59,942 nt of DNA from Nitrososphaerota archaeon (GTDB lineage Archaea; Thermoproteota; Nitrososphaeria; Nitrososphaerales; Nitrosopumilaceae), in assembly GCA_005877205.1 (NCBI GenBank), contig VBPL01000039.1, forward strand, positions 1 through 59,942. The letters are read 5' to 3'. Made by a program: the position numbers and the translations under genes. Numbering within the stretch: position 1 is the stretch's first letter; the number at the start of each line of letters is the position of its first letter. Positions 1 to 59,942 of the stretch are shown piece after piece. The notes beneath the pieces are model-generated. The model was not told the DNA's origin. It did no database searches and was given only the letters and a program-made list of their open reading frames with translations.

Positions 1-99
1 GGGATTTGGTTGGTCGAAGTGATGGTTTCCCCGTTTGGTGAAAGGACCAAAAAAGTCAGGATCGATGCTAAAACCGGCAAAATTATAGGTTGGCAATAA
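1..99 (+). CDS. C-terminal end of a PepSY/GvpO-like small protein (partial)
   Basis: Only the last 32 codons are inside the window. They end in V-R-I-D-A-K-T-G-K-I-I-G-W-Q followed by TAA. This closely matches the end of the 91-residue protein at 41678-41953 (V-R-I-N-S-E-N-G-K-I-L-G-Y-T-Q), so the two are probably paralogs. The pattern of a beta strand, an acidic turn with 'G-K-I', then an aromatic residue is typical of PepSY-type and GvpO-type domains. The function is unknown. The 5' part lies outside the window. Confidence 0.6.
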   Translation, partial: GIWLVEVMVSPFGERTKKVRIDAKTGKIIGWQ

Positions 100-195
100 G
101 AGGATAAAATTATTGGTACCCAGTGCTGGAATCTACTTGAACGAGACTCATAGCTACGAATAGTGTTAAATGGTATAAAGAGAAGTGTATGGAAT

Positions 196-645
196 ATGCC
201 TATCGATCCCGACTTTTACAAAAAGCTACCAAGAAAAGTGCAACAGCACAGCAATCAGGCATCAGGAGACAGCCATTATGTTTGGGGAGAGGGTGTTGAA
301 AGAGAACTGGACTTTACAGGGATAAATTCACATGATCAAGAACTCGTAGAGAAACATGTATCCGAAAAAGGCTATCTGGGAATCCATGGAACAAACGTAG
401 CGGTTGATTTTGATCTTTGTATAGCAGATGGAGCATGCATAAGCGCATGTCCAGTTCTAGTTTTTGGTTGGAATCTCAAACCACAAGAAGGTACAACTTC
501 AAACGGCCCTGGTAACAACCTAAACGAGTATGACAAGTCTGATCCTTTTGCAGAAAAAGCATGTATATACTGTTTAGCGTGTGAAACTGTTTGCCCAACT
601 ACTGCCATAAAAATTCAAGAAGGCCTGAGAGACAAGATTCATTAG
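196..645 (+). CDS. 7Fe/8Fe ferredoxin, archaeal zinc-ferredoxin-like
   Basis: Small soluble electron carrier of 149 residues. Two iron-sulfur motifs are visible: C-x5-C-x3-C-P (CIADGACISACP) and C-x2-C-x2-C-x3-C-P (CIYCLACETVCP). The first lacks one of the four usual cysteines, which fits a [3Fe-4S] or atypical cluster; the second is a complete [4Fe-4S] motif. The roughly 75-residue N-terminal extension has several His residues, as in the zinc-containing ferredoxins of Sulfolobus-type archaea, where His residues of the extension bind zinc. I chose the ATG at 196 (MPIDPDF) because thaumarchaeal relatives begin this way; an in-frame GTG at 163 would add 11 residues. The gene stands alone. It probably accepts electrons from 2-oxoacid oxidoreductases. 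Confidence 0.9.
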   Translation: MPIDPDFYKKLPRKVQQHSNQASGDSHYVWGEGVERELDFTGINSHDQELVEKHVSEKGYLGIHGTNVAVDFDLCIADGACISACPVLVFGWNLKPQEGTTSNGPGNNLNEYDKSDPFAEKACIYCLACETVCPTTAIKIQEGLRDKIH

Positions 646-802
646 ATGATTTTGTATTGTAATTATTTATTTTAACTTTCATTATAGCTTTGATTAATAG
701 TCAAACCAGATGACCTTGTCTTTATCCAGTTACCGTCATGGGATCAGCCAAATGAGCCACAATAACATTTTTGTTCTGAATGTATGATAGATAGGTTGTA
801 AA

Positions 803-1930
803 TTGACAAAAAACCTCAGTCTTTATCTGATTCTTGGCATATCATTAGTAGTTCTGATTAGTCATTCAGCAAATGCAACTGCTCAAGAACCATCGATTCC
901 AAGCTGGATTAAAAATAACGCAAAATATTGGTCCCAAGGACAAATAGAGGATTCTGATTTTACAAAGGGGATCGAATATCTAATCAACCAGGGAATAATG
1001 AAGATACCGCAAACAAAACCAAATGCAAACCAATCTAATGGAATTCCGTCATGGATTAAAAACAACGCAAAGTACTGGTCAGAAGGTCAAATCGACGATT
1101 CTGAATTTGTAAAAGGTATAGAGTATCTAGTATCAAATGGTGTCATAGCTGTAAATACAGTCCAGTGCGATCCGATTCTATGGGAGCACGTATACCATCC
1201 GCAGCGACTCAATATCATAGAAGTATGCACCCAGGTTTCTGGAACTATAGAAAACATCAGAGAAGAACCAGACGGAGATTACCATATTAGATTAGCACTT
1301 GACCTCGAGTATCAGGATATGGTAAACCAAGCAAATGTGGACCAGCAACACGGTGATTTAGTACTAGAACTAATTTGCCAAAATCCAGTAGAACAGCAAG
1401 ACGCTATACAATCATGCCAGGATTTCAGATATATCATAAACGTTCCACCAGTTGGGACTCATGTTTTAGTAACAGGCTCCTATGTGCTTGATCTAGAACA
1501 TGGTAGCTGGGCTGAGATTCACCCAGTAACAGCTATACAAGAGATTCTACCAAACGGCACTGTATCTGCAAATACCGCAACTGTACAAAAAACAACAAAC
1601 AAACCACAAGCGCCAAGTGGAACATTACGGATGGATCTTGCAGAACATGATTATATCACACGGGGAACCGTTCAGGAAATGACAGTCGAGGTCTCCGACG
1701 GAACAAATCCTGTATCCGGCGCGGCTGTATCGGTACACGTGACATATGCTTCAGGCGATACCACAAAGGACTTCTCCGGAGTAACTGATTCTAATGGTGC
1801 GTTTGAATTATCTTGGACAATAGGCGGCAACTCAAAACCAGGAATATTCCAAGTTGATATAGACGCAACAAAAGATGGCTATATTCCAGCACACCAAACT
1901 TTTTCATTTGAAGTGGTTTCTGCAAGTTAG
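803..1930 (+). CDS. Secreted protein with two IPSWIKNNA repeats and an Ig-like domain
   Basis: 375 residues from a TTG start. A signal peptide covers about residues 1-28. Two tandem repeats of about 38 residues follow, at 32-69 and 81-118, each beginning IPSWIKNNAKYWS and continuing G-Q-I-(E/D)-D-S-x-F-x-K-G-I-E-Y-L. This repeat is common in secreted thaumarchaeal proteins, and its role is unknown. A middle region of about 140 residues with four Cys is unrecognised. Residues 270-372 look like a carboxypeptidase-regulatory or Ig-like fold ending D-A-T-K-D-G-Y-I-P. Likely an extracellular or cell-surface protein. Short decayed copies of its C-terminal end appear at 6866-6931 and perhaps 10042-10092. 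Confidence 0.8.
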   Translation: MTKNLSLYLILGISLVVLISHSANATAQEPSIPSWIKNNAKYWSQGQIEDSDFTKGIEYLINQGIMKIPQTKPNANQSNGIPSWIKNNAKYWSEGQIDDSEFVKGIEYLVSNGVIAVNTVQCDPILWEHVYHPQRLNIIEVCTQVSGTIENIREEPDGDYHIRLALDLEYQDMVNQANVDQQHGDLVLELICQNPVEQQDAIQSCQDFRYIINVPPVGTHVLVTGSYVLDLEHGSWAEIHPVTAIQEILPNGTVSANTATVQKTTNKPQAPSGTLRMDLAEHDYITRGTVQEMTVEVSDGTNPVSGAAVSVHVTYASGDTTKDFSGVTDSNGAFELSWTIGGNSKPGIFQVDIDATKDGYIPAHQTFSFEVVSAS

Positions 1931-1951
1931 TAAAAAAAATTTGAATGAATT

Positions 1952-2467
1952 TTATGCATGTTCTGATGAACTAGTTTGAGAAAGACTAGATCCAGACTTC
2001 CACTTTACTCGTGTACGAGAAATTAACAATAAGGGTATCATGGTTATATCAGCAGCAATAGTCAAGGAGGATATAGCATAATTTGCCTGTGTGTTGACAA
2101 GTGCTGATGAGAAATTATTTGCAAAATTCACATACAAAGTAAAGGATGAAGGAAAGACGATTAGAGTCATAAATACGGCAGCAAGCGAGATCCAAAACCC
2201 TTCTTTGTGTAACCGAAATAGCTTGACTGAACCTATTATTGAGAGTAAAGACCAGATTATCAGTATGCCACTCATTGGAATAAGATAGACTCCAACAAGT
2301 CCAGCCTTGGTAGCTACATCTGGTAAGGTTGTGCCCCACGTTTGATAGATATCTATAGCTAATAAAATTACAATTGCCTTAGAGACTAGCAGATACAAAC
2401 CCACAATTCTGATAAATAGATATGGCCTAAACCATAGAGGATCTTGCTTAGGGCGTCTTGATTCCAT
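1952..2467 (-). CDS. Four-helix integral membrane protein, unknown
   Basis: 171 residues with about four hydrophobic segments (near residues 18-40, 56-78, 88-112 and 130-150), a basic N-terminus and a Ser/Thr-rich hydrophilic tail. I recognise no family motif. It is convergent with the secreted protein ending at 1930. ORFs on the opposite strand here are weaker and interrupted. Confidence 0.6.
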   Translation of the reverse strand: MESRRPKQDPLWFRPYLFIRIVGLYLLVSKAIVILLAIDIYQTWGTTLPDVATKAGLVGVYLIPMSGILIIWSLLSIIGSVKLFRLHKEGFWISLAAVFMTLIVFPSSFTLYVNFANNFSSALVNTQANYAISSLTIAADITMIPLLLISRTRVKWKSGSSLSQTSSSEHA

Positions 2468-2545
2468 ATTTTTATGGTTCGATTTGAAGACTAATACAAT
2501 GAGTATGTTCTAATCCAGTACAAACTTGCCATCGCTAGCGGATTC

Positions 2546-4159
2546 TCATTTTACTCTCTGACTTTTTGTTGATATAAATGCAATTCTTTTTCGAAGCCGA
2601 ATCAGTACCATAAGAATGAAAAAGGCTGAAAATATTGCATTTACAACAAACCCAAAAGGGTTAAAAAATGATTCTTGGAGAGTCCCATACGGAAGTGGGC
2701 TAGTCCAAATTGTATGTGGAGAATTGTAAACCTCCTTCCAATAAATCAAAGTGGTTACAGAATGAGTAAATATGAAGTATATAACAAAAGCAATTTTTGT
2801 TTTGTTATTAGAAATATCTTTGACGAAATTCCAAAGCCCATAAGATGCAATAAAAATGTCTGAAATCATAAGAGGTAGGAGATATCTTTCAAGGTGCAAG
2901 TCCTTTGCCATTAAAAGTGAGAATATGAATGTGCTAATGAACCAAATTAGGAGAAATATCTCTGATGAGTAATCCTTCGATTTTCTAATTTTCTGGATTA
3001 AGTATCCAAATCCAAAGAAGAAAAAGACGGTTAAAGCAATACTTGAATAGGTTGGAGGGTTGAGCCAACCATAATTATCGTTTAATTTGAAATCAGGCTC
3101 ATATACGTGATATTCTAAAAAACTTGGAAAAAGTATATAATTAAAAAGAGATATCACCCTGAAAATCTGAATGCCATGAAGAGTTGGATACCCAATGTAC
3201 CAAACATCACGATTATAATTGTCCATGTCACTTTTCATTACTGCAATTTGGCTCAGAGGATTTTTGTAAAATCCTGGTTCAGTTAGCAAAAATGACAAAC
3301 CTGCTACTGTAAAAAATAGAAAAACTGATAGGAACACTTTAAGAATATGTTTTTTGCCAACAATGATACCAGCTTGTCTTTTAAATAAACTACCAATTAA
3401 AATAACACCAATAAATAGAACTGAGAATTCTACAGAGAGTAGCTTTGAAGTCAGGGCAAAACCAAACGCGACAGCACTTAGAATAAGATACTTGATCTTT
3501 GGTGGTTCAGTCTTAAAGGAATAAACTAAGAGCAATAACGATAACAGACTGAAGAAAATGTAGTGCACCTCAGTCATTATGGTTCTGCTGTACCACATCC
3601 AAATATCGTAGAATAAGAAAAGGAGAGAGGCCACAATACCAACATATCTATTAAAAAGAATTTTTCCTATCACAAATGAAATTACTATAGTTAGAGCTCC
3701 AAACAATGGGGAAAGAAGGCGGCCCACTGCCATTTGATGAAGAGTAGGCATTTCATGTGGATTAAAACATCTAAAGTAGTAACACGACCAGTTGTAAAAG
3801 TCTCCGCTGTCATAGTTTTGCAAACCCATGGGAATTCCAATCAAGAGCATCCGGATTGGACTATAAGTTGCTCCATGTGCCGGTATGTGGTATATGAGGT
3901 TGCAATTGTCGATAGATTGCAAACACTGATTGTTAAAATCGCCATTTTTTATCAAATGGATGTAATTTCCAGCCCATCCGAGATAATTGACTTCGTCTCC
4001 ATGCCAAGGTTGATCTTCTAAATTATACGAGTAAATGAAAAAACTTCCTAGAAATAGCATTATAGGGATTATGTAGAGGAAGTTTACGTCGATAAAATGC
4101 ATGGCTTTCAATAATTTATGATCCTCATACTGTCCTCCTTTAGTACCTTTTTTTATCAA
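2546..4159 (-). CDS. Membrane glycosyltransferase, PMT/ArnT (GT-C) type
   Basis: 537 residues with ten or more predicted transmembrane helices. After the first helix comes the extracytoplasmic loop W-H-G-D-E-V-N-Y, carrying the acidic residues expected of the catalytic D-E pair of GT-C enzymes (protein O-mannosyltransferase, ArnT and the related GT39/GT83 families). These transfer sugars from lipid-linked donors to proteins or lipids on the outer face. The N-terminus is uncertain: a TTG at 4159 gives 537 residues, and the ATG 19 codons later (M-H-F-I-D-V) is equally possible. It is probably involved in decorating surface proteins, since the window is rich in secreted proteins. The acceptor cannot be told from the sequence. 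Confidence 0.8.
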   Translation of the reverse strand: MIKKGTKGGQYEDHKLLKAMHFIDVNFLYIIPIMLFLGSFFIYSYNLEDQPWHGDEVNYLGWAGNYIHLIKNGDFNNQCLQSIDNCNLIYHIPAHGATYSPIRMLLIGIPMGLQNYDSGDFYNWSCYYFRCFNPHEMPTLHQMAVGRLLSPLFGALTIVISFVIGKILFNRYVGIVASLLFLFYDIWMWYSRTIMTEVHYIFFSLLSLLLLVYSFKTEPPKIKYLILSAVAFGFALTSKLLSVEFSVLFIGVILIGSLFKRQAGIIVGKKHILKVFLSVFLFFTVAGLSFLLTEPGFYKNPLSQIAVMKSDMDNYNRDVWYIGYPTLHGIQIFRVISLFNYILFPSFLEYHVYEPDFKLNDNYGWLNPPTYSSIALTVFFFFGFGYLIQKIRKSKDYSSEIFLLIWFISTFIFSLLMAKDLHLERYLLPLMISDIFIASYGLWNFVKDISNNKTKIAFVIYFIFTHSVTTLIYWKEVYNSPHTIWTSPLPYGTLQESFFNPFGFVVNAIFSAFFILMVLIRLRKRIAFISTKSQRVK

Positions 4160-4279
4160 GGTTTTTTCAAGTACAAAACTCTCAATACGTATCTGAAGAT
4201 CTGAATATGTAATAAAAAACTATGGCAATCTATTCCAAAACTGATTTCATCTTTAACACTTTTTTCCTTGTCTTAACGC

Positions 4280-4516
4280 CTATTTACATTTGACATCCTT
4301 CATCTGTTTGCTTAACATTTCTTGTTTCATTTTCTGATATTCTCCTGGTGCGCAAATATGCTCTTCACATACTTTAATGCCGTATGAATGCCTCCCAGTT
4401 GTATGACAGTTATTGAATTCCATCTTGTTGGTCAGTGCGTCAACTGCTGGCATTGAAACCCATAATACTATAACTGATAATACTGCAATGCCTAGAAGGA
4501 ATCTATATTGGCCCAT
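4280..4516 (-). CDS. Small secreted protein with CxxHxCAPGE motif
   Basis: 78 residues. A signal peptide or membrane anchor covers about residues 1-28. The mature part has four Cys, including the motif V-C-E-E-H-I-C-A-P-G-E. The 75-residue protein at 26261-26488 has the same motif (V-C-G-D-H-K-C-A-P-G-E). The spacing C-x2-H-x-C suggests a metal site or disulfide outside the membrane. The protein family is otherwise unknown. The gene ends 6 bp before the start of nothing on its strand; the Lrp-type gene just upstream (ending at 4523) may share its promoter. Confidence 0.65.
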   Translation of the reverse strand: MGQYRFLLGIAVLSVIVLWVSMPAVDALTNKMEFNNCHTTGRHSYGIKVCEEHICAPGEYQKMKQEMLSKQMKDVKCK

Positions 4517-4522
4517 ATCTAA

Positions 4523-4765
4523 TTACGTGGATTCCCTCACCATGGATGCCAGGGCACTAATAGAAGAGACCTGATTCATATCTAGTATTTTCTTATTAGC
4601 TGTTTCGTATGCTTTGCTTTCATTAGGTAACTCTAACCTGACTAACAAATCATATTCTCCGATTATCCTTCGAATTTCCGTGACCTGCTCTATTTCCTGG
4701 AGTTCTCTTATCACATCGGCCTCATATCCAGACTCGCATTTTATTAGAACAAATGTTTCCTTCAT
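4523..4765 (-). CDS. Stand-alone Lrp/AsnC ligand-binding (RAM) domain protein
   Basis: 80 residues with the beta-alpha-beta-beta-alpha-beta pattern of the Lrp/AsnC effector domain (F-V-L-I-K-C-E-S-G-Y-E, then G-E-Y-D-L-L-V). No DNA-binding domain is present. Such stand-alone domains form oligomers that bind amino acids and may modulate partner regulators. I start at the ATG at 4765 because the longer open frame upstream overlaps the divergent regulator at 4943 and does not look like protein. A paralog lies at 39943-40224. The upstream neighbour, transcribed divergently, is a two-domain winged-helix regulator. Confidence 0.8.
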   Translation of the reverse strand: MKETFVLIKCESGYEADVIRELQEIEQVTEIRRIIGEYDLLVRLELPNESKAYETANKKILDMNQVSSISALASMVREST

Positions 4766-4942
4766 CTTTGCGATTAGTTCACATTGAGAATTAATAAAAA
4801 ATGTGATACAAGTTGCTAATTGAAAACAAATTGATTTGAAAAAACTTTTGCCAAGTTTCATTTCGCACTTTGTATTATAACTATTAAAAAGTGTCTTTGA
4901 TGCTATGTCTTTTAATACTTGTGCGAGATATGAAGACATATA

Positions 4943-5518
4943 ATGTATAATTTCTGCAGCAATACAGAGAGAGTGTTTCAATTTATACAGGACAATCCTG
5001 GAATTCATCTACGACAAATAAAAAAAGAGCTTAATGTATCACTTGGAACAATTCAGTATCATTTATCTGTGTTAGAAAACTCTGGAAGAATCATTTCTGA
5101 ACGTCAGTATTTCAGGAGAACCTATTTTCCGGTGGGGACGTTTAAAAAAAATGAAAGAAACATACTCAAAATACTGAAACGAGATAACTTGAAAGCCATT
5201 CTTCTGTTCGTTATGGAAAAACAAAATCCCACACAAACAGATATTGCAACTGGCCTTGGCCTTTCTAATTCCACGGTAAATCGTCTTCTTAGATATGTGA
5301 TCGATCATGAAATTATCTATGAGATTCGAGATGGAAGATTCAAACGATATCATGTTGGGGATAACGAGACCATAGTCAAATTAATGAAAAATTATCATCC
5401 TGTATTATGGCGTAATTGGAACCAAAGAATAGTTGGTATATTTCTCTCATTGTGGTATGGGATTGTATCATGGCATAATGATGCATTGGAAGTTCTACCA
5501 ACAGTACTTGAAGTGTAG
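4943..5518 (+). CDS. Two-domain winged-helix transcription regulator
   Basis: 191 residues. Two winged-helix DNA-binding domains are visible: about residues 8-65 (I-H-L-R-Q-I-K-K-E-L-N-V-S-L-G-T-I-Q-Y-H-L) and about 72-140 (T-Q-T-D-I-A-T-G-L-G-L-S-N-S-T-V-N-R-L-L). A C-terminal segment rich in Trp may be membrane-associated. This architecture is common among archaeal MarR/ArsR-like regulators. It is divergent from the Lrp-type effector-domain gene at 4523-4765, with less than 180 bp between start codons, so the pair may share control. Confidence 0.8.
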   Translation: MYNFCSNTERVFQFIQDNPGIHLRQIKKELNVSLGTIQYHLSVLENSGRIISERQYFRRTYFPVGTFKKNERNILKILKRDNLKAILLFVMEKQNPTQTDIATGLGLSNSTVNRLLRYVIDHEIIYEIRDGRFKRYHVGDNETIVKLMKNYHPVLWRNWNQRIVGIFLSLWYGIVSWHNDALEVLPTVLEV

Positions 5519-5641
5519 CAGAGCATATTACAAGTTTTTACTGAATGCCTATAAAAATGGCTAATCTTACACATGCGGCAGTTGTAATTGCCTTTCAGGC
5601 ACACACTAGATGACTTATTTCCGTTTATGGAAATAACTAGC

Positions 5642-5761
5642 ATGACAATGGCAGATTTTGACATAGAAGGCGAGCTTTCGGGAAGACAGTATATACTTGC
5701 CTTAAAGCGCCAGAATAGGAAAATCCAATCATTACGAGAGATTCGCGGGCTCGAAAGCTGA
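5642..5761 (+). CDS. Possible 39-residue protein
   Basis: An ATG-started frame with a protein-like composition: acidic N-terminus M-A-D-F-D-I-E-G-E-L, then a basic helix rich in Arg and Lys. It lies in the gap between the winged-helix regulator and the small zinc protein at 5877. No homology is recognised. The opposite strand carries a longer open frame, but that one is Ser/Ile/Cys-rich and looks like a shadow. Confidence 0.3.
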   Translation: MTMADFDIEGELSGRQYILALKRQNRKIQSLREIRGLES

Positions 5762-5816
5762 GATATCAAAGATATTCGTAAAATAATCCTGCTCGTTAAG
5801 GCTAATAGAACCATTG

Positions 5817-5876
5817 CAACATTTTTGTCGCAAAAGCGTCTTGAATTGATATATAATTTTTCTACCAAGTGGTGCC
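5817..5876 (+). promoter_or_regulatory. Promoter module copy 1 with TTTTGTCGCAAAA palindrome
   Basis: The 60 bp before the ATG at 5877 recur almost unchanged before the ATGs at 10416 and 19885 (minus strand). The parts, in order, are the palindrome TTTTG-TCG-CAAAA centred 48 bp before the ATG, the block GTCTTGAAT, a TATA box (GATATATAAT) about 25 bp before the ATG, and CCAAGTG. The TATA spacing predicts transcription starting at or next to the ATG, that is a leaderless mRNA. The palindrome sits just upstream of the TATA/BRE, where an activator or repressor could act. Confidence 0.75.
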
Positions 5877-6134
5877 ATGATAAGCATACCAACAATACAA
5901 AGAGATACCAAGTCACGATATGATATCTATTCTGGGCATGGTATAGGAATATGCAAGACGTGCGGAACTCCCTCCTGTGAAGAGCACAAGCGCGTCTTTT
6001 TCATGGGACAGGGATTCACTTGCGCAAATCATACGGATGAAGAGGTGGCTCTTGACCAAATAGGATGGAATAATTTTATCTGTCCAAAATGCGGTCGTGA
6101 TTATTCCATTGGAAGAAAAATATCAAGTAGATGA
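5877..6134 (+). CDS. Small zinc-ribbon protein
   Basis: 85 residues with paired metal ligands: C-K-T-C, C-E-E-H, then T-C-A-N-H and C-P-K-C-G near the C-terminus. Likely two zinc sites. The C-terminal half is nearly identical to the 51-residue protein at 30378-30533 (shared L-D-Q-I-G-W-N-N-F and D-Y-S-I-G-R-K). The N-terminus M-I-S-I-P-T-I-Q resembles that of the protein at 10416, which has the same promoter module. It may bind nucleic acid or a protein partner; the function is unknown. Confidence 0.75.
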   Translation: MISIPTIQRDTKSRYDIYSGHGIGICKTCGTPSCEEHKRVFFMGQGFTCANHTDEEVALDQIGWNNFICPKCGRDYSIGRKISSR

Positions 6135-6142
6135 TTTGGCCC

Positions 6143-6784
6143 TCAACGTTTTTCTTGATAAATTCTTAGAGTGACCAGAATGAGAACAGTGGTCAAGACC
6201 AAGACTGCAATGGTACCTTCAATAGAAAACTCGGTTGTTTCAATCTGGAATGCTATCGAGTGTGGAGCTACTTCGATTATGTCTGGAACTATAGTACATG
6301 CTGGTTGAACGTTATAGTCACAAAATATGATGTCTTTTTTTCCTTCGTCTGCGTATCTTATCTTGATAGTATCTGATCTGAAGAGTTTCTGGTTTCCGTT
6401 TTCAGGTACGAGTGTGGCGTTTTCGGCTGTTGAAATTCTATCAATAAAGTTATCTGACGGTACATTAAAGTGACCGATTCCTTCGAACTTTATTTCGATA
6501 TTTTTTAGCGATTCACTAGGATTGTACGGTAGTTGAGACTCTACCCATACTTCAACGGGTCTTCCGGTCGTGATTTCATGCAATGTTTTCCAATGAAATG
6601 ACAAATAAATCGGATCTTGATATTTTCCAGTAACTTTGGTAACTGTATAAAATTCATAGGGCCAAAAGTGCCAGTATGTTACATAACCTATCAGATAAAG
6701 TGCAAAGCCGGCTATTGCAGTAATAACTCCATAAGCAATTATCCTCAATTTTCTGATGTTGTATGTGTAAGATTTCTTGTACAT
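6143..6784 (-). CDS. Membrane-anchored protein with extracytoplasmic domain
   Basis: 213 residues: a basic N-terminus, a hydrophobic helix at about 15-37, an extracytoplasmic region of about 140 residues with two Cys (C-D-Y-N-V-Q-P-A-C), a second helix at about 188-207, and a short basic tail. The topology is anchor-domain-anchor. I do not recognise the domain. It converges on the zinc-ribbon gene, with only 8 bp between the two stop codons. Confidence 0.6.
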   Translation of the reverse strand: MYKKSYTYNIRKLRIIAYGVITAIAGFALYLIGYVTYWHFWPYEFYTVTKVTGKYQDPIYLSFHWKTLHEITTGRPVEVWVESQLPYNPSESLKNIEIKFEGIGHFNVPSDNFIDRISTAENATLVPENGNQKLFRSDTIKIRYADEGKKDIIFCDYNVQPACTIVPDIIEVAPHSIAFQIETTEFSIEGTIAVLVLTTVLILVTLRIYQEKR

Positions 6785-6865
6785 TCTTAAAAACTATTAT
6801 GGTATACAATGAGGAAAGCAAAGATGGCACACAAATAACTGCAGCTCAGTTATCTTTTTTCTTTG

Positions 6866-6931
6866 CTGGACACAAGTAAAGATGGTTTTAGTCCAGTCCA
6901 TGAAACTTTCTCATTTGTAGTTTCTGTAAGT
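6866..6931 (+). pseudogene. Remnant of an Ig-like secreted protein C-terminus
   Basis: In frame and upstream of egtB lies a stretch reading T-S-K-D-G-F-S-P-V-H-E-T-F-S-F-V-V-S. It matches the last residues of the secreted protein at 803-1930 (T-K-D-G-Y-I-P-A-H-Q-T-F-S-F-E-V-V-S). It has no start codon or upstream domain of its own. The open frame runs on into egtB, but the egtB promoter lies after it, so this is best read as the tail of a deleted gene rather than an egtB N-terminus. Confidence 0.5.
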
Positions 6932-7018
6932 CGGAAGCTACTATTCAAAAGAAACCCAAAAAATAATTTGGATAAAGTCAGGAGGATCATTAATATATTA
7001 TATCTATATACAGTTTAC

Positions 7019-8332
7019 ATGACTTCAAAACAAGAAAATATTTTAGAAATTGCCCAGCAACTGGAACAATTCAAAAATATACGAACTCAAACCCTTGAAC
7101 TAATTCAAACACTAGAAAAAGACGATTTTGTAGTTCAGACCGCCGTGTTTATGAGCCCACCCAAGTGGCATCTAGGGCACGTAAGTTGGTTCTATGAGGT
7201 TATCATGAGCAAAATGGATCCACGTTACGAGTTTTACTCTCAAGAGTATTCCAAGGTTCTAAACTCTTACTATCAGTCATTTGGGCAACCTCACGAAAAA
7301 GCAAAACGTGGAATTTTGTCAAGACCTACCATTGACGAGACACTACAATATTTTAGTATCATAAATAAGCGAGTGGAGGACTTTCTTAAAAATATGCAAA
7401 TTAATAAAAAGGAAATAAATCTTTTCAAAATGGCATTTAATCATGAGTGCCAACATCAAGAACTACTAGTATATGATCTTCAACATTTGCTTGCCAGCGA
7501 TTATAGACCAATAAAACAAAAGATTCCTCCAAAACCATCTGGAATAGAAAAAAAATCAATTAGAATTTCAAGCGGCATTTATGAAATCGGATATTCTGGC
7601 AATGACTTTTGCTATGATATCGAGCTTCCGGAACACAAAGTATACCTAAATCCATATCGCATTGATGCGTTTCCGGTAACAAATGTTGACTTTCTAAAAT
7701 TTATTGAAGATGGTGGATATGATAACTTTAGATTCTGGCTTGCAGACGGATGGGAGCTTGTAAAGAAGAAAAACTGGAAGGCGCCGATGTACTGGGAAAA
7801 AGAAAATGGGAGTTGGCTAAGGCATGACTTTAGAGGAAAACAAGAGATAAACCCAAATGAGCCTGTGTGTAATGTTAGCTATTACGAAGCAGACGCATAC
7901 TGCAAGTGGGCAACAAAGAGACTTCCAACAGAAGCAGAGTGGGAAAAGGCTGCATCTTGGAACGAAGACAAAAAGATAAAAACCATCTACCCATGGGGTA
8001 ATGACAGTCCTACAGAAAACCACGCAAATCTCTTAGAATCATATCTATGGTCACCCTCTGAAATTGGCTCATATGCTGCAGGCAAAAGCCATTATGGATT
8101 GTACCAAATGATGGGTGATGTCTGGGAATGGACGTCATCTGACTTTGTAGGATATCCAGGCTTCAAGTCTGGTTTTGAAGAGTATAACGACAAGTGGTTT
8201 GTGAACCAAAAGGTTCTCCGAGGATCCTCGTTTGCTACCCCAAAGTACTCTGTTAGAAATAGTTATAGGAATTTTTTCAAGCCTGATGAGAGGTGGATGT
8301 TTGCGGGTTTTAGATGTGTGGAGGACATATGA
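7019..8332 (+). CDS. egtB: Ergothioneine sulfoxide synthase EgtB-like
   Basis: 437 residues. The N-terminal DinB-like domain carries the iron-binding histidines: P-K-W-H-L-G-H near residue 45 and H-E-C-Q-H-Q-E near 145. The C-terminal half is a formylglycine-generating-enzyme (sulfatase-modifying factor) fold, with G-I-Y-E-I-G, P-V-T-N-V-D-F, R-L-P-T-E-A-E-W-E-K-A and the end motif G-D-V-W-E-W-T, R-G-S-S and G-F-R-C-V. EgtB is a non-haem iron enzyme that oxidatively couples trimethylhistidine (hercynine) to a thiol substrate. I chose the ATG at 7019 because a TATA-like TAATATATTATAT lies about 25 bp before it. It overlaps egtD by 4 bp. Its relative OvoA has a similar fold, but the dedicated EgtD next door supports EgtB. 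Confidence 0.88.
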   Translation: MTSKQENILEIAQQLEQFKNIRTQTLELIQTLEKDDFVVQTAVFMSPPKWHLGHVSWFYEVIMSKMDPRYEFYSQEYSKVLNSYYQSFGQPHEKAKRGILSRPTIDETLQYFSIINKRVEDFLKNMQINKKEINLFKMAFNHECQHQELLVYDLQHLLASDYRPIKQKIPPKPSGIEKKSIRISSGIYEIGYSGNDFCYDIELPEHKVYLNPYRIDAFPVTNVDFLKFIEDGGYDNFRFWLADGWELVKKKNWKAPMYWEKENGSWLRHDFRGKQEINPNEPVCNVSYYEADAYCKWATKRLPTEAEWEKAASWNEDKKIKTIYPWGNDSPTENHANLLESYLWSPSEIGSYAAGKSHYGLYQMMGDVWEWTSSDFVGYPGFKSGFEEYNDKWFVNQKVLRGSSFATPKYSVRNSYRNFFKPDERWMFAGFRCVEDI

Positions 8333-9357
8333 TAACAAACACAAAACTAGAGACACAGAATTATGACAAAGTCACAGTAACTCCTAGATTTTGCTACTTT
8401 ACGTCTAAAGCTGATAACCAATCCACCCTTGAAAGAGAGGCCTCATACAGTCTCTCAAGAAAAAGGAAATTCATACATCCAAAATTTTTCTATGACAAAA
8501 CAGGTTCCGACCTTTTTGAACAAATCTGTCTGCTACCAGAATACTACCTTACAAGAACTGAAATGAAAATTTTACATGACATCACAAATGAATTGCCAAA
8601 TTACCTCAAAGGAAATTACGCACTAGTAGAATTGGGGAGTGGCTCATCTACAAAAACAAGAAAGTTATTGGAAGCTTTATCTTCGATTCAAAATCAAATA
8701 GAATACTACCCTATTGACATATCTGACATACTAAAGGACAGCTCAACTAGTCTACACGATGAATATGATAATCTGAAAATAACCGGAATTATTGACCAAT
8801 ACGAACCGGCGCTAGAGTTTATCAAACATATAGACCACCAGAAAAAAATTATCGCATTTTTAGGCTCTAGTCTTGGCAATTTTGAACCAGAACAAGCACT
8901 TGAATTTCTTTCAAGTATTCATAAATGTATGCAAAAAAATGACTTGTTACTATTAGGTCTTGATTTAGTAAAGGACACAAAAATCCTTGAGAAAGCCTAC
9001 AATGACTCTAAAGGTATAACTGCCAAGTTCAATCTGAATCTGTTGTCCAGAATCAACAAGGAGCTACAGGCAAGCTTTGATATAAAAAAATTTGAACACT
9101 TGGCAAAGTTCAACAAAAATCAAAGTAGAATTGAGATGTACCTGCGTTCGAAAGTAAACCAAGAAGTCTATATAACTTCTACCGGTTTCTCATTGAAGTT
9201 CAAAAAAGATGAATTAATCAGTACAGAATACTCGTACAAGTACGACATTCCACAAATAAAAGAGATGGCTCAAAAGACTGGATTCAATCTCCAAAAGATG
9301 TGGACTGACAAAAAGAATCATTTCGCTCTTGCCCTTCTTTCACTTCGTGAATTATGA
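8329..9357 (+). CDS. egtD: Histidine N-alpha-methyltransferase EgtD-like
   Basis: 342 residues, close to the usual size. It makes hercynine from histidine with three SAM. Visible motifs: the N-terminal S-L-S-R-K-R-K-F-I-H-P-K-F-F-Y-D-(K)-x-G-S-x-L-F-E-x-I, then L-P-E-Y-Y-L-T-R-T-E, SAM-binding V-E-L-G-S-G-S-S-x-K-T-R, and F-L-G-S-S-L-G-N-F. The start ATG overlaps the egtB stop (ATGA). The gene also overlaps the next by ATGA, so all three are likely co-translated. No egtA, egtC or egtE is in the window; the C-S lyase step would need an enzyme elsewhere. Confidence 0.92.
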   Translation: MITNTKLETQNYDKVTVTPRFCYFTSKADNQSTLEREASYSLSRKRKFIHPKFFYDKTGSDLFEQICLLPEYYLTRTEMKILHDITNELPNYLKGNYALVELGSGSSTKTRKLLEALSSIQNQIEYYPIDISDILKDSSTSLHDEYDNLKITGIIDQYEPALEFIKHIDHQKKIIAFLGSSLGNFEPEQALEFLSSIHKCMQKNDLLLLGLDLVKDTKILEKAYNDSKGITAKFNLNLLSRINKELQASFDIKKFEHLAKFNKNQSRIEMYLRSKVNQEVYITSTGFSLKFKKDELISTEYSYKYDIPQIKEMAQKTGFNLQKMWTDKKNHFALALLSLREL

Positions 9358-9608
9358 AAAAATGTGAGCACTTTGACGGCATAAATGAAAATATTGCTCC
9401 TAATACGAGGGTATGCGAAGAATGTGAAAAAGAGGGAACAGATTGGGTTGCACTGAGGCTTTGTTTGACTTGCGGACATGTAGGATGCTGTGATTCGTCA
9501 GTAGGTACGCATGCAACAAATCATTTTAAAAAGACTGGACATCCTGTAATGGTTGCTTTACCAAATTTTGCGTGGAAGTGGTGCTATGTACATAAGGCCT
9601 ATTCATAA
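9354..9608 (+). CDS. Stand-alone UBP-type zinc finger protein
   Basis: 84 residues, almost entirely a ZnF-UBP domain: C-x-H near the start, C-E-E-C, L-C-L-T-C-G-H-V-G-C-C-D, then H-A-T-N-H-F-K-K-T-G-H-P-V and W-x-W-C-Y-V-H. In eukaryotes this domain binds the free C-terminus of ubiquitin; in prokaryotes it occurs alone with unknown partners. The start overlaps the egtD stop by 4 bp, so it belongs to the ergothioneine operon. What it does there is not known. Confidence 0.85.
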   Translation: MKKCEHFDGINENIAPNTRVCEECEKEGTDWVALRLCLTCGHVGCCDSSVGTHATNHFKKTGHPVMVALPNFAWKWCYVHKAYS

Positions 9609-9734
9609 AACTAGTTTTAGAAGAGTAAAGATTGTCTGAAGGGAGATGGTATAAACAATTAAGCAACTACTCTTGATTGCAAAGAATAACTTTCAGTGAA
9701 TCCAGGCTGGACAATACTACAGTGCACCACATTT

Positions 9735-9923
9735 TTAATTTTCGTCTTTAAGGAGTGCTCTTATCTGCTTAACCAGCTCAGGACTGTTCTTGTGACCGTA
9801 CTCCTCAACAGCATGTCGTACTGCTATTTTGAGTACCTCTTCCTCCGTACCAGATATCGTTAAAGAACAATTGATGTCGCTTGGAAATTGTCTGCAATCA
9901 GCAACTTTTCTAGAGCCGTACAT
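9735..9923 (-). CDS. DUF1059 small protein
   Basis: 62 residues. The pattern C-x8-C followed by G-T-E-E-E-V-L-K-I-A-V-R-H-A-V-E-E-Y-G-H is typical of the DUF1059 family, found in many archaea and bacteria without a known role. It converges on the ergothioneine operon. Confidence 0.75.
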   Translation of the reverse strand: MYGSRKVADCRQFPSDINCSLTISGTEEEVLKIAVRHAVEEYGHKNSPELVKQIRALLKDEN

Positions 9924-10041
9924 ATCATTAGATTCTCTTTCACTTTATTATTGTTTATGTATTGACTTGGTTTTCCGGGAAACTGTAATCCAATAATGGT
10001 AGGGTTAGTATTTACGACCAAGGTGATAGTCTTTCAGTTAA

Positions 10042-10092
10042 GATGAAGCATTTGAAGCAGATATTGATGAAACCAAAGACGGCTATAGTTAG
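10042..10092 (+). pseudogene. Possible Ig-like domain remnant
   Basis: A short frame between two stops reads F-E-A-D-I-D-E-T-K-D-G-Y-S, resembling F-Q-V-D-I-D-A-T-K-D-G-Y-I near the end of the protein at 803-1930. The match is only about 12 residues, so it may be chance. Otherwise 9924-10355 shows no gene; a 69-codon minus-strand frame at 10137-10346 is Phe/Ser/Ile-rich and unconvincing. Confidence 0.25.
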
Positions 10093-10355
10093 AGGCAAGT
10101 ATGCTAACAGATAGTGAAATATCGATGAAACAACCATCATAAATTATTGCTAAAAAAATAAGGCACCATACTAGGGAGAAAAAAAAGTACAAAAAACCTT
10201 ACAAAAGACGATATAGAGAAAAATTGACCAATAAAACCTAGCTTGCTGTATCTAGAAATTGAAAGGTTCTGTAACACTTTGTAATAGATTTTGAATATCC
10301 AAAAAGAAGCAATTTTTATGGTTAGGTTTAGATTCTCTACGATCAACGTCTATTA

Positions 10356-10415
10356 CAACATTTTTGTCGCAAAAACGTCTTGAATGGATATATAATTTTT
10401 TGACCAAGTGTTGAT
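10356..10415 (+). promoter_or_regulatory. Promoter module copy 2 with TTTTGTCGCAAAA palindrome
   Basis: Nearly identical to the 60 bp before 5877, with the same palindrome, GTCTTGAAT block, TATA box (GATATATAAT) and ACCAAGTG, and exactly the same distance from the palindrome to the ATG. Sequence similarity ends sharply at its upstream edge. Confidence 0.75.
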
Positions 10416-10616
10416 ATGAGAACAATACCTACAATACAAAACAAAATCAAGATACAATCCAATGCCTGTTCTGGGAGTCGTAATACCATCTGGATATGTT
10501 ATAGGTGCAACTTGACCTTCAACCAAGAATCAATAGTATCTTTGCACGGTGATATAACAAAACACTCTGTCAGAAAGATTGAATTTCCAAAAGGAGACTT
10601 GAGAGTTGTCACTTAG
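10416..10616 (+). CDS. Small C2H2-type zinc finger protein
   Basis: 66 residues. The motif W-I-C-Y-R-C-N-L-T-F-x9-L-H-x5-H gives C-x2-C-x12-H-x5-H, a classical C2H2 pattern. A clear paralog at 34658-34792 on the other strand shares W-I-C-Y-R-C-N-L. The N-terminus M-R-T-I-P-T-I-Q resembles that of the zinc-ribbon protein at 5877, which has the same promoter module. It may be a DNA-binding regulator or an adaptor. Leaderless translation is likely. Confidence 0.7.
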   Translation: MRTIPTIQNKIKIQSNACSGSRNTIWICYRCNLTFNQESIVSLHGDITKHSVRKIEFPKGDLRVVT

Positions 10617-10715
10617 ACTACCAAACCCTCAAAGTAAGAAGATCCTCAAAGGACTAGAAACGGTTCTACGATCTCTTGTATTAGATTTTTGAATAATCCT
10701 TCAAGTTTCTGCAGT

Positions 10716-11039
10716 TTAACGAATTAATATATCAATGAATTTTGCGATAGGTTTTTGATAAGAAAACTGTTCCAACTCTTGGCTAATTGATTTTATTATA
10801 CCTCTGTAGGAATTCCCATACAAATCTTTGAGTATGACACTCAAGTACTCTGGATGGTCATAACAATCTGGAAGATAGCATTGATATCTTTTCTTTAGCT
10901 CATCTATCACTTTCTCGTAAGTGCCAGAACCTATATCCAAAAGAACTTTTTCAAGAACCACTGATACTAGGCCCTTTCTTACCTTATCATAACCGTGACC
11001 CTCCAGTAATGAGAGAATTCCTTTTGATTGATCAGGCAT
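10716..11039 (-). CDS. NitrOD5-like small output-domain protein, copy 1
   Basis: 107 residues, one of five paralogs in the window (with 21568, 24948, 29393 and 33276). Shared features are V-R-K-G-L-V-S-V-x-x-E-K-x-L-L-D-I-G, then R-Y-x-C-Y-L-x-D-C-Y-x-H-P-E-Y-L and a C-terminal helix ending in F-x-x-I-x-x. I recall this pattern from the thaumarchaeal domain called NitrOD5, an output domain of signal-transduction proteins; here it is stand-alone. The name is from memory. The conserved C-Y-L-x-D-C-Y pair may bind metal. TAGAACAAT, a half site of the element near gvpA, lies about 45 bp upstream of the start. Confidence 0.7.
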   Translation of the reverse strand: MPDQSKGILSLLEGHGYDKVRKGLVSVVLEKVLLDIGSGTYEKVIDELKKRYQCYLPDCYDHPEYLSVILKDLYGNSYRGIIKSISQELEQFSYQKPIAKFIDILIR

Positions 11040-11256
11040 TACTCATTATAACGAGTTTTATTTACTTAAGTAACCATGTAAGATTGTTCTAGTTTTTTGA
11101 ATCTGATTTTAGATACCATGGAAAATATCAATCTATTATTGCAGAGTGGAACGCTCCAAATTGAAGATGAAAAGACCAATCCCACGTATATCATAAAATA
11201 GTAAGGAACGTTAATGGATAAGTCTCAAAGAAAGAGTATTTGTTACTTTAGTTCAT

Positions 11257-12225
11257 TCAGTGCTTTAAAACAACGGCTGGGAATTTGATATAATCATCTG
11301 GTAACATTCCGTTTTTATCAAAGCCTGTTTGCACGACTGGATCAGATAGTCCATTTTGTACGTTTAGATTTTTATTTGTCTGAATCATTTCTATTCGTTT
11401 TACTCCAGCGTATTTGGAGAACTCATTGATGGCATCTTGCCATGTTCCTCCGTTGTCAAGTATTCTTTTCATAGCAATATGTCCAGCATCGAGTCTGCTT
11501 TGCATCAAATCAAATTGTCCAGCAAAGACTTTCTTTGTACTATTATTTTGAACACTGGATAGAAATCTGTCAAATGAATTCTTGGAACTGTTGACCTCAA
11601 CTTTCATTTGCAGCGATTGAAGTGCCTGCTCTTCAAGACTCTTTGTAATTAGTCTTTGCTGCTCAATTAACGCTAATTCTTTCTTGTCCTTTTGCAATTG
11701 AGCTATTTTTTGTTTAGAGTATTCGATTTCATTTAGAATTTTTTGAGCAACAGGGTCATTCTTTAGCGTAGCACCAGATATACTATAAGATTGAGATTGA
11801 TACTGTTGACTTGGTACCTGTTGATGGTTTTGTTTGGGTGCATCGACCAATTTTGCTTGATTGCCAACGCCAGAATTAAAGGCCGTAAAGTCAATGGGTA
11901 CTTGGTGTGAGTTTGCACCATTTAATTGCACCAGATCCCTTTGCAGATACTGTTTTGCAATTGCTCTTTGCTCTTCTATGAATTTTTGATCTTGCTGAAC
12001 CCCAAGTTGTTTTTGGTGTTGTTCGCTGATTCTCTGCTTTGAAAGTTCAATGTTTTGAAGAATTTTCATTGCGGCGGGGTTATTTTTTATCTCATCGGAA
12101 GCAAGAATAGTTTGGGTGTATCCGCTTCCAGTTGAAGCCCATGCCTGAGCTGTGTTTGATATAGCAACAAGTGCGATAAATGATACTGATAATAAACTGA
12201 TAGCACGTATTATCTTGCTTTTCAC
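11257..12225 (-). CDS. Secreted coiled-coil protein, paralog of 23064-23966
   Basis: 322 residues. A signal peptide covers about residues 1-30. Two segments starting N-N-P-A-A-M-K-I-L-Q-N-I-E and N-D-P-V-A-Q-K-I-L-N-E-I-E are internal repeats, each followed by a Lys/Gln/Glu-rich helix likely to form a coiled coil. The last 120 residues (F-A-G-Q-F-D-L-M-Q, then R-x-E-x-I-Q-x-N-K-(N/D)-L-N) match the end of the protein at 23064-23966. Probably exported to the pseudoperiplasm or surface. Function unknown. Confidence 0.75.
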   Translation of the reverse strand: MKSKIIRAISLLSVSFIALVAISNTAQAWASTGSGYTQTILASDEIKNNPAAMKILQNIELSKQRISEQHQKQLGVQQDQKFIEEQRAIAKQYLQRDLVQLNGANSHQVPIDFTAFNSGVGNQAKLVDAPKQNHQQVPSQQYQSQSYSISGATLKNDPVAQKILNEIEYSKQKIAQLQKDKKELALIEQQRLITKSLEEQALQSLQMKVEVNSSKNSFDRFLSSVQNNSTKKVFAGQFDLMQSRLDAGHIAMKRILDNGGTWQDAINEFSKYAGVKRIEMIQTNKNLNVQNGLSDPVVQTGFDKNGMLPDDYIKFPAVVLKH

Positions 12226-12489
12226 TTCTTTCGAATTTGGATTTTAAGCATTTAGTGATATGGTATAATAAAGCAGTAAGGTTAATTTACTAGAAAAAAA
12301 CGCATTGACTTTACATTTATATGAAACAAATTATGATGTAAAACAAGATTCATTGCATAATTTCTTAGCAAAGGCTGCAAGTTCGCTTAGATATCAAACG
12401 TAGGAAAGACATGTATCAGTCTTCTGAGATCTGCAGTCATATCATTTTTATATGAATTTTATATAGAACAAATTCATGCGGGACTGGGC

Positions 12490-12993
12490 ATGAAGAAAAT
12501 TAGTGCAGCAAAAAACCACCCTCTCAAGGGTATAATGATTGTGGCACTGGGTGTTACAGTAATATTTGTTGGATGCAAAGTGGCTTTTGGAACAGGAAAT
12601 CCATTTTATGTAGTAGCAAGTGGTTCCATGACGCCAGCACTTAATGTCAATGATGTAATCTTGGTTCAAGGAAACATTCCATTTGACAATATCAAAGTAG
12701 GAGATGTGATTGCCTTTATCAACCCAAGTGATCGTGGTGAGTTCATAGTTCACAGGGTTGCCCAGATACTAAATCAAAACCCGCTGGAGATTAGAACAAA
12801 GGGCGATGCCAATACAGGTTCCATTGCTGGAATAGACCTACCAATTACAAAATATGATTATATTGGTAAAGTTGCGTATGTGATTCCACAAATAGGATAT
12901 CTTGGAAAAATATTCATACCTCCACTCAATTATGTCGTGATTGCTTCACTTGTGGGAATCGTTGCATTAGTGCCATTTGCACGAAAGAACTGA
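12490..12993 (+). CDS. Signal peptidase I, archaeal Sec11 type
   Basis: 167 residues with N- and C-terminal membrane segments. Catalytic regions seen: A-S-G-S-M-T-P-A-L (Ser nucleophile), F-I-V-H-R-V (His in place of the bacterial Lys, as in archaeal and ER enzymes) and T-K-G-D-A-N-T (Asp). It removes signal peptides from exported proteins. Many such substrates surround it (11257, 13102, 18067 and 20012). It is divergent from the secreted coiled-coil gene. Confidence 0.92.
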   Translation: MKKISAAKNHPLKGIMIVALGVTVIFVGCKVAFGTGNPFYVVASGSMTPALNVNDVILVQGNIPFDNIKVGDVIAFINPSDRGEFIVHRVAQILNQNPLEIRTKGDANTGSIAGIDLPITKYDYIGKVAYVIPQIGYLGKIFIPPLNYVVIASLVGIVALVPFARKN

Positions 12994-13101
12994 AAACAGA
13001 TTTTTTGCTATCAGAAATCTAAGACAAAATGTCTCAGAATCATCCTAATTTTTTGAAGAACTCTATACTTTGTGGGTTTGATAGTATATTTAATGAGTTA
13101 C

Positions 13102-14529
13102 TCAACTTCTTGGTTCCAAAAATATCGAAATCACTTTTGTTAGTCCCCAGTTGGTTATGGTGATGTACCAGTTTCCTGTTTCATAGTAAGACGAAGTAGG
13201 AAAAGAAATAACATACGAACCATCGGCATTTGTGGAAACAGCGGTGTCGTATGTATTTCCAGACGGACTTCTTAAAGTAGCTTTGACAGTAGTGTAAGAC
13301 TTGCCGGCTCCTGAAATCTGAATCTGGTCTCCTTTCACGTAGATTGTTTTGTCAGTTTGTGCGGTAAATGAATACAGGCTAGACGAACTAGTAGAAGCCA
13401 TATAGATGGAGAACCCTCTACTTTGTCCTTGGTTAGTTAGGTTGACATACCAATATCCTGTTTCATACGACTGTGAAGTAAAATAGTACAGTTGGTAAGA
13501 GCCATCAGAACTTACTGTAGTTGTAGCAATGTACGTCCTTCCTGATGGGCTTGACAAAGCTGCGTTAACGGTAGTGTATGGTTGAGCTATACCTGAAACC
13601 AGAATTTGGTCTCCTGGTTGGTATATGGCAAGGTCAGTCTGCACGGTAAATGGATACACATTAGATGAACTGCCTGACTGCACACTCAGATAGAGTACTT
13701 TAGTTACTCCCTGATTATTTATTGTGACATGCCAAGATCCTCTCTCAAGAGGTTGTGAATCGGTATAAAACATGGCATATGTTCCATCTGGCTGAACTGT
13801 AGTGTTCGAGCTGTACGTCCTTCCCGATGGGCTTGTCAGAACGCCAGAAACACTACTGTTTGGCTTGCCTGTTCCAAAGACCTCAATTACATCACTTGGT
13901 AGGTATACAGCGTGGTCTGTTTGCGCATTAAAAAAATACAAACCAGACAATGTCACTGAACCTGAACTCTGGCTTCGTTCCATGATTGTAAATGGTTGCG
14001 AAGCGGTAAGTTGGCCTGAAATTATTTTAGCCTGATAATTTCCGGAGATTATGGCGCTAGGAAGTGACAGATTATAAGTCAGCCTTCCTGCAGAATCTGG
14101 CCTAGTCTGTGCTTGCATCACCACGTATCCATAATTATCAATTAATTGTACCTGAGCAGCCTTTTGTGGGTCAAGACCAACTGCAATAATGTATACTATA
14201 TCACCTTGAAGGTAAGCAGATCTGTCCAGGATGATTACAGGCTTTGCAGATACTAGAGCAACTTGTTGTGCTTGGTTTATTTTAGTTTCCAGATCAGATA
14301 ATTTTCCTCTAATATCTGATATGTCGCCCTTTAAGCTACTCAGAGACGACACATTATTACTTAGTGAATTGATTTGAGGCTTTAACGAATTAATGTCAGC
14401 AGAATAATTTGTTTGTGCTCGATCAGGTTTACCGAAAATTGTTGAATTTACATTAAATAATCCATACACCGTAGCAGAAGCGACCACAACGGCCAGGAGG
14501 CCTATAGTAACAATTGCGTATTTTTTCAA
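13102..14529 (-). CDS. Surface protein with coiled coil and tandem Ig-like repeats
   Basis: 475 residues. A membrane or signal segment at about 4-26 is followed by a Leu/Ser/Asn heptad-like coiled coil to about 90, a first beta-sandwich domain, then three repeats of about 90 residues. Each repeat holds F-x-x-Q-T-D-x-x-(I/V)-Y, G-D-x-I-x-(V/I)-x-G and L-x-S-P-S-G-x-T-Y. The repeats resemble MG2-type domains. The paralog at 35971-37131 has one repeat fewer. It is probably anchored by its N-terminal helix and faces outward; adhesion or S-layer association is inferred. Confidence 0.8.
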   Translation of the reverse strand: MKKYAIVTIGLLAVVVASATVYGLFNVNSTIFGKPDRAQTNYSADINSLKPQINSLSNNVSSLSSLKGDISDIRGKLSDLETKINQAQQVALVSAKPVIILDRSAYLQGDIVYIIAVGLDPQKAAQVQLIDNYGYVVMQAQTRPDSAGRLTYNLSLPSAIISGNYQAKIISGQLTASQPFTIMERSQSSGSVTLSGLYFFNAQTDHAVYLPSDVIEVFGTGKPNSSVSGVLTSPSGRTYSSNTTVQPDGTYAMFYTDSQPLERGSWHVTINNQGVTKVLYLSVQSGSSSNVYPFTVQTDLAIYQPGDQILVSGIAQPYTTVNAALSSPSGRTYIATTTVSSDGSYQLYYFTSQSYETGYWYVNLTNQGQSRGFSIYMASTSSSSLYSFTAQTDKTIYVKGDQIQISGAGKSYTTVKATLRSPSGNTYDTAVSTNADGSYVISFPTSSYYETGNWYITITNWGLTKVISIFLEPRS

Positions 14530-14685
14530 CGCTGTTATTATTTTGTTTTCAAAATATTTAGGGCTGACTTCTCTATCATACGAATCATGGTGTAGAAAAT
14601 TTTTAATACAATGTGGAATCGACAGTCGATACTTTAATCCGAAAAAATTCTTTATAATAGAACTTTCTGCTATAAGATTCTCGAC

Positions 14686-14976
14686 ATGAGTTTTATCAAA
14701 ATCTCTTTTTTAACAATTGATAATGTTATGCTTGATCCTTCAAAGCATGTATTTGTATCAGGCAATTGCTTTAGCGATAAAATAATCGCTAAACAGATTC
14801 AGAGTACACTTGAGAGGAGCAAGATTCCAACCAAAAATATTTCAGAAGGCCTAAACCTTGGAATTGCCTTGACTGGGGATTATTTAATTCGTTGTACTGG
14901 AAGCATGATTACGGTCTTTGAGATTGAGGTTAAATCCAATAGCAATTTTGCAACAAAAAGAATAGGGGAATTATAA
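14686..14976 (+). CDS. Hypothetical protein, 96 residues
   Basis: Begins M-S-F-I-K-I-S-F and contains V-F-V-S-G-N-C-F-S-D-K-I-I-A and N-L-G-I-A-L-T-G-D-Y-L-I-R-C-T-G. Alternating beta strands and one helix are likely, with no membrane segment. I do not recognise the family. A promoter-like TTTATAATAG lies about 30 bp upstream. Confidence 0.55.
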   Translation: MSFIKISFLTIDNVMLDPSKHVFVSGNCFSDKIIAKQIQSTLERSKIPTKNISEGLNLGIALTGDYLIRCTGSMITVFEIEVKSNSNFATKRIGEL

Positions 14977-15031
14977 GAATACGTAGTCACTCCGTTAAAT
15001 ATATAAATAGTTACTTAATTACTGAAATACC

Positions 15032-15343
15032 ATGGGTTCACCGTGGAAAGCCATTGCTGATGATAGCCGCAGGCAGATCTTGCTTATATTAAAAGACAGA
15101 GAAAAAAGGCCGGGCGAAATAGCAACGCACTTTGATTTTACACTCCCGGCTCTATCCACACATTTAAAGGTGCTCAGGGAGGCGGGTCTTGTAAACGAAC
15201 GAAAGGAAGGCCAAAACAGGTTCTATTCTATAAATCAAAAACAGTCGCTTGAAATGGTAAAGTTTTTTGAAAACATGTGGGGATACAAACTAGATTCGCT
15301 AAAAGAGTTTGTTGAAAACAAGGAGAAAAAAAGAAAACAATGA
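15032..15343 (+). CDS. ArsR-family winged-helix regulator
   Basis: 103 residues. The core reads D-D-S-R-R-Q-I-L-L-I-L-K, G-E-I-A-x-H-F-D-F-T-L-P-A-L-S-T-H-L-K-V-L-R-E-A-G-L-V, then G-Q-N-R-F-Y-S-I. The typical ArsR metal-binding Cys motif (ELCVCDL) is absent, so it is probably a non-metal member. The start codon lies about 30 bp after a TATA-like TAAATATATAA. The stop overlaps the start of the SRPBCC gene by 4 bp, a pairing found in many genomes. Confidence 0.88.
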   Translation: MGSPWKAIADDSRRQILLILKDREKRPGEIATHFDFTLPALSTHLKVLREAGLVNERKEGQNRFYSINQKQSLEMVKFFENMWGYKLDSLKEFVENKEKKRKQ

Positions 15344-15795
15344 CTGAAAATGAGGTAAGAAAGATAATAGAGATTGACGCACCGCCTGAGATCGTCTTTA
15401 AGGCATTAACAAACATTGAAGATCTCACACAATGGTTTCCGGATAAAGGAATTTTTGAGCCAAGAGTAGGAGGTAAAATGCGCTTTACGTTTCTTGCAAG
15501 TCCAAGAATGGATAGAGATCATTTGTTAGAAGGCGAGATTGTGGAATTTGTAGCAAACAAAAAATTATCCTATACTTTCATAGCAGACAAGACATACTTG
15601 CCAGATGGCATACCTGTTCCAGATACACTAGTGACCTGGAATTTAGAAGAAATAGGCAAAAACAAGACTAGAGTTAATTTGGTTCATACTGGATTTACTG
15701 AAAAAATGGCAAACATGTTCAAAGAGGTCACTGCTGGCTGGAATCACTTTGCTGGCAGATTGGTTGAATATTGCAAAAGAAAATCCACAAATTAG
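15340..15795 (+). CDS. AHSA1/SRPBCC domain protein
   Basis: 151 residues with the START-like fold of the AHSA1 family: I-E-I-D-A-P-P-E-I-V-F-K-A-L-T, W-F-P-D, G-G-K-M-R-F-T-F, and the C-terminal helix with G-W-N-H-F-A-G-R-L. Members bind hydrophobic ligands or act as co-chaperones. Translational coupling to the ArsR-type gene suggests the two control or sense the same small molecule. Confidence 0.85.
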   Translation: MTENEVRKIIEIDAPPEIVFKALTNIEDLTQWFPDKGIFEPRVGGKMRFTFLASPRMDRDHLLEGEIVEFVANKKLSYTFIADKTYLPDGIPVPDTLVTWNLEEIGKNKTRVNLVHTGFTEKMANMFKEVTAGWNHFAGRLVEYCKRKSTN

Positions 15796-15880
15796 CCCTA
15801 CTTTGATGCATACAGTAAAACTCTATAGCTATGGATCGCATCGTAAAATCTTTATTTTTTTAAATGATGCCACACCTTAC

Positions 15881-16078
15881 ATGAATTAAAAGTTAGAAAA
15901 TGAAAAATTCCACGTCCTTCAATCATTACAATTCTATAAACGTGATCTTGAAGATTCTCCTGATAATGAGGAGATCAAAATTCTAGAGAGGGACTTTAAA
16001 TCTAACTGCTGTTTTCATAGTATGAGGCAAACAGATTGTCTGGTGGATACATGTCATATGATTTCGCGTACAAATTAG
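15881..16078 (+). pseudogene. Possible small gene with a nonsense codon at position 3
   Basis: ATG-AAT-TAA is followed directly by 62 open codons of protein-like sequence (K-L-E-N-E-K-F-H-V-L-Q-S, then D-N-E-E-I-K-I-L-E-R-D-F). An AT-rich TTTTTTTAAAT block sits about 25 bp before the ATG, as in leaderless promoters. The simplest reading is a small gene inactivated by a stop codon at its start. Its last 28 bases overlap the slipin start in another frame, and those final residues may not be genuine. Confidence 0.3.
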
Positions 16079-16995
16079 TAAGTCAAAAGGGATCTGGCTC
16101 TCATGTCATACTAGGGATACTAGTTCTAGTCATAGGAATTGGCATCGGTCTCTACTATCAAAACGATACAATGATCTATCTTGCGATAGCTGCTGGAATT
16201 GCAGTTATTGTTTCAGCATTTCTAATGATAATAAAACAATATGAAAGAGCGATAATACTCCGTCTGGGAAAATACAATAGGCAAGTGGGGCCAGGAGTAC
16301 AGACGCGATTGCCTTTTGCAGACAATATTCTTGTGGTGGACATTAGGGAAAAGGTAAGCGAATTCAAGGCAGAAAGGATGCTTACAAAAGATAATGTCCC
16401 AGTAACCATCGATGCAATTCTTCGTTACAAGATAATTGAACAGCGGGCTAAAGACGCCATATTAAATGTGGAAAACTTTAACCAAATGATCCAGCAAGTT
16501 TCTCAGACTACACTCCGCAACAATATAGGATCTTCATTATTCCAAGATATTCTCTCAAAAAGGGAAGAAATCAACTCTCACGTAAGAACCATAATAGAAA
16601 GTGAAGCAAGTAACTGGGGTGTCGAAGTAACTGGCGTTGAGATTCGTCAGGTTATCATTCCGCAAGAGCTGGAATCTGCAATGTCGATGCAGGCTCAGGC
16701 AGAGCGCGAAAAGAGTGCACGAGTGACATATGGAGAATCCGAAGTGCTAGTTGCAAAGAAATTTGAAGAAGCTGCGCAGGTTTATTCAGAAAACCCTGTT
16801 GCCTATGCGTTAAGACAATCCAACATGTTGTACGAATCAATCAAGGTACAAGGAAATACCATAGTAATGGTTCCTTCAGAATCACTTAATTCTCTTGGAT
16901 TTGGAAACTTGGCGACTACCATCGCATATCTAGAAAGTACTAAAAAAGCAGTTCAAAAAGAAAAATCCAAGGCTGACAAAACAAAACAAGAATGA
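16051..16995 (+). CDS. SPFH-domain protein (slipin/stomatin-like)
   Basis: 314 residues. Two adjacent hydrophobic segments (about 20-65) form an N-terminal membrane hairpin or anchor. The SPFH domain follows: E-R-A-I-I-L-R-L-G-K-Y, G-P-G-x-Q-x-R-L-P-F-A-D, V-P-V-T-I-D-A-I-L-R-Y-K-I, and the coiled-coil helix with A-M-S-M-Q-A-Q-A-E-R-E-K-S-A-R. Slipins oligomerise in membrane microdomains. Usually an NfeD protease partner is encoded next to them; none is here. A TTG at 16036 would extend the protein by 5 residues. Confidence 0.9.
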   Translation: MSYDFAYKLVSQKGSGSHVILGILVLVIGIGIGLYYQNDTMIYLAIAAGIAVIVSAFLMIIKQYERAIILRLGKYNRQVGPGVQTRLPFADNILVVDIREKVSEFKAERMLTKDNVPVTIDAILRYKIIEQRAKDAILNVENFNQMIQQVSQTTLRNNIGSSLFQDILSKREEINSHVRTIIESEASNWGVEVTGVEIRQVIIPQELESAMSMQAQAEREKSARVTYGESEVLVAKKFEEAAQVYSENPVAYALRQSNMLYESIKVQGNTIVMVPSESLNSLGFGNLATTIAYLESTKKAVQKEKSKADKTKQE

Positions 16996-17093
16996 TTCTT
17001 CTTGTGACTATCTACTCTAAGAATACAACAGCAATAACAAGACGTAATTGAATTAACACCTAGCGGGTCTGAAAATTACCCTTGTTTTCAAAA

Positions 17094-17489
17094 TTAACTC
17101 TTATCAATTCGTCCTTTGAACTCTTTCATCAAATCGGGACGTTTGTTTTCATATATTGCAATATGATTGTTAGCGGGATCACGAAAAGTATAGCATGGAC
17201 CATTTGGAATTTCAAGACTTTTTTCTTTTTTCCATCCTTGGGACTCTAGTACGGCCGAGCTCTTTTCTAAATTGTTAACACGGTAAATCAGCATCAAATC
17301 TTTCCTTTCAATATGATCAGCTAACAGTATGTACGGCTGTTCTTTTTCAGAAAGTCTAATGCATGATACCCAAACTCCATACGCATGTATTTTCCATAGT
17401 AGTTGACCACCAAGTATTTCTGTGTAGTATCTGACTGATTTTTCCATATCTGGTGCAGGAACATACAAGTAATCAAGTGATTCAAACAT
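17094..17489 (-). CDS. VOC (glyoxalase/bleomycin-resistance) family protein
   Basis: 131 residues with the beta-alpha-beta-beta-beta halves of the vicinal oxygen chelate fold: F-E-S-L-D-Y-L-Y-V-P-A-P-D-M-E-K-S-V-R-Y-Y-T-E-I-L-G-G, then F-R-D-P-A-N-N-H-I-A-I-Y-E. The D-P-x-N-N-x-I-A-I-Y-E ending keeps the usual Glu ligand. The substrate is unknown. A second VOC protein lies at 25404-25772. Confidence 0.82.
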   Translation of the reverse strand: MFESLDYLYVPAPDMEKSVRYYTEILGGQLLWKIHAYGVWVSCIRLSEKEQPYILLADHIERKDLMLIYRVNNLEKSSAVLESQGWKKEKSLEIPNGPCYTFRDPANNHIAIYENKRPDLMKEFKGRIDKS

Positions 17490-17664
17490 AGTAACTAGTC
17501 TTGCTTCTTAACTATATGATATTAGTATAAAAAATTATGAATAACCTCTGCTATATGAAATCACGAGCAGATAACTTGGATTGGTCTTGTTAACCGTATG
17601 TCATTTTTGCAAACTGACATAGTTTTATCTTAGGAATTCATATTATAGTTATAGGTGAGAAAAA

Positions 17665-17808
17665 ATGAGTAGTGTAGAAAAGATTCAGATGCATTGCGAC
17701 TGTGGCATTTGTGGCCACTTTATGGAAAAAGAATGCATGGAACGAGAATGCAAGTGCTGCCTGAATTTTCATGTAAGGTCAGGCCCCAAGTCTGGCAACC
17801 GTGAATAG
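17665..17808 (+). CDS. Cys-rich metal-binding small protein (47 residues)
   Basis: Nine Cys and two His in the middle: M-H-C-D-C-G-I-C-G-H-F, C-M-E-R-E-C-K-C-C-x-N-F-H. This density suggests one or two zinc or other metal sites. The gene starts at an ATG preceded by GGTGAG. No larger frame overlaps it. I know no family name for it; similar tiny Cys-rich proteins are common in this lineage. Confidence 0.6.
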   Translation: MSSVEKIQMHCDCGICGHFMEKECMERECKCCLNFHVRSGPKSGNRE

Positions 17809-17881
17809 GCAACAAGTAAGCCTAGTAATATAGTAACTAGATTTTATTTTTGATTTATGATATCAGTGAAGACTAGAAAAA

Positions 17882-17950
17882 TGAAACCGTGGGGGGGAAT
17901 ATGCAAATATGAGTACTTGTTTTAAAAATATCCAAGTCCCCACGGTTTCA
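17882..17950. repeat. Perfect 13-bp inverted repeat around a 43-nt spacer
   Basis: TGAAACCGTGGGG at the left is mirrored by CCCCACGGTTTCA at the right. The spacer is AT-rich with no reading frame. The whole lies between the Cys-rich small gene and a secreted protein gene. It could be a transcribed stem-loop, a terminator-like structure, or a short MITE-type element. No other copy was noticed in the window. Confidence 0.6.
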
Positions 17951-18066
17951 AACTCAATAAATCTTATAAAATAGATAAGTACCAGTGAGTATTTTTTGTG
18001 GAAGTACTAGAACAGCATTCATTATTGCATAAATCATGAGAACAATGCTAAAGTTTATCTAAAGCA

Positions 18067-18513
18067 GTGATATCAGAAATTCTTACGAGACTAATTAAAT
18101 TACTATCATTGGCACTGGCGTTGGCTGTTGGTTTTCTGGTATCTGATACGACTATAGTCATGGCTCAATATTCTACATCATCAAACCAAACCATGTCAGA
18201 AAATACTACCATGACTGAAAATGCCACCATGACCACAAATGGTACCATGAACCAAAATACTAATTCTTCTGGAACAATGACATTTCCAACGATAAACGAA
18301 ACCCTTGCTACAGGCGAAACAGTAAAGGTAACCAAGAATGAAACTGCCACAGCTCCTCCTCTTCAACAGCTAAGAAACGGAGTTTCAGCTCATGATATCA
18401 AGTGCGCAAACGATATGCAATTAATCTTGAAAAAAGAAGATGGCTCACCTGCTTGTGTAAAACCAGGAGATGTTACCACGCTTATTGAACGTGGTTGGGC
18501 CAGTATGATATAA
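18067..18513 (+). CDS. Secreted Asn/Thr-rich protein with C-terminal Cys-pair domain
   Basis: 148 residues from a GTG start. A signal peptide covers about 1-34. Next comes a low-complexity stretch packed with N-x-T/S sequons (N-T-T-M, N-A-T-M, N-G-T-M and so on), likely heavily N-glycosylated. The C-terminal 50 residues (P-L-Q-Q-L-R-N-G-V, D-I-K-C, L-I-L-K, P-A-C-V-K-P, L-I-E-R-G-W-A) form a domain also found in the protein at 37457-38230. The two Cys probably form a disulfide. Surface location is inferred. Confidence 0.7.
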   Translation: MISEILTRLIKLLSLALALAVGFLVSDTTIVMAQYSTSSNQTMSENTTMTENATMTTNGTMNQNTNSSGTMTFPTINETLATGETVKVTKNETATAPPLQQLRNGVSAHDIKCANDMQLILKKEDGSPACVKPGDVTTLIERGWASMI

Positions 18514-18624
18514 TGATTCGACTCAAGATTATCTAATACTTGTTTTTGTTGCAATTATTCCACCGGATTATACCATTGAATCATAACAACTCTTATTGTG
18601 GGTTAGTATCAAAGAGGATATAAT

Positions 18625-18756
18625 TTGGAAAACCTACTCACAAGTGAGGAAATAGACTGGCTCTGCAAGTTTCTTATGGGCAAAGGGCACGACAATGATA
18701 CTATTGAGAAAATAGTTACTATTACAAGAAAACTAGAAAAGATGAAGCGTAGATGA
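18625..18756 (+). CDS. Small basic/acidic protein, 43 residues
   Basis: Reads L-L-T-S-E-E-I-D-W-L-C-K-F-L-M-G-K-G-H-D from a TTG start, followed by a helix rich in Ile, Lys and Arg. A TATA-like GATATAAT overlaps the start region. First of a run of three tiny plus-strand genes; no family is recognised. Confidence 0.4.
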   Translation: MENLLTSEEIDWLCKFLMGKGHDNDTIEKIVTITRKLEKMKRR

Positions 18757-18811
18757 CAGATATAGTATCATCTTGGAAAGGAATAAGAGTATAACATGCA
18801 TCCAGTATATT

Positions 18812-18952
18812 ATGGAAGAAAAAAAGAAGATGAAATCAAATACCGAAGACGAGTACGAGAAAGCCCTAGCTTCTGAAGACCCAACCAAAGTAACTGCAAA
18901 TGATTTGGAAAAGTTTGCAAAAGAAGCTGCGAAAAAGTTCAAATCATTATGA
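18812..18952 (+). CDS. Small charged helical protein, 46 residues
   Basis: About half of its residues are Lys, Glu or Asp, with two predicted helices (D-E-Y-E-K-A-L-A-S-E-D-P and A-N-D-L-E-K-F-A-K-E-A). The stop overlaps the start of the next gene by 4 bp (ATGA), which supports both being real. A minus-strand frame over the same bases is a shadow. Confidence 0.55.
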   Translation: MEEKKKMKSNTEDEYEKALASEDPTKVTANDLEKFAKEAAKKFKSL

Positions 18953-19122
18953 TGAATATAGAGTGGGTTCTAACTGGTCCCATCTTGTTGGTAGCAATTA
19001 CTGCTGCTGGAATCAGCTTGTGGATTAAAAGAAGAAGGAAAAGTCAAGCTGTTTTTGACTCGTTTACTAAAATGCAATCAGATTTGACTGGTTTTGAAGA
19101 AAAGGGAAACAAGAAAGACTGA
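18949..19122 (+). CDS. Small single-span membrane protein, 57 residues
   Basis: A hydrophobic segment at about 6-26 is followed by the basic stretch W-I-K-R-R-R-K and a hydrophilic tail, giving an N-out, C-in single span. It is translationally coupled to the charged small protein before it, so the two may form a membrane-associated pair. It converges with the helical protein gene ending at 19136. Confidence 0.55.
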   Translation: MMNIEWVLTGPILLVAITAAGISLWIKRRRKSQAVFDSFTKMQSDLTGFEEKGNKKD

Positions 19123-19135
19123 GCGGGAAAGCTAG

Positions 19136-19594
19136 CTATATAATTTTATGTCGGATGTGTTCTGCTACGTTTCTTACAGTGTGTATTGTTTCCTGTGCTG
19201 TCTTGATAGTTCTTAATATTTCCATAACAGCAGTACTTGTTTTGAGTAGATCCTGACCATTGTCACCAAACGAGCCCATCGTACTTTTGATGGATTTGAT
19301 TAATCCTGTGGCTTCATCTATGACGCCTGTCTCTTCTAGCTGTTTTAGAGTATTTTGGATCTTTGTAGTGGATTCATTGATGTTATCTGAGATCAAACGA
19401 AAATTTTCTATATTTTTTACCATCTCTGGTGTCTTGAGAGCATCGATTATCTGCCTTGCAATCATGGCAGTGTCAATCATTTTGCCAAAGGATTCTTGCG
19501 CTTCAGGCGTTCTTGCCTGGCGCACTATTTCTACTGCACCAAAAACAGTTTCCTTGATATCTTTTAGTTTGCTAGTTTTTTCTCCTTGTGTCAT
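19136..19594 (-). CDS. All-helical protein, unknown (152 residues)
   Basis: Long amphipathic helices throughout, for example A-V-E-I-V-R-Q-A-R-T-P-E-A-Q-E-S-F-G-K and I-S-D-N-I-N-E-S-T-T-K-I-Q-N-T-L. It has no Cys and no membrane helix. The heptad-like spacing suggests a coiled coil or helical bundle similar to chemoreceptor signalling stalks. An ATG at 19594 is preferred to a GTG four codons upstream. Confidence 0.65.
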   Translation of the reverse strand: MTQGEKTSKLKDIKETVFGAVEIVRQARTPEAQESFGKMIDTAMIARQIIDALKTPEMVKNIENFRLISDNINESTTKIQNTLKQLEETGVIDEATGLIKSIKSTMGSFGDNGQDLLKTSTAVMEILRTIKTAQETIHTVRNVAEHIRHKII

Positions 19595-19726
19595 GTTATG
19601 ATACACCTAGAAGAAATGAGCAGAGAATGACTTTGCCCAGAGCAAAAAAATTCTCCTTACCATGTACGAACTGCATTACCTGAATAGCGTATTCTACACA
19701 TCTTGCAAGTAAGACAGAGTCATCCA

Positions 19727-19885
19727 TTAAAGATTTTCTCCTGGAATTTCTTTGCAATTGTTTGATACCCCATCAGGGACTAGTCGTGTTGCTAATTCGT
19801 GATACATGTGAGAAAACGTGGTTAAATCTTTAATTCCATTTTCTAATCTTGATACAATGTATTTGATTACTGGTGCTGATCTCAT
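19727..19885 (-). CDS. Small protein (52 residues) with shared promoter module
   Basis: Begins M-R-S-A-P-V-I-K-Y-I-V-S-R-L-E-N-G and continues with a helix containing T-F-S-H-M-Y-H-E-L-A-T-R-L. It has a single Cys. The main support is the promoter: the 60 bp before the ATG are the third copy of the module before 5877 and 10416. It is not a zinc finger. Function unknown. Confidence 0.55.
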   Translation of the reverse strand: MRSAPVIKYIVSRLENGIKDLTTFSHMYHELATRLVPDGVSNNCKEIPGENL

Positions 19886-19945
19886 GAGAACACTTGATAG
19901 GAAAATTATTTATCTATTCAAGACTTTTTTGCGACAAAAATGTTG
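19886..19945 (-). promoter_or_regulatory. Promoter module copy 3 with TTTTGTCGCAAAA palindrome
   Basis: On the minus strand the 60 bp before the ATG at 19885 contain CAACATTTTTGTCGCAAAA, GTCTTGAAT, an AT-rich TATA (GATAAATAAT) and ATCAAGTG. Every element has the same spacing to the start codon as in copies 1 and 2. Confidence 0.7.
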
Positions 19946-20011
19946 GACTTCTGTCTAGTATTGCGGAGAAAATCGCTTTGTTCCTGCTTATTTAATAAAA
20001 TTGTGAAAGGA

Positions 20012-21244
20012 CTAGCAGCCAATACTTGATTTGATCGTATTGGCTTGGTGTATTAGCTGGTCTGCCTGTTGCTTGGTTAGGACTTTCCCGACCTTTAAAT
20101 TAACCTGGCTGACAAAGGCACCAAGTTTTCCACAGGAAGCTTTATCATTTGCTGGATTACTGTCACTGAGTAACTTGGAAACTTCGCCAAGGGAGCTTGT
20201 CTGAACACCAAAGCCATTTGCAAGGTTAATCAGGTTCTTGGTAGCCTGTGATGGGCTAAGGATAGTCCAATTAAAGATGGCAGGAGTTGGGTCTGTGTTA
20301 CCTGAGGTATCAACAGCTCTAACTTGGAAGGCATGACTGCCCACTGATAAACCTGAGTAGCTTTTGGTACTTGAGCAGGACGCAAATGTTGTTCCGTCTA
20401 GACTACACTGAAAGCCGCTGACTCCAACATTGTCACTACCAGTAAATGCAAATGTAATAGAGTTTGAAAGCGTTGTTCCACCATTCACCAAAGGTACACT
20501 ATTGCCATCGATTGCAGAGTTGACTGCGGTATCAGGAGGAATGGTATCTAGACATGGAGCGTTATCAATTGGATTTCCTGAAATAATGCCGCTATTATTT
20601 ATAATTCCCCCGCAGTCGTTGTGAATAATACCTAACTCATTGGAAATAACAGATCTCGCATCGTTATTGATAGTACCGCCGTTATTTAACTCACCAAGAT
20701 TCTCGATTTCTGCAAAGCCATGGGTAGAATCAAAGTTGTTGTTGATAGTACCGCCTGCGTCGTTGTTAAGAACACCACTTACTGCAATATACCCACCAAT
20801 GTTGTTCAAAACAGCTCCCGCGTTGTTGTTAACCACGCCGCCAATACGAAATTCGGATCCAGCGTCGTTAACGGTACCATAGTTATTGACAGTACCAACG
20901 ACCAGTATGCTACCTACTCCAGAGGGACCACGATTTATCGATAAAGTCCCTCCAGCGTTTATGGTAAGAGTCTTACCGCTGTCAACTACGAAGTCATCAT
21001 TATCTGCACTTGTCAGAGTTCCGGCAACAGTAAAATCAATATCCAGGTGCGCCTCAGTGCCATAACCACTGATAATGATATCATCAGTACTAGCAGGTAA
21101 TGTATCAGTACTCCAGTTTAGAGGATCTGACCAGTGAAGCCCATCACCGCCGCCGTCCCAACTTACAGTTGCTGCGTCTGCTTTCTGACTAGATAAGAAA
21201 AGAAGAAAGGGCAACAATGCAAGAATTAAAAGAATTTTTTTCAT
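20012..21244 (-). CDS. Secreted beta-solenoid protein with C-terminal helical domain
   Basis: 410 residues. A signal peptide covers 1-25. The next stretch, W-D-G-G-G-D-G-x-x-W-S-D-P-x-N-W, is the start typical of autotransporter-like beta-helix proteins. About residues 85-225 hold short repeats of the form G-x-(I/V/L)-N-N, such as G-T-V-N-N-Y-G and G-T-I-N-N-N, giving a right-handed beta-solenoid. An Ig-like domain (about 235-330) with G-S-D-N-V-G-V-S and C-S-L-D-G-T-T-F-A-S-C follows, then a helical end. It is an exported filament or adhesin-like protein, with possible horizontal origin. Confidence 0.75.
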   Translation of the reverse strand: MKKILLILALLPFLLFLSSQKADAATVSWDGGGDGLHWSDPLNWSTDTLPASTDDIIISGYGTEAHLDIDFTVAGTLTSADNDDFVVDSGKTLTINAGGTLSINRGPSGVGSILVVGTVNNYGTVNDAGSEFRIGGVVNNNAGAVLNNIGGYIAVSGVLNNDAGGTINNNFDSTHGFAEIENLGELNNGGTINNDARSVISNELGIIHNDCGGIINNSGIISGNPIDNAPCLDTIPPDTAVNSAIDGNSVPLVNGGTTLSNSITFAFTGSDNVGVSGFQCSLDGTTFASCSSTKSYSGLSVGSHAFQVRAVDTSGNTDPTPAIFNWTILSPSQATKNLINLANGFGVQTSSLGEVSKLLSDSNPANDKASCGKLGAFVSQVNLKVGKVLTKQQADQLIHQANTIKSSIGC

Positions 21245-21567
21245 AAGAATCTATTACAGCGAATACCCAGTGTGATCAAAATTGCAACTAAATTCTGTAA
21301 TTGAAATTCGAACACACGTTGTTCCAACCCCTCTTTCCAAGACATTCAATATGGATTTAATTGTACTTAAGAGCTCGTGCCAAATTTGGAAATTACCTTC
21401 ATAACAAACCATAACGTGCGATATAATCTAATGTCCAGCGAAATCATACGCTAGAGGACACTTTCATTTTTTCTCTTTGTATGACCATGATTTATTCGTG
21501 TTTTTTGTGTATGTTAGAAGAGATGAAGACAGCTGTTTAATAAACAAAATCACTTATAATATAATAG
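21245..21567. other. Intergenic region without recognised gene
   Basis: No convincing frame is seen on either strand. The end holds a TATA-like CTTATAATATAATAG just before the TTG start at 21568. Confidence 0.5.
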
Positions 21568-21855
21568 TTGTTTGCGTCCGACAACGCCGTACAAAAAGGA
21601 CTTATTACACTAGCTGTAGAAAAAACTCTACTTGATATTGGAAAACCAACCTATGACAAAGTGACAGATATGATATACAAGGACTACCATTGTTATCTGC
21701 CAGACTGCTATGAGCATCCAGAATATCTAAATGAGACACTCAAGAAATTATTTGGAAACTCTTATCGTGTCATAGTGGAATCAATTCACAAACAACTAGA
21801 AGAATTTGCGTATAAGAAACCTGTGGAAAGATTTTTGGAAATTATAAGTCGATAA
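21568..21855 (+). CDS. NitrOD5-like small output-domain protein, copy 2
   Basis: 95 residues. It matches the family with G-L-I-T-L-A-V-E-K-T-L-L-D-I-G, C-Y-L-P-D-C-Y-E-H-P-E-Y-L-N and F-G-N-S-Y-R-V-I-V-E-S-I. An in-frame TAG directly precedes the TTG, so this is the only start that keeps the full domain. It lacks the N-terminal extension seen in copies 1 and 3. Confidence 0.7.
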   Translation: MFASDNAVQKGLITLAVEKTLLDIGKPTYDKVTDMIYKDYHCYLPDCYEHPEYLNETLKKLFGNSYRVIVESIHKQLEEFAYKKPVERFLEIISR

Positions 21856-22019
21856 TCGCAAACGCTTGATTCAGACTTGTGAGTATCTGCTCATAAGATA
21901 ATCGATGTATATAGGATTCAATACAATATCTAGATATCCTAGCTCTAACTTGAACAAGACCTAGTGAACGAATAAAATTGACTGCCTTTCTTAATGACAA
22001 GATCAAACCCGTCTAATCA

Positions 22020-22478
22020 ATGCGAAGGGAAAGACCAAGTGGGGTAACTCCAATTGGTGTGCTTGATATCGCTGGAGACAGCTCGTTCATAATAGGTGGA
22101 ATTGTGCTTTTCATAGGAATTCCCACCCTTGCAAATAGCTCACAAGAGTACGGCATTGAACCCAATTCGTTTGCCTGGCAACTTCTGAAGAGTTCGTTAG
22201 GTTATGTAATAGCTAGTGGTTTGACTACCTTGGGAATTGTAAATGCTGGAGCCAGCATCGGTTTACTGATGGGAAAACATTGGGCATGGAATCTGACAAT
22301 GGTTCTGGCATTCATTTCTGCAGCTGTTGACATTATAATTGTAGTTTTAGATGCAAACGTATCTAGCTTGATCAGCGCAATTATTGGTTGTATTATTGAT
22401 GGCATCATCTTGTACTATCTTTGTAGACCGAATGTAAAATCATACTTTGGAAGAACAAATCGTGCAAGAGATACATAA
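22020..22478 (+). CDS. Four-helix membrane protein, archaeal family of unknown function
   Basis: 152 residues. It begins R-P-S-G-V-T-P-I-G-V-L-D-I-A-G and has about four membrane segments. Other recognisable parts are L-L-M-G-K-H-W-A-W-N-L-T-M and the end Y-Y-L-C-R-P-N-V-K-S-Y-F-G-R. This family is common in thaumarchaea, often in several copies. No function is known. Confidence 0.75.
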   Translation: MRRERPSGVTPIGVLDIAGDSSFIIGGIVLFIGIPTLANSSQEYGIEPNSFAWQLLKSSLGYVIASGLTTLGIVNAGASIGLLMGKHWAWNLTMVLAFISAAVDIIIVVLDANVSSLISAIIGCIIDGIILYYLCRPNVKSYFGRTNRARDT

Positions 22479-22544
22479 CGCTCATAATCTTAATTCATTT
22501 GGATTGGCAATAAATCAAGAACCTTTGTAGTTCCATCCATCTAG

Positions 22545-22727
22545 GAGGCTATTTTTCAGGCAGCCGCCGTTCTTGCCGTCATTTCTTTTTTTGATTTTCT
22601 TAAGAAAAATAGATTCATCACCTCAAAAGCACATCAAAGATTGATAGAGGAAGTAATAGACATGTTAGGTGGCGAATCGAATAATGCATTGGTTTCAAAA
22701 TACTGGCGTGGAAACACAGTTTTATAA
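22545..22727 (+). pseudogene. Start-less open frame, likely gene fragment
   Basis: Sixty codons open between stops encode A-A-A-V-L-A-V-I-S-F-F-D-F-L, then A-H-Q-R-L-I-E-E-V-I-D-M-L-G-G and W-R-G-N-T-V-L before TAA. The sequence looks like real protein but lacks an ATG, GTG or TTG near its beginning. It may be the 3' remnant of a lost gene. Confidence 0.35.
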
Positions 22728-23063
22728 TTAATTTTATCAAAATTTTTGTTCAAAGAAACATTTTTAGCTCGATTTGTTCGTAATAAAACAAGTGCTAAAC
22801 ATATTCAGAAAAACAACAGAAACTAGAGAAAAGAAGAGAATGTAATCATATCGTCATTTTAGGGGTTCAAAAGGGGTCTAAACAAAGTCAAGTGACGCTG
22901 ATTTGAGGTGTGAAGAAGCAATAATGAGGGACAAGGAGGGTTCGGAAGGACACGAACTAGAATGATGAAGTATCTGAGAACAGAATACGGTAATGACGTA
23001 GCAGACAGGGCACTTAGTAGAATCAATAAGAGAATTCGTTTGAAGAAAAATGAAATTTGATTT
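22728..23063. other. Intergenic region with one weak 32-codon frame
   Basis: The only candidate is 22962-23060 on the plus strand (M-M-K-Y-L-R-T-E-Y-G-N-D-V-A-D-R-A-L-S-R), preceded in frame by Gly/Arg-rich codons without a start. It could be a truncated basic protein. A minus-strand frame over the same region is Leu/Ser/Pro-rich and judged a shadow. Confidence 0.3.
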
Positions 23064-23966
23064 TTAGGATCTTGGCATATTTCCATATTTGTCAAACTTG
23101 GCCTGTACGTCCTTACTTGCATTACCATACTTTATGTTCAGGTCTTTGTTGACTTGGATTATCTCACTTCTAGAACTGCTGGCATTTTGAATGAATGCGT
23201 TTCTTGCTTCATCATCACTGCCTCCTTTTTGAAGAATTTGATTTCTGGCAGCAAGACCATCATTTGTTTTCTGTTCGGTAAAGTTAAACTGGCCCCAGAA
23301 AATGGCCTGAACGGTTTGATTTACTTGAGAAATAAATGCAGCGTATGCATTTCTTGGGGTAAACGGATTCCATTGCGCAAACCAGCTTCCAAGGTCAATT
23401 TGCAGTTGTTGATTGGCAAGAGCTCGCTGATTTTCTACAAATTTCTTTTCTTCTTCAATTTTCTTCATCTTCGCATCCTGTTCTGCTTGTTGCTTTTTTG
23501 CAATCTCGATATTTTTGAGAATTCTAGATGCAATAGGATCTTGATTTATGTTGTTACCAGATACAGTTTTGGAGATATACTGTTGAGAATGTGATGTGGG
23601 AATTCCATTGACAAAAAAAGTCGTACTAGCAAGACCTATTCCATAGCCATCTCTTTGTGCCTTGACATTTACCATATACTGTGCAGGCGTAACAGGATTT
23701 GGATACTGATATCTGAACTTACCATCGGTGTCAGTAGAAATTTGGAAAATTCCATAAGAAGTATTGATGCTGACTTGGGCATTTGCGATTGGTCTGTTTG
23801 CCTGGTCCGTAACAGTTCCAACTAGCACTGGAATCTCATTGGATTCAAGAGGGCTTTTTTCCGGTTTTACTGTAACCACTAGCCCTCCCATGGGTACAAT
23901 TGCAGATACTGTATGAATGAGTAAAACTGATGATACCATTATTGCCAGAAAGAGGGCTGTTTTCAT
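23064..23966 (-). CDS. Secreted Ig-like plus coiled-coil protein
   Basis: 300 residues. A signal peptide covers about 1-25. A carboxypeptidase-regulatory-like domain follows (V-G-T-V-T-D-Q-A-N-R-P-I-A-N-A-Q-V-S, D-T-D-G-K-F), then a Lys/Gln/Glu coiled coil starting D-P-I-A-S-R-I-L-K-N-I-E. The C-terminal region is shared with the protein at 11257-12225. I use the ATG at 23966 because CAATATAATTTC, a TATA-like block, lies about 25 bp before it; a longer frame starts at a TTG at 24020. A surface location is inferred. Confidence 0.78.
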   Translation of the reverse strand: MKTALFLAIMVSSVLLIHTVSAIVPMGGLVVTVKPEKSPLESNEIPVLVGTVTDQANRPIANAQVSINTSYGIFQISTDTDGKFRYQYPNPVTPAQYMVNVKAQRDGYGIGLASTTFFVNGIPTSHSQQYISKTVSGNNINQDPIASRILKNIEIAKKQQAEQDAKMKKIEEEKKFVENQRALANQQLQIDLGSWFAQWNPFTPRNAYAAFISQVNQTVQAIFWGQFNFTEQKTNDGLAARNQILQKGGSDDEARNAFIQNASSSRSEIIQVNKDLNIKYGNASKDVQAKFDKYGNMPRS

Positions 23967-24347
23967 TTCGTTTGGTGTTAATTTGAAATTATATTGAATG
24001 GTATCAACTGTTTTGATCAATCAATGTACATAATTTAGACTTGGAACAAAAATCTCAACTCAAATGGCTACAGTTCACCATAAATTGGACAAATACCAAG
24101 AGTTCTCATTTGGGGCGGTCCTTGCATGAATAGGACATAAACAACTTGTGTTTCTGGAAAAAGAATTACCAAGTAGGTCAAATATGATCCTAGTCGGAAA
24201 GACCATTTTCGGACTATAAGTGTCATAGTAATTCAAGTAATCAGGAATTCATCTTGACAAGGGATATTCAAGTAATTGTCACGATCTTTTCTCCATAGAA
24301 CTTTATTCTAGAAAATTCACTCAAAATCGTTTTATAGAAACTTTAGC
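23967..24347. other. Intergenic region; promoters and a 21-codon frame only
   Basis: A plus-strand frame at 24064-24129 reads M-A-T-V-H-H-K-L-D-K-Y-Q-E-F-S-F-G-A and then stops; it looks like the beginning of a lost gene. Nothing else is recognised. Confidence 0.3.
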
Positions 24348-24743
24348 ATGTTGATGAAGGAGACAAATCATTTGAGTTTAACAAAGATTGAGAACACATC
24401 GATCCGTTTTGGAAGTGAAAATTATAGCCAAGAATGGATAACGATCGAAGAATACAATAGAGTGAAAACAATTCTGGAATCATACAGTGATGAGCAGAAA
24501 AGATCAATTATCCATGCAGTCACGGATAGGCCCATGTCTTTTCTAGAAATTGCGCACGCCTGCAAAATCCCATTGGCTAGCTGTCACAGAAAAATTTATT
24601 CTTTAATAGAAGAAGGACTGCTTGTAGGAGAACGCTCCAATTTAAGGATCAAGTCCAAAAGATACAGGAGTACGTTTAAAGAGATGAGAATCAATGTGAA
24701 AAAAGATACAATAATTGTCGGCGTCAAACAACACTTGGACTAA
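24348..24743 (+). CDS. Helix-turn-helix regulator, ArsR-like
   Basis: 131 residues. The central part reads R-S-I-I-H-A-V-T-D-R-P-M-S-F-L-E-I-A-H-A-C-K-I-P, then A-S-C-H-R-K-I-Y-S-L-I-E-E-G-L-L, which is a winged-helix core with recognition helix. A basic C-terminal part follows. TTTTATAG lies about 20 bp before the ATG. The target is unknown. Confidence 0.72.
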   Translation: MLMKETNHLSLTKIENTSIRFGSENYSQEWITIEEYNRVKTILESYSDEQKRSIIHAVTDRPMSFLEIAHACKIPLASCHRKIYSLIEEGLLVGERSNLRIKSKRYRSTFKEMRINVKKDTIIVGVKQHLD

Positions 24744-24947
24744 CTATTAGTTCAAAAACAGATTCCCAGAGAATATTATTTGGCAGGTATGGTCTAAGGA
24801 CATCTTAAAGGATTAAGAGATACTGTCAAAACTCCCATCATTGGAAGATGAAAACATTCCATGAATGTTTTCGCATAATTTTTCAAAAATGAAAAAAACA
24901 ACTTTTTAAACATCAACTGAGATAAATAAGTGGGGGTTGGGAGCTGA

Positions 24948-25286
24948 ATGAGATTATCAAAGGATGTTGATGCATCAAGAGATATCATAGCATCTCTAGA
25001 AAAACATGGATTCAATAAAGTAAGAAAGGGGCTAGTATCTGTAGCTATTGAAAAAGCCCTTCTTGATATCGGAAATGGCCCTTATGACAAAGTAGTAGAA
25101 GAATTACACAAAAGATATAATTGCTATTTGACAGATTGCTATGAACATCCTGAATACCTTAAGCAGATACTGGAGGAATTGTTTGGTAGTTCACACAAAG
25201 TTATCATATATGCAATCCAAAAGACACTAAAAGAATTTTCAGGGCAAGAACAAATAGCAAGATTCCTGCAATTAATAAGCAAATAA
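24948..25286 (+). CDS. NitrOD5-like small output-domain protein, copy 3
   Basis: 112 residues. The N-terminal extension resembles copy 1 (S-L-E-K-H-G-F-N-K-V-R-K-G-L-V-S-V). The core has E-K-A-L-L-D-I-G, C-Y-L-T-D-C-Y-E-H-P-E-Y-L and F-G-S-S-H-K-V-I. It ends R-F-L-Q-L-I-S-K. Copy 3 is closest to copy 1 among the five, which suggests a recent duplication. Confidence 0.72.
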   Translation: MRLSKDVDASRDIIASLEKHGFNKVRKGLVSVAIEKALLDIGNGPYDKVVEELHKRYNCYLTDCYEHPEYLKQILEELFGSSHKVIIYAIQKTLKEFSGQEQIARFLQLISK

Positions 25287-25403
25287 ACTCGCTGCGGTTA
25301 TCATTGAGACAAGAATGTATATTGGAAGTATGGTGGAAGCTCCTACAACTAGTGAAAAAGAGTAAAAGTAATCCTTATCAACTTTATAATATGATAATTC
25401 AAC

Positions 25404-25772
25404 ATGCCACGAATAGTTCATTTTGACATGCCGGCTGATGACCCGACAAGAGCACAGAAATTCTATAGCGAAGTCTTTGGCTGGAAGTTTGACAAGTGGA
25501 ATGGGCCAATGGAATACTGGATGGTAAAGACTGGAGACGACAAACAGCCTGGAATTAATGGCGGTCTTGGAAAGAGAATGCCTGGTCAGGCTGGTATGGT
25601 AAACACAATCGAGGTTCCCTCCGTAGATGAGTATACAAAAAAGATTCAAGCAAATGGTGGGCAGATAGTCATGCCCAAGATGGCAATTCTTGGAGTAGGT
25701 TACTTTGCGCAGTGCAAGGATACCGAGGGAAACATATTTGGAATTATTCACATGGACCAGAATGCAAAGTAG
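25404..25772 (+). CDS. VOC-family protein (glyoxalase-like)
   Basis: 122 residues: P-R-I-V-H-F-D-M-P-A-D-D-P, F-Y-S-E-V-F-G-W-K-F, G-I-N-G-G-L, I-E-V-P-S-V-D-E-Y, and K-D-T-E-G-N-I-F-G-I-I. This is the single-domain VOC type often annotated as a 27 kDa antigen or glyoxalase-like protein. His and Glu positions fit a metal site. The substrate is unknown. Confidence 0.85.
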   Translation: MPRIVHFDMPADDPTRAQKFYSEVFGWKFDKWNGPMEYWMVKTGDDKQPGINGGLGKRMPGQAGMVNTIEVPSVDEYTKKIQANGGQIVMPKMAILGVGYFAQCKDTEGNIFGIIHMDQNAK

Positions 25773-25777
25773 TCTGA

Positions 25778-26065
25778 ACTTGTAAGAATCTGAAAAGGCA
25801 AAAAAAAGAACATTTCAATGGTGAGATTCGTGACCGTGAGAGGGTCATGAGAGGACTAAAGAAGGCTGACACGCCTATTTTGACAGGTTATCAGTTATTC
25901 CACAATTACATTCGACCTCACATGGGATTAGATGGTAAGACTCCTAGTGAAGTTGCAGGAATTAAGATAGCAGGTAAGAACAAATGGGTTACTTGCCCAA
26001 TTCATAATGTTCCTCATCCACCACATTCAGGTTGCCCTAAATGTCTCTCTGCAAAAGGAAAATAG
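25778..26065 (+). mobile_element. Truncated DDE transposase (3' end of an insertion sequence)
   Basis: The frame reads H-F-N-G-E-I-R-D-R-E-R-V-M-R-G-L-K, then L-F-H-N-Y-I-R-P-H-M-G-L-D-G-K-T-P-S-E-V-A-G-I. This is the catalytic-Glu region and end of a DDE transposase of the type seen in archaeal IS elements. The upstream two thirds are missing: a TGA occurs in frame at 25775, straight after the VOC gene. The extra C-terminal C-P-I-H-N-V-P-H-P-P-H-S-G-C-P-K-C looks like a zinc knuckle. Downstream, TTGACAGG occurs twice and might be part of a decayed terminal repeat. No intact ends were found. Confidence 0.75.
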
Positions 26066-26260
26066 TTCTCTCTCCCGACACTTGACAGGGTGAATTATCT
26101 CCCACCAATTTGACAGGACCCAAAAACAACATATTCATTAAGAAGCCGTACCGTACTTTGGGTTCAGACTTTTGCCTGTTTGAACTTGTTTACAGAATTG
26201 GAATAAAAAATTTGGAAAGGAGTGAGATCCGCTAGACGGACTCTGGAACCTTGCCATCTA

Positions 26261-26488
26261 CTAGTGCGCTCTAACAGGTTCTACAGGTTTCGGATGTTGA
26301 GGCATTTCACCGGGAGCGCATTTGTGGTCTCCACATACTAAACCATGATCCCACGAGGCTGTTACATGTGAATGCGAGTAACTGCCGTCTTGGTCATCGG
26401 CAAAGGCAATACCAGTAGTGTTTGTGCTTAGGACTACAAACATTGCTATTGAAAATAACAATGCCGTATAGTTTACAATCTTAACCAT
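26261..26488 (-). CDS. Small secreted protein with CxxHxCAPGE motif
   Basis: 75 residues from the ATG at 26488, which is preceded by a good Shine-Dalgarno GGAGG; a TTG 14 codons upstream is less likely. A signal peptide covers about 1-30, followed by a His-rich mature part (S-H-S-H-V-T-A-S-W-D-H) and V-C-G-D-H-K-C-A-P-G-E, the motif shared with the protein at 4280-4516. Metal binding is inferred. It is divergent from the HxlR regulator, with the palindrome at 26578-26590 between them. Confidence 0.72.
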   Translation of the reverse strand: MVKIVNYTALLFSIAMFVVLSTNTTGIAFADDQDGSYSHSHVTASWDHGLVCGDHKCAPGEMPQHPKPVEPVRAH

Positions 26489-26577
26489 ACGTCCTCCCAC
26501 AGATCTCACACTCCCAATGATGCGTGACAATAGTCCACTTGTGTTCGTGTTTTGTTTCTGGTATCATATTGCTTTAT

Positions 26578-26590
26578 TATAGTTACTATA
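26578..26590. promoter_or_regulatory. Palindrome TATAGTTACTATA upstream of the HxlR gene
   Basis: A near-perfect 13-bp palindrome (6-bp arms around a central T). Its exact reverse complement occurs at 27156-27168 next to the TFB start. Here it lies upstream of the TATA box AGTATATAAA of the HxlR gene and between the divergent secreted-protein gene and the regulator. Likely an operator for the HxlR protein. Confidence 0.6.
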
Positions 26591-26650
26591 CAAAGGTAAG
26601 TATATAAACAGGCAAGTGATATGATAGTTATCAAGTGAGGATTTGGTAAG

Positions 26651-27058
26651 TTGAAAGAAGAAGAGTGCAAAGTGCTGCTAAACGAAATGAAGGCCTGTCC
26701 AATCGATAATACGTTTAAGATAATTGGAAAAAAATTTACAGTTCACATTCTTCGCAACATGACAAAGCTTGGTCAGACTAGATTTAACGAGTTTTTAGAA
26801 TCAGTCGAGGGAATAAATCCAAAGACACTGTCTGCAAGATTGCGTGAGATGGAAAAAAACGGCATAATTGAGAGGCGAATCTATCCTGGAACCCCAGTCA
26901 AGATAGAGTATTCCATTACAACCAAAGGAATGGCACTAGATCCAGTGCTTGAGGCCATGGCTGCATTTTCCATGAAGTATTGTGCCAAGGACGTATTCAA
27001 AGATGGCAAACCACGCATAATAAAAGAGATATACTCCAAGTCGGCACAAAGTGCCTAG
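26651..27058 (+). CDS. HxlR-family transcription regulator
   Basis: 135 residues. The family pattern is clear: C-P-I-D-N-T-F-K-I-I-G-K-K-F-T-V-H-I-L-R, R-F-N-E-F-L-E-S-V-E-G-I-N-P-K-T-L-S-A-R-L, then L-E-K/M-E-K-N-G-I-I-E-R. The two Cys near the N-terminus (residues 7 and 17) could sense redox state, as in some HxlR proteins. TTG start. It lies just upstream of TFB and pirin in the same direction and probably controls both itself and TFB through the repeated palindrome. Confidence 0.88.
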   Translation: MKEEECKVLLNEMKACPIDNTFKIIGKKFTVHILRNMTKLGQTRFNEFLESVEGINPKTLSARLREMEKNGIIERRIYPGTPVKIEYSITTKGMALDPVLEAMAAFSMKYCAKDVFKDGKPRIIKEIYSKSAQSA

Positions 27059-27155
27059 TTATTTCTAGATGTCTATCAAATTGCGATCAAAGTAACTTAC
27101 CATAAATTAATCTGATTTCCAAAATTTCACTTACCATTTTATATACTTACATGTA

Positions 27156-27168
27156 TATAGTAACTATA
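27156..27168. promoter_or_regulatory. Palindrome TATAGTAACTATA at the TFB start
   Basis: Reverse complement of the palindrome at 26578-26590. It ends 3 bp before the TFB ATG, and TTTTATATAC (TATA) lies about 30 bp before the ATG, so the palindrome overlaps the expected transcription start. A protein bound here would block initiation, which suggests repression of TFB. Confidence 0.6.
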
Positions 27169-27171
27169 TAA

Positions 27172-28128
27172 ATGATAGTTAATAACAAATCAAAGGCGCA
27201 AGAGCTAGTATTCAAACATGGAATAGAAAATACGTGCCCGGAAAATGGCGGTCCACACGGACCATTAGTAACTGATAGTATTCGTGGAGAGATTCTGTGC
27301 GCCAGATGTGGCGCTGTACTAGTTGACAAAGTAGAAGATTCGGGTCCAGAGCAACGATCGTATACCATGGAAGATTACACAAATAAAAGTAGGACAGGCA
27401 TTGGCTCAACTTTGGCGATACATGACAAGGGCCTGGCTACAGTAATTGATCCAAAGAACAGGGATGCATCAGGAAATTACCTGTCTTCTGATATGAGAAT
27501 GGTATTTCATAGACTCAGGACGTGGGATAGTCGTAGCAAGTCTCAACATAAAGAAAAGAATATGAGGTCTGCCTTTGCAACACTTGAAATGTTACAATCA
27601 AAACTCGAGCTCTCTGATACCATAATTGAAAGGACTGCATATATTTACAGAAAGGCAGTCTCAAAACGAATGACTGCTGGAAGGAGCATTGTTGGAATAT
27701 TGTCAGCTTCCCTTTATGCTGCATGCAGAGAACTTGGCGTTCCAAGGACCTTGCAGGATGTAGCAGACGCGGGAAATCTAACTATAAAGGAGCTCTCAAG
27801 GGATTACAGGATTCTAGTTAAAAGGCTAGAACTACACCCAGAATCGTATGATTCATCTGAATTTGTAACAAGAATATCAACAGGTGTTGGCCTCAGCGAG
27901 AAAACAAAGAGACAGGCACTGGAAATTTTGCAAAAGGCAAAGGAAAAAGGCATATCGGATGGTAAAAATCCAATATCTCTTGCGGCTGCTGCGCTTTTCT
28001 TATCCACTGTAATCAATCAGGAAGGAAAGACGCAAGGAGATATAGCAAAAGCATCTGGAATTAGCAGTGTAACGATAAGAAACGTTGCCAAAGTTATCAG
28101 AAAAAATTTGGAGATAAACCATCCATGA
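27172..28128 (+). CDS. tfb: Transcription initiation factor B (TFB), copy 1
   Basis: 318 residues, the normal size. The N-terminal zinc ribbon has C-P-E-N-G-G and C-A-R-C-G-A-V. The B-reader/linker follows, then two cyclin folds; the first holds A-G-R-S-I-V-G-I-L-S-A-S-L-Y-A-A-C-R-E and the second N-P-I-S-L-A-A-A-A-L-F-L. The last part (T-Q-G-D-I-A-K-A-S-G-I-S-S-V-T-I-R-N) contains the BRE-recognition helix. TFB bridges TBP, promoter and RNA polymerase. Thaumarchaea have many TFBs, which act like alternative sigma factors. The stop overlaps the pirin start (ATGA). Confidence 0.95.
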   Translation: MIVNNKSKAQELVFKHGIENTCPENGGPHGPLVTDSIRGEILCARCGAVLVDKVEDSGPEQRSYTMEDYTNKSRTGIGSTLAIHDKGLATVIDPKNRDASGNYLSSDMRMVFHRLRTWDSRSKSQHKEKNMRSAFATLEMLQSKLELSDTIIERTAYIYRKAVSKRMTAGRSIVGILSASLYAACRELGVPRTLQDVADAGNLTIKELSRDYRILVKRLELHPESYDSSEFVTRISTGVGLSEKTKRQALEILQKAKEKGISDGKNPISLAAAALFLSTVINQEGKTQGDIAKASGISSVTIRNVAKVIRKNLEINHP

Positions 28129-28850
28129 TAAAAATAATAAAAGCAAATGAGCATTACAAAAACGAGTCTGACTGGCTTACTACGTATCATCATTTCTCTT
28201 TTGCAAACTATCAGAACCCCGACAAGATGAACTTTGGGCCTTTGCGCGTCTTCAACGATGATACCATAGAACCAGGAACGAGATTTGACTTTCATTTCCA
28301 CAGCGATATGGAAATTATAACATATCTAATAGAAGGAGAACTGGAGCACAAAGACAATCAGGGAAATCATGGAGTGATATATCCTGGCGAAGTGCAAAGA
28401 ATGACCGCGGGTTCTGGAATAATGCACTCAGAATTCAATCATTCTAAAGAAAAGCCACTCAGGCTATTGCAAATGTGGGTGTTTGCAAATAAAAAAGGAC
28501 TTACGCCATCATGGGAACAAAAAAAGTTTGCAAAAGAAGAAAGAATAAACAAACTGCTACCAGTAGTTATATCTGAAAATACCAAAGACGGAAACGCATT
28601 ACGGATACATCAGGATGCTGCCTTTTACCTCTCAACCTTGATTCCTGGAAGTAAAGTGGAACACACGCTAAGTACTGGACGAAAATCATACCTGTTTGTG
28701 ATAGATGGAGAAATAAAACTCAATGATAACCTGATGCAAACAAGAGACGCTGCAATGATAGAGAAGGAAAACAGCCTGGTAATCAAGGCAGAAAAACCAA
28801 CAGAATTAATTCTAATTGATCTGCCAGAAAAGTACGCCGTCAATAAATGA
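28125..28850 (+). CDS. Pirin-family protein
   Basis: 241 residues with the bicupin fold. The N-terminal cupin has the metal ligands in F-D-F-H-F-H-S-D-M-E-I-I-T-Y and the later E/H positions (G-S-G-I-M-H-S-E-F-N). The C-terminal cupin is more degenerate. In eukaryotes pirin is an iron-binding nuclear cofactor; some bacterial pirins are quercetinases. The 4-bp overlap with TFB suggests a cofactor role in transcription or a redox response, but a dioxygenase activity is not excluded. Confidence 0.9.
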   Translation: MIKIIKANEHYKNESDWLTTYHHFSFANYQNPDKMNFGPLRVFNDDTIEPGTRFDFHFHSDMEIITYLIEGELEHKDNQGNHGVIYPGEVQRMTAGSGIMHSEFNHSKEKPLRLLQMWVFANKKGLTPSWEQKKFAKEERINKLLPVVISENTKDGNALRIHQDAAFYLSTLIPGSKVEHTLSTGRKSYLFVIDGEIKLNDNLMQTRDAAMIEKENSLVIKAEKPTELILIDLPEKYAVNK

Positions 28851-28864
28851 AAACTGGGATGGTC

Positions 28865-29218
28865 TTACTCCATTCTTTTGTAAATTGATTTAAAATCTTC
28901 TGCAATTAGATATGCAGTATTCTGAAGGTGCGTGACTTCAGTCATGTTTGATTTGCCTCTGGCAATTTGCCTCATCTGTGTCATACATTTGTGAATTTGG
29001 TTATGGTCAGGAGGATCCTCGCTTGACCATGTATTGAAACAATCCACAAAATCTAGACAAAAATTCAAGACTATTAATTCCCAGTCCTTGGTATTAGTTG
29101 GATATCCAATACCATGAGCAAATACGCGAAATTCATTACTTCGGTCGATAAGAAGCATTTTTAGAGCTTGATGGGCCTTTGCTAAATCATATTTACTTAG
29201 AGCACTTGAGCCTTGCAT
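28865..29218 (-). CDS. Hypothetical helical protein, 117 residues
   Basis: Mostly alpha-helical, with Y-D-L-A-K-A-H-Q-A-L-K-M-L, W-E-L-I-V-L-N-F-C-L-D-F-V-D-C-F and H-L-Q-N-T-A-Y-L-I-A-E-D-F. No membrane helix and no family recognised. It converges on the pirin gene with 14 bp between. Confidence 0.6.
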   Translation of the reverse strand: MQGSSALSKYDLAKAHQALKMLLIDRSNEFRVFAHGIGYPTNTKDWELIVLNFCLDFVDCFNTWSSEDPPDHNQIHKCMTQMRQIARGKSNMTEVTHLQNTAYLIAEDFKSIYKRME

Positions 29219-29392
29219 AGTATATTATATCGATGTTTGTATTTTAAGATGTAGGGATTTTTAGTTTCAGTTAAAAACGAATCTACAATTTAAGATTTTA
29301 TGTCGTTTTGGTGTTTAAGCGTTTTCAAATTTACTTCTGGTAAGATCTAAGAAATTGAAACAGAGATCTCCTTCACGATAGGTTTCTGGGGT

Positions 29393-29728
29393 TTATTGAT
29401 TTATGACTTCAAGGAATCTTGAAATGGATTTTTTTGTTTCAAATTCAGCCAATTGCTCCGTGATTGACTCTACAATAATTGTGCCGGAATTGCCAAAAAG
29501 ATCCTTAAGCACTTTGTTTAGATATTCAGGGTGCTCATAACAATCACTCAAGTAACAATGATGTTCTCTGTTTAGTCTCTCAATGACTGTTTCATATACT
29601 GCCTTTCCAATATCGAGAAGAGTTTTTTCTACTATCACTATGACTAGTGCATGTTTTACTCTTTCATCGTCATATCTCCATTCTCCTAGTAAATGCCGCT
29701 TGGGAAAACTCATCATACTGCCCAACAT
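29393..29728 (-). CDS. NitrOD5-like small output-domain protein, copy 4
   Basis: 111 residues. Core: H-A-L-V-I-V-I-V-E-K-T-L-L-D-I-G-K, C-Y-L-S-D-C-Y-E-H-P-E-Y-L-N and F-G-N-S-G-T-I-I-V-E-S-I-T-E-Q-L. The N-terminus (M-L-G-S-M-M-S-F-P-K-R-H) offers several Met starts; the third or fourth could be the true one. Confidence 0.72.
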   Translation of the reverse strand: MLGSMMSFPKRHLLGEWRYDDERVKHALVIVIVEKTLLDIGKAVYETVIERLNREHHCYLSDCYEHPEYLNKVLKDLFGNSGTIIVESITEQLAEFETKKSISRFLEVINQ

Positions 29729-29929
29729 ATCATTCCAGATGGTAAATCATTAAAAGGATGGAATTTTTTGCCAAAAACCAATTCCATTTTGGTCAAGTTT
29801 AGATGAAGACGTCAGCATATTTAGTAAAACCATTCAATAAAGATAAGTTCTCAAAGCTATGTCATATGTAATTGAAAATCGTAATTACACCAGTAATTCA
29901 ACCGTGGAACTAGTAATAATTTTTGGGTA

Positions 29930-30154
29930 TTATTGTAGTTCACTATCTAAATGAAATTTCGAGAGTTGCATTGCTTCAAAAAAGAAAACCTTGCAATCTT
30001 TACATGTTTGAGCATGCATTAGTATGCTGATAAACCTTTGAAATTCCCTTTCTTCAAAAGCACCGTCTAGAACTTGTAAAAGTTGTGTTTTTGTTATTTC
30101 TGGAAGATGAGATGGTAGAACATGTTCATGTTCCGCTTCTATTTCTTGTGTCAC
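29930..30154 (-). CDS. Hypothetical protein with CxxC, 74 residues
   Basis: Acidic N-terminus (E-I-E-A-E-H-E-H-V-L-P), then T-Q-L-L-Q-V-L-D-G-A-F-E-E-R-E-F-Q-R-F and T-C-K-D-C-K-V-F-F-F-E-A. The single C-x2-C with nearby His could bind metal as a dimer. Composition is protein-like. Family unknown. Confidence 0.5.
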   Translation of the reverse strand: MTQEIEAEHEHVLPSHLPEITKTQLLQVLDGAFEEREFQRFISILMHAQTCKDCKVFFFEAMQLSKFHLDSELQ

Positions 30155-30377
30155 AATTATCTTGATATGATTATTGCATATAATGAGCAGGTAGAATTTA
30201 TGAGAAAGATTAAAGTATCAAAAATGGAATTGAACAGAACCATCTAGCATGACGCACAGGTAGGAATCTGTAAGACTTTTCAAGTCATTCCGTTATGTTA
30301 ACCGCACTTTATCTTCTTACAATTGTTATGTAGATTCTATTACACCATTATATTAAGGAGGAATCTGGTGTTTTTTC

Positions 30378-30533
30378 ATGGAACAAAGATTAACATGTGC
30401 AAACCATTCAGGTGAAGAAATAGTTCTTGATCAAATAGGATGGAATAATTTTACATGTCCAAAATGCGGTAATGATTACTCTATTGGGAGAAAAGTAGTG
30501 GTATTGGCTCCAAAACTCGTGAAAAGATCCTGA
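30378..30533 (+). CDS. Short zinc-ribbon protein, truncated paralog of 5877-6134
   Basis: 51 residues, nearly identical to the C-terminal half of the protein at 5877 (C-A-N-H, then L-D-Q-I-G-W-N-N-F-T-C-P-K-C-G and D-Y-S-I-G-R-K). The N-terminal half with the other Cys pair is missing: an in-frame TAA lies 8 codons before the ATG, and DNA similarity continues a little upstream of the ATG. AAGGAGG is nearby as a possible ribosome site. It may be a working single-ribbon protein or a remnant. Confidence 0.6.
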   Translation: MEQRLTCANHSGEEIVLDQIGWNNFTCPKCGNDYSIGRKVVVLAPKLVKRS

Positions 30534-30667
30534 ATGTTTCTGTTACAGCTCGGCAAAAAAGGCAATAAAAAGATAGAATCAATTACTGAAAACACAAAGA
30601 AAATTCCAAATCTTGCGGTTTTTTGTCGATGCGCAAGTTTTACCTACTACTGGAACAGAGTAAGTAC

Positions 30668-31942
30668 GTGAAGTTTCTCTTTATCACAATCGAAGCTCTC
30701 TCTCTTGACCTAGCCTACAAGATAAAAGAGGAAGGACATGAGGTAAAGTTTTACATTCAAAGCAAAGATGAAAAAGACATAGGCGATGGCTTTGTTGACA
30801 AGACAGATCAATGGGAGGATCTCGTCGGATGGGCAGATGTCCTAGTTTTTGATGATCTGGGCTTTGGTAAGAGTGCAGAAAAGTTAAGGTCTGAAGGAAA
30901 ACGAGTAGTTGGGGGAAGCACATATTCCGATAGGCTTGAAAACGATAGAGAATTTGGGCAAAAAGAGCTAGAAGCTAGTGGTGTTACTGTTCTTCCAAGC
31001 TGGAATTTCACAAATTTTGATGAGGCAATAGAATTTGTTTCAAAAAATCCTGACAGGTACGTAATCAAACCCAGCGGAGCAGCACAAAACGAGAAGGAAT
31101 TACTTTTTGTTGGCAAGGAGGTTGATGGAAATGACATAATACAGGTGCTGGCACATTACAAAAAAAACTGGTCAAATAAGATACGCGTTTTCCAATTACA
31201 GAAATTTGAAGCAGGGGTGGAAGTAGGAGTAGGAGCATTCTTTAACGGCAGGGATTTTGTAATGCCGATAAACATTAATTTCGAACACAAACGCCTCTTC
31301 CCTGGTGAAATTGGTCCCAGTACTGGAGAGATGGGAACCTCAATGTTCTGGAGCCAAAAGAACAAGCTTTTTGAACTGACACTTGAGAAGATGAAACCAA
31401 AGCTCATCGAGTCAGGTTATGTGGGATACATAGACATCAACTGCATTGCAAATAACAAAGGAGTTTATCCACTAGAGTTTACGTCAAGGTTTGGATATCC
31501 TACAATATCAATACAGATGGAAGGGGTGACTAGCTCATGGGGGGAAATTCTTCACAAAATTTCAGGTGGCGAGGAGATAGCACTCAAAACTAAAAAGGGC
31601 TTCCAAGTAGGTGTCGTAGTAGCTGTGCCTCCCTTTCCATTCAATGACGACAGGACATTTAGAAAATATTCTGAGGAAGCAACCATACTTTTCAAGAAAG
31701 ATAACAGGGAAGGCGTACACTTGGGTGAAGTCAAGCGGTCAAACGGTGACTGGCATATTGCAGGTAAATCCGGATACATTTTGGTCATAACTGGATCCAG
31801 CACAAATATGAAAGATGCAAGAGGACAAGCTTACAACAGGGTTGAGAATGTCATAATACCAAACATGTTCTTTAGGACAGATATTGGGGAAAGATGGGTT
31901 ATTGACAGTGACATGCTTTTATCATGGGGCTATCTTTACTAG
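30668..31942 (+). CDS. ATP-grasp protein, PurD-like (GAR-synthetase-related)
   Basis: 424 residues from the GTG at 30668 (V-K-F-L-F-I-T); longer starts at 30623/30629 are open. An N-terminal Rossmann-like part (residues 1-85) with W-A-D-V-L-V-F-D-D is followed by the ATP-grasp fold: R-Y-V-I-K-P-S-G, then E-V-G-V-G-A-F-F, and P-L-E-F-T-S-R-F-G-Y-P. The P-L-E-x-x-x-R-F-G-x-P ending recalls phosphoribosylamine-glycine ligase. A second PurD-like copy in archaea often has a different, unknown substrate. It is isolated from other purine genes here, so real PurD function is doubtful. Confidence 0.82.
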   Translation: MKFLFITIEALSLDLAYKIKEEGHEVKFYIQSKDEKDIGDGFVDKTDQWEDLVGWADVLVFDDLGFGKSAEKLRSEGKRVVGGSTYSDRLENDREFGQKELEASGVTVLPSWNFTNFDEAIEFVSKNPDRYVIKPSGAAQNEKELLFVGKEVDGNDIIQVLAHYKKNWSNKIRVFQLQKFEAGVEVGVGAFFNGRDFVMPININFEHKRLFPGEIGPSTGEMGTSMFWSQKNKLFELTLEKMKPKLIESGYVGYIDINCIANNKGVYPLEFTSRFGYPTISIQMEGVTSSWGEILHKISGGEEIALKTKKGFQVGVVVAVPPFPFNDDRTFRKYSEEATILFKKDNREGVHLGEVKRSNGDWHIAGKSGYILVITGSSTNMKDARGQAYNRVENVIIPNMFFRTDIGERWVIDSDMLLSWGYLY

Positions 31943-32068
31943 AATCTCATTAACTGATCCTACAAAAGGCGATTCGGACTTGTTCTAAATCGCTTATAAT
32001 AGACATTTTGATTTCCATTTTTGGTAAACCAATCTTAAATAATTCAAAATTTTCTCTAGATTAAAGAC

Positions 32069-32242
32069 ATGAAGCAGGATCTTGAAAAAATAGCAGTCGC
32101 TGCAACGTGTACTGATCCTAATTGTAAATTTGGCGGAATAGTCCTTATCCTCAGAGGAAAATCAAAGGATGAAAGTTTGAAACAAGAACGATGTCCTATC
32201 TGTAATATTCTTGGCTCTCTTCAATTAGCATCTAGTTTTTAA
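32069..32242 (+). CDS. Small zinc-ribbon protein, 57 residues
   Basis: C-T-D-P-N-C near the start and C-P-I-C near the end form a four-Cys zinc-ribbon with about 30 residues between the knuckles. An ATG is preceded by AT-rich DNA, with TTAAATAATT about 30 bp upstream. No family name known. Confidence 0.6.
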   Translation: MKQDLEKIAVAATCTDPNCKFGGIVLILRGKSKDESLKQERCPICNILGSLQLASSF

Positions 32243-32263
32243 TTGAATCGTATTGCACAATTT

Positions 32264-32926
32264 TTAATATGCTGAATGTGGTTTCTTCTTTCCTATAGAA
32301 TCAATGCGTGAAAATATTGGTGTCATGTACCTGCTTGACGCAATTATAGCAAGGCTAACGGCTGTCCCCAATAACAAACCGCCAACAACATCTAATGGAT
32401 AATGGGCACCAACATATATCATTGAATACATCACTGTTATTGCCTCAGCGGTTAACAGTAACGAAAGGATCATTTGTTTTCCTTGATTATATCTTAGTAG
32501 CATGATCAAAGCACCAGCAGACACAATTAACGAATGACCAGATGGAAACGCTGGCTCACCTTCTGGAGCTTTGTACAGCAAATTATCAGGTAATAAGGGA
32601 GTAGGTCTTGGTCGGTCTATTTCGTCTTTAAGGAAATAGCCAGTTGGAATTAATATCAAAAATGCAATAATAAGCAAGACTGCTGCCTTTCTGCCTTGAT
32701 TTTTTCCAAATATTGCCAGAAGTATGATGATTCCCCCCCACACAGCTTCCCTTCCGTACTGGCTAAATGCAACGAAAATTTTGTTTAAAATCTTGATATG
32801 GGATCCGTTAATGTTGTTAAAACCAGACAGATCGAATTTTGTAACTGAATCATTATGTGTGATAATCAGGGAGGAGAGTATCGAAAATCCTAAGAATAGC
32901 AAACCGCTTGCTATGATATATTTCAT
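32264..32926 (-). CDS. PAP2-family membrane phosphatase
   Basis: 220 residues with about six membrane helices. The three catalytic motifs are present: K-D-E-I-D-R-P-R-P (KX6RP-type), F-P-S-G-H-S, and G-A-H-Y-P-L-D-V-V-G-G (His-Asp). These enzymes dephosphorylate lipid phosphates such as undecaprenyl/dolichyl pyrophosphate or phosphatidate on the outer face. It may recycle the lipid carrier for glycosylation. Confidence 0.9.
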   Translation of the reverse strand: MKYIIASGLLFLGFSILSSLIITHNDSVTKFDLSGFNNINGSHIKILNKIFVAFSQYGREAVWGGIIILLAIFGKNQGRKAAVLLIIAFLILIPTGYFLKDEIDRPRPTPLLPDNLLYKAPEGEPAFPSGHSLIVSAGALIMLLRYNQGKQMILSLLLTAEAITVMYSMIYVGAHYPLDVVGGLLLGTAVSLAIIASSRYMTPIFSRIDSIGKKKPHSAY

Positions 32927-33070
32927 TTATGGTAGAGTTTGAACTAATGATATAAAACGTAGATGGAAGACCTAGACACGGAGACTACTCGCCTAGAATC
33001 CTATGTGGCAAGTCCTAGTTTTTTACAATATGAATTTAGCTTGGATAAGAATACATGTCTTTTGATTCAT

Positions 33071-33190
33071 TTAATCAAGTAATTTCATTGTGCAGTTTTG
33101 ACAGATCCCGATCATTTTACCAAGCTTCTTGTAATAGCAGACGTTGAGTTCCCTATGCAATTTACAGAAAGGACAAAGACCGAAATTCAT
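33071..33190 (-). CDS. Small zinc-ribbon protein, 39 residues
   Basis: L-C-P-F-C-K-L-H and I-C-Q-N-C-T, with 21 residues between the pairs, give a minimal four-Cys zinc ribbon. It lies in the gap between the PAP2 phosphatase and the NitrOD5-like gene at 33276, which are transcribed away from each other. Unrecognised family. Confidence 0.5.
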   Translation of the reverse strand: MNFGLCPFCKLHRELNVCYYKKLGKMIGICQNCTMKLLD

Positions 33191-33275
33191 GATATAAGAG
33201 CATCTTTGCTCGTAATAGATTTTTAGCTTATTTTACCCTTGAAATTTTATAACATAAGATAGTAATTCATTGGTG

Positions 33276-33545
33276 ATGGTTTCCCTTGAGGCACAGCACA
33301 AAGTAGCCTTAGTGTCCTGCGTAGAATTGGTTTTAATGAGAAGAGGAAATACAAATTACCATCTGGTACTCGCTAAACTTAGCTCTCTTCACAATTGTAC
33401 AATTATGGATTGTTATGAAAATCCAGCATACCTGCGAACTGTACTCAAAGAGGTGTATAAAGAGGATTACAATTCCATTATAGACGAAATTAAATTGGAA
33501 TTGGACGAATTAGTTAATATGGAAAAAATAGTTGATTTTTTTTAA
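33276..33545 (+). CDS. NitrOD5-like small output-domain protein, copy 5 (divergent)
   Basis: 89 residues from the ATG at 33276, about 26 bp after the TATA-like TTTTATAACATAA; GTG and TTG codons just upstream are alternatives. The most divergent of the five: E-L-V-L-M-R-R-G-N-T-N-Y replaces E-K-x-L-L-D-I-G, but C-T-I-M-D-C-Y-E-N-P-A-Y-L is kept. It ends V-D-F-F, earlier than its relatives. Confidence 0.65.
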   Translation: MVSLEAQHKVALVSCVELVLMRRGNTNYHLVLAKLSSLHNCTIMDCYENPAYLRTVLKEVYKEDYNSIIDEIKLELDELVNMEKIVDFF

Positions 33546-33570
33546 AATTATGGAAAGTTAAGTAAAAATA

Positions 33571-33816
33571 CTAAATTTTATACCCTTGAGCGTTTTGTTT
33601 TCGTAAGCAGTATTTTGTGCTAAAACCAATAGCCTTCAATTCGAAGTATATGTCAAGCAGGTCGTCGTAACTAGGATTAATTTTCCTAAGGTCTTCCCTG
33701 CTTATTCCAAACTTGCTTATTATGTCCAAGAAAAATTCTTCCCTAAGAGCGGGATCGACAAGAGGCAAAGTATTTTTTATGATTCCTCGTCCTAGTCTTA
33801 TAGATGCTTCATACAT
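33571..33816 (-). CDS. Hypothetical protein, 81 residues
   Basis: Helical and charged: Y-E-A-S-I-R-L-G-R-G-I-I-K, F-F-L-D-I-I-S-K-F-G-I-S-R-E-D-L-R-K-I and Y-D-D-L-L-D-I-Y-F-E-L. I prefer the ATG at 33816; another ATG lies 5 codons upstream. The inverted repeat TGTTCT-N5-AGAACA sits 60-70 bp upstream. No known family. Confidence 0.55.
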   Translation of the reverse strand: MYEASIRLGRGIIKNTLPLVDPALREEFFLDIISKFGISREDLRKINPSYDDLLDIYFELKAIGFSTKYCLRKQNAQGYKI

Positions 33817-33901
33817 AATTAATAAAACCATTTTTTTGTATTTATGATTGGTCTTCCAAATTTGGAAATAGAAACTTTAATTATGTTCTATGCAAGAACA
33901 T

Positions 33902-34081
33902 TTAACCAGTTACTCTAGTAGACGTAGATACTAATTTTCGTATAATTCTGCTTTCTGATACTTCATCCCAAAGGATTCTTCGGATAACTCCAAGGTAGAC
34001 CATGCAGCCCTCACTCGCATGCCAGAACAGATTTTTACTACAGATTAGTTGCCTTGCGTTTAATTCTGGAATATTTGTCAC
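33902..34081 (-). CDS. Possible 59-residue protein
   Basis: GTG-started frame with N-L-F-W-H-A-S-E-G-C-M-V-Y-L-G-V-I-R-R-I-L-W-D-E-V. Composition looks protein-like, with no repeats and no membrane helix. No strong promoter was seen. Might also be a fragment. Confidence 0.35.
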   Translation of the reverse strand: MTNIPELNARQLICSKNLFWHASEGCMVYLGVIRRILWDEVSESRIIRKLVSTSTRVTG

Positions 34082-34128
34082 TTGATTGACATATCTTGAA
34101 AATCATTTATGACTAGCTCAAGATTGTT

Positions 34129-34275
34129 TTAGAAGAACGATTCGTTTCTTTTGTAAGCAAGTTTTATTTTACATCCCACTTTTTGTATGATTGAAACTGT
34201 AGGTAGGCTATTTTGTCCTAACGGAACCCCATCATCTACCTGCAGTTTTCTCATTTCTGTTAAATTGCAGTCCAC
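34129..34275 (-). CDS. Possible 48-residue protein or fragment
   Basis: From a GTG at 34275 (an ATG 7 codons later is also possible) the frame reads C-N-L-T-E-M-R-K-L-Q-V-D-D-G-V-P-L-G-Q. The frame stays open about 24 codons upstream of the GTG without another start, so this may be the end of a longer lost gene. Confidence 0.35.
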   Translation of the reverse strand: MDCNLTEMRKLQVDDGVPLGQNSLPTVSIIQKVGCKIKLAYKRNESFF

Positions 34276-34329
34276 CAGACTATCTGTTCCAAACCATGTA
34301 GCGAAAATCGATATCTCAATTTTTGAAAA

Positions 34330-34495
34330 AATTGGCGTGGCCCTTTAATACAGAACAAGGGGAAATTGCTTCCCAATGAATCGGCACCTCTGTGCCTCAC
34401 TCACTCGTTGGTTTCTGCAGGGTCACGCTCGTTCAATCCTTTTCTAGACATTGAACGATCATCAGCGGCATACGCATTCATGGTATTTAAGAGAC
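34330..34495. ncRNA. GC-elevated, hairpin-rich region: candidate structured RNA
   Basis: In an AT-rich gap this stretch is close to 50% GC and holds several perfect stems: GGGAA-ATTGC-TTCCC, GGCAC-CTCT-GTGCC, CGTTCAAT with ATTGAACG over a 12-nt loop, and ATGGT with ACCAT over a 9-nt loop. In AT-rich genomes such islands often mark structured RNAs. It does not match tRNA, SRP RNA or RNase P RNA motifs that I know. On the minus strand it also contains a 26-codon frame (34401-34481: M-N-A-Y-A-A-D-D-R-S-M-S-R-K-G-L-N-E-R-D-P) that could be a tiny gene. Strand is undetermined. Confidence 0.4.
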
Positions 34496-34657
34496 CATCG
34501 AGGTTTTATTAGGAAAAGTGTTTTAGTTTATTCTTTTAGGAAATTATTCTATACGATCTCTACCTGTGTAAAACCTACATCATTTTTTAAATGTCTTTGA
34601 TATATTGTTGACTGCCAACAACTCTCACTCAAACAAATAGCACCTCATGTTACCTAC

Positions 34658-34792
34658 TTATTGTTCGTAAAGTTCTATTGCGTGATGATTAGAAATGTCC
34701 CTGTGAATCATAACACTTGATCTGTCTCTGAATACTAGGTTACACCTGTAGCATATCCACATATCTTGTTTTTTCAAATTCTGATCCGACAA
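34658..34792 (-). CDS. Small C2H2-type zinc finger protein, 44 residues
   Basis: M-W-I-C-Y-R-C-N-L-V-F-x9-I-H-x5-H(H): C-x2-C-x12-H-x5-H. It is a clear paralog of the protein at 10416 (W-I-C-Y-R-C-N-L). A TTG at 34792 gives 44 residues, and the ATG ten codons later gives 34. About 53 bp before the TTG is ATAGAACAATCTTA, resembling the element before gvpA. Confidence 0.6.
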   Translation of the reverse strand: MSDQNLKKQDMWICYRCNLVFRDRSSVMIHRDISNHHAIELYEQ

Positions 34793-34947
34793 CTATTTCC
34801 AGTTAATAGTTTTCTTACCATGCGTATCTGCATATGCTAAGATTGTTCTATACAAATCTCAGATAATTGCAATAATAGATTCTATCATGTTATAATTATA
34901 TTATAATATGCGACAAGTTTAATTTTCATAGAACACATCTAGGTTAA

Positions 34948-35892
34948 ATGAAAACTCTACATCTTTCAATAATTACCATTATTTGCATAACAATGGGAAT
35001 AATTTCATCACACGCGTTTGGATATGCGAAAGAATCGGATCCAGTTATCAACGAGACTCGATTTCAGCTCAAAGTCAGTCAAACGTTCTCTTCAGAACCT
35101 GATAGTATAAAGGTGAAATTTCTGAACGTTACTGGGGATTCTAGGTGCCCTTCTGATGTAACATGTGTATGGCAAGGAGAAGTCACGATTTTTGTCAACG
35201 TTATTGAAAATAATCAAGACCTTGGTGATTTTCGCCTAACAAGTAGAGCTGGACAAGAAGATCTAGCAACTCAAGTTTTTAATAGACATTCAATACAGGT
35301 AGTAAAAGTTGAGCCCTATCCAACAAGTGGTAGTAAAATATCTCTTTCAGATTATGTGGCTACACTTGTAATCTCAAAATCAGGAATTTTATCTCCTTTT
35401 AATCAAACTTTTCCTATTTCTGATACTGGCTTTGCTGTTACAGACGAGATAATCTATCCAGGCAATAACGCTACGTGTAAGGTAGAGGGCGTGGATTCAT
35501 TTCCAGAAAGTACGGCTTTGAAATTAAGAGTACTAACTCAATCTGCGCCGTGGTGCAAGATACGAGTATGCGTACCGACTGGTTTGCTTGATTCAGTAAA
35601 ACCTGAAGGTACGAGATTGCCATTTCTTGTTTCCGAGTCCGTAGATAACAAAGTTATTACTCAATCACCAGTTGAAGTAAGCCCTTTTGCCCCTTGTAGC
35701 GATTCGGACAGAGAATTGGAGTTTTTATTAAATAATCCTACCGGTTCACCAGTTGAAATTAAAATAGTTGGAACTCAATGGTTAGGAGCGCCAGTACCAG
35801 AATTTTCTTTTGGGATTATATTTTTACTAGCTTTTTCAATGAGTGCAATTATAATTCTTCACCGAAAGAATATCTTGAGATTTCCTAGTTGA
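34948..35892 (+). CDS. Secreted protein with PEFG-like C-terminal anchor
   Basis: 314 residues. A signal peptide covers about 1-25. The first domain has two Cys (R-C-P-S-D-V-T-C-V-W-Q-G-E-V), and a second domain has several more. The C-terminus, P-V-P-E-F-S-F-G-I-I-F-L-L-A-F-S, then a basic H-R-K, is a variant of the thaumarchaeal PEFG-CTERM sorting signal with an extra S-F. Archaeosortase-type processing and surface attachment are inferred. Confidence 0.75.
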   Translation: MKTLHLSIITIICITMGIISSHAFGYAKESDPVINETRFQLKVSQTFSSEPDSIKVKFLNVTGDSRCPSDVTCVWQGEVTIFVNVIENNQDLGDFRLTSRAGQEDLATQVFNRHSIQVVKVEPYPTSGSKISLSDYVATLVISKSGILSPFNQTFPISDTGFAVTDEIIYPGNNATCKVEGVDSFPESTALKLRVLTQSAPWCKIRVCVPTGLLDSVKPEGTRLPFLVSESVDNKVITQSPVEVSPFAPCSDSDRELEFLLNNPTGSPVEIKIVGTQWLGAPVPEFSFGIIFLLAFSMSAIIILHRKNILRFPS

Positions 35893-35970
35893 CTTGGTAT
35901 AATGCTAAGAATTAAGAGTTAAAGGGTAACTCCACATAAAATTGGTTTTCAGATTTTATATGGGATTTCC

Positions 35971-37131
35971 TTATTGCATAAGGAAATAAACTACATTGGA
36001 TTGTTGAAGATTGGTCATAGTGATACGCCATGTTCCTGTTGGATAAGACTGTAAGGTTTGGTAATACATGGCATAGGAGCCGTCAGACTGTACTGTCGTA
36101 CTGACAGTGTATGTATTTCCCGTGGGACCTTTCATAACTCCAATTACAGAAGTATTGGGATAACCTATTCCTGAAACCCGGATAAGTTCTCCTCTAGTGT
36201 AGGTAGATTTGTCAATTTGTGCAGTAAATGGATAAGAACCAGTTGAACTTCCTGATTCTACATAGATAGAAAGCATTCTGGTTTGACCTAGGTTGTTTAC
36301 AGTGATACGCGATGTTCCGATTTCATATGAACCTGAGGTTAAAAAGAACAAAGTGTAAGAACCATCAGGCTGCACGGTCGAAGCAGCGCTGTATGTATTT
36401 CCTGAGAGAGATGTCATAACTCCAGTAACCGAAGTATTGGGATATCCTGTTCCTGAAACCTGAATGAGGTCTCCTGTACGATATATTGCCTTGTCAGTTT
36501 GTACAGTAAATGGATATGAACCAATTGATGTTGGGTACTGGCTTGTCCCTATTGATCCGATTATAACTGGCTGAGAGTCTGTCTGCTGACCTGAGATTAG
36601 TCTAAGTTGATAATTTCCTGGAAGTAGTGAACCAGAAAGTTGTAGGTCGTATGATACTCTTCCAGTAGAATCTGCCCATGTCCGACTGCTTGTTACAATA
36701 AATTCATTACTATCAAGTAATTGAATTTGAACCACTTTTAGTGGCTCTGCTCCAACGGCTGTTATTTTTATTGTGGCGCCCGGAAGATAAGTAGACTTGT
36801 CTAGGACAACTGTAAGTTGAGCAGTTGAGGTTGCGACTTGCTGTACTTGATTATTATTATTTTGAAGATCAGTTAATTTTGCACGAACATCTGTCATGCT
36901 ATTTTTCAAGGTATCCAAAGTAGACAAGTTATTGTCTATTGAACTAATTTGTGAGTTCAGTGAACCAATTTGCGTCTTTAGAGAATTTAAGTCGTTTGAA
37001 TAATCTGGTACTTTTGTTTGCTCTGGTTTGGCCTGAATCTGTGTGTTCACAGTTAATATTTCATAGACTGCGGCGGAAGCTGCCAGAAGTGTTAGTACAC
37101 CCACGATTATAGTTATGGACTCCTTTGCCAC
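35971..37131 (-). CDS. Surface protein with coiled coil and tandem Ig-like repeats (paralog)
   Basis: 386 residues. Same plan as 13102-14529: N-terminal hydrophobic segment, coiled coil at about 40-95, one beta domain with V-V-L-D-K-S-T-Y-L-P-G, and here two repeats of F-T-x-Q-(T/I)-D-K-(A/S)-x-Y. Each carries G-Y-P-N-T-S-V-x-G-V-M. The two repeats are highly alike, which points to recent duplication. Confidence 0.8.
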   Translation of the reverse strand: MAKESITIIVGVLTLLAASAAVYEILTVNTQIQAKPEQTKVPDYSNDLNSLKTQIGSLNSQISSIDNNLSTLDTLKNSMTDVRAKLTDLQNNNNQVQQVATSTAQLTVVLDKSTYLPGATIKITAVGAEPLKVVQIQLLDSNEFIVTSSRTWADSTGRVSYDLQLSGSLLPGNYQLRLISGQQTDSQPVIIGSIGTSQYPTSIGSYPFTVQTDKAIYRTGDLIQVSGTGYPNTSVTGVMTSLSGNTYSAASTVQPDGSYTLFFLTSGSYEIGTSRITVNNLGQTRMLSIYVESGSSTGSYPFTAQIDKSTYTRGELIRVSGIGYPNTSVIGVMKGPTGNTYTVSTTVQSDGSYAMYYQTLQSYPTGTWRITMTNLQQSNVVYFLMQ

Positions 37132-37456
37132 AATTACTGTTTTGTTTCAAAAATATATAGGCAATACTTCTCACTTACAAGAATCCAACTAAGATAACAT
37201 TTTTCTGTATGCTGATGCTTGGTTCTCATTTGTATGTAGAAAATCGTGTTACTGTCATGGCGCGCTCGTCGGAAACCTACAACCTACGGTGATAAATTTA
37301 CTCCATATATGATAAAGTCATTTTAGGAATGTTTTATAAGATTAATTAGGCAAGCAGCTTAAACCATATTTTTATTGGATAGAGATCCGGTTAAAATGGC
37401 TTCGTAGAATTGCTGCGCAACGCTTTTCATCTTTCACGCAGTCTTGAACAATACCG
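37132..37456. other. Intergenic region between divergent surface-protein genes
   Basis: Probably promoters for the flanking genes, with TATA-like stretches on both strands. A 37-codon minus-strand frame (37372-37485) is protein-like but overlaps the signal peptide of the gene at 37457; I do not count it as a gene. Confidence 0.4.
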
Positions 37457-38230
37457 ATGATTCCATCATGGAAAGCGGTATCCATTGTTACGCTTCTAAT
37501 GTTATCAAATTCTATCGTTGCTGCTCAAACACCTAGCGATTTAAATTTTCCTCCATTAAAGCAGTTCAAGTCAGGAATTATTCAAAACGATATTCAATGC
37601 AAAGAAGGCTTCCAACTGATTCTAAAGTCTGAAAACAACTATCCTGTATGTCTCAAGCCTCAGACCGCAGAAAAGCTTGTAGAACGTGGGTGGGCTTTGT
37701 CTGGATCGTCGTACACATCTAATAGTTATACGGACACATCTTTTACTAGTCAGGCCACATACTTGATAACCACTTCTCCTCAAGTGGTAGTTACTCATGT
37801 TTCCTCAACAATGCCTGGCATGATAAAAATAGTATCTATTGGAACAAATCCAGGTATATTGAAGGTCGGAGACCAAGCAACATTTTCTGTTACATTTCTG
37901 AACGTATCGAACAAACCAATTTATCTTCGTGGCAACTGCGCGTCTCCACCATTATCCTACACTATATACCCAATATCTAATGTAGTACAATATCCTAGCC
38001 CTCACCTAGGTTGTCCTACCATGTCAGGAGTGGTTGAACCTAATCAGACATATACAATACAGGGAGTCAGTCATCCACTGTTAGGTTATTACAAGATAAC
38101 AGATGCGGGTTTATCAGCCGTGAATGCAAAATTGAACTTGTTTGATGATTATTCGGGGAAAAAGATTGTTGAAACGATTCAATTTGATTTGATCGTAATA
38201 GACAGCAGAATACCAAACCATCAAACTTGA
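37457..38230 (+). CDS. Secreted protein with Cys-pair domain and beta-sandwich
   Basis: 257 residues. A signal peptide covers 1-24. The first domain, P-P-L-K-Q-F-K-S-G-I-I-Q-N-D-I-Q-C, L-I-L-K, Y-P-V-C-L-K-P and L-V-E-R-G-W-A-L, is the same as the C-terminal domain of 18067-18513. After a Ser/Thr linker comes a beta-sandwich of about 115 residues with two Cys. Likely surface-exposed. Confidence 0.75.
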   Translation: MIPSWKAVSIVTLLMLSNSIVAAQTPSDLNFPPLKQFKSGIIQNDIQCKEGFQLILKSENNYPVCLKPQTAEKLVERGWALSGSSYTSNSYTDTSFTSQATYLITTSPQVVVTHVSSTMPGMIKIVSIGTNPGILKVGDQATFSVTFLNVSNKPIYLRGNCASPPLSYTIYPISNVVQYPSPHLGCPTMSGVVEPNQTYTIQGVSHPLLGYYKITDAGLSAVNAKLNLFDDYSGKKIVETIQFDLIVIDSRIPNHQT

Positions 38231-38335
38231 ATAAGCCTTCTATTTGCAACAAATCATAATCTACATTTCAAGGATGAGTAGGGTTGCCTGAGTCCAGGTT
38301 AAATCAGATAACATGTGAACATACACTAGGCTATT

Positions 38336-38694
38336 CTACTTTGGCATATTGTACATTCTTCCCCAAGTTTCGGCAAATTTGTTCATCATCTCTCCATATG
38401 TTTTTAGCTGTTCCATGCCAGACTGGCTTATATCATCGTCTGCCAATTCTCTCCCCATTGTTTGAACGCATTTAATCCAGCTTCGCTTATTGCTTTTTGC
38501 CACTTATCAGTAAATTCGCTGAGGGTATTTTGGTTTGATCCACTTAGGGCTTTTGCCATGACCTCTTTGTATTTTGCCTGTACTTGGCTGCTTGCTTTTT
38601 GTAATGATTCAAATGCCTGTAACCATGTTTTCAGTGATCTATTGTATTCAGTCCACAGCTTGTCCCAATCTTGAGCTGAATTGTCCTTTGCCAT
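38336..38694 (-). pseudogene. Phasin-like protein gene split by a frame change
   Basis: From the ATG at 38694 the frame runs to a stop at 38428: D-W-D-K-L-W-T-E-Y-N-R-S-L-K-T-W-L-Q-A-F-E-S, then W-Q-K-A-I-S-E-A-G-L-N-A-F-K. A second frame, open from the ATG at 38458 to 38336, continues with G-M-E-Q-L-K-T-Y-G-E-M-M-N-K-F-A-E-T-W. Both parts look like one helical phasin or PhaE-like protein (polyhydroxyalkanoate granule association). A frameshift near 38450, an overlapping gene pair or a sequencing error are all possible. Confidence 0.55.
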
Positions 38695-38882
38695 GAATTG
38701 GTAATCGTCTATTGTTTGATAAAGGTTATGCGACAAACTGATTCTAGTCAGAATGTGTTATCCTTTCTGTAACAAACACCTGTTCTTACACGCTGGTGAT
38801 GATGTATAGATTATCTTGAACTTGTCCGAAGAATACTTTGACGAGATGGAAGGCAGAACTATTAGCTAAACTCTAATACAAG

Positions 38883-39338
38883 ATGAACGTTCCTTCCTCA
38901 TTGAGATATTTGGCCATTATACCACTGGTCTTACTGTTCTCATTTTCTATGGTAGGTATGACTAGAGTATCTGTATACGCTGAATTCGACTCGGCCGGTA
39001 ACTATGTTTGTAATCCTTTCGATAGTGGCCTTGAAACGAACATCTTTATCTCTACTGTTAATCAAATAAACGAAAAGCTAGAATTTTACAAGAGATCATA
39101 TCCTAATTCGACAGAACAGCGACAACACGACTTTATAATGAGTTATCAAAAAACATGGGATCTTTACAACAAATCTAAAGCGTGTATTGAAGCACTTGGA
39201 GTCAATTCAGATCAAGTTGCTCCCTTAAGCGAACACGTAAAACAAGCAATTGCAATTCCAGAATTTGGCCTCATACCTCCAATAGTTGTTACTCTTGCTA
39301 TGATAGCAAGTATTGTGATTTACAGAAAATTCTTCTAA
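38883..39338 (+). CDS. PEFG-CTERM surface protein
   Basis: 151 residues. Signal peptide at 1-30; the mature part is mainly helical with two Cys. The C-terminus I-P-E-F-G-L-I-P-P-I-V-V, hydrophobic stretch, then Y-R-K-F-F is a clear PEFG-CTERM signal for archaeosortase-like processing. Function of the mature domain is unknown. Confidence 0.82.
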   Translation: MNVPSSLRYLAIIPLVLLFSFSMVGMTRVSVYAEFDSAGNYVCNPFDSGLETNIFISTVNQINEKLEFYKRSYPNSTEQRQHDFIMSYQKTWDLYNKSKACIEALGVNSDQVAPLSEHVKQAIAIPEFGLIPPIVVTLAMIASIVIYRKFF

Positions 39339-39342
39339 AATA

Positions 39343-39498
39343 TTATGAAATTTTTCTTATCTTTTGTATGTTCTTCTCTTTATAAAAATAGGCATCATGA
39401 CCACTGATTACAAAATGGCGCCTAAATTTTGAGTCTAATTCATCAAATGATTTTCCGGATGTCTCAAGCTCACATGCTATGCAGGTAGCATAAATCAT
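39343..39498 (-). CDS. Small zinc-finger-like protein, 51 residues
   Basis: T-C-I-A-C-E near the start, later R-R-H-F-V-I-S-G-H-D-A-Y-F, so C-x2-C-x18-H-x5-H. An ATG start follows TTTTTG. Converges with the PEFG-CTERM gene, 4 bp apart. It belongs to the set of small C2H2-like proteins in this window, but its sequence is not close to those at 10416 and 34658. Confidence 0.5.
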   Translation of the reverse strand: MIYATCIACELETSGKSFDELDSKFRRHFVISGHDAYFYKEKNIQKIRKIS

Positions 39499-39546
39499 CA
39501 AAAATGATGAAATTTTTTGATATTTAGATCCTTCTACTCTTTTAGA

Positions 39547-39684
39547 CTACAAATAAAATGAGACCATAACCATGACTAAACTGCAACAAACTACGCCCTG
39601 TGATATTCTTTCTTGACCTAGCGGAGCTACAAAAAATGACTTGAAATGATCAGATTTTACCATATCCTCAGCTTCTTTTGGCAT
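39547..39684 (-). CDS. Possible 45-residue protein with C-terminal membrane segment
   Basis: ATG-started: P-K-E-A-E-D-M-V-K-S-D-H-F-K-S-F-F-V-A-P-L, ending in a hydrophobic stretch with C-C. Upstream of, and in the same direction as, the small zinc-finger gene ending at 39343. No family recognised. Confidence 0.35.
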   Translation of the reverse strand: MPKEAEDMVKSDHFKSFFVAPLGQERISQGVVCCSLVMVMVSFYL

Positions 39685-39707
39685 AGGCCTAGAAATGAGA
39701 ATCCAAT

Positions 39708-39899
39708 GTGTTGTACCGCACAGACAAAATGGCTTTCAAAGAACTGTATTGTGTTGATTGCGGTGAATCACTTGGGGAATACAATGAAGAATATTTTCAT
39801 GATATGGCCCTACATAGCGTCATAGCATTTAACCAACAATCACTAGTACACAAGAGACATGAAATAGTGATACGTAACATGCTCTCTTGTCTAAAATAA
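39708..39899 (+). CDS. Small zinc-finger-like protein, 63 residues
   Basis: Y-C-V-D-C-G-E-S-L-G, then H-D-M-A-L-H-S-V, giving C-x2-C with two or more His about 14-20 residues later. GTG start at 39708 or ATG at 39729. It lies divergently from 39547-39684 with little space between. Binding of one zinc is inferred. Confidence 0.55.
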   Translation: MLYRTDKMAFKELYCVDCGESLGEYNEEYFHDMALHSVIAFNQQSLVHKRHEIVIRNMLSCLK

Positions 39900-39942
39900 A
39901 ATAAGACAAGACTTGGGCGTTTGGCTCCAATTCAATCTGTTT

Positions 39943-40224
39943 TTATGCCCATACCAAGTACTTTGCGCACATCAGGGTTGTCGTACAACGAATATTTTTG
40001 ATTCGACGCACCTTGCAAATAATAGTCTCCCTTAGTTCTTCGAGCGTAGGAGACTCAACCTTGGCTACAATATCATAGTTTCCATATGTACCCATTACTT
40101 CTTTTACAGCGTCTATCTCCCTGAGTCCTTCTAAAACTGGTTCCTCATATCCACTTTCACAATTTATCACGACATACGCTGTCGATACCTCGTACACGTA
40201 CGTTAAATCCGGAGATCTGAGCAT
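39943..40224 (-). CDS. Stand-alone Lrp/AsnC ligand-binding (RAM) domain protein
   Basis: 93 residues: A-Y-V-V-I-N-C-E-S-G-Y-E-E-P-V-L-E-G-L-R-E-I, then V-M-G-T-Y-G-N-Y-D-I-V-A-K-V-E and a last strand with T-T-L-M. It is a paralog of 4523-4765, sharing C-E-S-G-Y-E and the G-x-Y-D turn. Without a DNA-binding domain it probably works by pairing with full-length Lrp-type regulators. Confidence 0.82.
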   Translation of the reverse strand: MLRSPDLTYVYEVSTAYVVINCESGYEEPVLEGLREIDAVKEVMGTYGNYDIVAKVESPTLEELRETIICKVRRIKNIRCTTTLMCAKYLVWA

Positions 40225-40300
40225 GATTAATTATGTCAATCCCGATATATTATATCAAGTCAACAAAGTAGCTTAAGATTAATTACTGTAGCTAAATGAA

Positions 40301-40546
40301 TCATTTGTAATCATTTTTAAAATAGTAACCAACAATTTTACAGGACTCTATGCAGCTCATATTTTTTAAAAAAATGAATTGCTTACGGGTCACCCACTGT
40401 TCGCATCCGACATTACTGCCTTTAAATTTAAACTGAACAAGAACTTTCGTTTTATCTTTGGAATTAATGATCACTTGAAGAAATTCATTTGCTGTTTTAG
40501 AAACAAGACTTGGATCATAAACACACGACATTTCTTTTTGACGCAT
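40301..40546 (-). CDS. Hypothetical protein, 81 residues
   Basis: Three Cys in the C-terminal half, a beta-rich middle (K-V-L-V-Q-F-K-F-K-G-S) and basic residues throughout. ATG starts exist at residues 1 and 6. The frame is convincing in composition but has no recognised family. Confidence 0.45.
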   Translation of the reverse strand: MRQKEMSCVYDPSLVSKTANEFLQVIINSKDKTKVLVQFKFKGSNVGCEQWVTRKQFIFLKNMSCIESCKIVGYYFKNDYK

Positions 40547-40950
40547 ATCATAACATATTCTTCAAATTATTTGTGTTGATGTATGTCATATTAGATCAAG
40601 ACAGAGCTAGAAAAGATCAAGATCCAATCGAATACCTAAAAAAAAGTTGCAATGTTCTATAACAATATTTGATAACATTTTTCTAGCTTGTGTTAATGTG
40701 CAATTATTGCCAAATTTTTTTTATAAATGACAGATTACGATCTAAAAAATCAAAGTTATCTAACATATTTGGTGCGGTCAAGTCGGAGTTTCACCGCTGC
40801 TTTTGGGCTGGATACCCAACGTGCAATATCTACACCATAACCGCATATGTTGTTTCAGACTCATTTTTCATAAAAGGCTTGTTTAGGAATTATAACTAAT
40901 ATTGTTCTATCTCCAACACTTTTTGGAAAAAACTCTTGGCGAATTTGTTA

Positions 40951-41151
40951 TCATGCTGAGATCGAGTCCGTATTTTCTATCATGGAATTTCTTGTCTGAT
41001 GTACTTCTAAATGCAAATGGCATTGATGTATAATTCCTTCAGATTTTGAACCACATTCGACACAAATGTGTTGTATAGCTTGCTTGCATGTAGCACATAA
41101 GGAATACTTTGTGAGGGTTCCTCCGCATCTTCTACATGAATCATCTGGCAT
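40951..41151 (-). CDS. Zinc-ribbon protein, 66 residues
   Basis: Starts P-D-D-S-C-R-R-C-G-G-T-L and has L-C-A-T-C-K-Q and I-C-V-E-C-G-S-K: three C-x2-C knuckles, then H-Q-C-H-L-H-L-E-V-H. Likely two zinc sites. A broken relative is at 55762-55877 (C-R-L-C-G-T-E-L, C-S-Q-C-G-K, I-C-V-S-C-G). It precedes a TPR gene in the same direction. Confidence 0.68.
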   Translation of the reverse strand: MPDDSCRRCGGTLTKYSLCATCKQAIQHICVECGSKSEGIIHQCHLHLEVHQTRNSMIENTDSISA

Positions 41152-41351
41152 GATGAGGCAACAATCTCCTATTTTTTATCTGAGATGATTTTATTCTCAT
41201 TTTGTTTTGTTATTGTATGATAATTAATAAATCTCGCTTACTCCAGCGATATGTTACATTGTTAACTAGAATCATTTTATAAGATCAATCCAGGTTAATT
41301 TATTAGTCAAAAATCATGATATGGCTATTATTTTATTGCATTTTAATGATT

Positions 41352-41585
41352 TTAGCAAACCAAACCCCTCTCATAGCATTTAACAGCTTCCCGATGTCTC
41401 TTTAATTTTAGAAGAGCGAGACCTTTGTAACCAAATGCAATCGTAGAAGCCGGGTTTATCGATATAATTCTGTCAAAACACTGTATAGATTCTTCATACT
41501 TACCTGTACAGAAAAGGAAGATCCCTTTATAGTAGAGACGGTTCATCTCGTCAATTGGCAACTTCTCAGTATTTTTTTCAACCAT
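41352..41585 (-). CDS. Small TPR-repeat protein
   Basis: 77 residues with two tetratricopeptide repeats: L-Y-Y-K-G-I-F-L-F-C-T-G-K-Y-E-E-S-I-Q-C-F and A-F-G-Y-K-G-L-A-L-L-K-L-K-R-H-R-E-A. It is a protein-interaction module. It is the most downstream gene of the minus-strand run that begins with glmS and may be part of the gas-vesicle region. Confidence 0.78.
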   Translation of the reverse strand: MVEKNTEKLPIDEMNRLYYKGIFLFCTGKYEESIQCFDRIISINPASTIAFGYKGLALLKLKRHREAVKCYERGLVC

Positions 41586-41677
41586 GTGGTATCTTCAACT
41601 TTTTATTTTGTTATTAGCTTGCCCCATGTGCACAACATGTAATGCGCTTCTCCAAGGCAGTGTATGCCTGATTTAGA

Positions 41678-41953
41678 TTACTGTGTATAACCTAATATCT
41701 TTCCATTCTCAGAATTGATTCTCACTCTGATGACTCTCTCAGGTACAAGACCAACATTCATCATGATTACCCAAGTTTTTTCTTCTAGATTGGCAGATCT
41801 AAAGACAATTGCCGAATTGTACTGCTCTAGAAATCTTCTTGCGGTGTCTATTGCCTTATGAACTTCAATATTTTCTGCCTTGCCAGGGAATTCGTTCAAC
41901 TTGGTATCTTTTTCTCCAAACTTCTGCATGATATTCGATAGGTTGTGAAACAT
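41678..41953 (-). CDS. PepSY/GvpO-like small protein
   Basis: 91 residues: an N-terminal helical part (H-K-A-I-D-T-A-R-R-F-L-E-Q-Y), then W-V-I-M-M-N-V-G and V-R-I-N-S-E-N-G-K-I-L-G-Y. The plan of a helix, a Trp-led strand, then a strand with D/N-G-x-I-x-G-Y matches PepSY domains and GvpO, a gas-vesicle accessory protein. Its place just downstream of the gvp genes favours GvpO, but a related protein at the window start lies 41 kb from any gvp gene, so PepSY is as likely. Confidence 0.55.
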   Translation of the reverse strand: MFHNLSNIMQKFGEKDTKLNEFPGKAENIEVHKAIDTARRFLEQYNSAIVFRSANLEEKTWVIMMNVGLVPERVIRVRINSENGKILGYTQ

Positions 41954-42041
41954 TTAACTATTAGGAGTATTGTTTCTGTAAAAATCACCAGTAAGATTAA
42001 TCCATAACCACTGGTAACAAAAATTACAAAATTATAAAAAA

Positions 42042-42320
42042 TTAGATTACAAGCTTTGTAAGGTTTCCTTCAGGTTTCAAGGAAACCATCTCACCAATCT
42101 CGCTGTACACACTTACAAATTTCCTACCTTTGTCAGTTATTCTATATACTTGCGTTCCTTCCTCATACCTTATCAATTCATTTCCTTCTAGAAATGAAAG
42201 ATATTCTTTTAATTGTGTATAGGACAAATATGCCTTGTACATTATTTTCGTCTTTGTAGCACCTGCAGTCGTCGAATCTAAGATTAAGGAGATAATCTCA
42301 GTGCGACTTCGGTATTTCAT
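42042..42320 (-). CDS. Winged-helix regulator, ArnR1-like (HTH_45)
   Basis: 92 residues from the ATG at 42320 (M-K-Y-R-S-R-T-E-I); the longer frame upstream is not conserved in the paralog. The core reads T-K-I-M-Y-K-A-Y-L-S-Y-T-Q-L-K-E-Y-L, G-N-E-L-I-R-Y-E and Y-R-I-T-D-K-G-R-K-F. It is a close paralog of 54781-55053. It directly follows the kinase of the gvp operon and probably regulates it. Confidence 0.85.
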   Translation of the reverse strand: MKYRSRTEIISLILDSTTAGATKTKIMYKAYLSYTQLKEYLSFLEGNELIRYEEGTQVYRITDKGRKFVSVYSEIGEMVSLKPEGNLTKLVI

Positions 42321-42448
42321 ACTTCTCAGAAGCAATATTACTATAAAAGTAATTTGATGTAATATTCTAGAAGATAGTTCCATTTTCTGAAACTCGGAGA
42401 ATTGTTGCACAGATATTTCTGCTTATATCAACCAAATTTAGCTATTTT

Positions 42449-43546
42449 TTATTTAATTTGTATTGGTATGTTAAACGAAAAAGTAGCACCTGTATTGCTG
42501 TCAGGATCAGCATTTTCTGACCATATCTTTCCACCATGGCTTTCAATAATTTCTTTTGAAATGTATAGGCCTAAACCAGTACCCTTGTCCGATTTTGTTG
42601 CAAACTTTGAAAATAGAATTGGTACTATCTGTAGATCTATTCCAGGGCCGCTATCCCTCACACTAACTAAAGCATGTTCGTCCTTTCTTTCTGCAGACAC
42701 GATAATTGCTCCCTGTCCTGTAAACTTGATGGCATTATTTAATAAATTGGAAATGACCTGAGATATTCTATCTTTATCTGCCTCTACGTCGAGTCTGATA
42801 CCTGCGGTTTTATGAATAATTTTAACTAGTGGCTTTTCAATATGGACGCTTTCGTCTTTGACAATATTTGATATAACTGCATTTAGATCAAACCATTCCT
42901 TTTTCAATGTAAGCGATTTACTCTGAATTCTTGAAACGCTGAGAATATTTTCGGTTAGGCGTTGCAGTCTTCTTGCGTTTCGAACGATTATTTTAATCTC
43001 TTCGTTGTCGCTTCCCAGTCTATCCATTAAAAGTTCAACATTTACAAGGATCGGCATAATTGGGGTGCGTAGCTCGTGAGCTGCAATATTGATGAACTCG
43101 GTCTGTGTTATGAGTTGTCTTTGAACAGATCTGAAAAATTCAGATGTTATAACTTTTCTTGCTTCAGCCTTTAATGAACCGTCAACTATAGGATCACGTA
43201 TGGCTTTTTTAAGCATTTCATCTTCCATTTCTGTATCACGGAGAATCTGAATAAATTTCTCAAGCGCTTCCAGACCGCGATTTACTCTTATGCTAGCTTC
43301 CCGAAAGACTGCCTCTTGATTTAATCTTGTCTTTATCAGCTCATGCTTGGCTACAATAGACGTGGTTGTTTGATTCAACTTTTGTCTTACCTGTTCTATT
43401 TTATCGGCTCTTCTTTGAATCAATTCTTCTCTGGCAGAAAATGCTTCTATCTTTACTTTTTCTACCTGTTCTCTGATGCGATTTTGGATCCTTCGCACCT
43501 GCAACGCATGCAGTACTGCCCTGTCAGTTTCTTCCTCCTTATTCAT
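42449..43546 (-). CDS. Sensor histidine kinase in the gas-vesicle operon
   Basis: 365 residues, soluble. The N-terminal third is an Arg/Glu/Gln-rich coiled coil (about 10-95). H-box: A-A-H-E-L-R-T-P-I-M-P. ATPase domain: N-L-L-N-N-A-I-K-F-T (N box), D-S-G-P-G-I (G1) and G-T-G-L-G-L-Y-I-S (G2). The start overlaps the gvpG stop by 4 bp. No sensor domain other than the coiled coil is seen, so it may sense through a partner, perhaps a gas-vesicle protein. The orphan receiver at 46165 may be the target. Confidence 0.9.
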   Translation of the reverse strand: MNKEEETDRAVLHALQVRRIQNRIREQVEKVKIEAFSAREELIQRRADKIEQVRQKLNQTTTSIVAKHELIKTRLNQEAVFREASIRVNRGLEALEKFIQILRDTEMEDEMLKKAIRDPIVDGSLKAEARKVITSEFFRSVQRQLITQTEFINIAAHELRTPIMPILVNVELLMDRLGSDNEEIKIIVRNARRLQRLTENILSVSRIQSKSLTLKKEWFDLNAVISNIVKDESVHIEKPLVKIIHKTAGIRLDVEADKDRISQVISNLLNNAIKFTGQGAIIVSAERKDEHALVSVRDSGPGIDLQIVPILFSKFATKSDKGTGLGLYISKEIIESHGGKIWSENADPDSNTGATFSFNIPIQIK

Positions 43547-43749
43547 GTAGACACCAATTTTTTCAACTCACCTAGAATTTCTAACTCTTTTTTATGGTAG
43601 GTTACCTCGTTAATTATTCCCTTCTCATAATCTGTCCTTAGTTTAACAAGATTTGATTTAAACCACCTTTCTTGTTCTTGTGTCTGCTGCTCTTGTGCCA
43701 GTCTATTACATTCATTCAAAATAGATTCAAACGTTAATTTCAGGATCAA
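43543..43749 (-). CDS. gvpG: Gas vesicle protein GvpG
   Basis: 68 residues, helical. The family pattern is an amphipathic helix then L-R-T-D-Y-E-K-G-I-I-N-E-V-T-Y-H-K-K-E-L-E-I-L. GvpG is a small accessory protein needed for vesicle assembly, thought to work with GvpF/L. It lies 27 bp after gvpF/L and its stop overlaps the start of the histidine kinase. Confidence 0.82.
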   Translation of the reverse strand: MILKLTFESILNECNRLAQEQQTQEQERWFKSNLVKLRTDYEKGIINEVTYHKKELEILGELKKLVST

Positions 43750-43776
43750 AAATGTTACGATAATTTGTCATTCACC

Positions 43777-44514
43777 TCAACAAAATGAATAAGGTGCCCA
43801 CGGACCGCTTTGGTGGAATATTAAACCATGAGCACAATGTTTCTTCTTTAGTTTCTCGAACTTGTCATTGAATTTCTCTATCTCAGATTTGTTTACCAAA
43901 TAAGCTGCGTTAAGGATTACGTTCTCTAGATCTGCTTTCAGCAGGCTGCTGTCTGCAGCGCAGCTTACAAGGTCGTGATGAATTTCACTGCCTAACTTTT
44001 CAATTTTTTTAAGCATTTCATTTTTTATAGCATCATTCATTCTCATTTTAAGAAAATACGCAGCTCCTTTTCCGGATGTATTAATTTCATTTTTAATTTT
44101 TTTGACCTCCTGCGAATTATCTGCTACTTGTTTTTGGATTTTTTGCATGTTTTCTTTTTCAAGAATTAATTTAATTCCAAACTCTTCTTTATCTTTGAGT
44201 TTATTAATTTTCGATCTAAAGTCCTTGTATGACGATGCTAGCAGTTTTTTGACACCTTGGTCTGACTTGAAAAGTATTCCGAATCTTACTGGAAGGGTAG
44301 TAGTCACGTCTCTGGATGCCTCGACTACCCTTTGATGAGCTATGATGCTGTCCACACCAGGACGCATTTCCTTAAAGGGCATCTTACTTACTACAGCACT
44401 AATATCTATATGATTTATGGTATATACTTCGTTACCAAAAAGACCTATGCTTCCAAGATTTTGTTTGTTTCCTCCTTCCATTATGCAATAGACATATCTG
44501 CCATCAACAGTCAT
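43777..44514 (-). CDS. gvpF/L: Gas vesicle protein GvpF/GvpL
   Basis: 245 residues with the two-domain GvpF/L plan. Signatures: Y-V-Y-C-I near the N-terminus, V-V-E-A-S-R-D-V-T-T-T-L-P-V-R-F-G-I-L-F, a Lys/Glu-rich helical linker with K-E-E-F-G-I-K-L-I-L, and the end S-G-P-W-A-P-Y-S-F. These proteins interact with GvpA and act early in nucleation. The start overlaps the end of the gvpK fusion by 11 bp. Only one F/L copy is present. Confidence 0.93.
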   Translation of the reverse strand: MTVDGRYVYCIMEGGNKQNLGSIGLFGNEVYTINHIDISAVVSKMPFKEMRPGVDSIIAHQRVVEASRDVTTTLPVRFGILFKSDQGVKKLLASSYKDFRSKINKLKDKEEFGIKLILEKENMQKIQKQVADNSQEVKKIKNEINTSGKGAAYFLKMRMNDAIKNEMLKKIEKLGSEIHHDLVSCAADSSLLKADLENVILNAAYLVNKSEIEKFNDKFEKLKKKHCAHGLIFHQSGPWAPYSFC

Positions 44515-45001
44515 GGTTTCTCACTTTTTTCTTAGAGCTTGATTCTACTTCATCGTGTACCAGGGAGAGCACCGCAAACAAATCCAAGGCAATTAAGTCT
44601 ATGTCAGCAACAGAAATAGTTACTTGTCCTCCTACAACAGTTCCCTTATCAAGTAATTTATCTAACACATCTACGAGTGAGGCCTTGGTTGCTGAGGAAT
44701 TTTTTGTAATTATAGATCCTACTTTGATATCTAGTTCGTTAGAACTCAATCCGAATTGATCGGAAATTTCATGAATTTTTCGCTTGATCTGCATGAAGGC
44801 CAAACCAAGTCTTTCAATCTCTTCTGCTGATAACGTACCTGCCAAAACTCTTCTTTGGGCCTGTCTTTCTAGAAGCTGTCTGAGTAATTCAACTACGGCT
44901 AGGATTAGTCTTGCAAGTCCATTTTGTAATCTTCCTCCATCTGTGCTCACTTGTTGTAGGTTTGGTGAACTTGGTGGAGAAATCTTCGCATAACTAGCCA
45001 T
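44504..45001 (-). CDS. gvpK: Gas vesicle protein GvpK fused to a GvpA/J-like domain
   Basis: 165 residues. Residues about 22-95 are GvpK: L-A-R-L-I-L-A-V-V-E-L-L-R-Q-L-L-E-R-Q-A, then R-V-L-A-G-T-L-S-A-E-E-I-E-R-L-G and Q-F-G-L-S. Residues about 108-152 read V-D-V-L-D-K-L-L-D-K-G-T-V-V-G-G, then V-A-D-I-D-L-I-A-L-D-L, the layout of a GvpA/J/S-type shell domain. GvpK is an assembly factor. A fusion would place a shell-like domain in contact with the wall. The N-terminal 20 residues are unstructured. Confidence 0.85.
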   Translation of the reverse strand: MASYAKISPPSSPNLQQVSTDGGRLQNGLARLILAVVELLRQLLERQAQRRVLAGTLSAEEIERLGLAFMQIKRKIHEISDQFGLSSNELDIKVGSIITKNSSATKASLVDVLDKLLDKGTVVGGQVTISVADIDLIALDLFAVLSLVHDEVESSSKKKVRNHDC

Positions 45002-45010
45002 GCAGTCACA

Positions 45011-45256
45011 CTACCTCTTGATACTTTTTGAACCGACTCGTTTTTGTTCAAGGGCCCATTTTTCCCAAGGAAGTTTTATTCCGTATCTCTTAGCAGTCTC
45101 TAAGGAGGCTATGACTAGATTTATTTTCAAGGAAAGCAGGTCTACCCCTACTATCGAAAGAGTAATGTCGCCGTTTATGACCACCCCTTTGTCCAAAATT
45201 CTGTCGATAAGATCAACTATGGTAAGTTGTCCAGGGGGTACTTGCCTAAGTGACAT
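45011..45256 (-). CDS. gvpJ: GvpA/GvpJ-family gas vesicle protein
   Basis: 81 residues: V-D-L-I-D-R-I-L-D-K-G-V-V-I-N-G-D-I-T-L, then S-I-V-G-V-D-L-L-S-L-K-I-N-L-V-I-A-S-L-E-T-A. The long, charged C-terminal tail (K-W-A-L-E-Q-K-R) differs from GvpA and fits the minor shell proteins GvpJ/M/S. The choice among J, M and S is not certain. It overlaps the zinc-ribbon gene by 11 bp. Confidence 0.82.
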   Translation of the reverse strand: MSLRQVPPGQLTIVDLIDRILDKGVVINGDITLSIVGVDLLSLKINLVIASLETAKRYGIKLPWEKWALEQKRVGSKSIKR

Positions 45257-45497
45257 TTTCGCTTATACCCTCACGTTTCATCTTACAGTAACCGCATATT
45301 CCACTGTCTTTGAACCAATGTCGCTCACAAAACCCCTCGATGTATTTTTCTGTAATAGTTTTTGATAGATAGGTTGCAAGAACATCAAATGGCGTTCCTC
45401 GTTGACACTCGGGGCATCTGGTGAAGACCCACCCTGCACTCATTGCCTTCTTCAGATCCATTTCCTCATATTTACCGCAGACTAGACAGACTGCCAA
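45246..45497 (-). CDS. Zinc-ribbon protein in the gas-vesicle operon
   Basis: 83 residues from a TTG. Three metal pairs: C-L-V-C-G-K near the start, R-C-P-E-C-Q-R-G-T-P and G-F-C-E-R-H-W-F, with I-C-G-Y-C-K-M near the end. That would support two zinc sites. It is wedged between gvpA and gvpJ and overlaps gvpJ by 11 bp. I know no gvp protein of this type; it could be an assembly chaperone or a nucleic-acid-binding regulator. Confidence 0.72.
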   Translation of the reverse strand: MAVCLVCGKYEEMDLKKAMSAGWVFTRCPECQRGTPFDVLATYLSKTITEKYIEGFCERHWFKDSGICGYCKMKREGISENVT

Positions 45498-45514
45498 TTG
45501 ATATCAGACTCTTG

Positions 45515-45739
45515 TTATTTGGCTGGTATACCAGGAGGAGCCGCTAATCCCAATGCTGAGGCATATCGTAGAAAAGTGTCAATGCCAGAAACTACTATTC
45601 TTGCTCTAATAACGAGGATCTCGATACCCACCAGCGAAACTGAAAGATTGGCATCAATTACGAGCCCTTTGTCTAGTACACGATCGACCAAGTCATATAT
45701 GTTCAACATTGGTCTGCTGTACATTTGTTGTTGTGACAT
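45515..45739 (-). CDS. gvpA: Major gas vesicle structural protein GvpA
   Basis: 74 residues, the usual size. Classic features: Y-D-L-V-D-R-V-L-D-K-G-L-V-I-D-A, then L-S-V-S-L-V-G-I-E-I-L-V-I-R-A-R-I-V-V-S-G-I-D-T-F-L-R-Y-A. It forms the ribbed helical protein wall of a gas-filled vesicle that gives buoyancy. It is the first gene of the operon, about 50 bp after a palindromic element and with a TATA-like TTATATC about 30 bp upstream. Confidence 0.95.
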   Translation of the reverse strand: MSQQQMYSRPMLNIYDLVDRVLDKGLVIDANLSVSLVGIEILVIRARIVVSGIDTFLRYASALGLAAPPGIPAK

Positions 45740-45782
45740 TTTTCTAGACTTGACTACTATGAGATTCTTAGATATAAGATAC

Positions 45783-45800
45783 TATGGAACATTGTTCTAT
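45783..45800. promoter_or_regulatory. Palindromic element TATGGAACATTGTTCTAT before gvpA
   Basis: Core GAACA-T-TGTTC is a perfect palindrome centred about 53 bp before the gvpA ATG, just upstream of the TATA region. The same 18 bp occur at 55100-55117. Likely binding site of a dimeric regulator. Confidence 0.65.
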
Positions 45801-46024
45801 ACTTACCTTACCGATAGAAACTTCGGGCTGGTGTCTTGACACAATATTACATACGTCTTTTAGTAGATCTAGATTTTACATAAAGCATATTACACACTAT
45901 CTATAGCGGCAATGAAAAATTATCATTACTCTGGGAAAGAGTAATTGAAATATTTACTATCATTTCACAATAAAATATGTTATTATCATTCCTGTAGTGA
46001 GCTATGTGACAACGCATTTACCGG

Positions 46025-46168
46025 ATGACTGGCAAAAGGTCATGCAGATTATGTTCAAGGTGCCTTGACGGAACGGTTTGCATTTATGGAAATTCTTACA
46101 GCACCACGCCACAATTCTTTATAGATGAGGTTAAGGCGCTCGCTTCTATTACTCCAATCCAGAACTAA
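46025..46168 (+). CDS. Small Cys-rich protein, 47 residues
   Basis: S-C-R-L-C-S-R-C-L-D-G-T-V-C near the N-terminus gives four closely spaced Cys, a possible metal site, followed by a hydrophobic/polar tail. Starts at ATG and its stop overlaps the stop of the receiver gene by 4 bp, tail to tail. It is the only plus-strand candidate between 41 and 55 kb. Confidence 0.4.
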   Translation: MTGKRSCRLCSRCLDGTVCIYGNSYSTTPQFFIDEVKALASITPIQN

Positions 46169-46536
46169 TTCTTCGCCAACTCTGTATTTATGTGCGCAAC
46201 TAAATCATTAATGGTAATAGGCTTTCTAATGAAACATTTAACCTCTAAATTGGGGAATACTCTTTTGAATTCTTCATAGTATACTTCGAAGGCTGTAAAA
46301 AAGCAGATCTTTACGTTTTCGCTTTTTTTCTTTATTTCACGATATAACTCAAAGCCATTCATTTTCGGCATTCTTATATCAATAAGCAATAAATCATACG
46401 TTCCAGGTTCGAAACTTTCCAATGCCTTTAGAGGATCATTATAGGCATCAACATCAAAACCCTTTCGCTCTAAGCCATTTTTTATAGAAGTTGTAATATC
46501 TGGTTCATCATCTACAACAAGAATTCGTTTCATCAT
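46165..46536 (-). CDS. Stand-alone response-regulator receiver protein
   Basis: 123 residues, one receiver domain: I-L-V-V-D-D-E-P-D (acidic pocket), L-L-L-I-D-I-R-M-P (phospho-Asp), F-F-T-A-F (Thr switch) and F-I-R-K-P-I (Lys). No output domain. It lies between the broken kinase and gvpA, so either the broken kinase or the one at 42449 could phosphorylate it. It may act by binding the GvpD-like protein or a winged-helix regulator. Confidence 0.93.
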   Translation of the reverse strand: MMKRILVVDDEPDITTSIKNGLERKGFDVDAYNDPLKALESFEPGTYDLLLIDIRMPKMNGFELYREIKKKSENVKICFFTAFEVYYEEFKRVFPNLEVKCFIRKPITINDLVAHINTELAKN

Positions 46537-46597
46537 TTTGTATTATCAGACTTCTTTTTAAAGTTTGGAGCAATTCCTCGGGAAAGGATCACACCTA

Positions 46598-47367
46598 TCA
46601 GTGAATTGGAATTTCAAACGTAAACGTAGCACCTAGCCCATCGACATTGTTTCTGCCAGATATCTTACCACCATGAGCGTCTATGATACTTTTTGATATG
46701 TACAATCCTAATCCCGTTCCACTGTTTGACAACGTAACAAATTTTGTAAATAATCTAGGAAGAATTCTAGCATCCACCCCCTACCAGTGTCACTTATAGT
46801 CACAACAGCTTTGTTGTCTTCTTTCTTCTCTACCAGAATTGAGATTTTTCCTTCTTGTGTAAACTTGAGAGCATTATCTAAAAGATTTGAAATAACTTGT
46901 TCAAGCCTGTCTCTATCAGCATTAACAAAAATTTTACAGACTGGCTTAAACTCAATTCCTATATTTTTGATTCCATAATCCACATTTTCTATCGGGTTTC
47001 TATAGTCTTCAATTACGTAAGAAATAAGGGCGTTTAGGTCAAATTTTTCTTTCTTTAATCCCGTGGTTTGACCATATATTCTTGTAATATCGAGAAGGTT
47101 ATCTGAGAGTTTCTGCAGTCTCCGAGCATTTCTGAGTATTGCCTCAATGTAAACAAATCTGTTTCTTTCCGGGCCGTTTTGTAACAATTCAGAATACGTT
47201 AGAATAGCTTGCACTGGTGTCTTCATCTCATGATTTGCGATATTTATGAATTCCTGTATTTTATTGTGAAGTTCTAACTGCTTATGCATCTCACTAGTAT
47301 TCGGAACACTCTTGCTACCGTAAAAAACTTCTTTTTTCTCTCCTGTTTTTTGTATTTGAACAATCAA
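46598..47367 (-). pseudogene. Sensor histidine kinase broken at a G tract
   Basis: The frame reads through the H-box (A-N-H-E-M-K-T-P-V-Q-A), the N box (N-L-L-D-N-A-L-K-F-T) and S-D-T-G-R-G, then shifts at a run of five G (minus strand; 46777-46781) and stops early. With one more G it continues V-D-A-R-I-L-P-R-L-F, G-T-G-L-G-L-Y-I-S and ends in F-E-I-P-I-H at 46598, aligning fully with the kinase at 42449. As it stands the ATP lid and G2 box are lost. The cause may be a recent mutation, slippage-based phase variation or a sequencing error. Confidence 0.85.
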
Positions 47368-47403
47368 ATAATTTAATCACTTCAGAAGTGAATATTAAAC
47401 AGC

Positions 47404-47420
47404 ATGGTACAATGTTCTAT
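47404..47420. promoter_or_regulatory. Degenerate copy of the gvpA-type palindrome before the broken kinase
   Basis: ATGGTACAATGTTCTAT matches 15 of 17 bases of the gvpA element and lies about 45 bp before the kinase start. A TATA-like GTTTAATATT lies between. The left arm is imperfect. Confidence 0.45.
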
Positions 47421-47503
47421 TGTGGAATTACAATCACTTTGCGCGGAAATACGAAAATAATCTCTCAATACAGATAGCCCACAAGCTTTGTAATATACTT
47501 GTG

Positions 47504-48961
47504 TTAGACAATAGGCTCAAATGTTATGTCAGCATATTGTGAATTTGTCTCTGGTACAATAGCATACAGATTAGACCAAGGAATTTCTGATTGTAAAAAC
47601 AGAGCACCATTAATCTCTAAGATTCTGAGGTGCACATCTGATATTTCTGACAGATAACCTCGTAGATTACTTTGAGATGTTCTTAACATAAAAATAGTAA
47701 TTGCAGAGTGCGATTTGATGAAAGAAATGAGATATTTTAATCCACTTCTATTTTCGTTTTTCTGCAATACTTCTGCAACATCTGATCCAAGAATGTTGAG
47801 AAGAAGCTTGTTAGGATATTTTCTTTTTAGTTTGAGTATAGTTTTGTAATAATTTTCCATTTGTTTTTTACTCTCATCGATCCCCTGTTCTGACAAATGA
47901 TAGGAAATCTTTCTAGATTTATTAATAGGTAAGAAGACTTTGAGTAGGCTTTTGGAGTATGAGTCAGATAGTCCAAAATACTGAAATATATATGCAGGAT
48001 CAACCCCTTCAAATGGCTGAAATAATACTATATTTCTGTTAGAGGTAAAATTAGATACAATTCCTCTTAAAAATGTCATTGCTACTTTAGTATTTACATG
48101 TGTATCAAGCTCAATACTTACAATGCCATTTTTTGGGAAACCGCCACCTAGCAAATCATCTAGTTGATGATAACCCGTTGGAATGAGCGAATTTCGAGTT
48201 AGGAGGGGTGTATTTACAATGTTGTTCTTAGAAGGCTTGGAATTTTCATCAAGCGAAAACTGTGCTAGATTGTAACAATCATAGCTGCGGAATAGGCCCT
48301 TGTCTAGGGAGAATATGTAGGAAGGTCGGTTTATCCGCACTCCACGCAATTTTGAAAGAAAGATCTCTCGTACTTTTCTATCATTGTAGTATTTTTGGTT
48401 CAGTTCTACTACTCCATCTACAAGAAAATCAAGAGTTGCGTCTGCAGCTGCCTCTGTGATAAAAATTATTTTGGCACCCGATCGCTCACGCCACATTTGT
48501 AAGACCCGAACATTATTCATAAGTGCTTCTTTGTCCATGAAAAGACCAACTGCATCCCAACTGTCGATAATTATAGTTGGTGCCTTAACGTCCATTAGCT
48601 CATTTGTAATTCTCTCAAAAAGAGATCCTGGTTCATCAAGACGCGAATCAAGGAAAACTGGCACGTCACTTTCGGCTTCAGGAACTTCTGTCAGCTCAGT
48701 TTTCTTTGGTTTGTTAAAAAATTTTTCAAGCCACGAATAATATTGGAAGAGTTGCTCAGGAGAAATTCTTGTGGATATGTAGAGACAGTTAGTCTTCACA
48801 TCTAATTCCCGTAATATTGTTAATGCTAGTGTGGTCTTGCCTGTTCCAGCGTGCCCCTTAATTAATAAAGAATATGTATTTTGGTTCAGAAATTGAATTA
48901 GTTCTCTGGGAATCTTGGCCGGGCCATCTTCTAGTTGACTGTTTCTCTCATTGTCATACAT
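47504..48961 (-). CDS. gvpD: GvpD-like RecA/KaiC-superfamily ATPase
   Basis: 485 residues. The N-terminal domain starts I-P-R-E-L-I-Q-F-L-N and has a P-loop (G-H-A-G-T-G-K-T-T-L-A) and Walker B (T-I-I-I-D-S-W-D-A). A second domain from about 265 has G-Y-H-Q-L-D-D-L-L-G-G-G-F-P-K-N-G, a KaiC-like but P-loop-less repeat. GvpD in haloarchaea is a P-loop protein that represses gas-vesicle genes by controlling the activator GvpE. Position upstream of gvpA supports the same role; no GvpE is seen here. A general KaiC-like signalling ATPase is the alternative. Confidence 0.8.
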   Translation of the reverse strand: MYDNERNSQLEDGPAKIPRELIQFLNQNTYSLLIKGHAGTGKTTLALTILRELDVKTNCLYISTRISPEQLFQYYSWLEKFFNKPKKTELTEVPEAESDVPVFLDSRLDEPGSLFERITNELMDVKAPTIIIDSWDAVGLFMDKEALMNNVRVLQMWRERSGAKIIFITEAAADATLDFLVDGVVELNQKYYNDRKVREIFLSKLRGVRINRPSYIFSLDKGLFRSYDCYNLAQFSLDENSKPSKNNIVNTPLLTRNSLIPTGYHQLDDLLGGGFPKNGIVSIELDTHVNTKVAMTFLRGIVSNFTSNRNIVLFQPFEGVDPAYIFQYFGLSDSYSKSLLKVFLPINKSRKISYHLSEQGIDESKKQMENYYKTILKLKRKYPNKLLLNILGSDVAEVLQKNENRSGLKYLISFIKSHSAITIFMLRTSQSNLRGYLSEISDVHLRILEINGALFLQSEIPWSNLYAIVPETNSQYADITFEPIV

Positions 48962-49051
48962 TGATTATTATTAATTAATTGGCCAATATATGCCAATATA
49001 GTATACAAACAATTCGATGAGAGGTAAATGTATATGTGATTAGAATGCGTT

Positions 49052-49276
49052 CTATGGTCTCATAGTCTGAGGCACTTCACTGCTCTTTTTCTCCACCGTG
49101 ATCCAACATAAATTGTGGTACCATCTGTCACCATATATTACATCTCCAGCCTTGAAATCCATTTCACAATTACAAAAGCTGCATCTTGGAACGACAAAGT
49201 TTACAGTTTGCGCAAACTTTTGATGCACTTCAATTGATTGAATAATGTTCACCTCCAAATATTTGTAATCGGACAA
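49052..49276 (-). CDS. LIM-like zinc-binding protein, 74 residues
   Basis: C-S-F-C-N-C-E-M-D-F-K-A-G-D-V-I-Y-G-D-R-W-Y-H-N-L-C-W resembles the first zinc site of a LIM domain (C-x2-C ... W-x-H-x2-C). It lies upstream of the GvpD-like gene in the same direction, with a gap of about 90 bp. Likely a protein-binding adaptor. Confidence 0.65.
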   Translation of the reverse strand: MSDYKYLEVNIIQSIEVHQKFAQTVNFVVPRCSFCNCEMDFKAGDVIYGDRWYHNLCWITVEKKSSEVPQTMRP

Positions 49277-49448
49277 TCAACAATTCGAAGGAATCTAGTA
49301 AGTTTATTGTTTTGTATAAACACGTTCCAGAATCTAGCATATTTTTTACGTATGTTAATATGAACCAAGTATTATCTTAGTTTGCATAAAAAATACTAGA
49401 AGAATCATTCATTCCAGTTCAACGGCGAGTTGAATTTCTAGATCATGT

Positions 49449-51209
49449 TTACTTGACAGTAACAGATTTTGCCAGATTTCTTGGATAATCCGGGTCTGTA
49501 TGCTTTTCAACTGCAGCATAATAAGCAAGGAGTTGTATTGGAACTATCTCAATGAACGGGAATAAAGCTTCACTAATAGTTGGGATTTTAATCCAATAAT
49601 CATAGGTATCGTCATATTTGTCTGATATCCCAATTATCTTTGCTCCACGAACCTTGATTTCATGAGCACTAGCCAGATTCTCTTGATTTGTAGAATCATG
49701 TGGATTTATTATTATTACATAAACGCTAGGATCCATCAGTGCCAAAGGTCCATGTTTGAGCTCTCCTCCGGGAAGACCCTCTGCATGAATGTAGGTCAAT
49801 TCTTTAAGTTTCAAGGATGCTTCTAGAGCTATTGGATAATGTATTCCTCTTCCAATTATATAAATATCAGATGCATAGCTGAGAATTTTTGCAATATCTC
49901 TGATCTTTGAATGATCCACGAGTATCTCTTTCATGGATTGAGAGATCTTTTGCGAGTCAAATCCAATATGACCACCCGCTATGTTGTCAGCTATCTTGTA
50001 GAGTATTCCAAGCTGAGATGTGAAACTTTTCGTTGCAGCAACACCTATTTCTGGCCCACAGTTTAGTCCTACTGAGACAGAAGAAATCTGCGGCAAGGAA
50101 GAGGTCATAGTATTTACAATGGATATTACCGTTGAATTGTGTCTTTTGGCCATTTTTACTGCTTCTAAGACATCTGCACTCTCTCCACTCTGAGATAATG
50201 CAATAAGAATTGAATGATTGTCAAAATAATCAGGATAAAATCTAGCCTCGCTTGCAATTACTGATTCAATCTTTATTTTAGCATATTTCAAGAAAATATG
50301 TTTGGCAATAAGAGCTGCGTTATAGCTAGTACCACTACCTGTAATATGCAAACTTTTTGCATTTTTTACTAATTCGATAAATAATTCAAGTTCCGACCTT
50401 GTATTATCAGCAGTTTTAAGTATTGTATTTGGCTGTTCAGAAATTTCTTTTAGAGTGAAATGTGCATACTTGCCTTTGTATACATCTGCAAATTCCCTTG
50501 AAATCTTTGTGATCTCATGCTTAACTGGTCTTCCAAGAAAATCAAGAAATTGTAACCCGTTAGCATTTATTATTATGATTTCTCCGTTGTTTGGATAAAT
50601 GGCTTCGTCAGTGTATTGAACAAATCCTAATACATCGCTTGATATGAAGTAGCCAGATTTTCCCACCCCTAGGATTAAAGGTTCATGAAATCTTGCAGCA
50701 GATAACGTCCCATCAGGAAAAACCGCTACAAACGAATAATCTCCCCTGAGCACTGAAACGGTTTTGATCATTGAATCCTTAATGTTCTTTATTGTATCAA
50801 AATTGTATTGTAACAGATTTGCGATAACTTCACTATCAGTTTCACTTCGGAAACGATACCCATCTCTTTGTAGACTTTCCTTTAATTCCTTATAGTTATC
50901 AATTATTCCATTATGAACTATGGCAATCTCTCCAGAACTGGACAAATGAGGATGGGCATTTGTCTCATTTACCCGTCCATGTGTTGCCCATCTGGTGTGG
51001 CCTATGCCTATGTTGCCTGACAGCATGTACAGTTTTACCTTGCTGTTTACTTCTTCCACCTTGCCAACTCCCTTTCTTACCAGAATCTGATTGCCAAAAA
51101 ACGTAGCAATTCCTACACTATCATATCCTCTGTATTCCATTCGTTTAAGTCCATTTACAACAATTTGTGCAGCTGCGATATCACCGAGATAACCTATAAT
51201 GGAGCACAT
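49449..51209 (-). CDS. glmS: Glutamine-fructose-6-phosphate aminotransferase GlmS
   Basis: 586 residues, full length. The N-terminal class II glutamine amidotransferase begins C-S-I-I-G-Y-L-G (Cys nucleophile after Met1), with H-T-R-W-A-T-H-G and H-N-G-I-I-D-N-Y. Two SIS sugar-isomerase domains follow (S-G-T-S-Y-N-A-A, S-Q-S-G-E-S-A-D and E-L-K-H-G-P-L-A-L). The end P-R-N-L-A-K-S-V-T-V-K is the usual one. It makes glucosamine 6-phosphate, the entry to UDP-GlcNAc for glycans and glycoproteins. Confidence 0.97.
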   Translation of the reverse strand: MCSIIGYLGDIAAAQIVVNGLKRMEYRGYDSVGIATFFGNQILVRKGVGKVEEVNSKVKLYMLSGNIGIGHTRWATHGRVNETNAHPHLSSSGEIAIVHNGIIDNYKELKESLQRDGYRFRSETDSEVIANLLQYNFDTIKNIKDSMIKTVSVLRGDYSFVAVFPDGTLSAARFHEPLILGVGKSGYFISSDVLGFVQYTDEAIYPNNGEIIIINANGLQFLDFLGRPVKHEITKISREFADVYKGKYAHFTLKEISEQPNTILKTADNTRSELELFIELVKNAKSLHITGSGTSYNAALIAKHIFLKYAKIKIESVIASEARFYPDYFDNHSILIALSQSGESADVLEAVKMAKRHNSTVISIVNTMTSSLPQISSVSVGLNCGPEIGVAATKSFTSQLGILYKIADNIAGGHIGFDSQKISQSMKEILVDHSKIRDIAKILSYASDIYIIGRGIHYPIALEASLKLKELTYIHAEGLPGGELKHGPLALMDPSVYVIIINPHDSTNQENLASAHEIKVRGAKIIGISDKYDDTYDYWIKIPTISEALFPFIEIVPIQLLAYYAAVEKHTDPDYPRNLAKSVTVK

Positions 51210-51456
51210 CCTGGTTTTACTTTATCTTCAATCTTAAATACATTATCTAAAACTTTCTTGTAATACTACTATAGAACTATCAACTAGAAAATTCTCCCTG
51301 CAGAAAATTAATTTTCTCTTAATACGAAATTGAATTCATGCAGAAGGAAAATAGAAACATCCACAACAGGTGGTTACTCCTTCTATGCTTTACGTCCTGA
51401 AAACCTTCAAGAACTTTAGGCAGCATTTGGTTTGCAAGATTTGCCTAAAATTGGTC

Positions 51457-52566
51457 TTAGAAATAATCAACTATGAACGAATTTACATTTTCTGCCTTTC
51501 CTGTCTTATGAGTCATTTCATAAGTAGAATATGGAACATAGACTTCATTCCAGTATCTCATACACACAAGCTTCTGATAACTTTCAACCTCTATCTGTTC
51601 ATCTAATACGTTGTTTCGAAAAATTATATCAGGCTCATTTATTCCAGCGACTGCTCTAATTGGAGATGTCGCAGAAAAACGCGGGTTAATCTCAAATATT
51701 TTTGTTTTATCATTGACCAATTTTGCTTGAACGTTAATTGCACTTGTACCTCCTAATTTCAAAGCCACTTCTTCTGCAGATTTACGTACGTCCCTGTACT
51801 CATCGATAAAGGCCTTGTACGTTTGGCCATTTTTTATTATCCTCCGCATCGCAATTGATGACATCACCTTTTTGCCTATCTTGTTGACTGTGATTCCTGA
51901 GGTAAACTCGGGATTTTGACCATCAAGGTATTCTTGCAGGACGGGGTGCCAACCAACTTTTTCTATTGTCAATATTGCTGAATCCAACTCTTCCGTAGAA
52001 TTTGTGATGTAACAGTATAAAGACCCATAACCCTCTCTTGGTTTTACAAATATTGGAAAACCAAAATCACGAATGAACCCTTCCTTATTTTCAGGTAATG
52101 CAGATTCCACATATGGTAAGTTATTATCCTTTAGAAATTCAAAGGTCTTCCATTTGTCCTTGCAAGTGGATATGACTTCGATTGGATTTGTAAGAATTAA
52201 AGTGCCTGTTTCTTTTTCTATTTTATCTCTTGCATGCGCAAGAGGTAATAACTCCAAATCAGAACCAACAAAAATTGCCGTGATACCTAGTTCTTTACAT
52301 ATTCTCTCAATGAATTCGATATAATTGCCAGATGAGGCCGGTGGAACTAGAGTGCCAAAATCACTTCTGTATATGCCTGCAGACAGGGCACTCATGTCTG
52401 CGGCAACAATTTCGTATTTGAGAACACTATTTTTTTTAATATTTGCCAATTTCAAAGATTTTATTATTCCTTGCCCAACTATGCTGCCTGAGCCAGTAAC
52501 TAGAACCTTTGCTCTTTTCACGTTCCGATCATTGCTTCTTATCTTATCTGTACTAACATAAATCAA
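51457..52566 (-). CDS. CarB-like ATP-grasp protein
   Basis: 369 residues. An N-terminal pre-ATP-grasp part with V-T-G-S-G-S-I-V-G-Q-G-I is followed by the ATP-grasp region: D-K-W-K-T-F, F-P-I-F-V-K-P-R-E-G-Y-G-S, V-L-Q-E-Y-L-D-G and F-E-I-N-P-R-F-S-A-T-S-P-I. These features resemble the carbamoyl-phosphate-synthase large-subunit family found as short proteins in polysaccharide gene clusters. It likely makes a carboxylate-amine bond on a sugar or amino acid. The substrate is not predicted. Confidence 0.82.
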   Translation of the reverse strand: MIYVSTDKIRSNDRNVKRAKVLVTGSGSIVGQGIIKSLKLANIKKNSVLKYEIVAADMSALSAGIYRSDFGTLVPPASSGNYIEFIERICKELGITAIFVGSDLELLPLAHARDKIEKETGTLILTNPIEVISTCKDKWKTFEFLKDNNLPYVESALPENKEGFIRDFGFPIFVKPREGYGSLYCYITNSTEELDSAILTIEKVGWHPVLQEYLDGQNPEFTSGITVNKIGKKVMSSIAMRRIIKNGQTYKAFIDEYRDVRKSAEEVALKLGGTSAINVQAKLVNDKTKIFEINPRFSATSPIRAVAGINEPDIIFRNNVLDEQIEVESYQKLVCMRYWNEVYVPYSTYEMTHKTGKAENVNSFIVDYF

Positions 52567-52635
52567 CTGTAATTAATTTATAGCATGATCTTCGACCTAT
52601 TACCAACAGTAAACCTAGTGTGAATCGCATAGTAA

Positions 52636-53574
52636 CTATATATCTAACACCTTAACATATGGAATAAGGTCGGAAGCATTACCGATTGAAAATAGGTGCT
52701 GACCGGATACATGAAGATACGATGCCTCAAACTTTTGATAGGATTCTTTACACGAAAATAAAGTTAAAATCATGTTCTCATGATTTATTTTGAACCCCTG
52801 ACATGGCTCATGACTTCTAACTACTGCCTTTGTTCCAGTCATCTCAAGCCATCTCCGTGTTATTTCCACACCAAAGTGCTTTCCATACACTCTTCTTGAG
52901 ACCTCCCAGTTCTTGGCATTTTGTATGGGGCGAGGATCATTCCATAATAACTCCTCAAGTACTGATTTTTGTTTACTGTTTTGACCTTCATCTAGAATTA
53001 GTTTGTGAATGTCTTTGTTTGTTATCGTTGGCAATCCGCCGTGTACTATCAGTAACTTGTTTCTTACAATGGTCATAAGAGTAAGTAATTGGAACAATGA
53101 CAAAAATTTCTTGTAAATTATTTCTCCCTTTTCCTTCCCAAAATGCTCGATCGACTTTAATGGTAAATCGTGGGAAGGAAAGGGAAACTCTATGGGAGCC
53201 TCATGATTTCCCCTCATCAGTACTACAGAGCCTGGATATTTACACTTCAAATAGAAAATATAATACAAAATTTCTATGGAATTAGCACCTCTATCAACAT
53301 AATCTCCAAGAAATATCAATTTGTTATTTTCATTTGCAAGAAACTCTTCATATTTAATTTCATGTAAGATGAGAAGAAGAGATTTAACGTCGCCATGTAG
53401 ATCTCCGACAATAACGAGATTTTCTGGGATTCCAAATTCGATAAAACCATTTCTGATTTTACCCCCTAGAATCCTTCCACTCTTTCTTTCCATCTGAAGA
53501 ATTTTAATACATCTATCCATATTGTTAACAAAATCGTCATCAGTTCTAGCGAGTATATGCAAATCTGATTTCAA
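52636..53574 (-). CDS. PPP-family Ser/Thr protein phosphatase
   Basis: 312 residues with all metal-binding signatures: G-D-L-H-G-D, G-D-Y-V-D-R-G, R-G-N-H-E, and later H-G-G-L-P and R-S-H-E-P-C-Q-G. These match PP1/PP2A/bis-tetraphosphatase-type enzymes with two metal ions. It probably removes phosphate from proteins, and may counter a kinase outside the window. It ends just before the ATP-grasp gene's promoter and is 19 bp downstream of the second TFB. Confidence 0.93.
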   Translation of the reverse strand: MKSDLHILARTDDDFVNNMDRCIKILQMERKSGRILGGKIRNGFIEFGIPENLVIVGDLHGDVKSLLLILHEIKYEEFLANENNKLIFLGDYVDRGANSIEILYYIFYLKCKYPGSVVLMRGNHEAPIEFPFPSHDLPLKSIEHFGKEKGEIIYKKFLSLFQLLTLMTIVRNKLLIVHGGLPTITNKDIHKLILDEGQNSKQKSVLEELLWNDPRPIQNAKNWEVSRRVYGKHFGVEITRRWLEMTGTKAVVRSHEPCQGFKINHENMILTLFSCKESYQKFEASYLHVSGQHLFSIGNASDLIPYVKVLDI

Positions 53575-53593
53575 ACTAGGTCACATTGCAAAG

Positions 53594-54583
53594 CTATTTG
53601 TCAAGATTCTTGGCCATACATACTGTAGAACAATCAAGACCTTCCTTATCTTGACTAGAATTTGTTGTGTCGGATTTTTCTATTATCTTTGCAATTTCAA
53701 GATAACGCTTACGGATAGTTATGGTGGACAATTCTGATGCGATAGCTATTCTTAGTTGAGTTGTGTGTTCTCTTGTCTTAAGTGCTGCAAGATACAAGGA
53801 ACCTGCAGCTAACGAAACAGGTTTTTTGCCAGACACTATTGGATTTCCCTCTATTTTGTTGAGAATTTCCAAAGCCTTCCTTTGTGTCTTACCACCTAAT
53901 CCTGCTCTCTCTGCTATTCTTGATACTATTTGATAGGGATTGGGTGAGGCTACATTCATCTTCATTTGTCTTAATAGAAATTTGTAGTAGTGTACAATAT
54001 TTTTCCTATCGAGATTTTCTATATGCTCTCCAATTTTATCAATTGGAAACATAATGCCCGCATCCTTGCATGCTATGTATATTGCAGCTGCTGCGATCCC
54101 CGCAATTGATCTGCCTTTGATTAATCCTTTACCCAGAGCTTTACGATAGATATAGAAAGCACGTTCAGCAATCAACATCCTCAATCCAAGGATTTCGGTT
54201 ATCTTACGGATCTCTTTCATTGCCTTGTTCAAATTACGTGTCTTTGAATTATTAGAAACTGTGAACTTGTTTAACTTTCGCAGTTTCTCCATTTCTACAT
54301 GTCTGTGAATTTGCTTTCCACTTGCATCTACATTTTTTTTGTCGATAAGAGTTGGAAGAGAAATGTCGTACATCATAAGAGAAGTTTGCCCTTGTAGCTC
54401 TTGCGATCTATCCAATTCGCTGGCCGCATGGGAACCAGAATATGAAGTATGGTAATTTTCCCGAGCAACTACACCACAGTTACTACAAATATTTTCATTT
54501 TTTTCTATATCTGAAATAACCACACCGTTGCAAGATGCACATCTTGAATGATCCGTGTTTAATAAATTATTTTGAATTGACAT
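53594..54583 (-). CDS. tfb: Transcription initiation factor B (TFB), copy 2
   Basis: 329 residues. Zinc ribbon C-A-S-C-N-G and C-S-N-C-G-V-V, then linker, two cyclin folds (K-G-R-S-I-A-G-I-A-A-A-A-I-Y-I-A-C and P-V-S-L-A-A-G-S-L-Y-L-A-A), and a last helix T-I-T-I-R-K-R-Y. It is clearly diverged from copy 1 and has a 30-residue hydrophilic tail with two Cys. It probably serves a different promoter set. The PPP phosphatase follows closely and may be co-transcribed. Confidence 0.94.
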   Translation of the reverse strand: MSIQNNLLNTDHSRCASCNGVVISDIEKNENICSNCGVVARENYHTSYSGSHAASELDRSQELQGQTSLMMYDISLPTLIDKKNVDASGKQIHRHVEMEKLRKLNKFTVSNNSKTRNLNKAMKEIRKITEILGLRMLIAERAFYIYRKALGKGLIKGRSIAGIAAAAIYIACKDAGIMFPIDKIGEHIENLDRKNIVHYYKFLLRQMKMNVASPNPYQIVSRIAERAGLGGKTQRKALEILNKIEGNPIVSGKKPVSLAAGSLYLAALKTREHTTQLRIAIASELSTITIRKRYLEIAKIIEKSDTTNSSQDKEGLDCSTVCMAKNLDK

Positions 54584-54780
54584 TAGATCTGTGTTATGGA
54601 ACTGATTTTAAAGCTCTTCGCAGGATTGCTTAATAATTTTCAAAGGTAACAATTTGTTAGAAGAATGTTATGCTGCAGACGATCAAAAAATATTCTAGTT
54701 GAATAATTTGATATACACATCACGCCATGAAAACATGCCTAATCGAACCGGTGTGGAAGATGAGATCTGTGTTCGACGGA

Positions 54781-55053
54781 TCAGAGGTTTATTACTTTTC
54801 CATTTGTTTTCGAAGATACAAGATCACTTATCTCATCATATGCTTCTAAGAAGTGTCTGCCTTTTTCGCTGATCCTATAAAGCTGTGATCCTTGCTCATA
54901 CTTTATCAGCCCATTGTCCTGCAAGAATGTGAGATATTCCTTCAACTGCGTGTACGACAAGTAAGCCTTGTACATTATCTTGGTCTTTGTAACCCCATTA
55001 CGAGCTGACTGTAAGATCATAGCAACTATTTCAGTCCTGCTACGATATTTCAT
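54781..55053 (-). CDS. Winged-helix regulator, ArnR1-like (HTH_45)
   Basis: 90 residues: M-K-Y-R-S-R-T-E-I, T-K-I-M-Y-K-A-Y-L-S-Y-T-Q-L-K-E-Y-L, G-L-I-K-Y-E-Q-G-S-Q-L-Y-R-I. It is a very close paralog of the one at 42042-42320. Its promoter contains an exact copy of the gvpA palindrome about 56 bp upstream and a second, weaker one (GAACATCATTCTAT) near the start of transcription, which suggests autoregulation. Confidence 0.88.
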   Translation of the reverse strand: MKYRSRTEIVAMILQSARNGVTKTKIMYKAYLSYTQLKEYLTFLQDNGLIKYEQGSQLYRISEKGRHFLEAYDEISDLVSSKTNGKVINL

Positions 55054-55099
55054 GTTGTAAATATGAACATCATTCTATAAAAATAATTTGTCTTGTGGG

Positions 55100-55117
55100 T
55101 ATGGAACATTGTTCTAT
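55100..55117. promoter_or_regulatory. Palindromic element TATGGAACATTGTTCTAT before winged-helix gene
   Basis: Identical over 18 bp to the element before gvpA and at nearly the same distance from the start codon. It may be the binding site of one of the ArnR1-like regulators. Confidence 0.65.
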
Positions 55118-55373
55118 TTTATTATGGTATAGTATGTGACCATAATTGACTAGGCACACAAATGATGCCGTAAAGCAGCCAATATTTCAGAAGTGTGAAA
55201 TAATGGAAATTTGACTAGGATTGGCAAGAAATTGCGCTTTCCTGGTGGGTTATTTAGCTAAACTTAGTGATGGTAAAATTTTGTTCTAATCTCTGTTCTG
55301 ATAAAAAATACACAATGTTTTTTGCTGACTTTTACAAACCAGTTTGAAGTAAAACCTTGATACAGTGATCACG

Positions 55374-55652
55374 ATGCAATTAAAAAAAATAAAGAGAAAT
55401 AAAATTGATATTAGGAGAATAGACTGGAAAATAGTAAAAAGACTAGTTACATCTTTATACTATCATAGCAGAATGAAAAAGACACAGATAGCTACCACGT
55501 GTAATTTAAGTTATGATAAATGCCGTCGTTATTTGTGTTGGATGGAAATAATGGATCTAATAAACAAAGATAAAAACGAAGAAGGATTTGAATTAATAAG
55601 GTTAACCGAGAAGGGAAATGATCTATATAACAAGGAATTCAAAGAGAACTAA
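55374..55652 (+). CDS. Winged-helix regulator, small, ArnR1-like
   Basis: 92 residues from the ATG at 55374 (a GTG lies three codons upstream). The N-terminus is strongly basic (K-K-I-K-R-N-K-I-D-I-R-R). The helical core has K-T-Q-I-A-T-T-C-N-L-S-Y-D-K-C-R-R-Y-L, then L-I-R-L-T-E-K-G-N-D-L-Y. It is less similar to the pair at 42042 and 54781. It lies divergently from 54781. Confidence 0.75.
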   Translation: MQLKKIKRNKIDIRRIDWKIVKRLVTSLYYHSRMKKTQIATTCNLSYDKCRRYLCWMEIMDLINKDKNEEGFELIRLTEKGNDLYNKEFKEN

Positions 55653-55761
55653 ATAATTAACATAAATTCTTGAAGCATAATTCTGATCATTTTCATTAAA
55701 AAATCTTGTATGCCTCTGTAGTGAGAGAGAGTTATTGACCATAATAAAAATAGAAATGAAA

Positions 55762-55877
55762 ATGCCAGACAAATGATGCAGATTATGTGGAACAGAGCTG
55801 GCAAGTTACTCCGTCTGTTCACAATGTGGAAAAACCGTATAAAGAGAATCTGCGTGAGTTGTGGTTGCCTACTATAA
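55762..55877 (+). pseudogene. Broken zinc-ribbon gene, relative of 40951-41151
   Basis: ATG-CCA-GAC-AAA is followed by TGA and then C-R-L-C-G-T-E-L, C-S-Q-C-G-K-T-V, TAA. With a two-base shift at the TAA it continues I-C-V-S-C-G-C. This aligns with P-D-D-S-C-R-R-C-G-G, C-A-T-C-K and I-C-V-E-C-G of the intact gene; the Ser codon TCA there is TGA here. Two separate lesions make this a clear pseudogene. Confidence 0.65.
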
Positions 55878-55900
55878 TTTTACAAATATCAAAAGAATAA

Positions 55901-56032
55901 CTATTCTACAATCTTTGCATCTGTGAGGTAATGATATTCAAGTTCTGAACAACGCTCACTTTTCTTGCTAACTATTCTTTTCTCATTCTTTTTTCCAGTG
56001 CTGCTCACAAAAAACATTTGTAGACTTCCCAT
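55901..56032 (-). CDS. Possible 43-residue protein
   Basis: ATG at 56032: M-G-S-L-Q-M-F-F-V-S-S-T-G-K-K-N-E-K-R-I, ending Y-H-Y-L-T-D-A-K-I-V-E. Basic then acidic, one Cys. A further 17 codons are open upstream. Nothing else is known. Confidence 0.3.
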   Translation of the reverse strand: MGSLQMFFVSSTGKKNEKRIVSKKSERCSELEYHYLTDAKIVE

Positions 56033-56154
56033 GATTTTATTTCTAGTATGTAAATAATAATTTGGTATCTTTTCAATATGCAAGTGTTAGTGAAGAGTGT
56101 TAGGTAGTAATACACCTATTAGTTTATAAATACTTTGTTATATTTTTTCGTATA

Positions 56155-56853
56155 TTGAGAGCCGTAATTCATCAGCCTCAGTATTTTCCATACCCTGGCC
56201 TGTTTTACAAACTCAGTCTGGCTGATATCTTTGTCGTGATGGATGATGTACAATATGACAAGCGATTTACTAACAGAAACCGAATCATCGCTACAAATGG
56301 TTGGATATGGATAACAGTTCCAATAAACAAAGATAATAAATTTTTACCAAATGCCCTAGTTGAGATAAATAATGATTTAGAATGGAAAGACATGCATTGG
56401 AAAAAGATCTATCACTCTTATGCTAATGCAAAATACTTCAAATTGTACAAAGACTATTTTCAAAACTTGTACAAAAAAGAATGGAATATGCTTTTCGACC
56501 TTGACTTTGAGACAGTCAAAAAAACAATAGAATGGCTAGACATTAACATAGAAATTGTTAAGAGTTCTGAATTGAAAATAAATGGCACATCAACTCAACG
56601 ACTGATTAACATCTGTAAAAGTGTAGGTGCCGATACATATGTTTCGGGCATTGGAGGAAAAAAGTACATGGATCCGAAATTATTTGAAAAAAATAATATC
56701 AAATTAGATTACGAACATTATATCTGCCCTCAGTATCCACAACATCTATCAAAGTCCTTCGTGCCAGATCTTTCAATCATAGACATGCTAGTCAATCTTG
56801 GGCCTGACTGTATGCGGTTAATAACTGAGACCAACTCAATTCCATGCAATTAA
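56155..56853 (+). CDS. WbqC-like family protein
   Basis: 232 residues from a TTG. The start I-H-Q-P-Q-Y-F-P-Y-P-G-L-F-Y-K and V-V-M-D-D-V-Q-Y-D-K-R-F-T-N-R-N are hallmarks of the WbqC family, found in O-antigen and surface-polysaccharide clusters; a ligase or aminotransfer role is discussed but not settled. The end P-Q-Y-P-Q, F-V-P-D-L-S-I-I-D-M-L fits. TATTTTTTCGTATATTG forms the upstream AT-rich block. It converges with a winged-helix gene by a 4-bp overlap of stops. Confidence 0.88.
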   Translation: MRAVIHQPQYFPYPGLFYKLSLADIFVVMDDVQYDKRFTNRNRIIATNGWIWITVPINKDNKFLPNALVEINNDLEWKDMHWKKIYHSYANAKYFKLYKDYFQNLYKKEWNMLFDLDFETVKKTIEWLDINIEIVKSSELKINGTSTQRLINICKSVGADTYVSGIGGKKYMDPKLFEKNNIKLDYEHYICPQYPQHLSKSFVPDLSIIDMLVNLGPDCMRLITETNSIPCN

Positions 56854-57173
56854 AACATTGATGATCCGAAGATCTCCGAAAGCTGCTTATAGGCGTTAAT
56901 ATATTTTCTCCCTAGTTCGGTCGTTTTATATACATGTCTCTTAGAATTGGGTTTATCCTGTTTACTTTCTACTAATCTACGGTCTTCCAGAAATTTGATG
57001 TATTGTGAAACTTGTCTGGAATTTAGGTTGCATTCATACATGACATGAGTTTTCAAAGCGCCGTCAAGACATGTTTCAAGTATAAATGCAACAATTTCAA
57101 CCCAGCCTCTATTACCCCATCCCATAACACTATTTTCAACAGGATCTGCAAGGTCGGCCATTCTTGATTGCAC
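56850..57173 (-). CDS. Winged-helix regulator, ArnR1/PadR-like
   Basis: 107 residues: E-I-V-A-F-I-L-E-T-C-L-D-G-A-L-K-T-H-V-M-Y, N-L-N-S-R-Q-V-S-Q-Y-I-K-F-L-E-D and Y-K-T-T-E-L-G-R-K-Y-I-N. It is a distant relative of the pair at 42042 and 54781. The first 20 residues may not be part of the protein, since an ATG 4 codons in (M-A-D-L-A-D-P) is available. Confidence 0.78.
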   Translation of the reverse strand: MQSRMADLADPVENSVMGWGNRGWVEIVAFILETCLDGALKTHVMYECNLNSRQVSQYIKFLEDRRLVESKQDKPNSKRHVYKTTELGRKYINAYKQLSEIFGSSMF

Positions 57174-57433
57174 CTCGTAAGGACCTTATGCCAGCTCTAT
57201 TAGTCAGGATGATCTCCTGTTGCTAACATATTCATATGAAAATTATATTTTGGTTTTATATATTGCTCTCCTAATATTCTTCTAGGTGTTTTTTAACGTT
57301 AAATCTTTCTAGATCATTCTATGCCACGAGAGGGTTCAAGAAGACTTGGAACCTCCAAGTAACAGATGGCATCTGCAAATGTGCATAATTCGACGAAACG
57401 CTCAATATATTTTAAAATACCCTTTTAGACCTC

Positions 57434-57568
57434 TTACCACTCACTCTCTTCCATTAGTCCCAATTCATCTTTGGTCAGTCCCCACTCTACCTCGTCTACC
57501 ATCTGGTGGTCCTCTAGACTCATTTCCGACCTATCTACATAGAAACTAGTTTTTCTGCTAAAATCCAT
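57434..57568 (-). CDS. Possible small acidic protein, 44 residues
   Basis: From the ATG at 57568: M-D-F-S-R-K-T-S-F-Y-V-D-R-S-E-M-S, then a very acidic end (V-D-E-V-E-W-G-L-T-K-D-E-L-G-L-M-E-E-S-E-W). The frame is open much further upstream, but that part is basic and low in protein character. The acidic end is what makes it credible. Confidence 0.4.
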   Translation of the reverse strand: MDFSRKTSFYVDRSEMSLEDHQMVDEVEWGLTKDELGLMEESEW

Positions 57569-58057
57569 TCTAGGTGATTCTTTCAAACAAGACGATCTCC
57601 TTTTTGAAAACCTAAGTGGTTTCTTGAATCTGATAAACAGATAACCATTTCGTTGTTGTGTAAGATAGGAAAGGATCCCACCTCCTTTATTTTGATCCTT
57701 GTAGTAAGCTTTCCTCATATAGAACACTCTAATTCTAAATTTATCTAAATATGCGTACAAATTACTATAACAATCATTTGTCAACAGCTAGTTTTGCGCA
57801 GGAAATTCAGTCTCGTAGTAAATATATCTAGGATTTGACCAGTTTTGGCATCTATTTGTACTTGCATTATTTTTTTGTTGACTAACCCTTAACTAGCGTT
57901 AACAATCTAACTATCCTAACCGACGGTTCTAATCTATTGTTCTTATGCTCTACTGTTTCAATTTCTGCGAAGTGCAGATAATTGCATAATTCTACTCAAA
58001 TGTATCAGGTCAGTAGCATGTGATGCTATATTATGATAAGAGTTACAGCGTTAGATA
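57569..58057. other. Intergenic region without recognised gene
   Basis: Only short frames on both strands. The upstream part (57569-57784) continues the minus-strand open frame ending at 57434, but its composition looks non-coding. Confidence 0.4.
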
Positions 58058-58396
58058 CTACAATGAAGCTTCGCCGTGCTCTTTTGACCCCAAGTCTACT
58101 GTATCTTCGACGCTGGAGACAAATACCTTTCCCTCTCCTGCTAACCCCGTTCCTGCACGTGAAACTACCATGTCAACGACTTTTTGCACCATGTTGTCTC
58201 TTACGACGACAAAAAAGTTTGCGTTTATGTTGCTTGCAGACTCAAATCGTCCACTTGAAGATCTAACCATTTGTCGTGGTCTTGCCCCCCTTCCCCTAAC
58301 CGTGTGATATGTGAAACCGCCTAGCTCTAATTGTTTTAATGCGTCAAAAACGGACTCCACCTTGTCTTCAGGAACTATTGCTTCTATCTTTTTCAT
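58058..58396 (-). CDS. PII nitrogen-regulatory protein (GlnB/GlnK family)
   Basis: 112 residues: M-K-K-I-E-A-I-V, L-E-L-G-G-F-T-Y-H-T-V-R-G-R-G, then the B-loop G-L-A-G-E-G-K-V-F-V-S-S-V-E-D-T-V-D-L. PII trimers bind ATP/ADP and 2-oxoglutarate and report nitrogen state. The T-loop has S-S-S-G-R-F-E-S-A, without the uridylylated Tyr of bacterial GlnB, so control by ligand binding alone is likely. No amtB is adjacent in the window. Confidence 0.93.
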   Translation of the reverse strand: MKKIEAIVPEDKVESVFDALKQLELGGFTYHTVRGRGARPRQMVRSSSGRFESASNINANFFVVVRDNMVQKVVDMVVSRAGTGLAGEGKVFVSSVEDTVDLGSKEHGEASL

Positions 58397-58573
58397 GTTA
58401 AACCAGTAAGATCATCTAACTATTAAACATGAAGAATTAGTTAGGTGTAATTTTCAAAAATGAAGAATTTGTAAACGTAGATTTGATGAGAATTATACAC
58501 TACCAATTAATTGCTGCAAAAATTTTATTATATTGCTGTTTCTATCAAATCTTGCAATTAACTTTGCGAATTT

Positions 58574-59942
58574 CTAGTCTAGGTATTTGATTATCTGTCC
58601 TGTACCTTCAAGCTTGATGGTATTTAGCTCAATCTTGATATTGCTCAAGTCATTTATTTTCATAAAACCAGAAGTTACTGTATACAACGAATCATCTATG
58701 TAAAATGACCTGCTATTTCCGTATGAATAATCATAGCTTGTCCCGTTGTAGTGTTCTACAGTTCCTTTCAAGCTAAATCCCTTGACTGGATCGACCCCAA
58801 ATACGTAAAATCCCCTCCAGTTGTTTGGTGGGATGGGACGTGGTGGCATTATTTTTGCAGGTGTGCCTCCTTCACCAGAAGTTGTAGCTCCAGAACTGTT
58901 TTCTACCATCCCTCCTTCAAGCGGAATTGGCCCGCCATAATACTGCTGGAAGACAGGAATTGATAGTATGTTTTTCTCCTTGTCAAACAACAATGCTTTT
59001 GGATCATTTAAAATTTCGGAGTCAGTTCCTGGTCCACCAATGGTATAGGAATCAACAGTGACGGGATTGGCCACATCTGAGACATCAAACAGTGCCACTT
59101 TAACTCCAAGTGGCTGCAGGCCACCGTACTGGTTCTGCTTTGTCTCTTTGCCTATTCCTATGATATGTGTATCATCATACGGATGCAGATAGCTAGAGTA
59201 CCCAGGAATCTTGAGTGCACCTAAAACCTTTGGAGTATCAGTAGACAAATCAATTACAAAGAACGGGTCTATTCTTTGATACGTTACTAGATACAACTTT
59301 TCTCCCATGAATCTTGCAGAGTAAATGGACTCTTCTGGAGCAACTTTTTCCAAGCTTCCTACTATATTGAGGGATTCATCCAAAACGTATACGTTGTTTG
59401 TAGTCGTAGCACCCTTTGAGGTAAAGTATTCAGAAGTTGTTGCAACTCTGAACCTTTTTTCAAACGCATCCATCGAATATTGGTTTAGCAAATATCCTGA
59501 AACCTCGCCTTTTGCCACATAGGATACTGTTCCATTATTGATTGCAAATTTTTGAATTATAGTCTTTCTATAGTCTTGTTGTACATTAACGTCGTATTCT
59601 GTAACTGCTCTTTGGATCTTGTCAAATAAAGCGTTCTTGTCACTCTCTGACATTTTGTTATAGGTGTTTTGCAAAAGATCCGATATCTGGGCCCACTTTT
59701 GGGACTCGTCAAGATTACTTGAATCAATTGCTTTTATCTGTGTTTGAACAGCATCTGGAAGGAGAAACATGATTGACTTGAAGAACCTGTCTTTGCTGTA
59801 GCTTTGGCCATAATAATATGGCTGGTATTTCTGATATGATAGATAAACCGCATCATTGGAGACATAAAGCGTGCCTGTTGCCCCCATCATAAACGTCTTT
59901 GAGTTTATCTCGTCAGAAAAAATGTTAAAGGTAGTAATGGTG
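58574..59942 (-). CDS. Secreted beta-propeller domain protein (partial)
   Basis: At least 456 residues are encoded, and the frame is still open at the window end, so the signal peptide lies outside. Features: M-G-A-T-G-T-L-Y-V-S-N-D-A-V-Y-L-S, Y-S-A-R-F-M-G-E-K-L-Y-L-V-T-Y, L-G-A-L-K-I-P-G-Y-S-S-Y-L-H-P-Y and G-F-Y-V-F-G-V-D-P. These repeat-like blades match the C-terminal beta-propeller family common in archaeal secreted proteins, possibly with peptidase-inhibitor or binding roles. An internal Gly/Pro/Glu-rich loop near the C-terminus carries S-S-G-A-T-T-S-G-E-G. Confidence 0.82.
   Translation of the reverse strand, partial: TITTFNIFSDEINSKTFMMGATGTLYVSNDAVYLSYQKYQPYYYGQSYSKDRFFKSIMFLLPDAVQTQIKAIDSSNLDESQKWAQISDLLQNTYNKMSESDKNALFDKIQRAVTEYDVNVQQDYRKTIIQKFAINNGTVSYVAKGEVSGYLLNQYSMDAFEKRFRVATTSEYFTSKGATTTNNVYVLDESLNIVGSLEKVAPEESIYSARFMGEKLYLVTYQRIDPFFVIDLSTDTPKVLGALKIPGYSSYLHPYDDTHIIGIGKETKQNQYGGLQPLGVKVALFDVSDVANPVTVDSYTIGGPGTDSEILNDPKALLFDKEKNILSIPVFQQYYGGPIPLEGGMVENSSGATTSGEGGTPAKIMPPRPIPPNNWRGFYVFGVDPVKGFSLKGTVEHYNGTSYDYSYGNSRSFYIDDSLYTVTSGFMKINDLSNIKIELNTIKLEGTGQIIKYLD

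Follow-up and report, generated by a model that had tools for sequence, protein, structure and literature searches.

A promoter block apparently copied together with first codons ahead of small genes in Ca. Nitrosotalea-type archaea, and a candidate Lrp-like regulator

Results

The window, meaning the whole 59,942-bp stretch of DNA analysed here, is part of contig C47 in a 98-contig, 1.56-Mb genome (G000) of a Ca. Nitrosotalea-type ammonia oxidizer, whose same-genus relatives include Ca. Nitrosotalea records such as N. devanaterra (LN890280). It holds three copies of a 60-bp promoter block, each directly ahead of a small gene: copy 1 (5817..5876, +) precedes gene 1 (5877..6134, +), copy 2 (10356..10415, +) precedes gene 2 (10416..10616, +), and copy 3 (19886..19945, −) precedes gene 3 (19727..19885, −). 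Neither an Rfam nor a tRNA scan of the window gave a hit, so none of the known RNA elements is involved.

Other parts of the window encode an adjacent FGE-sulfatase plus DinB_2 gene and Methyltransf_33 histidine-specific methyltransferase gene (6863-9357, +), which resemble the ergothioneine pair EgtB/EgtD, and, directly 3' of the methyltransferase gene, a small zf-UBP (ubiquitin-hydrolase zinc finger) protein (9354-9608, +). There are also genes for a histidine kinase (42449-43546, −) and a KaiC/GvpD-like ATPase (47504-48961, −). Two glmS-type paralogues occur in the genome, one in the window (49449-51209, −) and one at G000:C45:74852-76609; the window type was detected in only part of the 30 genomes searched.

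All three blocks fit the 50-bp pattern TTTTTGTCGCAAAANNGTCTTGAATNNATANATAATTTTNNNANCAAGTG with no mismatch (chance expectation 0; 100 shuffles gave nothing close), and the first base of CAAC is exactly 60 bp 5' of the ATG in 3 of 3, as an earlier note on this DNA had stated. Block edges were set by pairwise identity. Within the blocks this is 50-53 of 60 bases, and just 5' of them (-100..-61) only 9-11 of 40 bases are identical, which is background, so the upstream edge is sharp. The earlier note placed the end of similarity at the block's edge on the gene side as well, but the first bases after the ATG are also alike. Genes 1 and 2 have about 60 further bases in common 3' of the ATG, with 21/30 identical at +4..+33 and 19/30 at +34..+63, and genes 2 and 3 are identical at 17/30 bases at +4..+33; unrelated starts in the window have a mean of 8.3/30 and a maximum of 18 over about 2900 pairs. 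The common start of the coding module encodes M-x-x-I-P-x-I/V.

Each block carries a palindrome that we treat as a putative operator. The core TTTTG-TCG-CAAAA that was originally pointed out is present, but it is too short a description, since the symmetry reaches 21 bp. The operators are ACATTTTTG-TCG-CAAAAGCGT in copy 1 (5819..5839, +; 7/9 symmetric pairs), ACATTTTTG-TCG-CAAAAACGT in copy 2 (10358..10378, +; 8/9) and ACATTTTTG-TCG-CAAAAAAGT in copy 3 (19923..19943, −; 8/9). TATA boxes follow at 5850..5856 (+, TATATAA), 10389..10395 (+, TATATAA) and 19906..19912 (−, TAAATAA), the first of which ends 20 nt before the ATG. Across target sites, symmetry averages 7.28 of 9 pairs, while the median for other centres in the block is 3.06. 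The distance from operator end to TATA box is 10 nt at 25/25 target sites, the operator ends 37-38 nt before the ATG at 23/25, and TATAA ends 20-21 nt before the ATG, also at 23/25. Given this TATA box spacing, which is that of leaderless promoters, we infer that transcription from the blocks would be leaderless. The second gene of the copy 3 operon has a GGAG-type ribosome-binding sequence. The C2H2 gene of genome G027 (L082, 2900-2960) has the operator region TTGCAACAAAAATGTTGCAA, a different palindrome that overlaps the usual one.

A search of the genome with three mismatches allowed returned the three window copies only, and a shorter pattern revealed a fourth, diverged copy on contig C36. 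All four lie directly 5' of a small ORF, with the ATG at equal distance. The C36 copy, which lacks the outer ACA of the palindrome, sits between a small zinc-finger gene and a divergent gene for a 261-aa candidate regulator. An occurrence of TTTTTGTTGCAAAA at 14946 and one-mismatch copies elsewhere in the genome were taken as chance because they have no TATA box or start at the right distance; a weak match on contig C88 was likewise taken as chance.

Exact-pattern scans of GTDB and viral contigs gave no matches, probably because most relatives have TTG in place of TCG, and mismatched patterns and a sequence profile were needed to find the block in relatives. The profile (R1, from 25 sites) detects strong sites in 21 of 37 genomes of the genus, and these fall into three classes. 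In class a, to which window copy 3 belongs, the block precedes a conserved operon of a short leader ORF, a 43-aa protein, a ~136-196-aa helical protein and often a 50-aa zinc-ribbon gene. Class b is the region between the divergent ~260-aa regulator and a 75-aa zinc-finger gene, as on C36, the zinc-finger gene being followed by one for a protein with a signal-peptide-like N-terminus. Class c, found in G024 and G027, consists of genes related to window genes 1 and 2. Each genome has a short list of two to five target promoters. One zinc-finger locus (L090, G036:C57) contains unresolved bases and repeated segments and is probably a misassembly.

The earlier note proposed that the blocks stand before unlike small genes, and this attachment to different genes is borne out: they lead into zinc-ribbon and C2H2 halves and an operon leader. 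Gene 1 encodes an 85-aa chimera. Residues 1-38 resemble the regulator-adjacent zinc-finger protein (hhalign E 9e-9 against its family), and the DNA from 5997 on matches a free-standing zinc-ribbon gene (local alignment score 80, shuffled maximum 16), the match beginning at TTTTTCATGG, which is the start of that free-standing gene. The ribbon half (about aa 40-82) corresponds to the free-standing gene that starts MEQRLTCANH in other genomes. A free-standing paralogue in the window (MEQRLTCANHSGEE.., 30378..30533, +), where the operator is absent, is likely the type of parent that supplied the 3' half. Gene 2 (66 aa) joins the shared 5' module to a C2H2 finger. Its N-terminus is related more weakly to the zinc-finger family (E 2e-7, from a two-sequence alignment), and its DNA from 10491, past the stop codon and into the 3' flank, matches a free-standing C2H2 gene at G000:C89. 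Relatives of the C2H2 half (about aa 22-60) occur in 133 of 151 family genomes, mostly without the gene 2 N-terminus, and a free-standing C2H2 paralogue in the window (approximate span 34640..34771, −) has no operator.

Gene 3 is the 52-aa leader ORF of an operon, and its 3' end overlaps the next start (TAATG). The second gene (19596..19727, −) encodes a 43-aa hydrophobic-tailed protein (MDDSVLLARCVEYAIQVMQF..GKEN..) that is found behind the same promoter in other Nitrosotalea genomes, and the third (19136..19594, −) a 152-aa helical protein, to which Pfam gave no reliable name and whose PDB matches are mostly designed helical proteins. Genomes G041 and G027 have the leader and the 43-aa protein as one in-frame fusion, and the 3' end of gene 3 is homologous to the fused leader in L007. 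In other Nitrosopumilaceae genera (L205-L213), a ~115-aa membrane-type protein, which in L205 contains 'ILSIPSIS', and another helical protein come before the helical protein; this arrangement is perhaps an ancestral form of the operon.

These leader fusions and the chimeric genes 1 and 2 indicate that one 5' unit has been joined to different 3' parts. Block identity and chimeric gene structure both favour the promoter duplication that had been suggested. Judged from the alignments, the copied unit is the 60-bp promoter plus the first 10-40 codons, and not the promoter alone, as was initially supposed. Could the three genes instead be diverged paralogues of the regulator-adjacent zinc-finger gene, duplicated whole with the promoter carried along and no joining? 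Their N-termini are related and the CxxC spacing is partly common to them, but we regard this as very unlikely: in gene 1 the match to the free-standing ribbon gene sets in at the latter's start codon and covers the 3' half, in gene 2 the 3' half resembles the C2H2 gene and the similarity runs on into the 3' flank, both halves are widespread without the module, and gene 3 leads into an operon with no zinc-finger homology.

Least probable of all is a dispersed, MITE-like mobile repeat or an active capture cassette. The existence of several copies and the sharp upstream edge would suit such an element; against it, the 1.56-Mb genome has only four copies, all of them at one fixed position with respect to an ATG, the length of coding homology differs between copies, and the collection gave no matches outside the clade. 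No terminal repeats, integrase or target duplications were noticed on simple inspection of the sequence around the copies. The earlier note took many copies unrelated to starts as the sign of such a repeat, and in the genome-wide block search every strong site is at a start. Its idea of an active gene-capturing cassette also fits poorly with genes 1 and 2 being chimeras with free-standing genes and gene 3 being the first gene of a conserved operon.

The candidate regulator gene (G000:C36:2671-3456, 261 aa) is divergent from the zinc-finger gene, and its promoter holds the same palindrome as the target operators, ending 37-39 nt 5' of the regulator ATG. N. devanaterra has an orthologue (LN890280, 1190876-1191625). 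It is here that the most symmetric form, ACATTTTTG-TCG-CAAAAATGT, occurs; regulator promoters average 8.15 of 9 pairs, and 10 of 20 rows have 9/9. The predicted protein model, of low confidence (mean pLDDT 57; Foldseek TM 0.26 by query length), combines a winged helix (H25-35, H40-49, H56-68, E72-75) with a RAM-like beta-alpha-beta-beta-alpha-beta part (E101-107, H120-134, E137-144, E150-157, H161-173, E179-184), which is the Lrp/AsnC architecture. All 11 PDB matches to the model at E<=0.001 are Lrp/AsnC-type structures or variants. At the sequence level, NCBIfam gave no match, Pfam gave HTH models below cut-off only, and profile searches of the PDB found no Lrp and no sequence relative. The protein is thus probably of Lrp/AsnC type by its model, and we term it 'Lrp-like' rather than a certified member because curated profiles and solved Lrp sequences were not matched. 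A literature search, with subscription journals outside its coverage, returned no paper on the regulator or the promoter in Nitrosotalea, and neither was found by term search in PMC4836417 and in PMC5767755, which concerns a Nitrosotalea fen metatranscriptome.

Regulator and sites occur together across genomes. Among 400 genomes of the order, 23 have R1 sites (E<=1e-5), including all 20 regulator-bearing genomes and 3 of the 380 regulator-free ones (G001, G024 and G279), a distribution that does not fit a generic core promoter of ammonia-oxidizing archaea, present irrespective of the regulator. The association has a Fisher p of 6e-31, a value that ignores phylogeny. Within the genus, 19 genomes have both, none has the regulator only, 2 have a site only and 16 have neither. 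The helical gene of the operon is, in the genus sample, confined to regulator-bearing genomes (10/10, against 0/12 of the regulator-free). On a glmS tree, which represents one gene and one paralogue, regulator presence is patchy and requires 7 changes, of which supported branches force at least 4; the pairing has therefore survived several separate gains or losses. The common regulator that had been postulated is supported by the divergent Lrp-like gene, whose promoter contains this operator too and which is found in genomes together with the sites.

We also considered that another factor, general or alternative, binds the palindrome and that the Lrp-like gene is merely one of its targets. A single intergenic region lies between the regulator and zinc-finger genes, which makes some of the co-occurrence a matter of position, and two fairly complete genomes, G001 (97%) and G279 (95%), keep a site with the regulator undetectable. 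Yet the operon sites, at distant loci, also track the regulator, and a general factor is unlikely because none of the other 377 genomes sampled from the order has a block-like promoter. By position, the winged-helix protein whose gene lies at 4943-5518, some 360 bp 5' of copy 1, could be such a factor, but it has relatives in 34 of 37 genomes regardless of sites, the closest mostly in site-free genomes, and we rejected it as the regulator on this independent distribution. Overall, we consider binding by another factor improbable. In G001 the operon promoter is kept, the 43-aa and helical genes are absent, and the regulator was not found. The block there (L020/L103, G001:C202) precedes a short leader and a 50-aa ribbon gene, and looks like a decaying operon.

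Discussion

So, what is the block? We think it likely that it serves a small Lrp/AsnC-type regulon as a regulated, leaderless promoter, duplicated with its first codons onto small genes. One Lrp-type regulator, whose gene lies elsewhere in the genome, probably governs all of these unrelated small genes, and the regulon is seen in Ca. Nitrosotalea and a sister genus. The 21-bp palindrome (ACATTTTTGTCGCAAAAACGT), which abuts the BRE, is probably bound by the 261-aa regulator as a dimer, and the regulator most likely also controls its own gene by way of the palindrome in the regulator promoter. The unit seems to have started out as the zinc-finger gene that diverges from the regulator gene. We infer that the promoter and first ~10-40 codons of such a gene were copied and fused to 3' halves taken from free-standing zinc-ribbon and C2H2 genes, giving genes 1 and 2, and that the same module was also joined to the operon of the 43-aa and helical proteins, giving gene 3. 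The cysteine-rich targets invite the speculation that zinc or redox state is sensed.

The regulator would most likely activate, by aiding TBP/TFB recruitment. Activating archaeal Lrp proteins such as Ptr2, LysM and Ss-LrpB have a dimer site just 5' of the BRE, in a highly constrained position, and contact TBP, and most Lrp members also autoregulate (PMC2995911). A palindrome of this kind a few bp 5' of the BRE, at constrained distance, is present at 25/25 target sites, and activation is the favoured reading because the anatomy fits this pattern. The same regulator and operator might serve repression, or dual regulation that depends on concentration, by blocking TFB/TBP access beside the BRE. 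Only 10 bp separate the operator from the TATA box, so that an oligomer of larger size could extend over the BRE; the most symmetric operators are in the regulator promoter, and examples of negative autoregulation and of dual action exist among Lrp proteins (PMC2995911). Since the site is single and lies 5' of the TATA box and start, not over them, fixed in position as in archaeal Lrp activation, we hold repression to be a considerably less probable mode than activation.

The predicted system resembles those of Ptr2 (Methanocaldococcus), LysM and Ss-LrpB (Sulfolobus) in the winged helix and RAM-like fold of the model, in the putative palindromic dimer site just 5' of the BRE at a constrained position, and in the palindrome within the regulator's own promoter. 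It differs in that there is no sequence-level membership, the protein has 261 aa with a C-terminal extension, there is usually one operator per target instead of site clusters (PMC2995911), and, in place of amino-acid or ferredoxin genes, the targets comprise an operon and small zinc-finger genes. FL11, a feast/famine regulatory protein of Pyrococcus, was co-crystallised on a 13-bp palindrome (PMC2995911), which compares with the 13-bp core TTTTG-TCG-CAAAA here. The symmetry of the operators described here is longer, at 21 bp. The FL11 core also differs in sequence from TTTTG-TCG-CAAAA. BarR (Acidianus/Sulfolobus) is likewise an Lrp-type regulator conserved in one archaeal lineage (PMC10201364); the phylum and the targets differ here.

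A broader idea, which we put forward tentatively and consider somewhat doubtful, is that the regulon grows repeatedly in this way: the regulator-adjacent gene's promoter, operator, leaderless start and first codons would be duplicated in one piece and joined, in frame, to small unrelated genes of zinc-binding or membrane type, with the N-terminus M-x-x-I-P-x-I/V acting as a translation-initiation segment and shared peptide tag.

Pairing regulators with operators is hard in ammonia oxidizers that are uncultured or difficult to grow, and genetic tools for them were undeveloped at the time of writing of PMC4836417; here a candidate regulator, a 21-bp operator and the targets can be named. The repeated joint loss of regulator, operon and sites offers a natural comparison for function in acid-soil nitrifiers. 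The chimeric genes are an unusually clear record of a regulon gaining members, by promoter and first codons being placed onto existing small genes, and such module copying shows how a gene network of this kind can grow in acid-soil ammonia-oxidizing archaea.
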